A DNA stretch of 48,083 bases. Source: Candidatus Omnitrophota bacterium (lineage in GTDB: Bacteria > Omnitrophota > Gorgyraeia > Gygaellales > Profunditerraquicolaceae). The notes beneath the pieces are model-generated. The model saw only the letters and a list, made by a program, of their open reading frames with translations. It made no database searches and had not been told where the DNA came from. Where the stretch lies: the NCBI GenBank assembly GCA_028715415.1, contig JAQURX010000014.1:1-48083 (forward strand), written 5' to 3'. This document shows, in pieces, positions 1-48,083 of this stretch. Made by a program: the position numbers and the translations under genes. Numbering within the stretch: position 1 is the stretch's first letter; the number at the start of each line of letters is the position of its first letter.

Positions 1-1787
1 CTACGGTAAACGGGGCGATTCTTTTCCATGAGCGATTCGTGGGGAATCCTTTGGTATATTGCGGCACAGTTGGGATTATGCCTGAGGATAAATCTTTTAA
101 AGAGACGAAAGAAGGCGATTTGATTGTTGTTGTAGGCGGCAGGACAGGCAGGGACGGAATACACGGCGCAACATTTTCTTCCGGTGAGCTTACCCATGAA
201 TCAGAGACGGTTTCAAGTGGGGCAGTGCAGATTGGAAACCCCATTCAGGAAAAAAAGATGGCTGATACCATTTTGCAGGCGCGCGATAAGAATTTATATA
301 ATGCAATCACAGATTGCGGGGCAGGAGGATTATCAAGCGCGGTTGGAGAGATGGGCGCTGAATTAGGAGCAAGGGTTGACTTGGAAAAAATCCCGAAAAA
401 ATATTCCGGCCTCTCTTATATGGAAATCTGGATCTCCGAATCCCAAGAGAGGATGGTTTTAGCAGCGCCGAAAGATAAAATTAATGAGTTAATTGAACTT
501 TTTGATAAAGAGAATGTGGAAGCAACCGTAATCGGAGAGTTTGTAAAAACCGGAAAGCTTGAACTTTATTATGAAGGAAACCTTGTATGCAATCTGCATA
601 TGGATTTCCTGCATGAGGGCATCCCTAAAACAGAGAAGAAAGCAGTTTATATCCCCCAAAAACACAAAGAACCGAAAAATTCCTGCAAGAAAGATTTAAC
701 TGAATATCTTTTTAAATTACTTTCTCATTATGATACTTGTTCTAAAGAATGGGTTATAAGGCAGTATGATCATGAGGTGCAGGGTGGGTCTATTTTAAAA
801 CCACTTAGCGGCATTGCAAATGACGGCCCGTCTGATGCAGCGGTGGTAAAGCCGCTTTTGGACAGCCCAAAGGGCCTCATTATATCAAACGGAATTAATT
901 TTCGTTTTGGGTTGATTGACCCTTATTGGATGGCAGCTTCTTGTATTGATGAGGCTTTGCGCCAGATAATTGCAAGCGGTGGCTCATTGGAGAAGATAGC
1001 GATTTTAGATAATTTCTGTTGGGGAAATCCTGATAAGCCGGATAGGCTGGGTAGTTTAGTAAGAGCAGCATATGGCTGTTATGATATGTCAAAAGGCTTT
1101 GGAGTTCCTTTTATTTCCGGAAAGGACAGCCTTTATAATGAATACACAGTAAATAAAAAGTCTCTTTCCATCCCCGGGACTCTTTTAATCTCTGCAATCG
1201 GAGTTATGGATGATGTAGGGAAAACCGTTTCAATGTATGCAAAAGAAGAGGAAGATTTATTATATATTGTTGGAGAGACCTTTGATGAACTCGGAGGCTC
1301 TCATTATTATGATATTTTAGGCGCAATTGGCAATAATGTTCCGAAAGTTAATTTGAAAAAAGCAAAAGCAATTTTTGATAGCCTTAGCAAAGCTTCTTCT
1401 TTAGGGTTTATCCGTGCTATGCATGATTGTTCTGACGGTGGGCTTGCGGTAGCTTGTGCAGAAATGGCTTTTTCCGGCGCCTTGGGGATGGATGTATTTT
1501 TGAAGGAAGTTCCGTTTCAGAAGTCACAAGGTCACAAGGTCACAAGGTCACAAGTTAATCGCAATGATACGGTATTGTTCTCAGAATCTAATTCAAGGTT
1601 TATTGTTGAGGTGAGTAAAGAGAAACAAAAAGAATTTGAACAAACCTTGAAAGGAATTCCTTTCGGATTAATCGGCTGCGTTAATAAAAATAATAATTTT
1701 AATGTTTATGGCATAGATGGCGAGATTTGTATAAAATCCGATATTAAGAAATTAAAAGAAGCGTGGCAGAAGCCGTTACGTTGGTAA
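1..1787 (+). CDS. purL: Phosphoribosylformylglycinamidine synthase (PurL), 5'-truncated by window edge
   Basis: This is the synthetase subunit that makes formylglycinamidine ribonucleotide (FGAM) from FGAR, ATP and glutamine-derived ammonia in purine synthesis. The reading frame is open from base 3, so the N-terminus lies outside the window and about 594 residues remain. Conserved PurL blocks are visible: the GGRTGRDGIHGATFSS segment near the start, the ITDCGAGGLSSAVGEMGAELGA segment, the FISGKDSL block and the MHDCSDGGLAVACAEMAF block near the C-terminus. There is no fused glutaminase domain, and a separate purQ lies downstream. One oddity is four tandem copies of the 8-mer GTCACAAG at 1523-1554, which encode a short Gln/Lys/Arg-rich insert just before the conserved NRNDTVLFSES block. 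The gene ends 25 bp before the LOG-family gene and is clearly operonic with it. Confidence 0.95.
   Translation, partial: TVNGAILFHERFVGNPLVYCGTVGIMPEDKSFKETKEGDLIVVVGGRTGRDGIHGATFSSGELTHESETVSSGAVQIGNPIQEKKMADTILQARDKNLYNAITDCGAGGLSSAVGEMGAELGARVDLEKIPKKYSGLSYMEIWISESQERMVLAAPKDKINELIELFDKENVEATVIGEFVKTGKLELYYEGNLVCNLHMDFLHEGIPKTEKKAVYIPQKHKEPKNSCKKDLTEYLFKLLSHYDTCSKEWVIRQYDHEVQGGSILKPLSGIANDGPSDAAVVKPLLDSPKGLIISNGINFRFGLIDPYWMAASCIDEALRQIIASGGSLEKIAILDNFCWGNPDKPDRLGSLVRAAYGCYDMSKGFGVPFISGKDSLYNEYTVNKKSLSIPGTLLISAIGVMDDVGKTVSMYAKEEEDLLYIVGETFDELGGSHYYDILGAIGNNVPKVNLKKAKAIFDSLSKASSLGFIRAMHDCSDGGLAVACAEMAFSGALGMDVFLKEVPFQKSQGHKVTRSQVNRNDTVLFSESNSRFIVEVSKEKQKEFEQTLKGIPFGLIGCVNKNNNFNVYGIDGEICIKSDIKKLKEAWQKPLRW
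1523..1554 (+). repeat. 8-bp x4 tandem repeat inside purL
   Basis: Four perfect head-to-tail copies of GTCACAAG lie within the purL reading frame. The unit length is not a multiple of three, so gain or loss of one unit would shift the frame upstream of the conserved C-terminal part. In its present state the frame is intact. Similar 7-bp repeats occur inside purQ and purD. Confidence 0.95.
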
Positions 1788-1812
1788 TAAAAGAGAAAAA
1801 ACAGGAGAGAGG

Positions 1813-2472
1813 ATGAGTAAAGCCAAAAAGATTAATCAGGTTGAGGATAATTTTACTAAAGATGATACTTGGAGAGTGTTTAAGATTATGTCGGAATTTG
1901 TCGAGGGTTTTGAGGTTCTTTCTTCTGTGGGCAAGGCTGTTTCAATCTTCGGCGGCAGCAGAATTAAGCACCACGATAAATATTACAAGTTAGCTCAGGA
2001 TACAGCTTATCTTTTGGCTAAAGAAGGCTATGCGATTATTACAGGAAGCGGCCCAGGGATTATGGAGGCAGGTAACAAAGGAGCAAAGCTTGCCAAGGGT
2101 AAGTCTATCGGATTAAATATCCAGATACCTACCGAGCAAAAGCCAAACAAATACGTAGATACATTATTAGATTATCATTATTTCTTTGTGCGCAAGGTTA
2201 TGTTTGTAAAATATGCCAAGGCGTTTGTGATTATGCCCGGAGGATATGGGACATTGGATGAATTATTTGAGTCGTTAAATTTAATCCAGACCGGCCGCAT
2301 TGGGAAATTTCCGGTTATCCTGATGGGTAAGGAATATTGGAAAGGAATGCTTGAGTGGATGCATGGCACTCTTTTAAAGCACGGCGCAATAATAAAAGAA
2401 GATTTGGGGATTTTTAAAGTAACGGATAATCCGAAGGAAGTTGTGCAGATAATTAAAAAGTTCTATTCATAA
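1813..2472 (+). CDS. LOG-family nucleotide phosphoribohydrolase-like protein
   Basis: This 219-residue Rossmann-fold protein belongs to the LOG ('lysine decarboxylase-like', YgdH/YvdD) family, whose characterised members hydrolyse the N-glycosidic bond of nucleoside 5'-monophosphates. The family signature PGGYGTLDELFE is present at about residues 142-153, and the nucleotide-binding loop ITGSGPGIMEAGNKGA at about 76-91. The start at 1813 follows a GGAGAGAGG-type ribosome site. It sits between purL and purQ with gaps of 25 and 5 bp, so it is co-transcribed with purine synthesis genes. A role in purine nucleotide salvage or housecleaning is a reasonable inference, but the substrate cannot be read from the sequence. 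Confidence 0.88.
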   Translation: MSKAKKINQVEDNFTKDDTWRVFKIMSEFVEGFEVLSSVGKAVSIFGGSRIKHHDKYYKLAQDTAYLLAKEGYAIITGSGPGIMEAGNKGAKLAKGKSIGLNIQIPTEQKPNKYVDTLLDYHYFFVRKVMFVKYAKAFVIMPGGYGTLDELFESLNLIQTGRIGKFPVILMGKEYWKGMLEWMHGTLLKHGAIIKEDLGIFKVTDNPKEVVQIIKKFYS

Positions 2473-2477
2473 AAATT

Positions 2478-3260
2478 ATGTCAACACCAAAAGTTTGCGT
2501 ATTAAGGACTGCAGGGACAAATTGCGATAAGGAAACTGCTTTTGCTTTTCAAAAGGCAGGAGCGGAAACGGAATTGGTGCATGTAAATTATCTTATATCA
2601 AAAGAAAAAAATCTTTCGGATTACCAGATTCTGGCTTTGCCCGGAGGGTTTAGTTATGGCGATGACATTGCTTCGGGAAAAGTCTTGGCAAATGAACTAA
2701 GGACAAAATTATCGGAACCTTTAAAGAAATTTATCCAAGACGGAAAACTGATTATTGGAATTTGTAATGGTTTTCAGGTTTTGGTTAAAAGCGGGTTTTT
2801 GCCCGGGAATGATGAATTAAAACAAGATACAAGTTTAATCATTAATGATTCGGGTAAATTTGAAGACCGTTGGGTATATTTAAGGGCACAAGACACAAGG
2901 CACAAGTGTGTATGGGCAAAAAATATACCGGAGGTAATTTATCTTCCGGTTGCTCATGGAGAAGGAAAGTTTGTTACAAAAGATAAGGCGGTTTTAGAAA
3001 AATTAAAGAATAACGGGCAGGTGGTTTTCCAATATTGTAATGAAAAAGGAAATTTTTCAGGATATCCTGAAAACCCCAATGGTTCGGTAGATAATATCTC
3101 CGGAATTTGTGATGAAACAGGAAGAATCTTAGGGCTTATGCCGCATCCAGAAAGGCACATTGATTCTAAACAGCATCCGAGATGGACGGCAGTAAAAGCG
3201 AATAAAGAGGCAGATGGGTTACAGATTTTTAGAAATGGTGTTGAATATTTTAAAACTTAA
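2478..3260 (+). CDS. purQ: FGAM synthase glutaminase subunit PurQ
   Basis: This is a class I glutamine amidotransferase of 260 residues that supplies ammonia to PurL. The nucleophile elbow GICNGFQVL carries the catalytic Cys, and the His-Glu pair appears as MPHPERH near the C-terminus. The oxyanion region (LPGGFSYGDDIASGKVLANEL) and VAHGEGKF are also typical. The start ATG at 2478 lies 5 bp after the LOG gene and has no strong Shine-Dalgarno sequence. A 7-bp x3 GCACAAG-like repeat at 2886-2906 encodes a basic insert (RAQDTRHK). It falls between the glutaminase core and the HGEGKF motif, so it probably sits in a surface loop. Confidence 0.95.
   Translation: MSTPKVCVLRTAGTNCDKETAFAFQKAGAETELVHVNYLISKEKNLSDYQILALPGGFSYGDDIASGKVLANELRTKLSEPLKKFIQDGKLIIGICNGFQVLVKSGFLPGNDELKQDTSLIINDSGKFEDRWVYLRAQDTRHKCVWAKNIPEVIYLPVAHGEGKFVTKDKAVLEKLKNNGQVVFQYCNEKGNFSGYPENPNGSVDNISGICDETGRILGLMPHPERHIDSKQHPRWTAVKANKEADGLQIFRNGVEYFKT
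2886..2906 (+). repeat. 7-bp x3 imperfect tandem repeat inside purQ
   Basis: The units are GCACAAG, ACACAAG and GCACAAG, together 21 bp and therefore frame-neutral (7 codons). It resembles the CACAAG core of the repeat in purL and is related in spacing to that in purD. Confidence 0.85.
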
Positions 3261-3269
3261 GGAGCCAAA

Positions 3270-4676
3270 ATGAGCGGCATCTTTGGAGTTGTTTCTAAGG
3301 GAAATTGTATGGAAGATTTGTTTTACGGGACTGATTACCACTCGCATTTAGGTTCCCAATTCGCAGGGCTTGCTGTAATGGGAGATGAATTAGTGCGTAA
3401 GATTCATGATATAAGAGGGAGCCAGTTTAAGGCAAAGTTTTTTGAAGATTATCTAAAAATGTCTGGCAATAAAGGGATAGGCGTAATAAGCGCGAAAGAT
3501 GAACAGCCGATTGTAATAAATTCTAAATTCGGCCCTTTCGCGATTATTACAAATGGATATATTGATAACGCGCGTGAGTTGACAGATGAGTTATTTAAGC
3601 AAGGTAAATCTTTTAGTGAGGTTACCGACGGCGGAGTAAATCAGACAGAATTAGTTGCTAAGCTTATTATCTGTGGAAAAGATATTGTTGGCGGCATAGA
3701 ACTTATGTTTTCAAAAATTAAAGGAGCCTGTTCTTTGCTTTTGTTGAACAAAGACGGAATTTATATCGCCCGTGACAAGTGCGGGAATACTCCTTTGGTA
3801 ATCGGCCAGTATAAAGATGCCTGGGCAGTTACTTCCGAGACATCGGCTTTTAGTAATTTAGGTTTTGAGATAAAAAAATACGTCGGCCCGGGTGAAATAA
3901 TTTTTCTGGATGAGTCTGGGATGAAGACTGAGAAGAAAAGCAATAAGTGTAGTCAAATTTGTTCATTCTTGTGGATTTATACCGGATTTCCCGCTTCTTC
4001 TTATGAGGGGATAAATGTAGAAGTGGTTAGGGAAAGATGCGGAAAGTGCCTGGCAAAAGGGGATAATGTAAAAGTTGATATTGTCGCCGGCATTCCGGAT
4101 TCAGGAACAACTCATGCGATTGGTTATTCTATGGAATCAAGAGTTCCTTATAGAAGGCCGTTAGTTAAATATACTCCGGGTTTTGACCGCAGCTATATCC
4201 CTGCGTCTCAAGAAAGGCGCGATTTGGTTGCCAGGATGAAATTGTTGCCGGTTGCTGATATTATTAAAGATAAGAAAATTGTTTTTTGTGATGATTCAAT
4301 AGTAAGAGGGACGCAGCTAAAGAATTACACAATTCAAAAGCTAAAAGAATGCGGGATAAAAGAAATACATTTCAGGATTGCCTGCCCTCCTTTAATGTTC
4401 CCCTGCAAGTTTAATTTTTCAACCCGTACTTTAAATGAATTGGCAGCCCGTCGGGCGATAAAGGCAATTGAAGGGAAGGAATTAAATGATCCTAGCCCGT
4501 ATTTAGATGAGAAATCAGCAAAACACAAGAAGATGGTGGATTGGATTGCCAATGATATGGGAGTTACCACTTTAAAATACCAGAAATTGGATGATATGGT
4601 TAATGCAATTGGCCTGCCTAAGAAAGATTTGTGCCTATATTGCTGGACCGGCAAAGAGCCAAGCGAAAGAGAGTAG
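3270..4676 (+). CDS. PurF paralogue with Ser in place of the N-terminal catalytic Cys
   Basis: This 468-residue protein has the whole two-domain plan of glutamine PRPP amidotransferase: an Ntn-type glutaminase domain (about 1-230) and a phosphoribosyltransferase domain with the PRPP loop VFCDDSIVRGTQ (about residues 351-362). The usual N-terminal Cys nucleophile is replaced: the protein begins MSGIFGV, so Ser would be residue 1 after Met removal. Cysteines matching the Fe-S ligands of Bacillus-type PurF appear retained (QICSF, MFPCKF and the CLYC pair at the C-terminus). A Shine-Dalgarno AAGGAG precedes the ATG. It lies 3 bp upstream of a canonical purF. It may be a regulatory partner, an ammonia-dependent enzyme or a Ser-type Ntn hydrolase; the sequence does not decide between these. 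Confidence 0.88.
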   Translation: MSGIFGVVSKGNCMEDLFYGTDYHSHLGSQFAGLAVMGDELVRKIHDIRGSQFKAKFFEDYLKMSGNKGIGVISAKDEQPIVINSKFGPFAIITNGYIDNARELTDELFKQGKSFSEVTDGGVNQTELVAKLIICGKDIVGGIELMFSKIKGACSLLLLNKDGIYIARDKCGNTPLVIGQYKDAWAVTSETSAFSNLGFEIKKYVGPGEIIFLDESGMKTEKKSNKCSQICSFLWIYTGFPASSYEGINVEVVRERCGKCLAKGDNVKVDIVAGIPDSGTTHAIGYSMESRVPYRRPLVKYTPGFDRSYIPASQERRDLVARMKLLPVADIIKDKKIVFCDDSIVRGTQLKNYTIQKLKECGIKEIHFRIACPPLMFPCKFNFSTRTLNELAARRAIKAIEGKELNDPSPYLDEKSAKHKKMVDWIANDMGVTTLKYQKLDDMVNAIGLPKKDLCLYCWTGKEPSERE

Positions 4677-4679
4677 GTT

Positions 4680-6143
4680 ATGAAGAATAAAAAATATGTG
4701 AGGCAGGATTTAGATAATTCACCGCATGAGTATTGTGGTTTATTCGGAATTTATAATCATAAACAGGCAAGCTGGCTTACCTATCTTGGTTTGTATGCTC
4801 AGCAGCATAGAGGCCAGGAAGCATGCGGGATTGTCTCAAATAATAAGGGAGTTTTGTCAATCCATAAGAATATGGGTTTAGTCAGCGACGTATTTAATGA
4901 AGAAGTTTTGAATAGATTAAAAGGGGACATGGCTGTTGGGCATGTTCGGTATTCTACGACCGGCTCAAGTGTTTTAAAGAATGCCCAGCCTTTATTAATT
5001 GATTACGCAAAAGGCTCAATTTGTATTGCGCATAACGGGAATTTGATTAACTCGCTTTCTTTGCGCCAATATCTGGAAAAACACGGTTCAATCTTCCAGA
5101 CAACTACAGATTCTGAATTGATTATCCATCTAATGGCAAAGGCGCGTTCGCGCGATTTAGAGGAAAGTTTAATCTATGCTTTAAGAAGGATAAGGGGCGC
5201 ATATTCTTTGGTGATGATGAATAATGATAATTTAATCGGCGTGCGCGATCCTCTGGGTTTTCGTCCGTTGGTTTTAGGTAAGCTGGGTAATTCTCTTTGT
5301 CTTGCTTCAGAAACAAGCGCGCTTGATTTAATTGGTGCAAATTTAGTGCGCGAGATTGAGCCTGGAGAAATCGTCTTTATAAATAAGAAGGGTTTAAAAT
5401 CAGTTAAGCCGAAAGAGTTCCACCGGGAAGGAAAACACGCATTTTGTTCATTTGAGCATATTTATTTTTCCCGTCCGGATTCAATTGTGTTTGGCGAGAC
5501 AGTGCATACTGTAAGAAGAAAGCTGGGTGCACAGCTTGCTAAAGAATATCCAATAGAGGCTGATTTTGTTGTTCCAGTGCCAGATTCCGGATTTTCCGCT
5601 GCAATGGGATATTCGCAGGAGTCCGGCATTCCTTTGGAAATGGGGATTATCAGGAATCATTATGTGGGCAGGACATTTATCCAACCAGCGCAGGACACAA
5701 GAGACTTGGGTGTAAAGGTAAAATTTAATATTTTAAAGGATGTCTTAAAAGGCAAAAGAATAATTGTTGTTGATGATTCAATTGTAAGGGGGACAACTTC
5801 AAAGATCCGTGTGCGCAATTTACGTAAAGCTGGAGTTAAAGAAGTGCATCTTATGATTTCCTGCCCTGCGCATAAATTCCCATGTTTTTACGGGATTGAC
5901 TTTCATCGCTCAAATGAATTAATCGCAAATAGGTATGAGTCAATTGAAAAAATCCGCCAGTATTTAGAGGTTGATACTTTGGGATATTTAAGCCTTGAGG
6001 GTATGCTTAGTTGTTTTAAATGCCCGAAAAATAGCTATTGCACTGCTTGCTGGACGGGAAAATATCCGTTAATTGCTGAAAAGAAGCATAGTAAATTTTC
6101 GCTTGAGCTGCGTTGCTGCGGGCAAGGCGAATTAAATGTATAA
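4680..6143 (+). CDS. purF: Amidophosphoribosyltransferase PurF
   Basis: This is the first committed enzyme of purine synthesis, transferring glutamine-derived ammonia to PRPP to give phosphoribosylamine. It has 487 residues. An 18-residue propeptide precedes CGLFGI, so Cys19 becomes the N-terminal nucleophile after processing, as in Bacillus-type enzymes. The GHVRYSTTGSS and IAHNGNL blocks of the glutaminase domain and the PRPP loop IIVVDDSIVRGTTSK (about 360-374) are intact. Candidate 4Fe-4S ligands are seen in HAFCSFEHIYF, FPCFYGID and the final CTAC. It is separated by 3 bp from the Ser-variant paralogue, so the two are probably translated together. Confidence 0.97.
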   Translation: MKNKKYVRQDLDNSPHEYCGLFGIYNHKQASWLTYLGLYAQQHRGQEACGIVSNNKGVLSIHKNMGLVSDVFNEEVLNRLKGDMAVGHVRYSTTGSSVLKNAQPLLIDYAKGSICIAHNGNLINSLSLRQYLEKHGSIFQTTTDSELIIHLMAKARSRDLEESLIYALRRIRGAYSLVMMNNDNLIGVRDPLGFRPLVLGKLGNSLCLASETSALDLIGANLVREIEPGEIVFINKKGLKSVKPKEFHREGKHAFCSFEHIYFSRPDSIVFGETVHTVRRKLGAQLAKEYPIEADFVVPVPDSGFSAAMGYSQESGIPLEMGIIRNHYVGRTFIQPAQDTRDLGVKVKFNILKDVLKGKRIIVVDDSIVRGTTSKIRVRNLRKAGVKEVHLMISCPAHKFPCFYGIDFHRSNELIANRYESIEKIRQYLEVDTLGYLSLEGMLSCFKCPKNSYCTACWTGKYPLIAEKKHSKFSLELRCCGQGELNV

Positions 6144-6162
6144 AAATATATGAGGATGAGCA

Positions 6163-7179
6163 ATGAAAAAATTAACTTATAAAGATTCCGGGGTTGATAT
6201 TAAGAAGGCAAGCGAGTTTAAAAAAAATATTAAGGCTTTAGTGCGGTCTTCTTTTAATAGCGGGGTTTTAAAAGATATCGGTGGGTTTGGAAGCTTCTTT
6301 GCGCTGGACTCAAAGAAATATAAAGAGCCGGTATTGGTTTCCTCAACCGACGGGGTGGGGACAAAACTTAAAATAGCTTTACTTGCCAATAAGCATGATT
6401 CTGTCGGGATTGATTTGGTGGGGATGAATGTAAATGATATTTTATGCACGGGTGCCGAACCGCTTTTTTTCCTTGATTATATTGCCTCTGCAAAATTAAA
6501 ACCGAATGTTTTACTCCAGGTGGTCAAAGGGATTAATATTGGATGCATCCAGTCAGGCTGTGCTTTGGTCGGTGGTGAAACTGCAGAGATGCCGGGGATG
6601 TATAAACCCGGAGAATATGACTTAGCGGGATTTTGCGTTGGAGCTGTAGATAAAAGTAAGGCAATTGACGGCAAAGATATTGAAGTTGGGAATTTAGTTA
6701 TCGGCCTTGAGTCAAACGGGATTCATTCCAACGGTTATTCTTTGGTAAGAAAAGTTTTTTCTGAAAAAGAGCAGGTCCGTATGAGTAAGGAATTGCTTAG
6801 GCCGACACGGATTTATGTAAAGCCGGTTTTAGATTTAATCAAAGCTTTAGGTTCCGGTGAAAAAGGCGCAATTAAAGGGATTGCGCATATTACAGGCGGG
6901 GCTTTTTACGACAAGATTGCAAGGATATTGCCGGATAATATGAATGTCAGGATTAAGAAAAACTCCTGGCCGGTCCAGAAAATCTTTCAATTAATGCAGA
7001 ATAAAGGGAATATTGATGATAAGGAAATGTTCCATACTTTTAATATGGGCATTGGCATGGTTTTAATGGTTCCTGCCGGAAACGCTGCAAAGGTAATTGA
7101 GAATTTAGCAAATTCCGGATTAAGAAGCTGGGTTATTGGTGAAGTTATAAAGGGTCGTAAGGAAGTTGAGATTGTTTGA
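6163..7179 (+). CDS. purM: Phosphoribosylaminoimidazole synthetase PurM
   Basis: This is AIR synthetase, which closes FGAM to aminoimidazole ribonucleotide using ATP. At 338 residues it has the usual length. Motifs include the VSSTDGVGTKLKIA block (about 59-72), DLVGMNVNDILCTGAEPLFF, GGETAEMPGMY (about 137-147) and AHITGGAFYDKI. A GAGGATGAG Shine-Dalgarno-like stretch precedes the ATG. It lies 19 bp after purF. The cluster is interrupted after purM by the SPFH gene and the repeat-flanked orphan, and resumes at purD. Confidence 0.97.
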   Translation: MKKLTYKDSGVDIKKASEFKKNIKALVRSSFNSGVLKDIGGFGSFFALDSKKYKEPVLVSSTDGVGTKLKIALLANKHDSVGIDLVGMNVNDILCTGAEPLFFLDYIASAKLKPNVLLQVVKGINIGCIQSGCALVGGETAEMPGMYKPGEYDLAGFCVGAVDKSKAIDGKDIEVGNLVIGLESNGIHSNGYSLVRKVFSEKEQVRMSKELLRPTRIYVKPVLDLIKALGSGEKGAIKGIAHITGGAFYDKIARILPDNMNVRIKKNSWPVQKIFQLMQNKGNIDDKEMFHTFNMGIGMVLMVPAGNAAKVIENLANSGLRSWVIGEVIKGRKEVEIV

Positions 7180-7205
7180 AAGGGTAGTTAAATAGGAGGT
7201 GCTTC

Positions 7206-8084
7206 ATGAATTGGATGTATCTTGGAATAACTATAGCAATAGTTTTGTTTTTATCAGGAATTAGAATCGTTCGTCCTACACACAGAGGCCTTATTGAGAG
7301 GTTTGGAAAGTATAGCCGTTTTGCCAATCCGGGTTTTAATTGGATTTTTCCGGTAATTGAGAATATATATCAGGTAAATATTACCGAGCAGATGGTCGAT
7401 GCTGAGCCGCAGGAAATTATCACTAACGATAATCTTAATGCAAAGGTAGATGCGCAGGTTTATTTTAAGGTTACTCCTGAAGAACTGAAAGTAAAGAATG
7501 CAATATATAATGTAAATAATTATCAATATCAGATTGTAAATCTCGCACGGACTACACTGAGAAATATTATCGGTACCTTGACTTTAAAGTCAGCAAATAG
7601 TGAGCGTGGCAAGATCAACGCGGAATTACATAGAACGCTGATGGAAGAAACTGCAAGCTGGGGGATTGAAATTGTAAGAACCGAATTAAAAGAAATTGAC
7701 CCGCCCAAAGATGTTCAGGAAACCATGAATAAGGTTGTTAAGGCAGAGAATGAAAAGATTGCTGCTGTTGATTTTGCAACAGCTACAGAAACCGCTGCTG
7801 ATGGGCAGAAGAGAGCAGAGATTAAGAAAGCAGAAGGTATTAAACAGGCAAGAATTTTGCAGGCAGAAGGTGAAGCTGAGGCAATTAAGCTTGTAAACGA
7901 AGCAGCAGAACATTATTTTGTAGGAAACGCGCAAGTATTAAGAAAGCTTGAAGCAGTTGAACATGCGCTTGCAAATAATGCGAAAATAGTTGTTCCTTCT
8001 AACACAGAATTAGTAAATGTAATTGGTGAAATGGCAGGCTTCCTGCCGCTTAAGAGAGATACAAAGGAAGATTCAAAGAAATAA
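7206..8084 (+). CDS. SPFH/band-7 (slipin-like) membrane protein
   Basis: This 292-residue protein has an N-terminal membrane segment (about 4-20), the stomatin/prohibitin core beginning IVRPTHRGLIERFGKY, and a C-terminal Ala/Glu/Lys-rich coiled-coil region (about 175-235, KKAEGIKQARILQAEGEAEA) typical of the slipin/QmcA group. Such proteins form oligomeric membrane microdomain scaffolds, often with NfeD proteins or FtsH-type proteases; neither partner is nearby. A strong Shine-Dalgarno (AGGAGGT at 7195-7201) fixes the start. It lies 26 bp after purM, so it is probably transcribed with it, although no metabolic link is apparent. Confidence 0.92.
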   Translation: MNWMYLGITIAIVLFLSGIRIVRPTHRGLIERFGKYSRFANPGFNWIFPVIENIYQVNITEQMVDAEPQEIITNDNLNAKVDAQVYFKVTPEELKVKNAIYNVNNYQYQIVNLARTTLRNIIGTLTLKSANSERGKINAELHRTLMEETASWGIEIVRTELKEIDPPKDVQETMNKVVKAENEKIAAVDFATATETAADGQKRAEIKKAEGIKQARILQAEGEAEAIKLVNEAAEHYFVGNAQVLRKLEAVEHALANNAKIVVPSNTELVNVIGEMAGFLPLKRDTKEDSKK

Positions 8085-8094
8085 ATTTGTTCTT

Positions 8095-8336
8095 TTAATG
8101 AATCTGTCGTTTTTCTCGCTCAGGTAGATTTTGCCCCGCCTTTGGCGGGGCCGCCAAAGGTCTTTCGCATTTCGGTGGCTGCTGAACTCGCGCCTCGTGT
8201 TCTCACTCGGCGCTCGAACAGCATCGCCATCCCGATATTGCCGCGCCCGGTCGGTCGCGGCATCGGGATTCCCTCAATGCTCAAGCTGCTTTGGCTAAAA
8301 TCTACATTCGCTCGAACAAACAACAGATTCATTAAA
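8095..8336. repeat. Structured repeat element A (imperfect terminal inverted repeats around GC-rich hairpins)
   Basis: The left arm (8095-8135, starting TTAATGAATCTG) and right arm (8293-8335, ending CAGATTCATTAA) are imperfect inverted copies of about 41 bp, sharing TTAATGAATCTGT at the outer ends and TAGATTTT near the inner ends. Three further hairpins lie inside: GCCCCGCC-TTT-GGCGGGGC at 8133-8152, a GCTG..CGCC / GGCG..CAGC stem at about 8179-8223, and CCCGAT..GCCGCG / CGCGGC..ATCGGG at about 8230-8267. The folded form would be a cloverleaf-like structure. The interior is visibly much more GC-rich than its neighbours. A related left arm recurs at 47956-47997. No protein is encoded. Confidence 0.85.
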
Positions 8337-8357
8337 TTAGAAGTAAGGAAAGTTAAA

Positions 8358-8936
8358 ATGCCTTGGTGGTTAAATATATTTTGGGATGTTGTTAAATTTT
8401 TATTAGAGAAAATTAGTTATTTTAAGCCTCCGGAAGATAGACCCGAAGTTATTCTTGATAGAATAGAAGGCGATAGGGTTAAAGATGAAAATTATTTTGT
8501 TGCTAAGAATATAGGTTCTAGGGCAGCTCTTAATATTGAGATATCAACATTGAATCTGATTACAAAAATGCCTTTTAACTTGAGTGAAGATATCTTTAAT
8601 TTAAGATTTGAATCTACCAAGATTGCTAATTTAGATTCAAAACAGGAAAAACGAATCGATTACAATGTTTATATTGTTGAAAAAAATGGTAACAAAGTTT
8701 TAAGCGATTCGGGGAAAAAGTTATATTTTATGCCTATGTTTAATCAAAAATATGCTCAGACAGATATTCATTTACTATTTGAATATAACGATTCATCTGG
8801 CAGAAGATATGTAACGCATTTTAGCATAGGAAAGAATGGCATAGACACAAAAGGAGTTTATTTAATTAGAAAGCCCGAATTAATTAACAAGATGTTTAAG
8901 CGATACGGCATAGTTTATAAGGAAAATAATAAGTAA
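8358..8936 (+). CDS. Orphan hypothetical protein between repeats A and B
   Basis: This protein has 192 residues and I do not recognise it. The open frame extends upstream into repeat A, but the ATG at 8358 with AAGGAAAG just upstream (8345-8352) is the credible start. The N-terminus MPWWLNIFWDVVKFLLEKISYF is amphipathic or hydrophobic and may associate with the membrane. The remainder is mixed alpha/beta with no cysteines or recognisable catalytic motif. Codon use is very AT-rich. It lies between repeat A and repeat B and separates the SPFH gene from purD, which suggests it arrived as part of an inserted cassette. Confidence 0.7.
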   Translation: MPWWLNIFWDVVKFLLEKISYFKPPEDRPEVILDRIEGDRVKDENYFVAKNIGSRAALNIEISTLNLITKMPFNLSEDIFNLRFESTKIANLDSKQEKRIDYNVYIVEKNGNKVLSDSGKKLYFMPMFNQKYAQTDIHLLFEYNDSSGRRYVTHFSIGKNGIDTKGVYLIRKPELINKMFKRYGIVYKENNK

Positions 8937-8968
8937 TTAAGGGAACGGTTCTATTTTTTAGTAATATA

Positions 8969-9145
8969 GCTTTATGGTTTTTGCTGTAGGCGCATTAGAA
9001 GATTTTTGGCACATCTATTAACATTAGTGCGCAAGGATTTACGAGGAGCGGAGGACTATCCTGTAAGATAGTGCTACCCGAAGCGACGAAGTAAACCGCA
9101 GCGCACGGCAAAAATCTTCAGCGCCGGAAGCAAAAACCATAAAGC
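8969..9145. repeat. Structured repeat element B (long hairpin)
   Basis: The left arm begins GCTTTATGGTTTTTGCT at 8969 and its inverted copy ends at 9145; the arms match over about 40 bp with small bulges. Nested inner pairings follow: GTGCGC (9027-9032) with GCGCAC (9101-9106), GGATTTAC with GTAAACC, and ACTATC with GATAGT near the apex. Almost the whole 177 bp can fold into one long interrupted hairpin. A second copy in the opposite orientation starts at 47996 and runs off the window. The element ends a few bases before the purD start and supplies part of its leader. Confidence 0.88.
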
Positions 9146-9158
9146 AAGAGTGAATATT

Positions 9159-10472
9159 ATGAAAATTTTAGTCATTGGTTCTGGGGGAAGGGAGCATGCG
9201 CTGGTGTGGAAGATAGCCCAGTCGCATCTTGCTAAAAAGATATTCTGTGCTCCGGGAAATGGCGGAATTGCTGAAATTGCCGAATGCATAGATATAAAAG
9301 CAGATGATATCCAGAGGCTTTTAGAGTTTGCGCGTAAAGAAAAAATTGACCTTACAGTTGTTGGCCCGGAAGCTGCCCTTGCCCAAGGCATAGTTGATGA
9401 ATTCATTAAATATAAATTAAGAATATTTGGGCCATCAAAAGCTGCTTCTCAAATGGAAGGCAGCAAAGTTTTTTCCAAAGAATTAATGAAGAAGTATGAT
9501 GTGCCGACAGCTGACTTTAAAATATTTGATAATCCGAATGAAGCTTATAAATATATTGAGGAAATCGGTGTTCCTTGTGTAATCAAGGCAGATGGCTTGG
9601 CGCAGGGAAAAGGTGTAGTGGTTGCTAAGTCGATTGAAGAGGCAAAAAAAGCAGTTGAGGCAATTTTAGTTGAGAAAATCTTTGGGGCAGCCGGGAATAA
9701 AATTATAATTGAAGATTGCCTAATTGGCGAGGAAGCCTCAATTTTAGTTATAACAGACGGCAAAAACGTAATTCCGCTTGCCTCAGCCCAGGACCACAAA
9801 AGAATTTTTGATTATGATGAAGGGCCAAATACAGGCGGCATGGGCGCATATTCACCTGCTCCGGTTGTAACAGGTGAATTATTGCATGAAATAATGGAAA
9901 AAGTAATACATCGCACGATAGATGGCCTTGCTAGAGAAGGCATAGTATACAAAGGAGTTTTGTACGCGGGAATTATGATTACCAAAGATGGGCCTAAGAC
10001 ATTAGAGTTTAATGTGCGTTTTGGAGACCCGGAAACACAGGCAATATTACCCAGATTAAAAACAGATCTTTTAGAAGTAATGCTCGCAGTCTCAGAAGAT
10101 AAACTTAGCACTATATTAAAAAGAGGCGGTTTGTCATGGCATGAGCAAGCTGCGGTTTGCGTTGTTTTAGCTTCCGGAGGCTATCCGGGTAAATATGATG
10201 CAGGAAAAGAAATTTTCGGCTTAGGCGAAGCAGGAAAATTAAAAGATATCGTGGTTTTTCATGCTGGAACTAAAAAGTTGCAAGTTGCAAGTTTCAAGTC
10301 TCAAACAAAAATTATTACAAGTGGCGGACGAGTTTTAGGAGTAACCGGATTAGGAAATACTATAAAAGAAGCAATTGATAAAACTTATCAGGCGGTAGAA
10401 AAGATAAAATTTGAAGGAATGCATTATAGGAAAGATATCGGTAGAAAAGCATGTGGAGGAACAAATGAATAA
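9159..10472 (+). CDS. purD: Phosphoribosylamine-glycine ligase PurD
   Basis: This is GAR synthetase, an ATP-grasp enzyme joining glycine to phosphoribosylamine; 437 residues. I chose ATG 9159 (MKILVIGSGGREHALVWK) over an in-frame GTG at 9150 because the protein then begins exactly at the family's N-terminal Rossmann motif. AAGAG at 9146-9150 may serve as a weak ribosome site. The ATP-grasp motifs CVIKADGLAQGKGVVVA and LEFNVRFGDPETQAILPRL are intact. A 7-bp tandem repeat at 10275-10302 inserts a short KKLQVASFKSQ-like stretch just before the C-terminal TSGGRVLGVTGLG motif. Its end overlaps purE by 8 bp. Repeat B lies immediately upstream, so transcription may have to pass through a long hairpin. 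Confidence 0.96.
   Translation: MKILVIGSGGREHALVWKIAQSHLAKKIFCAPGNGGIAEIAECIDIKADDIQRLLEFARKEKIDLTVVGPEAALAQGIVDEFIKYKLRIFGPSKAASQMEGSKVFSKELMKKYDVPTADFKIFDNPNEAYKYIEEIGVPCVIKADGLAQGKGVVVAKSIEEAKKAVEAILVEKIFGAAGNKIIIEDCLIGEEASILVITDGKNVIPLASAQDHKRIFDYDEGPNTGGMGAYSPAPVVTGELLHEIMEKVIHRTIDGLAREGIVYKGVLYAGIMITKDGPKTLEFNVRFGDPETQAILPRLKTDLLEVMLAVSEDKLSTILKRGGLSWHEQAAVCVVLASGGYPGKYDAGKEIFGLGEAGKLKDIVVFHAGTKKLQVASFKSQTKIITSGGRVLGVTGLGNTIKEAIDKTYQAVEKIKFEGMHYRKDIGRKACGGTNE
10275..10302 (+). repeat. 7-bp x4 imperfect tandem repeat inside purD
   Basis: The units are AAGTTGC, AAGTTGC, AAGTTTC and AAGTCTC. The insert lies in the loop before the conserved C-terminal SGGRVLGVTG motif. The CAAG spacing of seven bases matches the repeats in purL and purQ. 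Confidence 0.88.
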
Positions 10473-10947
10473 AATTAGCATAATTATGGGTAGTCAGTCA
10501 GATTTAGAAACAGTGCAAGAGGGAATTAATATTTTGAAAGAATTTAAAGCTAGCTTTGAAGTAAAAGTGTTATCCGCGCACAGAACGCCTAAAGAATTAG
10601 CTTCTTATGTAGAATCTGCATCAAAAAGCGGAGTAAAAGTTTTTATCGCCGCTGCTGGCGGAGCTGCTGCATTAGCCGGAGTAGTTGCAGCTCACACTAC
10701 ACTTCCAGTTATCGGAATCCCTATTGAAACTTCAAGCCTTAAGGGTTTGGATTCTTTGTTATCAACGGTTCAGATGCCTGCAGGAATTCCTGTTGCCTCA
10801 ATGGCTATTGGAAAAGCAGGTGCAAAGAACGCAGCGCTATTTGCTATAGAAATCTTAGGCATCAATGATAAAAAGCTTAATTCCAAGCTAATTGTTTACA
10901 AAAAAGCCATGCGGGCTAAGATAAACAGTATTCGTATAAAAGCATAA
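10465..10947 (+). CDS. purE: N5-carboxyaminoimidazole ribonucleotide mutase PurE
   Basis: This is a class I PurE of 160 residues, converting N5-CAIR to CAIR. ATG 10465 is preceded by an excellent GGAGGA at 10455-10460. Signature segments are IIMGSQSDLE (about 6-15), SAHRTP and AAAGGAAALAGVVAAHT, followed by GIPIETSSLKGLDSLLSTVQMP. The gene overlaps the end of purD by 8 bp and the next start codon overlaps its stop codon (TAATG), showing tight translational coupling. No purK is seen in the window. Confidence 0.96.
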   Translation: MNKISIIMGSQSDLETVQEGINILKEFKASFEVKVLSAHRTPKELASYVESASKSGVKVFIAAAGGAAALAGVVAAHTTLPVIGIPIETSSLKGLDSLLSTVQMPAGIPVASMAIGKAGAKNAALFAIEILGINDKKLNSKLIVYKKAMRAKINSIRIKA

Positions 10948-12008
10948 TGAATAAAACAAAGATAGTTAAGGTTGATCCGGTTAATCCGGAAGAGTACATT
11001 ATCAAAGAAGCTTCAACTGTGATAAACAGCGGTGGGCTTGTAATTATTCCGACTGAAACGGTTTACGGAATTGCCGCGAGCATGCTTAATAAAAAAGCGT
11101 TAGACAGGCTTTATGAGATTAAGAAACGGCCCAAGGATAAGCCGTTTTCAGTGATAATAGGTGATAAACTAAAGATTGAAGAGTTCTCAAGGTCAGTTCC
11201 CATAAGTGCGTATAAACTTGTTGATAAGTTCTGGCCCGGGCCTTTAACAATCATATTGAAGTCAAAAGACAAAGGGACAATCGGTATCAGGATGCCTGAT
11301 AATGAAATAGCGCTTAAGATTATTTCTTCTTCAAGCGTGCCGATAGCTTGTCCTTCGGCAAATCTCTCCGGGTTAGAAGCGCCGATAGATTTTCAAGGCG
11401 CTATAAAAGATTTATCCGGAAAAGTTGACTTGGCGATTGATGGAGGTAAGGCGAAGATCGGTAAAGAGTCAAGTATTGTAGATTTTAGCGTTACTCCTCC
11501 TAAAGTTGTAAGGGTAGGGGCAATTGCGGAAGATATAATCAACCTTGAACTTAACAAAAAGACAGTTCTTTTTGTCTGCACGGGGAATTCCTGCCGTTCA
11601 GTAATGGCTGAAGCGCTTTTGCGCAAGATTATGAGAGAAAAAGGCAGGAGCGATGTTGAAGTCTTATCCGCCGGGATCATGATTTTGGGAGGGTTGTCAG
11701 CTACTGAACACACCTGCGATATACTATTAAGGGAAAAAATGGATGTTTCGGAGCATCATTCGCAGAGGGCAACCAAAGAAATGGTCAAGAAGTCAGACCT
11801 TATTTTAGTTATGGAGAGAAGGCATGAAGAAAAGATCCTGCAAATTGCGCCTGAAGTAAAAAACAGGGTGTTTTTGTTAAAGGAATTTGCTAAAATAGAT
11901 GATAGTGATTTGAATATTATAGATCCGATTGGCAAGTCACGGGAATTTTACGAGGGAACATACGAAGTAATCAAAGAAGCTGTGCAAAGAGTAAGTAATT
12001 TAATTTGA
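10947..12008 (+). CDS. Sua5/YrdC/TsaC domain fused to low-molecular-weight protein phosphatase
   Basis: This is a two-domain protein of 353 residues. Residues about 10-195 form a Sua5/YciO/YrdC domain, which makes threonylcarbamoyl-AMP for the t6A modification of tRNA; VIIPTETVYGIA, KKRPKDKPFSV and KFWPGPLTIIL are visible. Residues about 206-353 form a low-molecular-weight phosphatase with the P-loop CTGNSCRS and a DPIG motif carrying the general-acid Asp. In arginine phosphatases such as YwlE the loop reads CTGNTCRS; Ser here is a conservative variant, so arginine or tyrosine phosphatase activity are both possible. Translation is coupled to purE through the TAATG overlap. Confidence 0.93.
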   Translation: MNKTKIVKVDPVNPEEYIIKEASTVINSGGLVIIPTETVYGIAASMLNKKALDRLYEIKKRPKDKPFSVIIGDKLKIEEFSRSVPISAYKLVDKFWPGPLTIILKSKDKGTIGIRMPDNEIALKIISSSSVPIACPSANLSGLEAPIDFQGAIKDLSGKVDLAIDGGKAKIGKESSIVDFSVTPPKVVRVGAIAEDIINLELNKKTVLFVCTGNSCRSVMAEALLRKIMREKGRSDVEVLSAGIMILGGLSATEHTCDILLREKMDVSEHHSQRATKEMVKKSDLILVMERRHEEKILQIAPEVKNRVFLLKEFAKIDDSDLNIIDPIGKSREFYEGTYEVIKEAVQRVSNLI

Positions 12009-12027
12009 GATTGAAAGGGCAAAGATT

Positions 12028-12489
12028 ATGGAATCAATACTTATTGCGTCTGACCACGCAGGATTTGGTTTAAAGGAAAAAATAAGGCTTTATTTAGAGA
12101 AAAAAGGTTTTAAAGCAAAAGATTTAGGTACATATTCGGAAGATAGGTGTGATTACCCGGAATTTGCCTGTAATTTGGCCAAGGCAATTTCCGAAAAGAA
12201 ATTTAAACGGGGAATATTGATTTGTAAAAGCGGCATCGGCAATTCAATTGTTGCGAATAGATTCCCCGGCGTGCGCGCGGCATTGTGCTACAATAAATTA
12301 TCAGCCCAGCTTTCCCGCGAGCATAATGATAGCAATGTGTTAGTTTTGGGGGCAGGTTTTACCAGCGTTGAGATGGCGAAGAAAATTGTAGAGGTTTGGT
12401 TGGCCAGTAAATTTCAGGGCGGCAGGCATAAAAGGCGCCTTAACCAGATTAAAAAAATAGAAAAGGATATAAAGAAATGGAATCTCTAA
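12028..12489 (+). CDS. rpiB: Ribose 5-phosphate isomerase B
   Basis: This RpiB/LacAB-family sugar phosphate isomerase of 153 residues interconverts ribose 5-phosphate and ribulose 5-phosphate, feeding PRPP synthesis. The N-terminal [13 protein letters not shown] and the active-site loop [12 protein letters not shown] with the catalytic Cys are present. The usual loop is CGTGIGMSI, so Gly-Thr has become Lys-Ser here. [15 protein letters not shown] matches the family's phosphate-binding segment. The gene overlaps glyA by 13 bp. Proximity to purine and folate genes fits ribose supply. Confidence 0.93.
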
Positions 12490-13733
12490 AACATATAAAA
12501 AATACCGATCCGGAAATTTATAACGCGATAACAAAAGAAATCGTAAGGCAGGAAGATAACCTGGAATTGATTGCTTCAGAAAATTTTACTTCTTTGGCGA
12601 TTCTTGAGGCACAAGGCTCGGTTTTTACCAATAAATATGCCGAGGGTTATCCGCACAGGCGCTGGTATGGAGGATGCGAGAATGTGGATGTGGCTGAAAG
12701 CCTTGCAATTGAACGCGCTAAGAAAATTTTTGGAGGCGACCACGTTAATGTGCAGGCGCATTCAGGCACACAGGCAAATATGGCGATTTATTTTACGGCG
12801 CTTGAACTTGGGGATACGGTCCTTGCAATGGATTTATCCGCCGGAGGCCATCTTTCGCATGGCCTGCCGCATAATTTCTCAGGGATGTTTTATAAAATCG
12901 TAGGTTACGGAGTAAGCCCTAAAACAGAATCTTTGGATTACGACGTTATCTTGGACTTGGCGAAAAAACATAAACCAAAGATGATTTTGGCAGGGGCTTC
13001 TGCATATCCAAGGACGATTGATTTTAAGAAATTCCGCGAAATAGCAGATAAAGTCGGTGCTCTTCTTTTTGTGGATATGGCGCATATTGCAGGGCTTGTT
13101 GCAGCAGGGATCCATCCAAATCCTGTGCCTTTCGCTGATTTCGTAACATCAACCACACATAAAACTCTTCGCGGACCGCGCGGAGGATTCATAATCTGCA
13201 AAGAGCAATTTGCAAAAAAACTTGATTCAAGAGTTTTCCCGGGAATTCAAGGCGGCCCATTAATGCATGTTATTGCTGCTAAGGCAATTTGTTTTAAAGA
13301 GGCGCTAACCCCGGAATTTAAAGCTTATCAGGAGCAGATTGTAAGAAACTCAAAAGAGCTTGCCAAGGCTATGGCTGATAATGGATACAGGATTGTTTCT
13401 GGTGGGACAGACACCCATTTGTCTTTGGTTGATTTAAGTAAGAAGAGCATAACTGGAGCAGAGGCCTCTACTGTTTTAGGCCACGCCGGTATTACGGTAA
13501 ACAAGAATTTAATCCCGTTTGATAAAAATACGCCGGCAACAACCAGCGGGATTCGTTTAGGAACTGCCGCGGTAACGACCCGTAAGATGAAGGAACCTGA
13601 AATGCGGAAAATTGCGGAGTTAATCAATAGAACGGTAGAATACAGGGATAATCTGGAAGAAATAAATAAGATCAGGCAAGAAGTATTAAAACTAACAAAG
13701 AGTTTTCCGCTTTATCCGGAGTTAAAAGTCTAA
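12477..13733 (+). CDS. glyA: Serine hydroxymethyltransferase
   Basis: This PLP enzyme converts serine and tetrahydrofolate to glycine and methylene-THF, providing glycine for PurD, one-carbon units for purine synthesis and methylene-THF for thymidylate. It has 418 residues, the standard length. Landmarks are LIASENFTS near the N-terminus, [19 protein letters not shown], the PLP-lysine motif [13 protein letters not shown] (about 224-236) and the C-terminal [13 protein letters not shown] Shine-Dalgarno-like AAGGATATAAAG lies within the end of rpiB, with which the start overlaps by 13 bp. Confidence 0.97.
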
Positions 13734-13736
13734 CTT

Positions 13737-14216
13737 ATGAAAAAAAAGAATATTAGAAACCAAACGTTAAAACATGTGCGTCCTAGTTGGGATGAATATT
13801 TTTTGGAAGTAGCAGGTTTAGTTTCAAAAAGAGCGACCTGTTTACGTAGAAGAGTGGGGGCTGTTTTGGTTAAGGATAAAAGAATTTTGGCGACCGGTTA
13901 TAATGGCGCTCCCAGTGGGCTTAAACATTGCCTTGAGATAGGTTGTATCAGGGAGAAGCTAAACGTCCCTTCGGGGCAGCGGCATGAGCTTTGCCGGGCG
14001 CTTCATGCTGAGCAAAATGCTTTAATCCAGGCTTCTTTATATGGCATTAGCGTCAGAGGAAGCACGCTTTATGCAACAAATCAGCCTTGTATTATCTGTG
14101 CCAAGATGCTGATAAACGCAGGTATCAAAGAAATTGTAATCGCTGAAGGCTATCCTGATGAAATGGCAATGGATTTTTTAAAACAAGCGAAAATAAATAT
14201 TAGAAAAATAAGATGA
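13737..14216 (+). CDS. Deoxycytidylate (dCMP) deaminase
   Basis: This zinc-dependent deaminase of 159 residues is of the ComEB/dCMP deaminase type. It carries the zinc His/Glu motif HAEQNAL and the cysteine pair PCIICAKM, plus the family segment [14 protein letters not shown] with an extra CxxxxC region (HCLEIGC) often seen in dCMP deaminases. It produces dUMP for thymidylate synthesis. It lies 3 bp after glyA, whose methylene-THF product is used in the next step, and overlaps nrdR by 4 bp, so the three form a coherent deoxynucleotide group. Confidence 0.92.
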
Positions 14217-14686
14217 AGTGTCCCTGCTGCGGTTATAAAGAAGACAAAGTTGTAGATTCCCGTGCAACCGCGGAAGATTCTGCTATCAGGCGTAGGAGGG
14301 AATGCCTTAAGTGCGGTAAGCGCTTTACGACTTACGAATACATAGAAGAAGTTTCTTTGATGGTCGTGAAAAAGGACGGCCGGCGCGAGCCGTTTGACAG
14401 GAAAAAAATTCTCTCTGGTATTATGCGCGCCTGCGAAAAGCGCCCGGTAAGCATGGAAAAGATGGAAGAGGTGGTTGCTCAAATTGAGCGTGCCATCCAA
14501 AGGAAATCCGACCGTGAAGTTTCCAGTGTCCGCGTAGGAGAGCTGGTAATAGAAAAATTAAAAGTTTTAGATGATGTTGCCTATGTCCGTTTTGCCTCTG
14601 TGTACAGGCAGTTTAAAGACGTAGGGCAGTTCATGACAGAATTAAAAGATATGCTTGGCTCTAAAAAGAAGAAGAATAGAAAATAA
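14213..14686 (+). CDS. nrdR: Transcriptional repressor NrdR
   Basis: NrdR senses ATP/dATP through an ATP-cone domain and represses ribonucleotide reductase genes. In its 157 residues the N-terminal zinc ribbon (MKCPCCG ... [12 protein letters not shown], residues 1-43) is followed by the ATP cone (about 48-138, [20 protein letters not shown]). The RRRREC segment of the DNA-binding ribbon is intact. It starts 4 bp inside the dCMP deaminase gene (ATGA overlap). I did not find an NrdR box in this window, and no nrd genes are present here. Confidence 0.96.
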
Positions 14687-14703
14687 ACCGGAGAATTCTT
14701 GCT

Positions 14704-15114
14704 ATGGTAGAAATGGAATTAAATAAAATCGTAATTGATGAAAAAAGGCATGACCAGCTGATAGTTTTAAAAGAAAGAAACGGAGACCGCCTTTTACCGA
14801 TAGTAATTGGTTTAGCTGAGGCCTCAGCGATAAAATTAAAGATTAGCGGTTTTAATCCGCCACGGCCCTTAACTCATGATTTATTGCACTCAACTATTGA
14901 AAACTTAGATGCAAAAATAGATAAGATTATTATTGATAAGCTGGAAGAAAATACTTTTCATGCAAAGATTGTCATAAAGACTTCTGCCGGGCATCAAAAA
15001 ATAATAGATGCCCGTCCATCCGACAGCATTGCCTTGGCAGTAAGGGCTCACACGCCGATATTCGTTGAAGACGAAATCATAAAACAGGCAAAGAATTTTA
15101 ACACGAATAAATAA
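14704..15114 (+). CDS. Bifunctional nuclease family (DUF151) protein
   Basis: This 136-residue protein matches the BFN/DUF151 family: LIVLKERNGDRLLPIVIGLAEASAI near the N-terminus, RPLTHDLLHSTIENL in the middle and the strongly conserved DARPSDSIALAVRAHTPIFV at about 101-120. Members have been described as bifunctional nucleases (DNase/RNase), mainly from plant work; the role in bacteria is unclear. It lies 17 bp after nrdR and the same distance before the CCA-adding enzyme gene. Confidence 0.9.
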   Translation: MVEMELNKIVIDEKRHDQLIVLKERNGDRLLPIVIGLAEASAIKLKISGFNPPRPLTHDLLHSTIENLDAKIDKIIIDKLEENTFHAKIVIKTSAGHQKIIDARPSDSIALAVRAHTPIFVEDEIIKQAKNFNTNK

Positions 15115-15131
15115 TCTTTGTAGAAAGCCAT

Positions 15132-16589
15132 ATGAATACCCCTCTTAAATTCTCTTCGGAAGAAATAAGCCTTCTTCGGAAAGTCTATTCTTTCTCAAAG
15201 GAAAATAAAATCAAACTTTTTCTTGTCGGAGGCTTCTTGCGTGATTCTCTCATAGGTTTAAAGAAGAAAAACCCTGATTTTGACTTTTGCTTAAAAGAAA
15301 ATGCCATAAGCTTTGGAAAGAAGCTGAGCTTGAAGTTAAAATGCGGTTTTTTTGTTTTAGATAAAGAGCACGGAGCCTGCAGGCTGGTTAAAAATACAAA
15401 AGACAAGGTTTATACTTTTGATTTTACGGATTTTCGCGGACGGGATTTGGAAGATGACCTTATCCATCGTGATTTTACCTGTAATGCCTTAGCACTTGCA
15501 TTAGAAAGCGTATTTGAAAGCGGAGATTTAAAACCTTTCTTAATTGATCCAACCGAAGGGATTAAAGATTTAAGGAAAAAGATAATTAGATTGGCGGGTA
15601 AAGAGGCTTTTGTTGAGGACCCTTTAAGAATATTACGAGCTTTTAGTTTTTCAGCGCAGCTTGGGTTTAAAATCCATCCGGAAGTATTGAAGTCCGCGCG
15701 GAATTCAAGAAAATTATTGGAAAAGGTTTCTGGAGAGCGTATCCGGGATGAATTATTTAAAGTTTTTGATAGTAATGATGCTTATAAACATTTTGCGCTT
15801 ATTGATAAATTAAATATTTTAGAAGTAATCTTTCCTGAGATAAAGAAAATGCGTGGGATAGGCAAGGGTGCGTATCATCATCTGGATGTATGGGATCATA
15901 CCATGGAAGCGCTCAAGCAATTAGAAATGCTTTATTCTCAATTTGAAAAGAATGAGTTAATACGGGGTTTTCTGGATGAGGTGATTGCCGGTCCGCGTAA
16001 GCGCCGAAGCCTGCTTAAATTTGGCGTGTTATTGCATGATATAGGTAAGCCGAAAGCCTTGCGGCATAAGCAAGGCAAAATAATATTCCATGGGCATGAA
16101 AGAATCGGATTGGATTTCACTAAAGAAATAGTTCAAAGGTTAAAGCTTTCTAATGACGAACTAAACTCTTTGAAGACGATGGTGTTATGGCATTTAAGGC
16201 CAGGTTACTTGGGAGATCAGGAAGAGCTTACGCCAAGAGCAAAGTTCAGGTATTTTCGCGATACTGGCAAGGAAGCGCTTAGTGTCCTGTTGCTCTCAAT
16301 CGCAGATCAGAGGGCAACAAGAGGGCCTCTTACTACAAATGCTTCCAGGGTTCAGCATGAAAAAACCTGTCTTGGTTTAATTAAGGAATATTTCAGGAAG
16401 CAAAAGCAAAAGAAATTTGTGCGGCTAATAAACGGGGATGATTTGATAAGTAGATTTAAATTAGCTCCGTCCCCATTATTCGGGAAGGTTTTGAAAGAAG
16501 TTGAAGAGCTGCAGGCGATAGGGAAGATTAGAAGCAAACAAGAGGCATTTGCACAAGCCGGCAGGATTATCAAAAGCCAAAAGGCTTAA
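15132..16589 (+). CDS. cca: CCA tRNA nucleotidyltransferase / poly(A) polymerase-like protein with HD domain
   Basis: This class II nucleotidyltransferase has 485 residues. The head domain shows LVGGFLRDSLIG and the metal-binding DFDF (about residues 49-52), then HRDFTCNALAL and DPLRILRAFSFSAQLGF, the conserved RNA-nucleotidyltransferase helices. An HD domain follows (LLHDIGKPKALRHK and FHGHERIG, about 296-325). This layout is found in CCA-adding enzymes and in the A-adding or CC-adding halves of split systems; the exact specificity cannot be read here. It ends shortly before a new promoter, so it probably closes the purine and nucleotide transcription block. Confidence 0.9.
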   Translation: MNTPLKFSSEEISLLRKVYSFSKENKIKLFLVGGFLRDSLIGLKKKNPDFDFCLKENAISFGKKLSLKLKCGFFVLDKEHGACRLVKNTKDKVYTFDFTDFRGRDLEDDLIHRDFTCNALALALESVFESGDLKPFLIDPTEGIKDLRKKIIRLAGKEAFVEDPLRILRAFSFSAQLGFKIHPEVLKSARNSRKLLEKVSGERIRDELFKVFDSNDAYKHFALIDKLNILEVIFPEIKKMRGIGKGAYHHLDVWDHTMEALKQLEMLYSQFEKNELIRGFLDEVIAGPRKRRSLLKFGVLLHDIGKPKALRHKQGKIIFHGHERIGLDFTKEIVQRLKLSNDELNSLKTMVLWHLRPGYLGDQEELTPRAKFRYFRDTGKEALSVLLLSIADQRATRGPLTTNASRVQHEKTCLGLIKEYFRKQKQKKFVRLINGDDLISRFKLAPSPLFGKVLKEVEELQAIGKIRSKQEAFAQAGRIIKSQKA

Positions 16590-16603
16590 AGGTATGATTT
16601 TTC

Positions 16604-16632
16604 TTGACATTTTATACTCTTAGCGTTAAGAT
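16604..16632 (+). promoter_or_regulatory. Sigma-70-type promoter
   Basis: TTGACA (16604-16609), a 17-bp spacer and TAAGAT (16627-16632) form a near-consensus housekeeping promoter about 75 bp upstream of the small secreted protein gene. It is one of the two best promoters seen in the window. Confidence 0.75.
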
Positions 16633-16708
16633 TTCTTTTAAATCTTGTCTAAATTACAGTATTCTCTGTAATTAAAATTCCATTAAAAAAAATAAGGAGG
16701 TGAAAAAA

Positions 16709-17098
16709 ATGAAAAAGATAATTCTTTTAGCTCTTGGATTAGTTTTTGTTTCTTCGTTAGCTTTTGCTCAAGGCGATGCTATGACTTCGGCTTCTAAGCC
16801 AGTCGCAGCAGAAACAATGACTCTAAGTGGAGTTATTATTGATAATGCCTGTGCTCAAGCTCAGAAACCCGAAGCTTTAGCGGAGTTTGTCAAAACACAT
16901 CCAAAGTCGTGCGCTCTTATGCCAGCTTGTGTTGCCAGCGGTTATTCAATTTACGCTGATGGCAGTTTGATGAAATTTGACAACGATAGCAACGCTAAAA
17001 TTGCAGAGTTTTTGAAGAAAGAAGATAGTAAGTTAGCAGTTGTGGTAGAGGTAAAGAAGAACGAAGGCGGTTTAAGCCTTATTTCCATAAAGAATTAA
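16709..17098 (+). CDS. Small secreted protein of unknown function
   Basis: This protein has 129 residues. ATG 16709 is chosen because a full AAGGAGG lies at 16694-16700; an in-frame GTG at 16700 overlaps that ribosome site. Residues 1-20 form a signal peptide (MKKIILLALGLVFVSS, cleavage after FAQ or AFA). The mature part has three conserved-looking cysteines (DNACAQ, KSCALMPAC) and a pattern SGYSIYADGSLMKFDNDSN followed by a Lys-rich helix and a beta strand. I do not recognise a named domain. It has its own strong promoter, strong ribosome site and terminator, which suggests an abundant monocistronic periplasmic or surface protein. Confidence 0.85.
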   Translation: MKKIILLALGLVFVSSLAFAQGDAMTSASKPVAAETMTLSGVIIDNACAQAQKPEALAEFVKTHPKSCALMPACVASGYSIYADGSLMKFDNDSNAKIAEFLKKEDSKLAVVVEVKKNEGGLSLISIKN

Positions 17099-17122
17099 GA
17101 TCAGGTTTGATAATAATGTAGA

Positions 17123-17169
17123 GGGGAGTAGTTAAGGATTAAAATTTAACTGCTCCCTTTTCTATTTTT
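17123..17169 (+). terminator. Rho-independent terminator
   Basis: GGGGAGTAGTTAA and TTAACTGCTCCC pair (17123-17157, one G-G mismatch) around a short loop, followed by a T-rich tract (TTTTCTATTTTT). It ends the transcript of the small secreted protein. Confidence 0.85.
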
Positions 17170-17188
17170 AGGTATATAATATATCATT

Positions 17189-19663
17189 ATGAATAAGCGC
17201 ATTTTGAAGAAAAGAATATTCATTTCCATTTTTGTTTTGATTCTGATTGTTTGTTTAAGTATTTTTTATTTAAATACGTTTTACCTGCCTACCAAGATAA
17301 AATTTCTCATCGTTAGGGCCCTTAAAGAGCAAACCCATAAAGAAGTAACCCTTGAATCTTTGCAATTTAATATATTTAAGGGGCTTGTGTTAGAGAAGCT
17401 TTCAATCTATGATAGCAAAAAGAATTTTCTTAGCTTAGAAGAGGCTTCCTGTAATTTCTTTTTACCCCCGATTTTCAAAAAAACCATAATCATTCCCAGC
17501 TTAAGGGTAAAATCGCCTGTTTTGTTGATAGAAAGAAGGAATGATAAAACATTCAATATCCAGGATTTATTTTCCGGGCTTGATAAGCCCTCTAAAGAAT
17601 CAAAGTTTAACTTTTCAGTATACAAGGTTAGTGTTATAGACGGAACGATTCATTTCTACGATTATTCTTTATCCGAACCTTTCTCTAAAGATATTGAGCA
17701 TATAAACTTAAATCTTTATTTTTCTCTTCCTGCCGCAGTTAAATTTAATTTAAAAACTCAAATTAGCGCAAATCCTGAGATAAAAATTATTTCTTCAGGA
17801 GAATACAATATCCCTAAGAATGAATTTATCGGTAAGGCATCCTTTCAGAATGTTTCAGTAAAAGATTTTATCCCATATTATAGTAATTCGGGTTTTGATG
17901 TAACAGGCGGATTGGTTGATGCAATGGTTAATTTAAAATTTAAAGATAATCTTATAACTGCTTCCTTGGGGGTTGATAATAAGAATCTGGAATTTTCCAA
18001 AAACGGTATTTTAGCAAAACTAAATTCTAAAATTGACGCGCAAGCCCAATATAACATTAATGATAAATTGTTTGGATATTCGGGTAAAGCATCTATTATG
18101 GATGCGGAAGTCTCCGGAGTTGAACAGATAGGGACTATAAGTTTGATTAAAGCAGAAGAAGTAATATTCAGCGATAAAGGGATAAAATCTGACAATTTAA
18201 GCGCAACTATTTTAGGATTTCCGGTTAAGGCGAAAGGCTTTTTAAATAATTATGATAATCCAGAGTTTGGTATTGATTTGCAGTCTTCGTTAAGCCTTGC
18301 GGCTATCAAGCAGATTCTTGCAGAAGAGTTTAAATTCAAGCTGCCCGGAGAATTAACCGGCGCTGGAAATCTGACGGTTCATCTTGAATCTAGCCAGAAG
18401 CAGCCTAAGAACTTGCAGTTAAGCGGTAATTTAATTTTACAAAATGGGGTTTTAAAACTGGATAATGTAAAATCTCCTTTTGAGCAAATAAGCGGCAGGC
18501 TTGATTTTTCCCAAAATCAACTTAAATGGACAGACATTAGGTTGAATTATTTAGGAAGCATGTATAAGTTAAATGGAGCTTTGACTAATTTTGCCTCTCC
18601 CGGGATTCAGTTGAAGCTTGCTTCGGATAGCCTTAATTTTGATTCAAGCATAGCTGTTAACAACAAGCTTATAACTATAACGGATTTAACAGGCAGGTAT
18701 TTTAATTCTGAGTTTCGTGTCTCAGGCGAACTTGATACAAAAGAAAAAGGGAAAATTAATGCTGCTTTGAGTGGAGATTTAGAAGTTAACTTGCAGGATT
18801 TGAAAGAACCTTTGAAGCAATTTAAGAGCACTTTGGATATCTTAAAGCCATCGGGTATGGCGCAGGCCCAATTTGATTTAAAAGGGGATTTGAATGATTT
18901 TAAAAACTGTAATCTTCGGGGGAGGATCTCAAGTAAAACTTTATCGCTTTATGATCTAAAACCTAATAGCCTTACCCTTAATTATTCCCAGTCGGATGGC
19001 ACTATTGATATCCACTCAATAGAGATCCTGCTTTATGGGGGGATTATTTCTGCAAATGCTAAACTTGATTTGACTTCGGAAGGTATGCCTTATTCTGTAA
19101 CATTTGATGCACAGAAGATTAAACTAGAAGAATTAAGAAAGGATATCGCCGCGACAAAAAATCAGGATATCGCCGGGCTTCTTAAAGTCCAATGTAAATT
19201 AAATGGGCTTTCAGGTGATTTTTCCAAATTAGAAGGTTTAGGCCAAATTCTTGTTTCGGAAGGCAGGCTTTGGCAGTTGGATTTGTTTAAAGGGCTTGGA
19301 GCTATGCTTTTTTCTAAGGATTTCTCAAAAATTATTTTTAGTGAAGGCTCCTGCACTTTTACTATCAAAGATAAATATATTTCTACCGAAGATCTTAAGT
19401 TAAAGAGCAGCATTGCGAATCTAACAGGGAATGTGAAAATAGGTTTTGATAGTAGCATTGATTCGTCTTTAGATGTAGAGGTGTTTAGCGACATGGTCCC
19501 TTTAACCGGGACATTCAAGGATGTAACTACGGCAATCGTAGGAGAAGCAGGGAGGTTTGGTGTCATAAAGATTACCGGTACATTGAAAGAGCCGAAATAT
19601 AAATTTAAGGCAGCGGTTGCGGATATAATCAAAGGAATAAAAAATGTATTCTTTGGAAAATAG
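17189..19663 (+). CDS. AsmA-like envelope protein
   Basis: This 824-residue protein has one N-terminal transmembrane anchor (about 8-31) and a long, repetitive beta-strand-rich periplasmic region. The strand pattern, the early block VTLESLQFNIFKGLVLEKLSIYD and the C-terminal block with GLSGDFSKLEG, LWQLDLFKGLG and KITGTLKEPKYKFK match the AsmA/TamB/DUF748 superfamily. Characterised members act as bridge-like proteins in phospholipid transport or outer-membrane assembly. The gene has no clear ribosome site. It follows a terminator, so it should have its own promoter (a TATAAT at 17175-17180 lacks a matching -35). A short hairpin repeat overlaps its stop codon. Confidence 0.82.
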   Translation: MNKRILKKRIFISIFVLILIVCLSIFYLNTFYLPTKIKFLIVRALKEQTHKEVTLESLQFNIFKGLVLEKLSIYDSKKNFLSLEEASCNFFLPPIFKKTIIIPSLRVKSPVLLIERRNDKTFNIQDLFSGLDKPSKESKFNFSVYKVSVIDGTIHFYDYSLSEPFSKDIEHINLNLYFSLPAAVKFNLKTQISANPEIKIISSGEYNIPKNEFIGKASFQNVSVKDFIPYYSNSGFDVTGGLVDAMVNLKFKDNLITASLGVDNKNLEFSKNGILAKLNSKIDAQAQYNINDKLFGYSGKASIMDAEVSGVEQIGTISLIKAEEVIFSDKGIKSDNLSATILGFPVKAKGFLNNYDNPEFGIDLQSSLSLAAIKQILAEEFKFKLPGELTGAGNLTVHLESSQKQPKNLQLSGNLILQNGVLKLDNVKSPFEQISGRLDFSQNQLKWTDIRLNYLGSMYKLNGALTNFASPGIQLKLASDSLNFDSSIAVNNKLITITDLTGRYFNSEFRVSGELDTKEKGKINAALSGDLEVNLQDLKEPLKQFKSTLDILKPSGMAQAQFDLKGDLNDFKNCNLRGRISSKTLSLYDLKPNSLTLNYSQSDGTIDIHSIEILLYGGIISANAKLDLTSEGMPYSVTFDAQKIKLEELRKDIAATKNQDIAGLLKVQCKLNGLSGDFSKLEGLGQILVSEGRLWQLDLFKGLGAMLFSKDFSKIIFSEGSCTFTIKDKYISTEDLKLKSSIANLTGNVKIGFDSSIDSSLDVEVFSDMVPLTGTFKDVTTAIVGEAGRFGVIKITGTLKEPKYKFKAAVADIIKGIKNVFFGK

Positions 19664-19715
19664 GGACACATCCCATAATTATAATTTAAAACAAAAAATA
19701 GGATGTTTCCCTATT
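19659..19715. repeat. TAGGGACACATCC inverted repeat, copy 1
   Basis: AATAGGGACACATCC (19659-19673) and GGATGTTTCCCTATT (19701-19715) pair with one mismatch around a 27-base AT-rich loop. It overlaps the stop codon of the AsmA-like gene. The same 13-mer core makes a perfect hairpin at 39001-39033. There is no U-tract immediately after it, so it is not a clear intrinsic terminator. Confidence 0.88.
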
Positions 19716-19719
19716 AATG

Positions 19720-19748
19720 TTGACAAAATTGATAAGCCGCGTTAATAT
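19720..19748 (+). promoter_or_regulatory. Sigma-70-type promoter
   Basis: TTGACA (19720-19725), 17 bp, then TAATAT (19743-19748). This is about 40 bp upstream of the beta-barrel protein start and only a few bases after the TAGGGACACATCC hairpin. Confidence 0.8.
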
Positions 19749-19788
19749 TAATATAAATCATTGCTACTTTTTATGAAAGGAGAAATAT

Positions 19789-20811
19789 ATGTTTGGTAGA
19801 AAGCTGTTCGTAGGTTTCTTTGTTGCATTGTTTTTGTTTTCATTTTCTTATGTTTTAGCAGAACCTGCAGAGAGAGTAATAGCTAAGGATGATGCGATAA
19901 CTTTAGCAATGTCTGAAGCTACCCAGTCAAAAGTGCAAGAAGAAGAATTGTCTGAGGATTCAGGACAAAGATCATATCGCCAGCAGTTAAAAACTATTAT
20001 TAAAGAAGAAACCGAAAGTGAGGAAGCGGCGATGCCTCAAGAGGTGGATTCTTATGTCCGTTTTATTCCTAAGAAAACAGTAAAAGCCATGGATGGAAAA
20101 GTTGGTATTACAAATGCCGCAACAGAATATTCTTATGATTGGAAAGCTTTTGGAAAGATCCCGGTTGAATTCGCATTAGGAAGCGGTTATATAGGAATAA
20201 ATGAATCTGTCCAGCAGGTATCTTTACCAAGCCAGCTTACCCGCCTTTCAATGGGGGCTGAGGTTACGCTGCCAGTCCTTGTTGTGGATAAAACGTATGT
20301 AAGGTTTGGGCTTTCTCCTACTTTTCTCGCAGATGGTTGGGATTATGCCGCAGCTGATTTTCGCCTGCTCGGAAGATGTTTTTTGATAAATCAGCCAAAC
20401 GATAAGTGGGTTTTTATTGCAGGTGTTGCCGTTTTTCCTGAGACTAAAAACAGGATTGTGCCCATAGCAGGCTTTATCTATAAGCCCAATGATAAATTAA
20501 CATTTAATATTATGCCTGACAGGCCATATGTTTCATATTTATTGAATAAGAAGTTGACGGTTTTTGTTGAGGGTGGATCTGCTGGGGGAGAGTATGTTGT
20601 AGATATGGATAATCAGCATACTAATGTTAAGCTTGATTATAATGAATTACATGCCGGCCTTGGATTAAAATATAAAGTAAATAAATTTGCAGAATGCTCG
20701 CTCTCAAGCGGTAGTGTTTTCAATCATAACCTGGAATACAGGGAATCTCTTGGTAAAGTTGCGATAAAGAATGGTATGTATACCGAGTTTAGGGTAGATC
20801 TTAGAATATAA
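19789..20811 (+). CDS. Secreted/outer-membrane beta-barrel-like protein
   Basis: This protein has 340 residues. The signal peptide is about residues 1-24 (VALFLFSFSYVLA, cleavage before EPAERV). An acidic, probably disordered stretch (about 25-85, rich in Glu and Gln) precedes a region from about residue 110 of alternating hydrophobic strands with aromatic girdles, ending in MYTEFRVDLRI, as in outer-membrane barrels. Its overall look resembles uncharacterised DUF6268-type barrels, but I cannot assign a function. Its promoter, the AAAGGAG ribosome site and the downstream terminator show a single-gene unit. Confidence 0.8.
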   Translation: MFGRKLFVGFFVALFLFSFSYVLAEPAERVIAKDDAITLAMSEATQSKVQEEELSEDSGQRSYRQQLKTIIKEETESEEAAMPQEVDSYVRFIPKKTVKAMDGKVGITNAATEYSYDWKAFGKIPVEFALGSGYIGINESVQQVSLPSQLTRLSMGAEVTLPVLVVDKTYVRFGLSPTFLADGWDYAAADFRLLGRCFLINQPNDKWVFIAGVAVFPETKNRIVPIAGFIYKPNDKLTFNIMPDRPYVSYLLNKKLTVFVEGGSAGGEYVVDMDNQHTNVKLDYNELHAGLGLKYKVNKFAECSLSSGSVFNHNLEYRESLGKVAIKNGMYTEFRVDLRI

Positions 20812-20832
20812 CTTTTTAAAATTAATTCATGG

Positions 20833-20885
20833 CCCAGCCTTTTTCAATTAAATAAAGTTTAATTGTAAAGAGGCTGGGTTTTTAA
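20833..20885 (+). terminator. Rho-independent terminator
   Basis: CCCAGCCTTTTTCAATTAAA pairs with TTTAATTGTAAAGAGGCTGGG (minor internal mismatches) and is followed by TTTTT. It ends directly at the GTG start used for nth, so nth must be transcribed by read-through or from within this hairpin region. Confidence 0.88.
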
Positions 20886-21533
20886 GTGGATAAAATTGTT
20901 AAAACTATAAAGCTGATAGAAAAATCAATCCATAAATTTACTATTCCTTCCGTAACCCTTGTTTCAAGAAAGAACGATCCTTACCGAGTATTGATTTCCT
21001 GTATATTAAGCCTGCGCACAAAAGATAAGGCTACAGTTGAAGCAACGCATAGATTATTTAAGGTTGCAGATAGCCCTAAAAGTATGGTAAAATTATCTCA
21101 ATTGCAATTACAAAAGATAATCTATCCGGTTGGTTTTTACCGTAATAAGTCCAAGGCTATCTTGGATTTAAGTAATAAGATTATCAATGATTTTAATAGC
21201 AAGGTTCCTTCTAATATAGAGGATTTGCTTTCTTTAAGGGGCGTTGGTAGGAAAACCGCAAATTTAGTTTTAGGACTGGGGTTTAAAATCCCGGCAATTT
21301 GCGTAGATACACATGTGCATAGAATATCAAATCGGTTAGGGTGGGTGAAAACAAACAATCCCGAAGAAACCGAAGAAGCGCTTAAAAAGATTATCCCGGA
21401 AGCTCTTTGGATTAGTTTAAATACTACGCTTGTTACTTTTGGGCAAAATTTGTGCGTTCCAATTTCTCCATATTGCAGCAGATGCAATGTGTTTAGGCTT
21501 TGCAAAAGAGTAGGTGTTAAGAAATTTCGCTAA
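20886..21533 (+). CDS. nth: Endonuclease III
   Basis: This DNA glycosylase/AP lyase for oxidised pyrimidines has 215 residues. The helix-hairpin-helix [14 protein letters not shown] contains the catalytic Lys and the following [12 protein letters not shown] the catalytic Asp. The four-cysteine 4Fe-4S motif [17 protein letters not shown] has the standard C-x6-C-x2-C-x5-C spacing (about 193-209). The GTG at 20886 is the available start at about the expected family length, but it has no good ribosome site and directly follows the terminator. Confidence 0.95.
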
Positions 21534-21550
21534 AAGTAAAGGAGTCAAAA

Positions 21551-22942
21551 ATGCAGCCGAATAAGTTTTTACTTCGCGATGATGAAATCCCTAAACAATG
21601 GTATAATCTTGCCGCGGACCTTCCGACTTCACCTCTTCCTCCTTTAGGGCCTGATGGAAATCCTGTTAAACCCGAGTTACTCGCAAAAGTTTTTCCCATG
21701 AATTTGATTGAGCAGGAAGTTTCTACCCAGCGCTGGATTGATATTCCGGAAGAAGTATTGGAAATCTTAATGCGTTGGAGGCCGGCTCCACTGCGTAGAG
21801 CCGTGTATCTGGAGAAATATCTTAAAACACCCGCACATATTTATTATAAAGATGAAAGTGTAAGCCCTCCCGGAAGCCATAAGCCGAATACCGCGGTAGC
21901 GCAAGCATGGTATAATAAAAAATTTGGTATAAAAAAGTTAACTACTGAGACAGGTGCTGGCCAATGGGGCAGTGCGCTTGCCTTTGCCTGTAATTTAATC
22001 GGGCTTGAATGCAAAATTTACATGGTGCGTATTAGTTTTGACCAGAAGCCATTACGCAAGATTATGATGCAGGTTTGGGGAGGGCAATGTATTGCAAGCC
22101 CCAGCAATCAGACAAAAGCAGGAAGAGAAATCCTAAAGAAGACTCCTGATACCCCGGGAAGTTTAGGAATGGCAATAAGCGAGGCAGTAGAAGAAGCAGT
22201 AGGAGATGAATCGGGGCAGACAAGGTATTGTTTAGGGAGTGTTTTAAATCATGTATTATTGCATCAGACGATAATCGGCCTTGAAGCAAAAAAACAGTTG
22301 AAATTAGCCGGTGAAAAACAAGCTGATGTTGTGATTGGTTGTGTCGGAGGAGGAAGCAACTTTGCAGGCCTTGCCTTCCCATTTGTTCTAGATAAGATTA
22401 ACGGCGCAAGGATCGAGATTATTCCTACAGAACCAACTGCATGCCCGACTATGACACGCGGGCCTTTTGCGTATGACTATGGTGATGTGGCAGGGTTTAC
22501 CCCGCTTCTTGCCATGCATACTTTAGGGCATAATTTTGTCCCAGCTCCTATCCATGCGGGCGGGCTTCGTTATCATGGAGTTGCTCCCCTTGTCAGTCAG
22601 ACGATTGTAGAAGGGTTATGTAAGCCGCGTGCGTATGACCAGATTAAATGCTATGAATCAGCGATACTCTGGGCAAGGACCGAAGGCATGATTTGCGCAC
22701 CTGAAACAAGCCATGCTATTGCCGGGGCAATTGATGAAGCAATTAAAGCCAAAGAAGAAGGAAAAGAAAAAGTTATTTTATTTAATTATAGCGGGCATGG
22801 CCTTATGGATTTACTAGGTTATGATAAGTTTATTTCAGGCCAATTATCAGAATATGCGCTTCCCGATGATGACCTTGAGCGATGCATGGAGGCAATCGGG
22901 AAATTTCCTAAGGCAGCGAAAAGAAAAACAGGCAAATGGTAA
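21551..22942 (+). CDS. trpB: TrpB2-type tryptophan synthase beta chain-like enzyme
   Basis: This is a PLP-dependent fold-type II enzyme of 463 residues, longer than classical TrpB (about 400). The N-terminal extension ([36 protein letters not shown]) and [18 protein letters not shown] with the PLP Lys mark the TrpB2 group. [13 protein letters not shown] carries the catalytic Glu, and [11 protein letters not shown] is the phosphate-binding loop. TrpB2 condenses indole or related acceptors with serine and often acts without TrpA; no trpA is nearby. AAAGGAG precedes the ATG. Confidence 0.93.
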
Positions 22943-22945
22943 AAG

Positions 22946-23644
22946 ATGTATAAATTAAAATTAATCATTTTAGTTTTCGCTATGCAGGCATTCGCTATTG
23001 TGGATTTTGTTTATGCAGATATCTTGTACCTTAAAAATGGCAGGATTATTGAGGGTTTGGTAAAGAGTGAGGACAAAAATTCAATTGAATTGGATGTTTA
23101 TGGCGGGTTAGTTAAGTTTTCCAAGAGTGAAATAAATAAAATAGAGAGGTCTTCTTCTAAAGAGGCAGTTGGAATACGCCAGAAATGGGAGAGGCAGGCT
23201 ATTGATTATAAGAATAAGATGATTAAGCTGCAGTTTGAAGAGGAACATAAGCCGAAAACAGTAGCTTTTACCCAGGATACTAATAGTATCCTGGTGCGGG
23301 TGACCTTGAACAAAAAAGTAGAAGCGTCATTAATCCTTGATACAGGGGCTTCGGTTGTTCTTTTAAGGAGCAGCGTTGCCAAGAAATTAGGATTTGATTT
23401 AAATAAAATTATTCCTGATGCGAAAGTTTCGCTTGCTGACGGAAAACAAGTAAGCGCTAAGCGCATTATTTTAGATAAAGTAGAAGCTCAGGGAGTGGAA
23501 GCTAAGAATGTGGAGGCGATGGTTATGCTGGGAGAGGGAGTTTCTTTCCCGGAAGATGGATTGCTTGGGATGTCTTTTTTAAATAAATTTAATTTTAAAA
23601 TAGACCAGAAGAGTAAGAGTTTGATTCTTGAGAAGTTATATTAA
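22946..23644 (+). CDS. Secreted retropepsin-like aspartic protease
   Basis: This 232-residue protein has a signal peptide (about 1-24, ending VYA before DILYLKNG). Residues about 25-65 form a small beta domain (DILYLKNGRIIEGLVKSED) seen in other periplasmic proteins. The C-terminal domain has the clan AA catalytic motif LILDTGASVVLL (Asp at about 131) and the partner motif DGLLGMSFLNKFNFKID, as in single-domain bacterial retropepsin-like proteases. A monomer carries one catalytic Asp, so a homodimer would be needed. It lies 3 bp after trpB. The substrate is unknown. Confidence 0.85.
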   Translation: MYKLKLIILVFAMQAFAIVDFVYADILYLKNGRIIEGLVKSEDKNSIELDVYGGLVKFSKSEINKIERSSSKEAVGIRQKWERQAIDYKNKMIKLQFEEEHKPKTVAFTQDTNSILVRVTLNKKVEASLILDTGASVVLLRSSVAKKLGFDLNKIIPDAKVSLADGKQVSAKRIILDKVEAQGVEAKNVEAMVMLGEGVSFPEDGLLGMSFLNKFNFKIDQKSKSLILEKLY

Positions 23645-23677
23645 TTTTCGCTGTAGTTAAAAATTACTGGAGGGCTC

Positions 23678-24688
23678 ATGGCAGAAAATAAGCAGGATAA
23701 AGTAATTAAAGAGCAGTTAGTGCTGCAGGAATTAGGGCAAAACCCTTTTCAAAAATTTAATACAGCCTTTGCTTTGATGAGCATTATCCCTTTTTTGGTC
23801 TTTTTCTGGATTTTGGGGGCTAAGCTTTTTAACATCAATGTTTTTGTCGGGGATGTAGGGTTATTTTTATTCGTCTCGCTTGTAGTTTCAGTAACTGGTT
23901 TTGCGATGGGGTATAGGATTATAAAAAACATTTTAAATATGATTATTCTATACGCTGCCCAGAAAAAACAAAGCGATGCATTAAAATCCACATTTGTGGC
24001 TAATGTTTCTCACGAGTTAAAGAGCCCGCTTGCCATAATTAAAATTAATACTTCGGCGATGATTGACGGAGTGCTAGGCGCAGTAAGCGAGCCTCAGGGT
24101 AAACAGCTAAGGCTTTGTAGTAGCATGATTGACCGGATGAGTGGTCTAATTAATGATTTGTTGGATGTTTATAAAATAGAGGCAGGATTGGTTGAATTGA
24201 AATTGCAGCAGTTTGATTTGGAAGCGTTATTGGATAAGCAAATTAAGACATTTGAGCTTGCCGCAGCCAATAAGCGCATAAAGATAAATACGGAATTAAA
24301 AGATAAAGAATTAACCTTGTGGGTTGATGAAGCGAGAATTACCCAAGTGCTTACAAACCTTATGAGTAATGCGGTTAAATACACCCCTGATGACGGGACG
24401 ATTACTTTAAGAGCATTTCCTACTTGGGAGTTTATAAGATTTGAGATTATGGATACTGCGAATAAGATTCCTCCGGATAAATTTAATACGATTTTTGATA
24501 AATTCCAGAGGCTTGATACAAAGAAAGAAGGCACTGGCCTTGGGCTTGCAATTACCAAAGATATTGTTGAATTGCATAAGGGTAAGATTTGGGTTGAAAA
24601 TAACACTGGGCCGGGAAATAAATTTATCGTTATCTTACCGCGCGATCCGAGAGAAAAAGAAAAGAAGGGAAAGAAAAAGAATAAATGA
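23678..24688 (+). CDS. Membrane sensor histidine kinase with degenerate G1 box
   Basis: This 336-residue protein has two transmembrane helices (about 30-50 and 59-82) with almost no periplasmic loop, then a HisKA domain (FVANVSHELKSPLAII, phospho-His about 111) and a HATPase_c domain. The N box (LTNLMSNAVKYTPDDG) and the G2 region (GTGLGLAITKDIVELHKGKIWV) are good. The G1 region reads MDTANKIPPDKF, where most kinases have D-x-G-x-G, so both glycines are missing. There is no response regulator next to it. It may sense membrane state and phosphorylate a remote regulator, or act as a phosphatase. A GGAGGG ribosome site precedes the ATG. Confidence 0.9.
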   Translation: MAENKQDKVIKEQLVLQELGQNPFQKFNTAFALMSIIPFLVFFWILGAKLFNINVFVGDVGLFLFVSLVVSVTGFAMGYRIIKNILNMIILYAAQKKQSDALKSTFVANVSHELKSPLAIIKINTSAMIDGVLGAVSEPQGKQLRLCSSMIDRMSGLINDLLDVYKIEAGLVELKLQQFDLEALLDKQIKTFELAAANKRIKINTELKDKELTLWVDEARITQVLTNLMSNAVKYTPDDGTITLRAFPTWEFIRFEIMDTANKIPPDKFNTIFDKFQRLDTKKEGTGLGLAITKDIVELHKGKIWVENNTGPGNKFIVILPRDPREKEKKGKKKNK

Positions 24689-25455
24689 AAATCAAGCTAA
24701 GAAATACCGAGATTGTAGTTACTAAAGCCGGGAGAGAAATAGTTTCGGGTAATCCTCAATTTACGAAACATAAAGCGGGATTTAATGAAAATTTAATCCG
24801 TAGCTCGGTAAGAGAAGTTCTAAAGAAGGCTGAAAACAAGAAATCAAAGTTAGTTTTGTTTACGGCTTTCGCGGATGACAATAATAAACTTCCAACTCTG
24901 GCCACTGCTAAAATTTTAGCACAGGAGTTTTACAGGCATCTTCGCCTGGGAAAATCAAATATTAAAAAGATTTCCATTTCTTGCGTTGGCAAGAATACTC
25001 TTAAGATTTTTGATAAAGGGGTAGTTGCTTATTTAAAACATGCTACAGAAGTGTTGCAATATGGGCCATTTGTTACGGTGGATGCGATAATTGAAATTAA
25101 CGGTAAAATTGTTGTTATTGAAAGAAGTAATCCTCCTTTTGGCTATGCGCTTCCCGGAGGATTTGTTGATTATGGCGAGAGCCTTGAAGATGCTGTAACA
25201 AGGGAGGCAAAAGAAGAAACCGGGCTTAAGCTGCTAAATTTAAAACAATTCCATACTTATTCTAATCCGTATCGCGACCCGCGATTCCATACAATTGGCA
25301 CAGTCTTTACCGCAAAAGGAAAAGGAAAGCCTAAAGCAGGGGATGATGCCTGTGGTTTAAGGTTAGTCAGCCCCAAAGAAATCGGGAAACTTACTTTTGC
25401 TTTTGATCATAAGAAAATTATTCAGGATTATTTAAAAACTAGAAAAATCGCCTAG
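24685..25455 (+). CDS. Nudix hydrolase with an uncharacterised N-terminal domain
   Basis: In this 256-residue protein the Nudix box is complete (GGFVDYGESLEDAVTREAKE followed by ETGL, about 153-176) and sits in a domain of about residues 125-256, with preference perhaps for a nucleotide-sugar or ADP-ribose-like substrate. Residues 1-125 form a separate alpha/beta domain I do not recognise with certainty; LVLFTAFADDNN, LPTLATAKILAQEFYRHLR and ISCVGKNTLKIFDKGVVAYLKH give it a faint macro-domain look. The gene overlaps the kinase by 4 bp (ATGA) and ends 3 bp from the convergent helicase. Confidence 0.88.
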   Translation: MKIKLRNTEIVVTKAGREIVSGNPQFTKHKAGFNENLIRSSVREVLKKAENKKSKLVLFTAFADDNNKLPTLATAKILAQEFYRHLRLGKSNIKKISISCVGKNTLKIFDKGVVAYLKHATEVLQYGPFVTVDAIIEINGKIVVIERSNPPFGYALPGGFVDYGESLEDAVTREAKEETGLKLLNLKQFHTYSNPYRDPRFHTIGTVFTAKGKGKPKAGDDACGLRLVSPKEIGKLTFAFDHKKIIQDYLKTRKIA

Positions 25456-25458
25456 TTT

Positions 25459-27342
25459 TTAACCTTCCCGTAACTGTTTTTCCGCGTCAACCACATCGCG
25501 TTTAATTACCCGGATAGTTTCTCTGATTTTTTCTTTTAAAATGCGGGAGGCAACCGGTGCGTCGCTAACTTCCCTTAATATTTGGATACTCATACGGAAA
25601 TAGCGCACTACTTCGCCTTCGTCTGTATCGGTGAGCCTTAAGATTTTATCAAAAGTTGTCCCTCTTAGCCAGGCTTCCATTACCGGGCTTAAATGAAAAT
25701 AGGGGATTTTGCTAAAAGGGTAAATTTTATACCGTTCTTCTTTATGCTTAATTTTATCAAATACATCTTCACAAACTCTTTTTATGTTGCGGCTTGCTTT
25801 TGAAATCCCCAGCGGCATGCGTTGGTTTTTTCTCGGCTCAAATACACAGGCAGCAGCAACAACGCCTAATCCAAATTCATCTAATTGCTCTAATATATTT
25901 TCATCATAAAGTTCAGAAAGGATTAATTCGTATCCGTGCACTGTCTTGGCAAATTGGCCTTTTTGGGTTAAAGTTGAGTTGGAAATGTAGTTCATTTCTT
26001 TTAAAAGTTTTAATTTTGCTTCCAAAAGGCGCAGAGCTTCCCGCTGGTCGTTTTTTCGCGATTGGTAATAATGGAGAGATAACGGGTAAACCTTAAAAAG
26101 ATCTTCTTTATATTTTTCGTAGAGATTAAGGATTGTTGCATATGAGGTATTTAGCTGGCTTCTGATCTCCTCTGGTTTTCCAAAAATAATACGCTTTACG
26201 TCGTCACTGTTAATTTTATTTAGATTTACCCGCGTATAAACAAAGCCTTCTTTATCAATCCCGCGCCTTCCAGCGCGTCCAGCCATCTGATAGAAGTCGC
26301 GTGTTTTTAGGTTTCTAACAAAATGCCCGTAGAATTTTCTTAGATCGTCAAAACAAACCGAGCGGCTGGGCATATTTATGCCAAGCGCAAAAGTTTCTGT
26401 AGTAAAAATTACTTTTATAAGGCGGCTGGTAAAAAGCCTTTCAATGACTTCTTTAAGCGTTGGAAGCATGCCTGCATGGTGAAAAGCGATTCCTTTTTGA
26501 ATAAGCGGGAGCATTTCATGTGCAGAGCGCTCATGTTTTAAATCAAATCTTTCGCAAAGCGAATCAAATAAATCCATTATTTGCGTTTTTTCTCTTCCAT
26601 CAAGAAAGTTGTAGTTAAGTAATTCAGAGGCGAGATCTTCAGCCCTTCTTCTCCCAAAGACAAAATATATTGCCGGAAGGCCTTCTTTCTGGCGCAGGTA
26701 ATTAATCAGGGTTGTTAGTTTGTTGAATCTCCCGCCAAATTTTAATCTTTTAAGCCGGTCGGCATTATCAATAATTTCATTCTGGCATTGAAAGAAGAAG
26801 TGTAAAGGCACAGGGCGCTTTTCTTCAGTTACAATCTGCACGGGTTTATTGTGGATTGATTCAATCCAACTGGCAAGCTGTTTTAAATTTGGGATGGTTG
26901 CGGAAAGCCCGAGCAGGTTCATGTGTTTAGGAAGGAAGATCAGGGATTCCTCCCAGACAGTGCCACGTTCAGGATTATCAATGTAATGGATCTCATCAAA
27001 TATTATCCACGAATATTTATCTAAACTACCCAAATCATCAAGAATTTTGTTACGGAATATCTCCGTAGTCATTATTAAAACCGGCGCTTCAGGGTTAATT
27101 GATACGTCTCCGGTTAGGATGCCGATATTTTCTTTAAATTGATTCTGAAAATCACGGAATTTTTGATTGGAGAGCGCTTTGATTGGAGCAGTATAAATTA
27201 CTCCGACTTTATTCTCCAGAGAAGAAAGGATTACATGTTCGGCAATCGCGGTTTTTCCTGCTCCGGTGGGGGCGCTTACAATTACAGAATGCCCATTATT
27301 TATATGGTCTATTGCTTCTTGTTGAAAACGGTCGTAGATCAT
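25459..27342 (-). CDS. Ski2-like DEAD/DEAH-box RNA helicase
   Basis: This superfamily 2 helicase of 627 residues has motif I APTGAGKT (about 24-31), Ia TAPIKALSNQKF, motif II DEIH, motif III LSATIPN and motif VI QMAGRAGRRG. The DEIH box and the C-terminal helical region are typical of the Ski2/Mtr4 group, which unwinds structured RNA for decay or processing. ATG 27342 was chosen; an in-frame TTG two codons upstream (27348) is possible. It is the only convincing minus-strand gene. It converges on the Nudix gene with a 3-bp gap and diverges from the DUF3786 gene across structured repeat C. Confidence 0.92.
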   Translation of the reverse strand: MIYDRFQQEAIDHINNGHSVIVSAPTGAGKTAIAEHVILSSLENKVGVIYTAPIKALSNQKFRDFQNQFKENIGILTGDVSINPEAPVLIMTTEIFRNKILDDLGSLDKYSWIIFDEIHYIDNPERGTVWEESLIFLPKHMNLLGLSATIPNLKQLASWIESIHNKPVQIVTEEKRPVPLHFFFQCQNEIIDNADRLKRLKFGGRFNKLTTLINYLRQKEGLPAIYFVFGRRRAEDLASELLNYNFLDGREKTQIMDLFDSLCERFDLKHERSAHEMLPLIQKGIAFHHAGMLPTLKEVIERLFTSRLIKVIFTTETFALGINMPSRSVCFDDLRKFYGHFVRNLKTRDFYQMAGRAGRRGIDKEGFVYTRVNLNKINSDDVKRIIFGKPEEIRSQLNTSYATILNLYEKYKEDLFKVYPLSLHYYQSRKNDQREALRLLEAKLKLLKEMNYISNSTLTQKGQFAKTVHGYELILSELYDENILEQLDEFGLGVVAAACVFEPRKNQRMPLGISKASRNIKRVCEDVFDKIKHKEERYKIYPFSKIPYFHLSPVMEAWLRGTTFDKILRLTDTDEGEVVRYFRMSIQILREVSDAPVASRILKEKIRETIRVIKRDVVDAEKQLREG

Positions 27343-27351
27343 GTTCAATGA

Positions 27352-27544
27352 GCAGACAACTTACGGAGCAGCTTCTTACGTCAAATAGCGACGTAAGTTG
27401 TAGCCCCTTAGGGCGTCTGCGAATTAATCCCTGATATTTTTTAAATGTGGGTTAATTTCAAAACATTCCCTGGTTCAAAAAATATCAGGGAGAGTTTACA
27501 CGCACAAATTACCTTTTACTTTACTTCGTTCCGTAAGTTGTGGC
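27352..27544. repeat. Structured intergenic element C
   Basis: This region lies in the divergent gap between the helicase and the DUF3786 gene. GCAGAC (27352-27357) and GTCTGC (27415-27420) enclose a long stem (ACAACTTACG at about 27357-27366 with CGTAAGTTGT at 27392-27401) and a small GCCC-CTTA-GGGC hairpin, forming a compact three-way junction. Next to it is a perfect 15-bp inverted repeat, TCCCTGATATTTTTT (27428-27442) and AAAAAATATCAGGGA (27477-27491). A third CGTAAGTTGT at 27532-27541 can also pair with the first arm, so the outer ends form terminal inverted repeats. No coding capacity is evident. Confidence 0.82.
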
Positions 27545-27568
27545 CTCACTTATTATATTCTAAAAGAG

Positions 27569-27596
27569 TTGATTTATCTAATAAAAATAGTAAAAT
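27569..27596 (+). promoter_or_regulatory. Possible promoter for the DUF3786 gene
   Basis: TTGATT (27569-27574), 16 bp, TAAAAT (27591-27596). The ATG at 27603 follows only six bases later and has no ribosome site, so a transcript from here would be leaderless or nearly so. This is a moderate match only. Confidence 0.35.
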
Positions 27597-27602
27597 TAAC
27601 CT

Positions 27603-28154
27603 ATGGGTTATGAAGTGGCTTTAAATAAAGCTTGGGATGAGTTATCCCAATTGACGAAGGATAAGCAAACTGCGGTAAAATTCTTAGCTGATGAATATTC
27701 CGTTGATTTTTTAAATAAAAAAGTCTTGTCTTTATCCTGCAACGTCCCCGCAAAAGACTTTTCCGCAATTTTAATCCTGCATTATTTGGAGCAAAAAATT
27801 AAGGGCTTGCCGAGAGTAACAGGCGAATGGCTGACTTTTAGAGAGCTCTCAGGCATAGAAGGATATTATCCCGCTTTTAAAAAACGCTCCATTGACCCGA
27901 TAGTGAGAAAATATGGCTCAAACCCCAAAGGTATTTTATCGGCGATTGAAAAACTTCCGGCTAAAAAAGCTGAAGAAGCGGAGATGGGTATCGTCGTAAA
28001 TGCCTTTGAAGATGTCCCTGTTTTAGTTAAAGTTTGGGGAGGGGATGATGAATTTGGGCCTGATGCGAATATCTATTTTGATAGAAGTGTGATTAAAATA
28101 TTCCCTACTGAAGATATTGTGGTATTAGCTGGCATTGTGGCAAGCTCAATTTAA
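27603..28154 (+). CDS. DUF3786 family protein
   Basis: This 183-residue cytoplasmic protein resembles DUF3786 (found mainly in anaerobes, function unknown). Supporting features are the early block ADEYSVDFLNKKVLSLSCNVPAKDFSAILILHYL split over about 29-62, the GEWLTFRELSGIEGYYPAF segment (about 75-93) and the C-terminal VKVWGGDDEFGPDANIYFDRS and LPTEDI-like ends. In other members a cysteine-rich Fe-S domain is sometimes fused; none is present here. It is followed 10 bp later by a nuclease lipoprotein gene. Confidence 0.78.
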   Translation: MGYEVALNKAWDELSQLTKDKQTAVKFLADEYSVDFLNKKVLSLSCNVPAKDFSAILILHYLEQKIKGLPRVTGEWLTFRELSGIEGYYPAFKKRSIDPIVRKYGSNPKGILSAIEKLPAKKAEEAEMGIVVNAFEDVPVLVKVWGGDDEFGPDANIYFDRSVIKIFPTEDIVVLAGIVASSI

Positions 28155-28164
28155 AAGGAGAAGT

Positions 28165-28743
28165 ATGAGAAATTATTTAAAGATCGTGATTTTCTTAGTG
28201 GTTTGTTTATTTAGTTTTGGTTTTAGTTCTTGCGATAAAGATAAAGAAGGCTTGGTTTATGATTCCGAAAAAGGTAAATTTACCATGCAGCTGGGGGAAG
28301 ATTATAACTACTCTGATATTCTTGTGACAAGAGTTGTAGATGGAGATACTTTGGTGCTTGCAAACGGAGAGCGGGTGCGGTTAATCGGCATTGATACTCC
28401 TGAAATACATGAATCAAAGAAATTATATAAAGATGCCCAGCGTTCAGAACAAGATGCTTCAACAATAAAGAAATTAGGGATGCGCTCATTTGAATTTACA
28501 AAAAATCTAGTTGAAGGCAAGCGCGTAAGCCTTGAATTTGATGTTGAAAGGCATGACCGGTATAAGCGCTTGTTAGCATATGTATATTTAAAGGATAGTA
28601 ATGTTTTTGTTAACGCGGAGATTGTCAAAGAAGGCTATGCTTCTTTAATGACTTATCCTCCGAATGTGAAATACGCGGATTTGTTTGTGAAATTATACCA
28701 GGAAGCGCGGGAAAACCGAAGAGGGCTTTGGGGAGGGCGTTAG
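28165..28743 (+). CDS. Thermonuclease (SNase-like) lipoprotein
   Basis: This 192-residue protein has an N-terminal lipoprotein signal peptide with lipobox FSSC (Cys about 22), so it is membrane-anchored outside the cytoplasm. The staphylococcal nuclease fold follows (about 48-192). All catalytic features are visible: VVDGDT, RLIGIDTPEIH with the Arg, Asp and Glu, and RHDRYKRLLAYV with the second Arg. It should cleave DNA or RNA with calcium. ATG 28165 has the strong AAAAGGAG site; an upstream in-frame TTG would destroy the signal peptide. Its end overlaps the ribosome site of the following MshEN-PilZ-TpsB gene. Confidence 0.92.
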   Translation: MRNYLKIVIFLVVCLFSFGFSSCDKDKEGLVYDSEKGKFTMQLGEDYNYSDILVTRVVDGDTLVLANGERVRLIGIDTPEIHESKKLYKDAQRSEQDASTIKKLGMRSFEFTKNLVEGKRVSLEFDVERHDRYKRLLAYVYLKDSNVFVNAEIVKEGYASLMTYPPNVKYADLFVKLYQEARENRRGLWGGR

Positions 28744-28745
28744 AA

Positions 28746-31373
28746 GTGGGGTTTCGAAGAATATCAACAAAGATGATTGGAGAATTGTTGCTTGAACGGC
28801 ACGCTATCACGCCTCAACAGCTTGATAAAGCACTTCAATTCCAGAAAGAGAATGGCGGGTATTTGAGCCAGAGCCTTATTTCATTGGGTTTTACTAAAGA
28901 GGAAGATATTGCGAATTGTTTGGCAGTCCAATATGATTTTGCGTATATAGAATTAGACAATTATAGCATACCAGATGAAGTCTTAAAAAGTATCCCTCTT
29001 CAATTTATAAATATTTATTCTCTCTTGCCGGTTTATAAGAAGATGAATTGCCTAACTGTGGTAATGGCAGACCCTTTGAACGATGGTGTAATTGATATGC
29101 TTAAACAGATTACAAAATGTGAAATTATTGCCGCTATTTCTACTTATAGCCAGATAAGGCGCTCAATCAATAAATATTTTGGTGAGGAGCTAAATAAGAT
29201 TGTTTCTAAGGTGGATGGAATTGATCTATTAAAAGAGAATATCGCTGATTCTTATGTACAGGTAAAAGGTTATGAGGGAAGAGGACGCAGGAAGTTTAAG
29301 AGGTTAGATGTTGATTTGGATATGGCATATTTCCTAGGAAAAAATATGTTTTCCGCTAAAATAAAGAATATTGGTTTAGGGGGATTGGCTTTTGTAGGAG
29401 ATTTGTATCTTCCGATTGACCAAACTCTTTATACTACAATAGCTTGCAAGCTTGCTTTAAAAAAGCTAATTATCAATACAGTAGTGCAGATAGTAAGGCT
29501 AGAGAAGATCCGCGAGGTTGAAATGGTTGATTCATGTGAGATTACCCGCTGGAAGTATAAATTCGCAGGGTTTTTTAGTTTTATAGCTGATGATGAAAAA
29601 CAAAAACTCGCTACTTTCTTAAAAGAGAATATAAAAAACAATAATCAGAAATTGATTAGGCTTTTTTTGATTTTTTTCTTATTCCTTTTTTCTGTATCTC
29701 CGGCATTATTTGCACAAACTCCTCCTCCCGGCCAGGATGTTGGAGCACAAGGTGAACGTTTTAAATCAGATATCCAGCTGCAAAAAGAAAGAGTTGAGAG
29801 AAAAGAAACCAAGGCTCCAAAAATAGAAATTGAAGAACCAAAAGTAGAGAAGCCGACTGTAAGCGAAGCTGTTTCTTTTGAATTAAAAGATGTGGTAATT
29901 ACCGGAGCTACAATATTTAAGCCGGAAGATTTCCGCCCCATTTATCAGCAATTCATAAATAAAAAAGTTAATTTTAAAGATATAGAATTTATCATTGAAA
30001 AAATAAAAGCAAAGTATAAGAAAGAAGGTTATCTTACTACTACAGTTTATCTTCCTGAGCAGGATATAAAAGAAGGCAGGATTGAAATAAGGGTTGCAGA
30101 AGGAAGAATGGGGCACTTAACCATTGAAGGGAACAAATGGTTTTCTTCTGAATTAATAGAAAAATATTTTCACGTAAAAAAAAATGAAATTCTAAATATT
30201 AATAAGCTTCAAAGGGACGCCTTAAGGTTAAACCGAAATTCGGATCTGGAAGTTAAGACAATAATTTCACCCGGGAAAGAGGCTCTCGCCTCAGATATAA
30301 CTCTTAAAATAAAAGATAAATTCCCCTGGCATTTTGGAATTAGTTCTGATAACCAGGGAACGCGTTTAACGGGAAAATATAGAGGGTTATTTTCCTTGCG
30401 CAGTACAAATGTTTCAGGGGCAGGGGATTCCTTATATTGGAGCAATCTTTTTAATTCGCGGACATTTGGCGAGTCGTTTAGTTATAATCATCCAATTGGC
30501 ACTTATGGCACAAAATTCGGTATTGATTTTACATACTTTGATATGAAGTTATGGAAAGAATATAAATCTTTTGACATAACAGGCAACTCTCAGATTTATA
30601 CTCCCCATATTAACTGGGAACTTGCTTTAAAAGATAATTTCGAATCTTATCTTAACTTAGGTATGGATTTTAAGAGTATTAAAAAGCACACGCTGGGAGT
30701 AATTACTGCCAGCGACCAATTACGTACACCTTTTTTTGGTTTTAATTTCTCTAAGACAGATGCTTTTGGAGGAGGAGGGCAAACTAGTTTTAATCCGAAA
30801 TTTAATTTTAGCACAAGTAGTTTCTTGGGAGCATCCCATAGAAATCATCCTACTTCAAGCCGTGCCGGGACAGGCGGGTTCTTTTTTAAATATGAGCAAA
30901 GCATAAGCCGTATTCAAAAGCTGCCATTCGGAAGTTATTGCTTGTTACGTTCACAGTTTCAGATCCCCAGCCATACATTGCCATCTGTAGAGCAATTTCA
31001 GTTAGGTGGCGCTAATTCTGTGCGCGGTTATCCGGAAGGTGATTATCTGGCGGATATCGGAGGCAATTTAAATTTTGATTGGGTTTTTCCAAATTATTTA
31101 ATTCCTAAAGATTGGAAATTGAAGTATTCCGATCTGCCCTTACAGCGCCAGATTGAACCTGTGGTTTTTATTGACATGGGAGGCGGCCAGCTAAAAAAAG
31201 TTATCCCGGGAGAAAAATATAAGAGGTTCTTAGTTGGCGTGGGGGGAGGTTTAAGGATTCATCTTTTAAACACTTTATTTGCTAGGCTTGAATGGGCTAG
31301 GCGCATTGGTGACCGGCCAACTTCCAGCTCCGGGCCATCTACATTCCACTTAACCTTCCAGTCAGAGTTCTAG
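28746..31373 (+). CDS. MshEN-PilZ-TpsB fusion: two-partner secretion transporter with N-terminal c-di-GMP-receptor-family domains
   Basis: This protein has 875 residues from GTG 28746, which has GGGAGG nine bases upstream; a second candidate is ATG 28773. Residues about 9-147 form an MshEN (GspE N-terminal) domain with an IGELLLERHAITPQQLDKAL motif; its canonical Arg/Gly residues are partly lost. Residues about 175-295 form a PilZ domain with RKFKR (182-186) and NIGLGG (208-213), the two c-di-GMP motifs. Then a hydrophobic segment (about 303-323, RLFLIFFLFLFSVSPALFAQ) looks like a signal peptide. After a Lys/Glu-rich linker come ShlB-type POTRA domains (from about 375, KDVVITGATIFKPEDF and RMGHLTIEGNKWF) and a TpsB barrel with the VRGYPEGDYLADI motif and a terminal Phe. 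The TpsA-like partner is directly downstream. An internal TTG at 29652 could start a separate TpsB, but no ribosome site is evident. Confidence 0.88.
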   Translation: MGFRRISTKMIGELLLERHAITPQQLDKALQFQKENGGYLSQSLISLGFTKEEDIANCLAVQYDFAYIELDNYSIPDEVLKSIPLQFINIYSLLPVYKKMNCLTVVMADPLNDGVIDMLKQITKCEIIAAISTYSQIRRSINKYFGEELNKIVSKVDGIDLLKENIADSYVQVKGYEGRGRRKFKRLDVDLDMAYFLGKNMFSAKIKNIGLGGLAFVGDLYLPIDQTLYTTIACKLALKKLIINTVVQIVRLEKIREVEMVDSCEITRWKYKFAGFFSFIADDEKQKLATFLKENIKNNNQKLIRLFLIFFLFLFSVSPALFAQTPPPGQDVGAQGERFKSDIQLQKERVERKETKAPKIEIEEPKVEKPTVSEAVSFELKDVVITGATIFKPEDFRPIYQQFINKKVNFKDIEFIIEKIKAKYKKEGYLTTTVYLPEQDIKEGRIEIRVAEGRMGHLTIEGNKWFSSELIEKYFHVKKNEILNINKLQRDALRLNRNSDLEVKTIISPGKEALASDITLKIKDKFPWHFGISSDNQGTRLTGKYRGLFSLRSTNVSGAGDSLYWSNLFNSRTFGESFSYNHPIGTYGTKFGIDFTYFDMKLWKEYKSFDITGNSQIYTPHINWELALKDNFESYLNLGMDFKSIKKHTLGVITASDQLRTPFFGFNFSKTDAFGGGGQTSFNPKFNFSTSSFLGASHRNHPTSSRAGTGGFFFKYEQSISRIQKLPFGSYCLLRSQFQIPSHTLPSVEQFQLGGANSVRGYPEGDYLADIGGNLNFDWVFPNYLIPKDWKLKYSDLPLQRQIEPVVFIDMGGGQLKKVIPGEKYKRFLVGVGGGLRIHLLNTLFARLEWARRIGDRPTSSSGPSTFHLTFQSEF

Positions 31374-31379
31374 AAAAAG

Positions 31380-31408
31380 TTGATTTTGTTATTAAATTGT
31401 TGTATACT
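31380..31408 (+). promoter_or_regulatory. Promoter for the riboswitch-adhesin transcript
   Basis: TTGATT (31380-31385), exactly 17 bp, TATACT (31403-31408). It lies just after the stop codon of the fusion gene and about 45 bp before the riboswitch, giving a leader of the right length. Confidence 0.6.
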
Positions 31409-31454
31409 TTTATTATAGTAACATACGTTCTTTCAATATGTTAAGTTGATTTTG

Positions 31455-31546
31455 AAAAAGGCAAACTATCTGAAAAGATAGGGCGCAAAGCTATTAGGAT
31501 CTAATTCTAGCGGGGTTCCGTAGAGATGATTGCCAGCTGCCGAAAT
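31455..31546 (+). ncRNA. Cyclic-di-GMP-I (GEMM-I) riboswitch aptamer
   Basis: The core elements appear in order. GGCAAAC at 31460-31466 is followed by a small hairpin CTATC-TGAAAA-GATAG with a GAAA-type loop, then GGGCGCAAAGC (31480-31490), where the consensus is GGACGCAAAGCC. A second arm follows (GGATCTAAT ... GATGATTGCC) with the CTAA/AUG tetraloop-receptor pattern and an apical stem TCTAGCGG-GGTT-CCGTAGA. CTGCC (31537-31541) closes the outer helix with GGCA. This is the GEMM-I layout of two side-by-side helices. A terminator follows and the ORF after it is a giant adhesin, both usual for this class. Confidence 0.85.
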
Positions 31547-31583
31547 ACAAAAAAATAATTTGGTGGAAGCAAGTTATTCATTC

Positions 31584-31634
31584 AAACCCCCGTTAGTTCT
31601 CTTAGGTAGAATAAACGTGGGTTTTTTATTTTAG
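31584..31634 (+). terminator. Intrinsic terminator forming the riboswitch expression platform
   Basis: AAACCCCCGTT (31584-31594) pairs with AACGTGGGTTT (31614-31624), one mismatch, followed by TTTTTATTTT. It lies 38 bases after the aptamer and just before the adhesin start codon. AACCCC of its left arm (31585-31590) is also complementary to GGGGTT (31512-31517) in the aptamer's second arm, a plausible switching contact. Confidence 0.83.
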
Positions 31635-31649
31635 AAGGGCTAAAACTTA

Positions 31650-34600
31650 TTGATTCCTAAGCATTTAAGAATATTTAGCGCAAAATGGGTCTATAGAGAA
31701 ATGAAAAAAAATTTAACCATAATTATATTGATTTTTGTGATAATACATTTTGTTTCTCTCCCGCTTTTTGCACTCCCTGAAGGCCAAGTTGTGGAATCAG
31801 GGAGTGTTGTCTTTGATCAGCCCAATGCCACAACCCTAAACATTACCGCAAGCGATAAATCAATCATCAATTTTAATACTTTTAATATTGGCCAAAACGA
31901 AACAGTAAATTTTTACCAGCCGAATTCTTCTTCAACAGTTTTAGGTAGAGTTTTAGGGGCAGGCGCCAGCAATATTAACGGCTCACTTACCGCAAACGGG
32001 ATTCTTTTTTTAACCAACCCAAACGGATTTAATTTTGGCCCTCAGGCAAATGTGCAGGTTAATTCATTAATTGCCTCAACGCTTGAAATATCAACAAATA
32101 ATTTTATCAATGGAAATTATATTTTCAACCACAGAGAAAACGCTGCTTATGCCCGTATAATCAATGAAGGAATTATTGAAGGAAATAATATCGCACTTGT
32201 AGCAAGCGCTGTTAAGAATACCGGAGTAATCCTTGCTAAAGCTGGCACTGCTCATTTAGCATCAGGAGACAAAACAACCATTACAATTGATAATCGCGGT
32301 TTGATCCAGGTTGAGATTAATGAAAAGACAAGCGGCAAGGTTTATGATTCCAATGGTGTTGCTTTAAAGGATGCAGTAGCAAACTCAGGAACGGTTGAAG
32401 GTGCACAGGTATATATGAGCGCAAAAACCGCCAGTGATATTTTTGAGAACGCAGTTAACCAAACTGGTATTATAAAAGCAAATGGCCTTGTTAATGAGAA
32501 TGGCATAATAAGAATAGTTTCCAATGAAAAGATTAAACTTTCTGGAAGCCTTACTGCAGATAAAGGAGAGATAAAAGTATCTTCCGAAAAATTTGTTAAC
32601 GTTAGCGCTGAATTAAATATTTCCGCGGCTACTGCTGAAATAAATTCAGATAAAGATTTATTGGTTGATGCTAATATAACTAATGATTCGGGAGATTTGC
32701 ATTTATTTGCGGATTATGATGGGGATGGTGTAGGAGAATTTACGCAGTCAACCGGGGAAATTTATGCTAAAGATTCTGGCGATGTTTATATTGATGGCTC
32801 TGGGGTAATGACCTTAAATAAAATTAAAACAGATTTAGGCGCAATTAAGATAGGAACTCTTAGAGCTCCGAGTAGTATTTCCGGTAAGCCGCATTATATC
32901 CATACAGTAGGAGATTTTGAATTTGACTCAAGCAGTGATGGAGCGATTACTACGACAAGAGGAGATGTTTTAAGGTTTAATCCTTTAGGCTCTCTAGTTA
33001 TTGAGGCAATAAATGGGGCAATAAAGTTCCTTGAAGGTGTAGTAATCAATGTTGCCCAAGCGGAATTTATTGGAAACAGCCTTTTTGTTAACACTATTTC
33101 TTCTTCAGTTACCTTCTATAAGAATATCGGAGATTTTAATATTACAAGCTTTAGTACTACCGATGATTTAGCGACCTTAGAAGGAGAAGATGTTAAGGTA
33201 ACCTATCTAAAGAGCAATGATGTTACATTAAAATCAGATAATTCAGTTAATTCAACCCCCGGAGTTATTATTCAAGCTCCAGAGGTAAGAGTTATTGCTC
33301 AAAAATTCGGCTCAATTGAAACACCTCTTAATATTAAATCTCCTTTAATTTACTTAGAGAGATTACATGGCGCAATTGAAATTTTGGAAAGTTCAGGCAT
33401 TGGGACAAGTGTCATGTTAAGAGGCCCCCCGGATGGCTTTGGCGCAATTATATATAACCACGATACAAATCTCACCCTTAAAGCCGAAGTAGTCCGCCTA
33501 ATTGGAACGGATTCTATCCAGTTATACGGGAATATTACTTTCTCTAGTCTTGAATGTACCATTCCAAATAAAGAAATCTATTTTGAAGCAGGGAAAACTT
33601 ATACCATTACTGGAGTTTTTCATTTTAGTGGCAAGCTGGAAGATGACGGCACTATATCTTACATACACCTCAAGTCTTCAGAAGATGGCGTCAGGTGGTT
33701 TATAGACCCACAAGGTGCCCATGAGCTTTCATATGTAAGAGCTGAAGATTCCTATAACCTTGATCCAAGGCTTATTTTAGGTACATCCCTTGACCACGAT
33801 GCTAATAGCTACAACTGGGATGCTCCTCGTTATTGGTTAGGAACAACTTCTACCTCATGGAATAATACTCTTAATTGGTCTGCTACTGATGGAGGAGCTG
33901 GTGGTGCAGGCGTGCCTACCAGTGCCGATGATGTGTATTTTTCTTCCACCAGAAATAACGCATGTTCAATTGACACTACTGCTGTTTGCTTGTCGTTTAC
34001 CATTGGAGACTTATACACCCAGACGGTATCAATGGCAGCTGGATCATCGCTTGCTGTAACAAACGATCTTACCTTAACTGGTTCTGGAGCACTTTCTCCT
34101 GCAGGGCGTCCGATAAGCGTTGGCGGTAATTGGACTGTAGGGGCAAATGGCGTCTTTACACGCGGTACCAGCACAGTGACTTTTAACGGCACAAACGCTG
34201 TTAATCCGCAGCAGATTAATTCAGGTGGCACTACTGCAGCAACTAAAACCTTCTATAATATTATCATTAATAATACCGGTGCAGGAGTAAAGCTTGTTAC
34301 GAATAGTCTTACTCAGTCTACCGGAGGCACCCTTACTATGACCGCAGGTACACTTGATTTAAACGCTCTTACTTGGACATTAGGAGCCGACCTTTCAGTT
34401 ACAGCCGGGACCATCGCCATAGGGACAGGCTATTTAGACTGTGCTAGTTATGATTTAACCGTAGGAACAGGAGGCACTGTTACTATCGGCACAACAGGTA
34501 CCTTGAGAGTTACGGATTTTAGTGTTACAAATACTGGGATTTTTACCTGTACAGGCAATGCTACTCTTAATATACTTGGCAATGTTGTTATTACAAGCTC

Positions 34601-37562
34601 CGGTTGGTCGGCGGGGAATTCTACTATATATATGAAATCAACAACACAAACTATCAATGCTTCCCAGGCAATATATAATTTACATGTTAATTGTAACGAT
34701 AGAAGTTCTAATTCTTTAACCATTGTTACTAACGATTTAATTTGTAATGGCGATCTACTCTTTGAGGATGAGGATGCCAATACTTATATTGATACAAATT
34801 CCAAGAATTTGACTGTTTATGGCACGATTACCTTGAATTGGGATGGTATTATACGCCTTAACGCGGCAAGCGCGCCTTCTACTCTTACTATAGGTAATGA
34901 TATGGTCTTTATTTCTGTGCATGGCACTCCTCATGTCCAACTATACAACAGCACAAATACTATTTCTATAGTTGGATACGGCGGCTTAAGAACAATACCC
35001 GAGACTATTACAGGCCTTGATAATAATAAGCAGGTAACTTTGAATAATATAAGTTTAACTACCGCCCAGACTCTAACTGGTTCTTCAGCTATAACATTAG
35101 CTGGTAGCGCTACGTTAGCAGGGATAACCTTAAACGGTGCTACTGCCACATTGAATGTCGGCGCACAAACCTTAACCATGACCGGAAATCTTCTTGTCAC
35201 AACTGGCATAGTAACCATCACAAGCGGCGGATCTATTGCTTTAGGATCTAATAGCTTTACTAATTCAGGCGGCACAGGAGTTACTTCAGCAGGTACAATT
35301 ACTTGCGGTGCTTTTACTTCTTCAGGCACATTTGCAAATAATGCGGGTAGTGCTATTAATGCTTCAGGTAATGTCGCTATATCAGGCACATTCTCTACTC
35401 CTGCCAATAACACCTTAACTATGACCGGAGCAGGAACAACGCTTAATGCTTCAGTAGGTATTGGAAATTTACAGATTAATAACGGAGCAAGCGTTTCGAT
35501 ATCTACCAATAACTTATCAATAGGCGGCACATTAGTAATAGGCCAGGGTACAGGCGGCACAAGCTGTTCGTTGGATACTAACTCAAAGAATCTTACAGTT
35601 GTAGGTACTACCACAGTAAATAGCGAAGGAGTATTAATACTTACTGCAGGGGCCGCTACTTCGACAATGACATTTACGGGCGATTTTACTAATTCGGGTA
35701 TAGTTAGGGTAGTTGATGTTAGTAATGCTAGAACATCTTTAGTAGGAGCAACTGGCGCGTTAAGGAATTTCTCTGGTAATGGCCTTACTTTTAATAGCAG
35801 GATTATTAATTTGAATAATATTAAATATAATCCGGCATTTACTCCTGCTTCAAGCGAAGGGGCAATTTTAACTGGTAATTGCACATTTGCTTCTGTAATT
35901 ACTCTTAATGGAGGTTCTGTAAATACAGGCAGTTATACCTTAACTGTTCAGAATACAATTACAATTAATTCTGGCACTATTCTTACTTCTGGAGGAATAA
36001 TCGATGCCGGAACAAACACTTTTTCTTTGCTAGGGGGAACAGTCCAATCAGGTGGCACAATTATTTGCGGTGACTTTATATCTAGTGGCGGAAATTATGT
36101 TAATAACTCTGGGTCTATTATTAATTCAAGTGGTAGTGTTACGATTACCGGTACATTTACTACTCCGACTAATAACACTTTAACTATGACAGGTGCTGGT
36201 AAAACAATTAATGCTTCGGCCGGTATTGGTAATTTAATTATTAACTCAAGCGGTACAGTTAGTGTCTCTACTAACGCTTTAAGTGTGGGTGGTAATTTAA
36301 CTATTCAAGCAGGTATTTTTGATTCTGGCGGTTTGGCAATTAATGTAACGGGTAATTGGAATAATAGCGGAGGCACCTTTACACATAGTAATAATACTGT
36401 TACTCTTAACGGTACCGCCCTGCAGACCGTTACCTCAAACGGCTCAAGTTTTAATATTCTAACCATCACTAACACCTCAACTGTCGGCGTTGCATTTGCT
36501 GATAGATTGCAGGTAGCAACATTAAATGCAACAGCCGGAGTTAAGAAATTAAGTTTTGCCGCAGCTTCTTCTGCAAGCCCGCATACAATAAGCACGACAT
36601 TTAATATTGCAGGGTCCGCAGGAAATCTTTTAACCCTGGCTCCTTCAGCAAGCAATACTACTTGGTATATAGATGCGCCTACAAGTTCTGTCAGTTACGT
36701 AAGTGTTAGTTATTCTTCTGAAGCTTCAGGTAAACTTTTAACTGCAACAAATTCTACAGACGCAGGGAATAACGCTAATTGGATATTCCCGGGATATCTT
36801 AAAATTACCGGCACAGGCACAATGACAGCAGGGGGCTCTCAGATAATTACGATTACTGCTTATGATGGAAATGGCAATATCTCTACTTCATATTCCGGAG
36901 ATAAGAATCTAATCTTCTCAGGTGCCAATAGTTCACCTAGCCCTGTTACAAGCCCGACTGCAACAAACAAGAGCAGCTCTGATACAAATTTTGGCTCAAC
37001 AACAGTTGTAACATTTGCTAATGGAGTTGGTTCTTCAACTGTAAAATTATACAAGGCGGAAACTGCTTCTCTTGCTGTAACCGATGGAGTAATCAGCACA
37101 AGCCAGGATGCATATAAGCTAAGTGTTGTTGTTTCAGTAGGGGTAAAGAATCAATTAGTTTGGGCAACTCAGCCAACTCAGTCAGTTACCAGCGGTACAA
37201 CCTTACCGGCATTTTCTATAGAAATTACTGATAGCTATGGCAATAGAACAACGGATAGTGATAATATTGCAATTACTGCGAGTTCTGGCTTATTAAATGG
37301 CTCAACTATGAAGTCCGCAGTAAATGGCTTAGCGACTTTTAATAATGTATCCGTGTTTACAGCGGGTAATATTACTTTAAAAGGCACAGCATCCGGGCTT
37401 ACTTCTACTGCTTCTTCTAATCTGGTAACTGTTAATGGATCAGGCTCTGAATCACAAGGAGAGAGTGTTTTGTTTAGAGGTAGTTCCATAATGCCTCAGC
37501 CAATAATAGAATATATTGCGCCTCTTTCTTTTATTTATAACTATATATATGGCTACAAATAG
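31650..37562 (+). CDS. TpsA-like giant exoprotein/adhesin with TPS (haemagglutination activity) domain
   Basis: This protein has 1970 residues from TTG 31650, which has AGAAGGG ten bases upstream; ATG 31701 is an alternative start giving a conventional signal peptide (MKKNLTIIILIFVIIHFVSL). Cleavage is expected after LFA at about residue 41. Residues about 42-330 form the TPS domain recognised by TpsB, with GRVLG and the diagnostic NPNG (123-126). The rest is low-cysteine, Thr/Ser/Gly/Asn-rich repeats expected to form a beta-helix: WLGTTSTSWNNTLNW at about 730, then many GNLTI/GTLTM-type strands, including two long repeats. The last about 260 residues look like Ig-like invasin domains (FSIEITDSYGNRTTDSDNIAI). 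The end (YIAPLSFIYNYIYGYK) is hydrophobic-aromatic. It is the export partner of the upstream fusion protein and lies under riboswitch control. Confidence 0.9.
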   Translation: MIPKHLRIFSAKWVYREMKKNLTIIILIFVIIHFVSLPLFALPEGQVVESGSVVFDQPNATTLNITASDKSIINFNTFNIGQNETVNFYQPNSSSTVLGRVLGAGASNINGSLTANGILFLTNPNGFNFGPQANVQVNSLIASTLEISTNNFINGNYIFNHRENAAYARIINEGIIEGNNIALVASAVKNTGVILAKAGTAHLASGDKTTITIDNRGLIQVEINEKTSGKVYDSNGVALKDAVANSGTVEGAQVYMSAKTASDIFENAVNQTGIIKANGLVNENGIIRIVSNEKIKLSGSLTADKGEIKVSSEKFVNVSAELNISAATAEINSDKDLLVDANITNDSGDLHLFADYDGDGVGEFTQSTGEIYAKDSGDVYIDGSGVMTLNKIKTDLGAIKIGTLRAPSSISGKPHYIHTVGDFEFDSSSDGAITTTRGDVLRFNPLGSLVIEAINGAIKFLEGVVINVAQAEFIGNSLFVNTISSSVTFYKNIGDFNITSFSTTDDLATLEGEDVKVTYLKSNDVTLKSDNSVNSTPGVIIQAPEVRVIAQKFGSIETPLNIKSPLIYLERLHGAIEILESSGIGTSVMLRGPPDGFGAIIYNHDTNLTLKAEVVRLIGTDSIQLYGNITFSSLECTIPNKEIYFEAGKTYTITGVFHFSGKLEDDGTISYIHLKSSEDGVRWFIDPQGAHELSYVRAEDSYNLDPRLILGTSLDHDANSYNWDAPRYWLGTTSTSWNNTLNWSATDGGAGGAGVPTSADDVYFSSTRNNACSIDTTAVCLSFTIGDLYTQTVSMAAGSSLAVTNDLTLTGSGALSPAGRPISVGGNWTVGANGVFTRGTSTVTFNGTNAVNPQQINSGGTTAATKTFYNIIINNTGAGVKLVTNSLTQSTGGTLTMTAGTLDLNALTWTLGADLSVTAGTIAIGTGYLDCASYDLTVGTGGTVTIGTTGTLRVTDFSVTNTGIFTCTGNATLNILGNVVITSSGWSAGNSTIYMKSTTQTINASQAIYNLHVNCNDRSSNSLTIVTNDLICNGDLLFEDEDANTYIDTNSKNLTVYGTITLNWDGIIRLNAASAPSTLTIGNDMVFISVHGTPHVQLYNSTNTISIVGYGGLRTIPETITGLDNNKQVTLNNISLTTAQTLTGSSAITLAGSATLAGITLNGATATLNVGAQTLTMTGNLLVTTGIVTITSGGSIALGSNSFTNSGGTGVTSAGTITCGAFTSSGTFANNAGSAINASGNVAISGTFSTPANNTLTMTGAGTTLNASVGIGNLQINNGASVSISTNNLSIGGTLVIGQGTGGTSCSLDTNSKNLTVVGTTTVNSEGVLILTAGAATSTMTFTGDFTNSGIVRVVDVSNARTSLVGATGALRNFSGNGLTFNSRIINLNNIKYNPAFTPASSEGAILTGNCTFASVITLNGGSVNTGSYTLTVQNTITINSGTILTSGGIIDAGTNTFSLLGGTVQSGGTIICGDFISSGGNYVNNSGSIINSSGSVTITGTFTTPTNNTLTMTGAGKTINASAGIGNLIINSSGTVSVSTNALSVGGNLTIQAGIFDSGGLAINVTGNWNNSGGTFTHSNNTVTLNGTALQTVTSNGSSFNILTITNTSTVGVAFADRLQVATLNATAGVKKLSFAAASSASPHTISTTFNIAGSAGNLLTLAPSASNTTWYIDAPTSSVSYVSVSYSSEASGKLLTATNSTDAGNNANWIFPGYLKITGTGTMTAGGSQIITITAYDGNGNISTSYSGDKNLIFSGANSSPSPVTSPTATNKSSSDTNFGSTTVVTFANGVGSSTVKLYKAETASLAVTDGVISTSQDAYKLSVVVSVGVKNQLVWATQPTQSVTSGTTLPAFSIEITDSYGNRTTDSDNIAITASSGLLNGSTMKSAVNGLATFNNVSVFTAGNITLKGTASGLTSTASSNLVTVNGSGSESQGESVLFRGSSIMPQPIIEYIAPLSFIYNYIYGYK
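35285..35540 (+). repeat. Adhesin internal long repeat, copy 1
   Basis: About 256 bp encoding a block starting SAGTITCGAFTSSGTF and including LTMTGAGTTLNASVGIGNL. It corresponds closely in length and protein sequence to copy 2 at 36048-36305, with many synonymous differences. Confidence 0.88.
36048..36305 (+). repeat. Adhesin internal long repeat, copy 2
   Basis: About 258 bp encoding SGGTIICGDFISSGGNY and LTMTGAGKTINASAGIGNL, the counterpart of copy 1. The spacing of about 760 bp between copies suggests an ancient segmental duplication followed by divergence. Confidence 0.88.
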
Positions 37563-37649
37563 AAAATAATTTATGGCTAAATAAATAATTTTTGTTAATA
37601 TATATAGGTAAAGAGATAATTATCAACAAGATATAAGTTGGAGGAATGT

Positions 37650-38690
37650 ATGTTAAAATATTCAACCGCAGGTGAATCACACGGGAAGGCTCTTCTTGCG
37701 ATTTTAGAAAATATTCCGGCAGGGCTTAAGCTGGATATAGGTAAGGTAAATTATGAATTAAGGCGTAGGCAACAGGGCTATGGCCGTGGAAAACGTATGC
37801 AGATTGAAAAAGATGCAGCGCAGTTGATTTCTGGTGTCAGACATGGAAAAACTTTGGGAAGTCCAATTGGCCTATGTATCGAGAATAGAGATTTTAGTAT
37901 AGAAAAATTACCTGATGTTGCTTGTCCTCGTCCGGGACATGCAGATTTAGCCGGAGTTTTAAAATACGGCTTTAAAGATGTGCGTAATGTTTTAGAGCGT
38001 GCTTCAGCGAGGGAGACTGCAGCAAGGGTTGCAGTAGGAGCAGTCTGCAAAATATTATTAGCTGAGTTTAAAATTGATATTTCTAGTAATGTTATGTTGA
38101 TTGGCGGAGAATGTTCTCCGCAGTCAATGATGAAACAGATAATGAAAGCACAGGAAAATAAAGATACTGTAGGCGGAATATTTGAAGTTACGGCAGATGG
38201 AGTCCCTGCGGGGTTAGGTAGCTATACTTCAGCGGATAAACGTTTGGACGGAAGATTGGCTCAAAACATAATCTCAATTCCCGGGATTAAAGCAATTGGT
38301 TTTGGGTTAGGGTTTGGTTTTGCGCATCGTTTTGGTTCGCAATGCCATGATGCGATCTATTACTCTAAAAATAGCGGATATTCGCGCAAAACAAATAATG
38401 CCGGCGGTATTGAAGGCGGGATTTCTAACGGAGAAGAGATTGTTTTACACGCTTGCATGAAACCGATTGCAACTTTACTTAAGCCTTTAGATTCGGTTAA
38501 TATAAATTCAAAAAAGAAAGCTAAAGCAACGGTTGAGCGTTCTGATATTTGTGCAGTTGAATCAGCTGCAGTTATCGCGGAATCCGGCATGGCGTTTGTC
38601 TTAGCGGATGCTTTGTTGGAGAAGTTTGGCGCGGATAATATAGACGATATAAAGAAAGCTTATAAAGATTACTTAAAAAGAATACGATAA
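37650..38690 (+). CDS. aroC: Chorismate synthase
   Basis: This is the last enzyme of the shikimate pathway, converting EPSP to chorismate with reduced FMN. It has 346 residues from ATG 37650, which follows a GGAGG site; an in-frame TTG at 37638 overlaps that site. Signature sequences are YSTAGESHGKALLAILEN at the N-terminus, RRRQQGYGRGKRMQIEKD, RPGHADLAG and ERASARETAARVAVGAV. The C-terminal DICAVESAAVIAESGMAFVLAD is also typical. aroK lies nearby, with spoVG between them. Confidence 0.97.
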   Translation: MLKYSTAGESHGKALLAILENIPAGLKLDIGKVNYELRRRQQGYGRGKRMQIEKDAAQLISGVRHGKTLGSPIGLCIENRDFSIEKLPDVACPRPGHADLAGVLKYGFKDVRNVLERASARETAARVAVGAVCKILLAEFKIDISSNVMLIGGECSPQSMMKQIMKAQENKDTVGGIFEVTADGVPAGLGSYTSADKRLDGRLAQNIISIPGIKAIGFGLGFGFAHRFGSQCHDAIYYSKNSGYSRKTNNAGGIEGGISNGEEIVLHACMKPIATLLKPLDSVNINSKKKAKATVERSDICAVESAAVIAESGMAFVLADALLEKFGADNIDDIKKAYKDYLKRIR

Positions 38691-38744
38691 ATTTGTGTTA
38701 GATTTTACCACTTCTTTCGTCTATTGCAATAGGAGGGGGTGAAG

Positions 38745-38996
38745 ATGGATAGTGAGATTCAGGTTAGCCGTATCCATAAGCTTGATGGAGAGTCAAAGAC
38801 TAAAGCATTTGTGGATATCTCTTTGGGCGGTATAGTGGTTAAAGGCTTACGGATCGTTGATGGAGTAAACGGTTTGTTTGTCAGTATGCCGCGCCGCCAA
38901 GGCAAAGACGGAAAATGGTATAATACCGTTTATCCGGTTTCAAAAGAGATGCATCAAGAGTTAAGCGAACTGGTTTTAGCGGCGTACAAAGAATAG
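38745..38996 (+). CDS. spoVG: SpoVG-family RNA/DNA-binding regulator
   Basis: This protein has 83 residues from ATG 38745 (AGGAGGG eight bases upstream); an in-frame GTG at 38739 is less likely. The family pattern is clear: EIQVSRIHKLDGESKTKAFVD, a middle GIVVKGLRIVDGVNGLFVSMP and the RRQGKDGKWYNTVYPVSKEMHQEL signature, although the protein is shorter at the C-terminus than Firmicute SpoVG. SpoVG proteins bind nucleic acids and regulate gene expression in several phyla. It lies between aroC and aroK, probably in one transcript. Confidence 0.93.
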   Translation: MDSEIQVSRIHKLDGESKTKAFVDISLGGIVVKGLRIVDGVNGLFVSMPRRQGKDGKWYNTVYPVSKEMHQELSELVLAAYKE

Positions 38997-39000
38997 GGAT

Positions 39001-39033
39001 TAGGGACACATCCTAAATAAGGATGTGTCCCTA
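39001..39033. repeat. TAGGGACACATCC inverted repeat, copy 2
   Basis: TAGGGACACATCC (39001-39013) and GGATGTGTCCCTA (39021-39033) are a perfect 13-bp inverted repeat with a 7-base loop. It begins 4 bases after the spoVG stop and ends 6 bases before the aroK ATG. It shares its arm sequence with the hairpin at 19659-19715. Confidence 0.95.
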
Positions 39034-39039
39034 AAAAGC

Positions 39040-39546
39040 ATGAAAAATATTTATTTAGTTGGTTTTATGGCAACAGGCAAGTCTTCCGTAGGCAAGGAGC
39101 TTGCGGAAAGGAAAGGTTGGCAATTTGTTGACCTCGATGATTTAATTGAACTAAAAGAAAAACGCAGGATCTCGGATATTTTTACTAAGGAAGGCGAGGC
39201 ATATTTTCGTAAAATAGAAAAAGAAACATTAAAAGAAGTTAGCAAGGAGAAGAAATTTGTTGTTGCCTGCGGAGGAGGAATTGTAATAAACGAAGAAAAT
39301 ATCAAAATAATGAAGGAAACCGGATTTATGGTTTGCCTGTCTGCTTCTCCGGAAGCAATATTAAAAAGAACCTCTGGGTGTGCGCATCGGCCGTTACTTA
39401 ACGTTAAAGACCCCAAAAAACAAATTGATTTACTATTAAAATTACGCGCTCCTTATTATTGTAAGGCAGATAAGACAATTGATACTTCAAGATTATCAAT
39501 TAAAGAGGTTGTTAATAAAATTATTAAATTGATTGGGAGAAAATAA
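39040..39546 (+). CDS. aroK: Shikimate kinase
   Basis: This enzyme phosphorylates shikimate with ATP; 168 residues from ATG 39040. The Walker A loop GFMATGKSS (about 8-16), the shikimate-contact segment DLDDLIE, FRKIEKETL, and ACGGGIV (Walker B-like) and RPLL are present. The start follows a hairpin repeat by six bases and has no Shine-Dalgarno; an in-frame GTG at 39025 falls inside the hairpin. Its stop codon overlaps the next gene (TAATG). Confidence 0.94.
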   Translation: MKNIYLVGFMATGKSSVGKELAERKGWQFVDLDDLIELKEKRRISDIFTKEGEAYFRKIEKETLKEVSKEKKFVVACGGGIVINEENIKIMKETGFMVCLSASPEAILKRTSGCAHRPLLNVKDPKKQIDLLLKLRAPYYCKADKTIDTSRLSIKEVVNKIIKLIGRK

Positions 39547-40091
39547 TGGTTAAGGATTTTTCTAAATTCATAATTCTTATAGTAGGTATAATATTGGCAT
39601 TAGGTTTATTTTCTCTTGATGGTTTTTGCCAGTCTGCAGAGGACTACGTGAAAAAAGGGATGGATGCTGCCAAGAACGGGAATACCAGTGAGGCAGCTTC
39701 ATATTTTAGTAAGGCAGCTGCTTTGGATCCTAAGTTAGCCGCGGCATATGCCGAAAGAGGGAAAGCCTTAAAAGAAAAAGGAGACTTAAACCAGGCGATT
39801 GAAGAATATAACAGGGCAGTAGCATTAAATCCAGGCCTTTCCTCTGGTTTTCAAGACAGGAAACGTTACTCCAATCCGACTATTGACGGTTTAACAAAAA
39901 AAATTGATTTAAGTATAGATTTAGGAGAAACGTATTATGAACGCGCAATCGCCTATTTCTACAGCGCAAAATATGAATTAGCATGGCAAGATGTGCTTAA
40001 AGCGCAAAATTTAGGATATACGGTTAATCCGGCTTTTGTCTCAGAGTTAAAAAAGGTCCTTGAAAGGAAAGATGACACTCAGAAGAAATAA
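39546..40091 (+). CDS. Secreted TPR-repeat protein
   Basis: This 181-residue protein has a signal peptide or N-terminal anchor (about 7-27, ending FCQSAEDY). Two consecutive TPR motifs follow (about 30-97: AKNGNTSEAASYFSKAAALDP, then KEKGDLNQAIEEYNRAVALNP split at the Pro), then a degenerate third near YERAIAYFYSAKYELAWQDVLKAQ. TPRs mediate protein-protein contacts. It overlaps the next, larger TPR gene by 20 bp, and the two share a final motif of the AWQDV/AWKDV type, so they are probably paralogues made by duplication. Confidence 0.88.
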   Translation: MVKDFSKFIILIVGIILALGLFSLDGFCQSAEDYVKKGMDAAKNGNTSEAASYFSKAAALDPKLAAAYAERGKALKEKGDLNQAIEEYNRAVALNPGLSSGFQDRKRYSNPTIDGLTKKIDLSIDLGETYYERAIAYFYSAKYELAWQDVLKAQNLGYTVNPAFVSELKKVLERKDDTQKK

Positions 40092-41136
40092 AATTTCCTC
40101 TTTTGTTATTTTAGGGTTATTTATTTTATTTTTTTCAAGATCATTTGTTTGTTTTGCTCAGGAAGAAGTTTACCAGCTTTTTAAGAAAGGCCTTGATTAT
40201 CTTGATGAGGCAAAATACGATGAGGCCTCTGATGAATTTATTAAGGCTATAGCTTTAAGTCCTCGCGACGCCTCGCTTTATTATAACCTTGGCCTGGCAT
40301 ATCATAGAAAAGGAAGACTCGACGATGCCATCATCAAATATTCAAAAGCGTTGGAGATTAATCCGGAATATACTGATGCTTTATATAACCGCAGGCTTGC
40401 TTATGAAGAAAGGGCTAGCCCTGAGCAGGCAATAGTTGACTACAATAGAATAATTGAAATTGATCCTGCTTATGCCGAGGCTTATTCTAACCGCGGAGTA
40501 GCTTTCAAGGATAAAGGAGATTTGAACCAGGCTATTGCTGATTACAATAAGGCGATACAAATTAACCCGAAGGTGGCAAACGCCCATTATAATCTGGGGC
40601 TTTCATTAAAGGCTAAGGGAGATTTTAAGGAGGCAATTTCGGAATTCAGCAAAGCCATAAAGCTTGAGCATGGATTTATTAAAGCCTATTACAATAGAGG
40701 CTTGGCTTATCAGGAAAGCGGTGATTTAAATAGGGCTCTTAGCGATTATGATAAGGCAATTTTGTTTGACCGAAATTATGCTGAAGCCTATAACAACAGA
40801 GGGGTAGTCTATTTTGATTTAGGAAAAATCGCATTGGCAATTTCTTCTTACAATAAGGCAGTGGAATTAAACCCGGATTTTTATTTAGCTTTAAATAATC
40901 GTGGAAACGCATATTATTCCCGGGGAAATATTGATTTAGCTATCTCCGATTATAGCAAGGCAATTGAAATCAATCCGCTTTATTCAAAAGCATACCTTAA
41001 CCGCGCCCATGCCTATTTTGTAAAACAAAGATATACCTCGGCCTGGAAAGATGTACATATGGCTGAAAAATTAGGCAGTGCCGCTGATTCGGAGTTTCTC
41101 TTAACGCTTATACAATTATCCGGACAAAAGAAATAA
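40072..41136 (+). CDS. Secreted TPR-repeat protein, larger paralogue
   Basis: This protein has 354 residues from ATG 40072 (AAAGGAAAG upstream), giving a signal peptide SFVILGLFILFFSRSFVCFA cleaved before QEEVYQ. It contains about eight tandem 34-residue TPR units (about 35-310) with consensus AYNNRGVVYFDLGKIALAIS and DYNKAIQINP. Conserved Asn at the second helix and repeated YNKAIEINP ends are typical of the O-GlcNAc-transferase-like TPR group. It ends AWKDVHMAEKLGS, like its neighbour. It probably acts as a periplasmic or envelope scaffold; no catalytic domain is present. Confidence 0.9.
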   Translation: MTLRRNKISSFVILGLFILFFSRSFVCFAQEEVYQLFKKGLDYLDEAKYDEASDEFIKAIALSPRDASLYYNLGLAYHRKGRLDDAIIKYSKALEINPEYTDALYNRRLAYEERASPEQAIVDYNRIIEIDPAYAEAYSNRGVAFKDKGDLNQAIADYNKAIQINPKVANAHYNLGLSLKAKGDFKEAISEFSKAIKLEHGFIKAYYNRGLAYQESGDLNRALSDYDKAILFDRNYAEAYNNRGVVYFDLGKIALAISSYNKAVELNPDFYLALNNRGNAYYSRGNIDLAISDYSKAIEINPLYSKAYLNRAHAYFVKQRYTSAWKDVHMAEKLGSAADSEFLLTLIQLSGQKK

Positions 41137-41137
41137 A

Positions 41138-42247
41138 ATGAATAGCCTTGAGGCACTTATTTCTCTAAATATGGTTTCCGATATCGGGAGCCAGCGCTTA
41201 GAAAGGCTTCTTGATTTATTCGGTAAGCCGGAGAATATTTTTGGGGCTAGCAAAGAAAAGCTGATGTTAGTGCCCGGAATAGGCGAAAAAATATCCGGAG
41301 AAATCACTTCTTTTAATACGGAAAATCTGGATAGAGAACTTACTTTAGCCAGTAAGCTTGGTTTAAAGATCGTAACTTTAGGCTGCCTTGATTATCCTGA
41401 GAGCTTAAGGAATATCCCTGGTTCGCCGCTTGTGCTTTATTATAAAGGAAGCTTAATTGCTGAAGACAGGTTAAGTATCAGCATTGTTGGTTCGCGATTG
41501 GCTTCGTTCTATGGCCTTGAGAGTGCTAAAGAATTTTCCAGCGCTTTAGCGGAAAGAGGATTTACAATTGTTTCCGGTTTGGCGAAAGGCATTGATACTT
41601 ATGCTCATAAAGGAGCCTTGAGGGCAGGCGGCCGCACCCTGGCGATAATGGGAAGCGGTTTTAATAATATATATCCTCAACAAAATATAGATTTAGCTGA
41701 GGAGATTGCTAAGAATGGAGCGGTAATTTCGGAATTCCCAATTAATACGAAGCCTTTTAAGCAGAATTTCCCCCGGAGGAACCGGATTATCAGTGGTTTA
41801 TCTTTAGGTGTATTGGTTGTTGAAGCAGCCAGGAATAGTGGAGCGCTTATTACTGCGGATTTTGCTTTGGAACAAGGAAGAGAAGTTTTTGCTTTGCCCG
41901 GGAGGGTTGATTCAGTTAAATCTTCCGGAACAAATGAATTGATAAAACAAGGAGCAAAGCTTGTAACTTGCGTGGATGATATTGTGGAAGAATTCGGTAT
42001 GCCGGTTATCTCCTGCAAGAAACAAGAAAAACCTTTATTAAGGAAAGAGGTAGTATCTTTAAATAGTAAAGAGGAGTCGGATGTTTATAGTTTAATTTCC
42101 GATGAATCTACGCATTTAGATACTCTCGTAGAAAAGACGAGCTTGGATATTTCAAAGATATCTGGTATAATTTTGAAGTTACAATTGATGAAATTAATTA
42201 AGCAACTACCTGGAAAGCAATTTGTAAGGAGCGGTAATGAAAGATAA
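41138..42247 (+). CDS. dprA: DNA processing protein DprA
   Basis: DprA loads RecA on incoming single-stranded DNA during natural transformation. It has 369 residues: an N-terminal helix-hairpin-helix region (about 1-60), the Rossmann fold with IVGSRLASFYGLESA, SGLAKGIDTYAHKGAL (about 150-165), FPRRNRIISGLSLGVLVVEAA and ALPGRVDSVKSSGTNELIKQGA, and a C-terminal winged-helix domain (about 305-365). It lies 1 bp after the TPR gene and overlaps topA by 11 bp, the classic dprA-topA arrangement. Confidence 0.96.
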   Translation: MNSLEALISLNMVSDIGSQRLERLLDLFGKPENIFGASKEKLMLVPGIGEKISGEITSFNTENLDRELTLASKLGLKIVTLGCLDYPESLRNIPGSPLVLYYKGSLIAEDRLSISIVGSRLASFYGLESAKEFSSALAERGFTIVSGLAKGIDTYAHKGALRAGGRTLAIMGSGFNNIYPQQNIDLAEEIAKNGAVISEFPINTKPFKQNFPRRNRIISGLSLGVLVVEAARNSGALITADFALEQGREVFALPGRVDSVKSSGTNELIKQGAKLVTCVDDIVEEFGMPVISCKKQEKPLLRKEVVSLNSKEESDVYSLISDESTHLDTLVEKTSLDISKISGIILKLQLMKLIKQLPGKQFVRSGNER

Positions 42248-44222
42248 AAGTTTAGTCATTGTAGAGTCGCCAACAAAAGCAAAGACTATAAGCAAGATCC
42301 TCGGTAAGAATTTTTCCGTGGTTTCTTCTATGGGGCATATTATTGATTTACCTAAAAAGAAGCTTGGGGTAGATATTGAGAATAACTTTGAGGCGGAATA
42401 CGTAGTTATTCCCGGGAGAAAGAAGCTCCTGGATACTTTAAAAAAAGAGGCAAAGGATAAAGACAATATCTTTATGGCAACCGACCCTGATAGGGAAGGA
42501 GAGGCAATCGGCTGGCAGCTTAAAGAGAATCTTTTTAAGAAAAAAAAGGTTTTAAGGGTTGTTTTCCATGAAATTACATCAGAAGCTGTTAACGCCGCAT
42601 TCAAACACCCCAGAGAATTTGACCTAAATATGATTGAGGCGCAAAATGGCCGTAGGATATTGGACAGGATTGTAGGCTATTTCTTAAGCCCTTTATTATG
42701 GAAGAAGCTTGCGCGCGGCTTAAGCGCAGGAAGGGTGCAGTCTGTTGCTTTGAAATTGATAGTGGACAGAGAAAGAGAGATTGAAAAATTTATTCCCGCT
42801 GAATATTGGGAGATTGAAGCGCTTTTAAAGAAATCCGGTGATGCTTTTAGCGCAAAGCTGGATAAGATTGAAGGTAAAAAAGCCGAAATTAAGGCTAAGG
42901 AATCGGCAGAAGCAATTGTTAACGAGTTAAAAGAAAAGAAATTCATCGTCTCTGATGTAAAGAATACCAAAAAAAGAAGATTTGCATCCCCTCCTTTTAT
43001 TACCAGCACTCTTCAACAGGAAGCATTTAACAAATTAAAGTATAATGCCACCAAGACGATGATTATTGCCCAGCAATTATATGAAGGTATAAATATAGGC
43101 AAGGAAAATCCTGTTGGCTTGATTACTTATATGCGTACGGATTCGCCGCGGGTTGCTCCCGAAGCAATAACCGAGGTCAGGAATTTTATAAGTAAGCAAT
43201 TTGGAAAGGAATACCTTCCTGAAAGCCCCAATGTCTATAAAGTTAAAAAATTAGCGCAGGAAGCCCATGAAGCTATCAGGCCAACGATGGTGAAAAGCTC
43301 AGCTGAAAGCTTAAAAGAATTTCTAACTCCTGAACAATTTAAATTGTATGAGTTAATTTATAATCGTTTTGTCTCCAGCCAGATGACTCCGGCGGAATAT
43401 GCTGTTATCAGTGTTGATATTGAGGCGGATAAATATTTATTTACTGCTTCCGGAAGCGATTTGGTTTTTGATGGTTTTATGGCTATGTATAAAAAGGAAG
43501 ACGAGGAAGATTCTGAAGAAAAAGGCGATGAGGAGAAGAAGAAAAACAAGATTCCTGTTTTAGTAAAAGGCGATTATCTGGAATTGGCAGGGATTAACCC
43601 TTCTCAGCATTTTACCAAGCCGCCGCCGAGGTATTCCGATAGTTCTTTGGTAAAAGCGCTGGAAGAAGAAGGGATTGGAAGGCCTTCAACTTATGCTCCG
43701 ATTATCCAAACGCTTATTTTGCGTGATTATGTTCGTAGGCTTAAAGGTTATTTTTCTCCTACGGAATTAGGGTTTAAAGTTTGCGACCTATTGGTTGAGT
43801 ATTTTCCAAAAATAATAGATGTGAAATTTACCGCGCTTATGGAAGAGGAATTGGATGAGATTGAAGAAGGCAAATTTGACAAAGTAAAGGTTCTGCAGGA
43901 ATTTTACGCACCATTTAAGGAAAAGCTTGATTATGCACAGGAGCATATTAAAAAGGAAGTTATTACAACAGATGAAGTTTGTGAAAAATGCGGTAAGCCG
44001 ATGGTTGTGAAATGGGGCAGGCGTGGGAAATTCTTAAGTTGTTCAGGATTCCCGGATTGCAAATTCTCCAAGTCAATTACCACTAAAGTTAAATGTCCTG
44101 CGCCAGATTGCGGGGGAGAATTAATTGAGCGGCATTCAACGCGCGGATTTTTCTATGGCTGTTCAAATTTCCCTAAATGCACATTTACTTCGCGGACACT
44201 GCCGGAAACTAAAGAAGAGTAA
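42237..44222 (+). CDS. topA: DNA topoisomerase I
   Basis: This type IA topoisomerase relaxes negative supercoils; 661 residues, short compared with the E. coli enzyme. The Toprim domain (LVIVESPTKAKTI, then MATDPDREGEAIGWQL) is followed by the catalytic GLITYMRTDSPRV with the active Tyr at about 302, and GIGRPSTYAPII. Only two C-terminal C4 zinc fingers are present (CEKCGKPM ... CSGFPDC and CPAPDCGG ... CSNFPKC, about 582-652). It overlaps the recombinase start by 1 bp. A highly acidic run EEDSEEKGDEEKKKNK lies at about 421-436. Confidence 0.97.
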   Translation: MKDKSLVIVESPTKAKTISKILGKNFSVVSSMGHIIDLPKKKLGVDIENNFEAEYVVIPGRKKLLDTLKKEAKDKDNIFMATDPDREGEAIGWQLKENLFKKKKVLRVVFHEITSEAVNAAFKHPREFDLNMIEAQNGRRILDRIVGYFLSPLLWKKLARGLSAGRVQSVALKLIVDREREIEKFIPAEYWEIEALLKKSGDAFSAKLDKIEGKKAEIKAKESAEAIVNELKEKKFIVSDVKNTKKRRFASPPFITSTLQQEAFNKLKYNATKTMIIAQQLYEGINIGKENPVGLITYMRTDSPRVAPEAITEVRNFISKQFGKEYLPESPNVYKVKKLAQEAHEAIRPTMVKSSAESLKEFLTPEQFKLYELIYNRFVSSQMTPAEYAVISVDIEADKYLFTASGSDLVFDGFMAMYKKEDEEDSEEKGDEEKKKNKIPVLVKGDYLELAGINPSQHFTKPPPRYSDSSLVKALEEEGIGRPSTYAPIIQTLILRDYVRRLKGYFSPTELGFKVCDLLVEYFPKIIDVKFTALMEEELDEIEEGKFDKVKVLQEFYAPFKEKLDYAQEHIKKEVITTDEVCEKCGKPMVVKWGRRGKFLSCSGFPDCKFSKSITTKVKCPAPDCGGELIERHSTRGFFYGCSNFPKCTFTSRTLPETKEE

Positions 44223-45091
44223 TGCAAAAGCACATTGAAAAGTTCATCCGTTACCTGGAAATTGAGAAGAATTATTCAAAACATACTATTTTAAATTATA
44301 ATTTGGATTTGGAAAATTTTAAATTATTTGTCGGCGACCTTGAATTAGAAAAAATAGATTATCTTGCCTTAAGAAGATATCTGGCTGTTTTAAAAGAAAA
44401 GAAATTAAGCAGCCGGACGGTTGGAAGAAGGTTGTCCAGCCTGCGCAGTTTCTTTAAATTCTTAGTAAGAGAAGCTTATCTAAAGACAAACCCGATTTTA
44501 GCTCTCTCAAGCCCCAAATTAGACAAGCATCTGCCTTCTTTTATGACCGAAGAAGAGGTGAAGGGGTTAATTGAGTCAGCGTTTCCTAAGGATGAAAAAG
44601 ACGAATTGAGCCTGCGTGACAGGGCTATTTTAGAGACGTTTTATTCTACGGGGATTAGGATCTCGGAGCTTGCCGGGCTTAACCAGCAGGATGTAGATTT
44701 TATCAGCGGGATTGTAAAAGTCCTTGGAAAAGGGAGAAAAGAACGTATTGTCCCGATAGGAGAAACGGCAATTATAACAATCAGGAAATATCTGGAAAAA
44801 AGAAAAAAGCAAACCGATACACTTTTTCTTAATAAAAACGGAAGCCGTCTTACAACACGCGGCTTAAGGGATATCGTACATAAATATATTTTACGCGCCG
44901 GTATAAAACAAGGAGTTTCGCCGCATACATTCAGGCATTCTTTCGCAACGCATCTATTAAACCGCGGTGCAGACTTGCGTACAGTGCAGGAGCTTTTGGG
45001 GCACGCCAATCTTTCCACGACCCAGATTTATACGCATCTTACTACGGAAAGATTGAAAAATGTTTATGATAAAGCTCATCCTCATGCTTAA
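44222..45091 (+). CDS. XerC/XerD-type tyrosine recombinase
   Basis: This protein has 289 residues. An N-terminal SAM-like core-binding domain (about 5-88) precedes the catalytic domain with Arg in STGIRISELAGL, the HTFRHSFATHLL box, GHANLSTTQIYTH and the nucleophile Tyr in that last motif. Length and the dprA-topA-xer order match chromosomal Xer recombinases, which resolve chromosome dimers at dif, rather than phage integrases. XerC and XerD cannot be told apart from sequence alone here. No dif-like site was identified in the window. Confidence 0.93.
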   Translation: MQKHIEKFIRYLEIEKNYSKHTILNYNLDLENFKLFVGDLELEKIDYLALRRYLAVLKEKKLSSRTVGRRLSSLRSFFKFLVREAYLKTNPILALSSPKLDKHLPSFMTEEEVKGLIESAFPKDEKDELSLRDRAILETFYSTGIRISELAGLNQQDVDFISGIVKVLGKGRKERIVPIGETAIITIRKYLEKRKKQTDTLFLNKNGSRLTTRGLRDIVHKYILRAGIKQGVSPHTFRHSFATHLLNRGADLRTVQELLGHANLSTTQIYTHLTTERLKNVYDKAHPHA

Positions 45092-45119
45092 ATGGTTGAA
45101 TTAACATAAGAATATTAAA

Positions 45120-46385
45120 ATGTTTATTATCTACGATTTAATTTCATTAATTTTTGTTATTTTTTTTCTTCCGTTTTATCTGCTCAAAGGTAAATTCCAT
45201 AAAGGATTTTCCCGCAGATTCGGGATATTGCCTAAGAGCCTTAATTTAGATAGGCCTATTTGGGTTCATGCTGTAAGTGTTGGCGAAGCAATCGCCGTAA
45301 GAGGTTTGGTTGAAGGCTTAAGGAAGAATTATCCGGGCAAGAAAATTGTTTTCTCAACTGTAACCGCAACCGGAAATAAAATCGCCCAGGAAATAATTAG
45401 GCAAGGCGATTTGTTGACATACCTGCCTTTGGATTTCAGTTTTATTATTAAAAGCGTTGTAGAAAGAATTAATCCTTCTGTTTTTATCGTCGCAGAAACC
45501 GAGATTTGGCCTAATCTGTTTACCTGCCTTCATAAGAAAAATATCCCGATAATTACTATTAACGGGAGGATTTCCGATAAATCTTTTAAAAAGTACCGCG
45601 CTATTAAATATTTATTAAAACCAATTTTAAATAAGATTACCCTTATCTGTGCGCAGACAAAAAACGATGCTAAGCGTTTTGCAGAGCTGGGAGCTAGGAA
45701 AGAAAAGATAATGGTTTCCGGGAATCTTAAGTTTGACGCAATTAATTCTTTGAGCCATGGGAAAAAAGATGTGGAGATAAAATTAAAATTAGGGCTTAAA
45801 GAAGATGATAAGCTATTTGTATGCGGTTCAACGCACCCGCAGGAGGAAGAGCAGATTATAGGGGTATACAAAAACTTGTTACACGATTTTCCCAACCTTA
45901 AGTTGCTTATTGCTCCCCGCCACCCTAATCGCGCAGAAGAGGTTGGTAAGCTTGTTTCAAAATCCGGCTTAAGAAGCGTTTTATTCTCTAAGGAGGTTTT
46001 TCCTGAGTGCTCCTGTGTTGCAAAACCGGTATTTATCCTTGATATCATCGGGAGATTGCTTGAATTTTATGCTCTTGCGGATATCGTTTTTGTCGGGGGG
46101 AGTTTAGTGAAAAAAGGCGGGCACAATATTTTGGAGCCGGCAATTTTTGGAAAACCAATAATCTTCGGGGCTCATATGTTTAACTTCCGCGATATCAAAG
46201 ATTTATTTTTAGATAATAAAGCCGCTGTTTTAGTTAACGACCCGCAGGAATTAAATGTAATTGTTAAAAAGCTCCTTAAAGACAATGCGTTTGCTAATGA
46301 ACTTGGAATTAAGGCTAAGAGTTTGGTTTTAGAAAATCAGGGTGCAACAGCGAGGACATTGGAATTAATAAAGAACGAATTATAA
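45120..46385 (+). CDS. waaA: 3-deoxy-D-manno-octulosonic acid (KDO) transferase
   Basis: This enzyme adds KDO to lipid A (precursor), an inner-membrane step of lipopolysaccharide synthesis. In its 421 residues an N-terminal membrane anchor (about 5-22) precedes the GT30 glycosyltransferase, whose early motif IWVHAVSVGEAIA with the catalytic Glu is at about 48-60. ETEIWPNLF, CGSTHPQEEEQI, APRHPNRAEEV and the nucleotide-sugar site VFVGGSLVKKGGHNILEPA (about 321-339) follow. It shows that the organism is a diderm with KDO-containing lipid A or similar. No other LPS gene lies in the window. Confidence 0.95.
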   Translation: MFIIYDLISLIFVIFFLPFYLLKGKFHKGFSRRFGILPKSLNLDRPIWVHAVSVGEAIAVRGLVEGLRKNYPGKKIVFSTVTATGNKIAQEIIRQGDLLTYLPLDFSFIIKSVVERINPSVFIVAETEIWPNLFTCLHKKNIPIITINGRISDKSFKKYRAIKYLLKPILNKITLICAQTKNDAKRFAELGARKEKIMVSGNLKFDAINSLSHGKKDVEIKLKLGLKEDDKLFVCGSTHPQEEEQIIGVYKNLLHDFPNLKLLIAPRHPNRAEEVGKLVSKSGLRSVLFSKEVFPECSCVAKPVFILDIIGRLLEFYALADIVFVGGSLVKKGGHNILEPAIFGKPIIFGAHMFNFRDIKDLFLDNKAAVLVNDPQELNVIVKKLLKDNAFANELGIKAKSLVLENQGATARTLELIKNEL

Positions 46386-46404
46386 AAAACGGGTATAAAT
46401 ACTA

Positions 46405-46839
46405 ATGGATAAATTTATGCTTGAGGCAATTAAGGAAGCGAAGATTGGGTTAAGCCAGGGCGGTATCCCTATCGGTTCAGTGCTTGTGAAAAACGGAAAA
46501 GTTATCGGAAGGGGGCATAATAAACGCGTGCAGGAGAAAGACCAGATTTTACACGCGGAAATTGATTGCCTGCGTAACGCAGGAAGAGTTGGAAATTACA
46601 AAGAGGTTGTTTTGTATTCAACTCTTATGCCTTGTTATTTATGCGCCGGAGCAGTTGTGCAATTTGGGATTAAAGAAGTAATCGTCGGTGAGTCAGAGAC
46701 TTTTCCCGGGGCAAGAGAATTTATGGAATCAAAGGGAGTAGAGGTTATTGATTTAAACATTGAAGAGTGTAAGCAGTTGATGCGCGATTTTATCAAAGAT
46801 AATCCTAAGCTTTGGGATGAAGATATCGGGAAGTTATAG
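46405..46839 (+). CDS. Cytosine deaminase-like (FCY1-type) nucleobase deaminase
   Basis: This zinc deaminase of 144 residues has the catalytic His/Glu motif LHAEIDCLRNAGR (about 50-62) and the Cys pair MPCYLCAGAVVQFG (about 74-87). The C-terminal DFIKDNPKLWDEDIGKL resembles the yeast cytosine deaminase FCY1 end far more than tRNA-adenosine or guanine deaminases. It would salvage cytosine to uracil. It lies 19 bp after waaA. Guanine deaminase remains possible. Confidence 0.87.
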   Translation: MDKFMLEAIKEAKIGLSQGGIPIGSVLVKNGKVIGRGHNKRVQEKDQILHAEIDCLRNAGRVGNYKEVVLYSTLMPCYLCAGAVVQFGIKEVIVGESETFPGAREFMESKGVEVIDLNIEECKQLMRDFIKDNPKLWDEDIGKL

Positions 46840-46909
46840 GTGTAAATCTTGTTTTAAGCCCGCAGGGACGAATAATACACTTCTAAAAAAATAACATTGG
46901 AGATAAAAA

Positions 46910-47266
46910 ATGAAAAGATTTATTTTATATTTAATCCGTTGGCAATTAAGTACCCCAATCCTTTGGTTAGTTGTAAAACAGATGGGGACGAGCCTTTATT
47001 CAACTGTTATCGCTAATTTAATTGGTGGAGCAATATTCTTCTGGGTGGATAAGTTTATTTTTACTTCTCAGGCAATAGAAGTATGGCATATTAAGGAGGG
47101 GAAGTGCGATAAGTGCGGAGTAAACTCGCATCTTTGGAGGCTGGTAAAGACAGCTGGGTACGATAAGAGCCAGTCAAAGCCGGTATTTTTATGCATGAAA
47201 TGTTCAAAAGAAAAAACAGATGAATTAAGGGCGCAGGGGATACCTGTCCGGGGGAAAAGTAAATAG
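46910..47266 (+). CDS. Small membrane protein with C-terminal zinc ribbon
   Basis: This 118-residue protein has two membrane segments (about 5-24 and 30-50; GTSLYSTVIANLIGGAIFFW), the second ending WVDKFIFTS in a manner reminiscent of GtrA-like proteins. A soluble tail follows with two CxxC pairs (CDKCG at about 67-71 and CMKCS at about 97-101), a likely zinc ribbon. A GGAG site precedes the ATG. I do not know a characterised homologue. Confidence 0.75.
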   Translation: MKRFILYLIRWQLSTPILWLVVKQMGTSLYSTVIANLIGGAIFFWVDKFIFTSQAIEVWHIKEGKCDKCGVNSHLWRLVKTAGYDKSQSKPVFLCMKCSKEKTDELRAQGIPVRGKSK

Positions 47267-47297
47267 AAAGTAAAGCTTTGGAGAAAGGAAGTGTATT

Positions 47298-47951
47298 ATG
47301 AATGCTATAAAAACTAAATCACTTGAGAATTTGGAACAGAAAATGGAAAATTTAGATCAGAACTCTTTAAGATACCATGTTTTAGAGAGCGCCAAGAGCT
47401 TTAAGACTTCATGGCTTGATTTGGGGCGCTCCCTTTATTCTGTTTGGAAAGATAAATTGTATAAAGATTGGGGTTATACAGAATTTGATATTTATACTGT
47501 AAAGGAAATTGGTATCAGGAAACAAACCGCGATGAAGCTTTTAAAATCATATTATTTTCTAGAGAAGGAAGAGCCCGGGTATCTGCAGAAAGAATTCTCT
47601 GAAACTGCCAATGCTGCACAGCTCCCGAGCTATGAATCCGTTGACCTTTTGCGTACGGCGAAAAACAAAAAAACTATTGATGAGGAAGATTACAATAATC
47701 TAAAGAAAGATATTTTTGAAAAAGGTAAAGACGTTAGAGAAGTAAAAAAGGATTTAACCGCAATGATTAGGCAGAGGCAGGAACTTGAGCCGGAAGAAGC
47801 CTATGAAAAGAGAAGATTTGCGACGATAAGAAGATTCCTAGGGACTTTGAAAGCGTTAAAACAGGAAGTTGAAATGTCTAAGCTTTTGCCCAGCCCGATA
47901 ATCAAAGAAGCAGAGGCTCTCATTAAGAAATTAGAGTCAGAATTAGGTTAG
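47298..47951 (+). CDS. Hypothetical helical protein, possibly nucleic-acid binding
   Basis: This 217-residue protein is charged and almost wholly alpha-helical. The segment WGYTEFDIYTVKEIGIRKQTAMKLLKSYYFL (split at about residues 58-88) has a helix-turn-helix look, with basic helix ends as in plasmid or sporulation-type DNA-binding adaptors. The C-terminal half (about 125-215) looks like coiled coil, with repeated Lys/Glu heptads (KKDLTAMIRQRQELEPEE). No catalytic motif is visible. AAGGAAG precedes the ATG. The gene is followed at once by the A-arm/B repeat at the window end. Confidence 0.72.
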   Translation: MNAIKTKSLENLEQKMENLDQNSLRYHVLESAKSFKTSWLDLGRSLYSVWKDKLYKDWGYTEFDIYTVKEIGIRKQTAMKLLKSYYFLEKEEPGYLQKEFSETANAAQLPSYESVDLLRTAKNKKTIDEEDYNNLKKDIFEKGKDVREVKKDLTAMIRQRQELEPEEAYEKRRFATIRRFLGTLKALKQEVEMSKLLPSPIIKEAEALIKKLESELG

Positions 47952-47955
47952 CTCT

Positions 47956-47997
47956 CTAATGAATCTGCCGTCTTTTCTCGTTCAAATTAGACTTTGC
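47956..47997. repeat. Element A left-arm-like repeat at window end
   Basis: The sequence beginning CTAATGAATCTGCCGT and running to AGACTTTGC matches the left arm of element A at 8095-8135 over about 40 bp with few differences. It joins the element B copy directly, without a gene between them. Confidence 0.85.
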
Positions 47998-48083
47998 TTT
48001 ATGGTTTTCGCTTCCGTGCACTCAAAAATTTTTGCCGTCGGCTGCGGTTTATCCCCTTCGGGGATTTCGCCAGTAGGATTGTA
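47996..48083. repeat. Element B copy, truncated by the window edge
   Basis: It begins GCTTTATGGTTTTCGCTTCC and follows the reverse complement of element B (8969-9145) through ATTTTTGCCG, GCTGCGGTTTA and CTTCGGG. It also contains a local TCCCC-TTCG-GGGA hairpin absent from the first copy. The rest lies outside the window. Confidence 0.87.

Follow-up and report, generated by a model that had tools for sequence, protein, structure and literature searches.

Facing pairs of different long hairpins, empty or enclosing a foreign-looking gene, as a candidate mobile cassette of Omnitrophota

In a Candidatus Omnitrophota bacterium, a small AT-rich orphan gene lies within a purine gene cluster, between an SPFH/Band 7 gene and purD, flanked by two different structured repeats denoted A and B. 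Did these components come together independently, at a site that tolerates insertions, or do they form a unit that moves and carries genes, as proposed in the initial annotation of this DNA? The window, that is, the whole stretch analyzed (48,083 nucleotides), is the entire contig C14, one of the 39 contigs that make up a 1.85-Mb draft genome; all genomes considered here are draft MAGs. The answer developed below is that positions 8094-9145 are probably a mobile gene cassette of Omnitrophota that is non-autonomous and is here in its filled form.

Structured elements around an orphan gene

The locus comprises the following features (window coordinates):

7206..8084, + strand: SPFH/Band 7 gene (Pfam); left flank of the insertion hotspot
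8094..8336, + strand: element A, a predicted structured DNA hairpin of ~240 bp; left end of the putative cassette, 5' end outward; outer arms TTAATGAATCTG.../...CAGATTCATTAA, with variable hairpins inside
8358..8936, + strand: cargo ORFan, 192 aa, 29% GC, in the same direction as SPFH and purD
8941..8952, + strand: short motif GGGAACGGTTCT, between the cargo and element B
8969..9145, - strand: element B, a predicted structured DNA hairpin of ~177 bp, in the orientation opposite to A; right end of the putative cassette
9159..10472, + strand: purD (Pfam), ATG at 9159; right flank of the insertion hotspot
47957..48083, + strand: partial second element in which an A-type outer arm encloses a B core; interrupted where C14 ends
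Unit end sequences, where precise junctions would be expected: AATGAATC or GCGTCTG

Element A starts 9 bp downstream of the SPFH stop codon, and element B terminates 13 bp upstream of the purD ATG. The original description of A and B as structured repeats around an AT-rich orphan between SPFH and purD, a context borne out by Pfam, holds for coordinates, folding, copies, and GC content. The right edge of the window had to be reinterpreted: positions 47956-48083, previously taken for an A-B pair with no gene between, are a single hybrid element, the last 127 bases of the window being a truncated A-armed B element inside which the contig breaks. The complete homologue of this element (C1:157782-158038) is paired with a member of a third family, D, which was recognized adjoining A and B, and the genome's genuine A-B pair without a gene lies at C7:22001-22427, with a gap of 24 bp. 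Elsewhere in the window, a c-di-GMP-I riboswitch (31450-31544; 72.9 bits) lies upstream of a 1970-aa ORF (31650-37562).

When folded as single-stranded DNA and compared with 200 shuffles, A and B reach z = -11.1 and z = -8.2, respectively. The genome holds 7 full copies of A and ~12 full or near-full copies of B, and across the families, the elements are 160-240 bp long. In an alignment of 49 copies of A from this, related, and named genomes, 36 of the 51 predicted pairs show double-sided changes with pairing retained; within a subset of 50 pairs, 35 are changed on both sides, standard pairs make up 95.9% of the cells, and covariation scores 0.362, compared with 0.118 after shuffling and at most 0.069 when the partners are slid. 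The outer arms vary from copy to copy, yet are complementary inside each copy; the elements are conserved as structure while their sequence varies. Nested palindromes occur in several loci (L008/L014, L010, L020, and L023), where B cores sit within A-type or other outer arms, and arms and cores therefore appear to have been exchanged between families. Short GGGACTGTCCC-type palindromes were seen by eye just outside several elements (L075, L140, L160, L171, and other flanks).

The mispairs bear on whether such a fold functions as DNA or RNA, given that RNA under selection should tolerate G-U far more than A-C. Element A alone contains 28 G-U and 36 A-C combinations (one doubtful pair excluded), and A, B, and D together contain 94 and 70 (doubtful pair included), whereas RNase P RNA from 30 related genomes, in the same analysis, yields 156 and 25 (~6:1). 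The difference between the combined elements and RNase P (Fisher p = 2e-9) is indicative only because the element copies are related to each other, and the structures came from an RNA program. Double-sided changes without an excess of G-U over A-C of the kind seen in RNase P suggest that the hairpins act as DNA rather than RNA.

Facing pairs, their cargo, and their spread

Pairs, defined as neighboring near-complete elements with under 1.5 kb between them, were collected by profile scans of all loci read, that is, the stretches around elements. In Omnitrophota genomes, 49 of the 51 pairs are convergent, with the 5' ends outward, and 46 of these 49 are heterotypic (18 BD, 16 AD, and 12 AB); in a larger set, 53 of 59 are convergent (binomial p ~1e-25). 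The orientation labels of B and D were set after the first pairs had been viewed, but this amounts to two binary choices, which cannot yield 49 of 51. A and B thus do not occur independently, which would have spoken against a cassette; together with D, they form convergent pairs that obey a fixed rule of orientation. The spacing is bimodal: 35 pairs are separated by 7-156 bp and 13 by 550-1448 bp, with one at 327 bp. When the content between paired elements was listed, as the initial annotation had recommended, the short gaps contained no ORF and the long gaps contained one or two ORFs that fill most of the space. Pairs with and without an intervening gene thus both occur, and the cassette interpretation turned out to be largely right, the A-gene-B arrangement of the window being one of the long-gap pairs. 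An empty unit spans ~360-450 bp, and 35 of the 39 units for which both neighbors were called lie between tandem genes. A partner within 1.5 kb was found for 83 near-complete elements and not detected for 53, some loci ending early.

The genes held in these units look foreign. Their GC content is below that of the flanks in all 14 cases with enough flank (mean difference -13 points, p = 1e-4), and in 14 of 14 units, they are co-directional with the neighboring genes. The orphan of the window has 29.0% GC, compared with 38.8 +/- 2.0% for the 28 other ORFs of the window; it has no match in Pfam, nothing above chance in NCBIfam (best E 0.07-0.08), and a marginal match in PADLOC (E 0.005). Neither 58 relatives nor 384 genomes of the phylum yielded a convincing homologue. 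A single-sequence structural model, whose quality (pLDDT 38.7) does not allow a fold search, consists of an N-terminal helix and a beta-rich part. Other cargo is more readily classified: that of L174 matches TIR_2 (1.6e-14), that of L137 matches NYN (6e-13) and the PADLOC model HEC-09 (1.8e-60), and that of L247, adjoining the SPFH gene of G120, matches AbiGi (5.3e-18). Weaker matches are to SIR2, CAP12-type TIR, and 8xMP, and several other cargo ORFs, like the window orphan, belong to no family. At the sequence level, some cargo therefore resembles single-gene phage-defense proteins (TIR, SIR2, NYN, and others), and the benefit conferred by the cargo is, perhaps, phage defense.

The junction at which the window orphan resides is an insertion hotspot. 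The gene order of a purM-like gene, SPFH, and purD is widespread across the family and the order, and in 14 relatives, purD directly follows SPFH at a distance of 0-60 bp, representing the empty locus that the initial annotation had suggested looking for; the orphan is absent elsewhere and, accordingly, is not conserved at this position without the repeats. Elements of the A, B, or D type are present at 25 of 68 SPFH-purD junctions, around or beside differing genes. In G118, a TIR-domain protein lies between an A-armed B element and D; in G083, A and D flank an ORF whose TIR-type match is sub-threshold; in G025, A is followed by a SIR2-like ORF; in G019, D is followed by a TIR/deoxyribosyltransferase-like ORF; and in G097, two D elements flank two membrane-type ORFs. 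In G004, G005, G011, and several genomes of genus g12, extra genes are found at the junction without any A, B, or D element, so that this site also gains genes by other routes. On contig C26 of G000 (L215:4922-5630), a second SPFH fragment (90% amino acid and 79% nucleotide identity) is followed by a lone D and other genes; this is probably a contaminating contig from another Omnitrophota genus.

Pairs recur at unrelated sites. One D-B unit is present at three sites in the genome of the window, with 94.5-97.8% identity over ~360 bp and unrelated flanks, and one A-D unit is present at two sites, with 91.6% identity. Among the loci read, only empty pairs were found repeated, and no cargo turned up at more than one site. 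The search for target-site duplications that had been advised was negative: over 40 units, the longest word shared by the flanks averages 3.98, compared with 3.81 after shuffling, which is not above chance. Element A was detected in 37 of 58 genomes of close relatives (the present genome included). In a sample of 384 genomes from across the phylum, it occurs in 51, which extend to several other families within the class; among named genomes with an exact match to the A core, 19 of 20 are Candidatus Omnitrophota. A full A element is also present in L145 (SBBM01000028.1), from a MAG labeled Planctomycetales, which could reflect misbinning or transfer. No plasmid relatives of the 8094-9145 block were found, and a literature search recovered no description of such elements in Omnitrophota.

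A proposed mobile unit and competing explanations

On the reading that we favor, the unit would consist of two different long hairpins, of the A, B, or D type, that face each other, 5' ends pointing outward, and in its filled form would hold one or, rarely, two foreign AT-rich genes. The hairpins would most likely be recognized as folded DNA, either single-stranded or cruciform, by a trans-acting enzyme. The unit would insert in gaps between co-directional genes, so that the cargo could be read with its neighbors and exposed to selection. Cargo might enter through exchange between units, via recombination in their shared ends, or through fresh capture. That such a unit carries cargo, as had been proposed, is consistent with the filled and empty forms; mobility, exchange of cargo, and its acquisition are inferred. 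Weighing against this reading, no mobilizing enzyme turned up, target-site duplications stay at chance level, 53 near-complete elements have no detected partner, repeated units are empty ones only, and some SPFH-purD junctions gained genes without any element.

If the locus were instead a passive hotspot, A, B, and D would have spread independently, as structured repeats, into tolerant gaps, and the orphan would have arrived separately, outside any unit. The accessory genes without elements at the SPFH-purD junction of several relatives, the abundance of single elements, and the tendency of contigs to break at such sites all fit this explanation. However, the near-uniform orientation, the heterotypy, and the bimodal spacing of the pairs would be unexpected from independent insertions, and the pairs recur as one block amid unrelated flanks, all of which makes a passive hotspot rather unlikely. 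The recurrence of pairs as whole blocks also argues against a structured RNA role, with the hairpins serving as terminator, insulator, or leader elements that flank a gene. The position of units between tandem genes, the placement of A upstream in 18 of 21 cases, and the strong covariation are compatible with such a role, but G-U is not favored over A-C as it is in the RNase P RNA of the relatives, and B is found in both directions relative to transcription. Rfam models gave no match for the elements, and a known structured RNA family was rejected on this count; overall, a role as RNA seems very unlikely.

Among known systems, integrons have attC sites whose structure is conserved while the sequence varies, and the Omnitrophota elements behave in the same manner; furthermore, a unit mostly holds one AT-rich gene, often an orphan or defense-like, that points in the same direction as its neighbors. 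An integron cassette with attC-like sites is nevertheless barely credible here, given that each gene is accompanied by two different facing hairpins of 160-240 bp, not one site, that the units are single and dispersed, not arrayed head to tail, and that, in the 58-genome set, element-bearing genomes lack IntI. The integron was rejected because the only true integrase among the 58 relatives (TIGR02249 above the cut-off) belongs to G047, which has no A or B match. This gene (G047:C16:3307-4263; L274) encodes a genuine integron integrase, with a score of 414 bits. In the genome of the window, tyrosine recombinases match TIGR02249 only below the cut-off and were read as XerC/XerD; one such XerC/XerD-like recombinase is encoded at 44222-45091 of the window. 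By eye, the GTTRRRY core of attC sites was not seen at element ends. The elements also bring to mind ERIC and BOX, modular palindromic repeats that are long and imperfect, with modular cores and arms; the fixed convergent pairing and the gene-holding forms set the present elements apart.

A derivative of a classical insertion sequence, namely, a MITE or mobile insertion cassette that carries a passenger and relies on a transposase encoded elsewhere, would account for the inverted ends, a passenger gene in place of the transposase, the short empty forms, and the dispersed copies with unrelated flanks, and MIC231-type cassettes and MITEs are similarly non-autonomous units that are empty or contain a passenger gene (PMC6542083, PMC10969869). 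The MITE-like character suggested in the initial annotation is, however, only a loose fit, and we consider such a derivative unlikely: the ends are different 160-240 bp hairpins and not matching short terminal repeats, their sequence is not fixed while pairing is kept, target-site duplication was not detected, and no related insertion sequence was found in the stretches read around elements. The absence of a transposase noted in the window extends to all 14 cargo-bearing pairs (0/14), and a compound transposon with its own transposase was rejected on this count.

REPINs, moved by Y1 (RAYT-type) transposases, are inverted hairpin doublets between genes (PMC3116915) and, together with BIMEs and RAYTs (PMC3116915, PMC6006769), share with the present units a non-autonomous, intergenic organization as inverted doublets of hairpin-forming repeats. 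Y1 transposase genes are present in 43 of the 58 relatives, with a weak association with A (p = 0.03) and none with B. In contrast to REPINs, in which 20-40 bp REP sequences of one family form the doublet, the elements here are 160-240 bp long, belong to three families paired heterotypically, and can contain a gene. The link to Y1 genes is weak and partial: no Y1 gene could be detected in 9 of 42 element-bearing genomes (these being incomplete MAGs), and an A, B, or D element is near the Y1 gene in only 1 of 10 Y1 loci read. A different repeat is commoner there, the motif GGG(G/A)ACGGTTCT, which occurs 5 times in the 10 Y1 loci, compared with ~0.035 times per 3.3 kb elsewhere; such a short GGGGAC-type repeat fits the terminal-repeat-associated Y1 group that has been described (PMC6006769), and the motif is possibly a repeat of a family in that group. 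It is also present at 8941-8952 of the window and in L213, L128, and L130. In view of the Y1 distribution and this other repeat, mobilization by Y1/RAYT enzymes was rejected, and a REPIN-like element appears improbable.

Implications for gene uptake in Omnitrophota

More tentatively, heterotypic pairs of long hairpins, conserved as DNA structure, might constitute a separate class of gene-capture elements. These would insert between co-directional genes across the class with the help of an enzyme acting in trans and, like integrons but with no integron involved, would carry foreign genes about one at a time, several of which look like effectors of phage defense; we put this forward as possible rather than probable. 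If the cassette reading that we favor is right, Omnitrophota would possess a gene-cassette system with structured-DNA ends and a trans-acting enzyme, and this system would explain the uptake of single foreign genes inside operons of these uncultured bacteria. The counting of G-U against A-C offers a simple test that can be applied to a conserved fold to ask whether DNA or RNA is the acting molecule. The facing hairpin pairs are a sequence signature by which cargo, new candidate defense genes among it, can be located, and, again if this reading is right, would open a direct route to a new recombinase.

What the first reader, a model, noticed from the sequence alone, without database searches (positions are those of the whole stretch)
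28746..31373. Outer-membrane TpsB transporter fused in frame to MshEN and PilZ domains
One uninterrupted frame encodes two domains of c-di-GMP-receptor families (MshEN about 9-147, PilZ about 175-295), then a signal-peptide-like segment, POTRA domains and a TpsB barrel. MshEN is known from type II secretion and pilus ATPases and PilZ from cytoplasmic effectors; I know of no TPS transporter carrying either. The topology is unusual: the sensors would be cytoplasmic and the barrel in the outer membrane, so either the chain spans the envelope or it is cleaved at ALFA-Q into a sensor-signal-peptide piece and a barrel. The PilZ motifs RKFKR and NIGLGG are intact, while the MshEN Arg/Gly contacts are partly degenerate, so PilZ is the more likely ligand site. 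A TpsB whose export is gated by c-di-GMP would be new.
Basis: partly seen in the sequence, partly recalled or inferred. Interest (0 to 1): 0.93.

Follow-up and report, generated by a model that had tools for sequence, protein, structure and literature searches.

The report
Private sensor–TpsB gene fusion, Omnitrophota
In one uncultured Omnitrophota genome, a conserved c-di-GMP-receptor-like gene and the neighbouring gene for an outer-membrane secretion channel have run together into one reading frame; all 24 relatives with the sensor gene keep it separate, so this is probably a local accident, while the clearer c-di-GMP control is a riboswitch in front of the secreted protein.

Summary
The open frame is real: 875 codons, MshEN, PilZ, signal peptide, POTRA and ShlB/FhaC barrel, no stop. 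It is not a recurring architecture. In 24 other Omnitrophota genomes the MshEN-PilZ protein is a separate gene, often ending FLKENIK-stop, exactly where the window runs on into TpsB. In 49 named loci TpsB is separate, with its own signal peptide. The sensor gene belongs to an ancestral neighbourhood (nuclease, mshEN-pilZ, aroC, aroK); in the window a tpsB-[riboswitch]-tpsA cassette sits between mshEN-pilZ and aroC, and the stop codon is missing at the seam. One base more or fewer in the A6 run there would separate the genes. In another family an unrelated gene (uracil-DNA glycosylase) is joined in frame to a TpsB. MshEN contacts are degenerate and the PilZ Ser is lost. The likeliest reading is a polyprotein-like precursor cut at ALFA|Q, or two coupled proteins, giving an ordinary TpsB. 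Gating of the barrel by the attached sensors is not supported. A c-di-GMP-I riboswitch (72.9 bits) lies between tpsB and tpsA, as at six further loci, and is the better-supported link between c-di-GMP and this secretion system.

The parts
28746..29636 (+). MshEN-PilZ moiety (residues 1-297), orthologue of a stand-alone gene; ends FLKENIK as in relatives
29286..29636 (+). PilZ part; RxxxR kept (RKFKR), Ser of the (D/N)xSxxG motif lost (NIGLGG)
29633..29638 (+). A6 run at the seam (in-frame A AAA AAC); one A more gives ENIKKQ-stop, one A fewer gives ENIKTIIRN-stop with TGA overlapping TTG 29652
29652..29714 (+). TpsB signal peptide LIRLFLIFFLFLFSVSPALFA, predicted cleavage before Q324 (29715); TTG at 29652 is the only usual start codon near the expected TpsB N-terminus that keeps a full signal peptide, and it has no Shine-Dalgarno match
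29877..30104 (+). POTRA_2 domain of TpsB
30291..31256 (+). ShlB/FhaC barrel (PF03865), the only one found in this genome
31450..31544 (+). c-di-GMP-I riboswitch aptamer RF01051, 72.9 bits
31584..31632 (+). hairpin followed by a U run, possible terminator of the riboswitch expression platform (folding only; the consensus scan found no terminator)
31701..37562 (+). TpsA exoprotein with TPS secretion domain PF05860 (5.7e-24)
28165..28743 (+). SNase-family nuclease, conserved upstream neighbour of mshEN-pilZ
37650..38690 (+). aroC, directly downstream of mshEN-pilZ in relatives, here behind the tps cassette

Best explanation
A tpsB-[c-di-GMP-I riboswitch]-tpsA two-partner secretion cassette lies directly behind the conserved stand-alone gene mshEN-pilZ, separating it from aroC. 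In this lineage alone the stop codon at the seam is missing and tpsB has no ATG of its own, so the two genes share one frame (shown). Inferred: the product is a polyprotein-like precursor. The TpsB signal peptide works as an internal signal in its normal N-in, C-out orientation and signal peptidase cuts at ALFA|Q. This frees an ordinary TpsB for the outer membrane and leaves the MshEN-PilZ piece in the cytosol on a signal-peptide tail. If the real sequence or the ribosome shifts by one base at the A6 run, two separate coupled proteins are made, with the same outcome. The sensors do not gate the barrel. c-di-GMP acts on this system through the riboswitch ahead of tpsA (polarity unknown).
For: Halves separate in all 24 other genomes with MshEN-PilZ, and TpsB separate in 49 named Omnitrophota loci. 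The seam falls on the old C-terminus FLKENIK and the TpsB signal peptide. Ancestral synteny nuclease-mshEN-pilZ-aroC-aroK in G057, G006 and G082, with partial views in G026 and G077. G009 has nuclease-tpsB-tpsA at the same locus without mshEN-pilZ, so TpsB there needs no attached sensor. An unrelated gene, UDG, is fused in frame to TpsB in another family. Sensor motifs are weakened. Riboswitch between tpsB and tpsA, also in L079, L094, L097, L098, L112, L118. The genome carries 8 GGDEF and 16 PilZ matches.
Against: No other genome of the same genus is held, so the fusion could be fixed and selected in this genus. The sensor half is not a pseudogene: 297 codons, conserved fold, end branch 0.63 against 0.39 and 0.54 for the two nearest single rows of the tree. 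No good separate TpsB start is visible, so the fused chain may be the only source of TpsB. Cleavage of a signal peptide 300 residues into a chain is inferred, not shown.
Confidence: 0.7

Rival explanations
1. The fusion is a genuine c-di-GMP-gated TpsB: the uncleaved chain spans the envelope, and ligand binding in the cytosol changes export through the barrel.
For: Both receptor folds are present; the sensor half is still constrained; c-di-GMP signalling is abundant in the genome. About 55 residues between the hydrophobic segment and POTRA could in principle reach far across the periplasm (inference). TPS export elsewhere is c-di-GMP dependent, and for ExlA the signal path is unknown (PMC8472254).
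Against: No relative has it; cleavable-looking signal peptide at the seam; both ligand motifs degenerate; the sensor is the native neighbour of the locus.
Confidence: 0.07
2. The single frame is a sequencing or assembly error, or an unfixed indel, in the A6 run at 29633-29638; in life two genes are translated separately, with coupling.
For: One A more or fewer closes the sensor frame within a few codons; with one fewer, TGA overlaps TTG 29652. G009 has the nuclease TGA overlapping the tpsB ATG. In UDG-TpsB a shifted frame also ends in an ATGA overlap next to an A run.
Against: About 14.9 kb of conserved genes in this window align to relatives without any frameshift, so indel errors are rare here; stops in the other frames are expected by chance in AT-rich DNA; no Shine-Dalgarno before TTG 29652.
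Confidence: 0.2
3. The A AAA AAC heptamer is a programmed -1 frameshift site that makes both a free sensor (ENIKKQ-stop) and a fused TpsB.
For: The heptamer lies in the right frame at the seam; only 4 occur in 12,960 codons of this window.
Against: ATAAAA is shared with the relatives' ENIK-stop end, AACATAAAATAA, so most of the heptamer needs no explanation; no stimulating structure was sought.
Confidence: 0.03

Closest known systems
TpsB transporters (FhaC/ShlB, Omp85 superfamily) with TpsA partner
   Same: Signal peptide, POTRA_2, ShlB barrel, adjacent tpsA with TPS domain
   Different: 297 residues of a cytosolic-type protein precede the signal peptide in the same frame
Stand-alone MshEN-PilZ proteins of Omnitrophota (nuclease-mshEN-pilZ-aroC locus)
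   Same: Orthologous by position and 37-53% identical to members in the same family
   Different: Stop lost; PilZ Ser lost; joined to TpsB
CdrA-CdrB and ExlA-ExlB of Pseudomonas (c-di-GMP-controlled TPS, PMC8472254)
   Same: TPS export or expression tied to c-di-GMP
   Different: There by cdrA promoter activation and LapG-dependent release (CdrA) or an unknown route (ExlA); here a c-di-GMP-I riboswitch ahead of tpsA
Bradyrhizobium FbcH precursor (cytochrome b and c1 in one frame, cut by signal peptidase; from memory, not tested; two searches found no paper)
   Same: Internal signal peptide in a fused bacterial gene product
   Different: There the fusion is established; here it is private to one genome and processing is unproven

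Membership tests
TpsB (two-partner secretion transporter) | POTRA_2 and ShlB/FhaC barrel | tested here: met
   PF08479 7.2e-19, PF03865 1.4e-20
TpsB (two-partner secretion transporter) | Adjacent TpsA with TPS secretion domain | tested here: met
   PF05860 5.7e-24 in the ORF at 31650-37562
TpsB (two-partner secretion transporter) | N-terminal cleavable signal peptide | tested here: inconclusive
   A signal peptide aligned with those of relatives is present but internal (residue 303); cleavage not testable here
MshEN c-di-GMP receptor | MshEN fold | tested here: met
   PF05157 4.8e-14; model matches 5htl, E 8.5e-10
MshEN c-di-GMP receptor | Two RLGxx(L/V/I)(L/V/I)xxG...LxxxLxxQ motifs (PMC5013675) | tested here: not met
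   Arg replaced by Met and Tyr, second-motif Gly by Ser; Gln and most hydrophobics kept
PilZ c-di-GMP receptor | PilZ fold | tested here: met
   Model matches 5y6g E 4.3e-6; HMM 20.4 and 24.9 bits against a cut-off of 22.5
PilZ c-di-GMP receptor | RxxxR and (D/N)xSxxG | tested here: inconclusive
   RKFKR met; NIGLGG lacks the Ser that nearly all relatives keep
c-di-GMP-I riboswitch | Aptamer match to RF01051 | tested here: met
   72.9 bits against a gathering score of 35, whole model 1-87
   0 of 24 other MshEN-PilZ genomes; 0 of 49 named TpsB loci

The most novel reading that the evidence does not exclude
A fixed natural fusion in which a cytosolic c-di-GMP receptor is tethered through an uncleaved signal anchor to an outer-membrane TpsB and controls export from the cytosol, alongside riboswitch control of its TpsA by the same messenger.
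Probability: 0.07. Interest if true: 0.9.

Novelty: new variant of a known kind. Interest (0 to 1): 0.4.

Why it matters
It shows how a striking domain fusion in a metagenome-type genome can come from two neighbouring genes meeting at one seam. It also turns up a testable regulatory link: c-di-GMP-I riboswitches between tpsB and tpsA at several Omnitrophota loci. I found no held paper on riboswitch control of two-partner secretion in this phylum. If the precursor is really made and cut, it would be an example of bacterial signal peptidase processing a polyprotein.

Tried and rejected
The first genome-contig scan with the fused protein found no relatives; the second, with a TpsB alignment, gave 49 loci. 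A joint alignment of fused and separate proteins was misaligned and was not used. A regular-expression search for the riboswitch missed real ones and was replaced by Rfam; the last six loci (L121-L126) were not scanned with Rfam. G056 looked like a possible exception (open frame 499) but is a GGDEF / MshEN / pilB-type operon. Long open frames before TpsB in L084 and L112 were judged not to be fusions (tRNA gene inside; GC-rich chance frame). A Shine-Dalgarno argument is weak because several well-placed genes here also lack one. Neither the TpsB nor the MshEN-PilZ tree places the window firmly.

Full report
Observation. The frame 28746-31373 (+) is open over 875 codons. Pfam finds MshEN, a borderline PilZ, POTRA_2 and ShlB in that order. 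An AlphaFold model of residues 1-297 (mean pLDDT 74.6) matches MshE and PilZ structures. Two details change: the second PilZ motif has lost the Ser that nearly all relatives keep (NIGLGG), and the MshEN Arg contacts are Met and Tyr.

Setting. The window is a contig of a 1.85 Mb genome in 39 contigs, 97% complete. The named relatives of its TpsB are nearly all Candidatus Omnitrophota. No other genome of its genus is held. The genome has 8 GGDEF matches, 16 PilZ matches (the fused one scores lowest) and 5 c-di-GMP-I riboswitches.

Relatives of each half. Among 117 relatives, the listed matches to the fused protein cover either the sensor half or the TpsB half (from about residue 290-300 on), never both. 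Searching the first half alone in phylum, class and family samples gave 24 other genomes with a full-length MshEN-PilZ protein, all in their own frame of about 285-356 codons. Several end FLKENIK followed at once by a stop, where the window continues NNNQKLIRLFL. TpsB in 49 named loci starts with its own signal peptide where the start is covered.

Locus history. In G057 and G006 (same family) and G082 (another family) the order is nuclease, mshEN-pilZ, aroC, aroK, with a DUF3786 gene and a helicase upstream in G057 and G006; G026 and G077 show parts of it. The window keeps helicase, DUF3786, nuclease, mshEN-pilZ, and then tpsB, riboswitch and tpsA before aroC and aroK. G009 has helicase, DUF3786, nuclease, tpsB, tpsA at the same place and no mshEN-pilZ there. 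The simplest history, an inference, is that a tps cassette entered next to mshEN-pilZ; here the stop was lost, in G009 the sensor gene was lost. The TpsB tree does not resolve whether G009 and the window share one insertion.

The seam. It reads GAG AAT ATA AAA AAC AAT AAT CAG AAA TTG. One A more gives ENIKKQ-stop, one fewer gives ENIKTIIRN-stop with TGA overlapping TTG 29652. An indel error is therefore a serious rival. About 14.9 kb of conserved genes here align to relatives without frameshifts, which makes a random error unlikely but does not exclude one at an A run. G095, in another family, has a uracil-DNA glycosylase in one frame with a TpsB. That shows a TpsB can run together with whatever gene lies upstream, so the domain content of the upstream half need not be meaningful.

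State of the sensor half. It is not a pseudogene, but it departs alone from 10 of 60 otherwise invariant columns, against 0-7 of 50-57 in the ten relatives (Fisher p 0.009 pooled, a rough test because columns and rows are not independent).

Mechanism. Shown: one frame, internal signal peptide, ordinary TpsB and TpsA, riboswitch. Inferred: cleavage at ALFA|Q, or separate translation, gives an ordinary transporter. The sensor piece stays in the cytosol and its binding of c-di-GMP is doubtful. The riboswitch (31450-31544, 72.9 bits) lies between tpsB and tpsA; it is followed by a hairpin and U run that the consensus scan did not call a terminator, so its polarity is open. Rfam finds c-di-GMP-I-type aptamers after tpsB and before tpsA also in L079, L094, L097, L098, L112 and L118. 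In L079 and L097 other ORFs also lie between the two genes. Such riboswitches are common in this phylum (111 of 117 relatives), and I did not test whether the tps gaps are enriched beyond that background.

Comparison. c-di-GMP control of TPS is known in Pseudomonas through other routes (PMC8472254). I found no held paper that joins c-di-GMP or two-partner secretion with Omnitrophota, and four papers that mention riboswitch, c-di-GMP and two-partner secretion together, judged by title and abstract only. The library is limited.

Verdict. A real, private gene fusion of modest interest. The proposed gating is unlikely; the riboswitch-tps link deserves follow-up.

Noticed in passing
L017 (G095:C5), minus strand, open frame about 1465-3795: Uracil-DNA glycosylase (PF03167) and a TpsB in one uninterrupted frame; the TpsB ATG is kept.
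   Followed up: partly
window 31450-31544; L079 6212-6308; L094 6850-6932; L098 6748-6825; L097 7630-7712; L112 6193-6271; L118 6854-6952: c-di-GMP-I-type riboswitches between tpsB and tpsA at seven Omnitrophota loci.
   Followed up: partly
117 relatives of the window genome: c-di-GMP-I riboswitches in 111 of 117 genomes, up to 17 in one.
   Followed up: no
L031 (G109:C27): TpsB with a C-terminal extension that looks like TPR repeats; other open frames of about 700 codons may be alike.
   Followed up: no
L041 / L087 (G009:C111): tps cassette at the same locus as in the window but without mshEN-pilZ; nuclease stop overlaps the tpsB start.
   Followed up: partly
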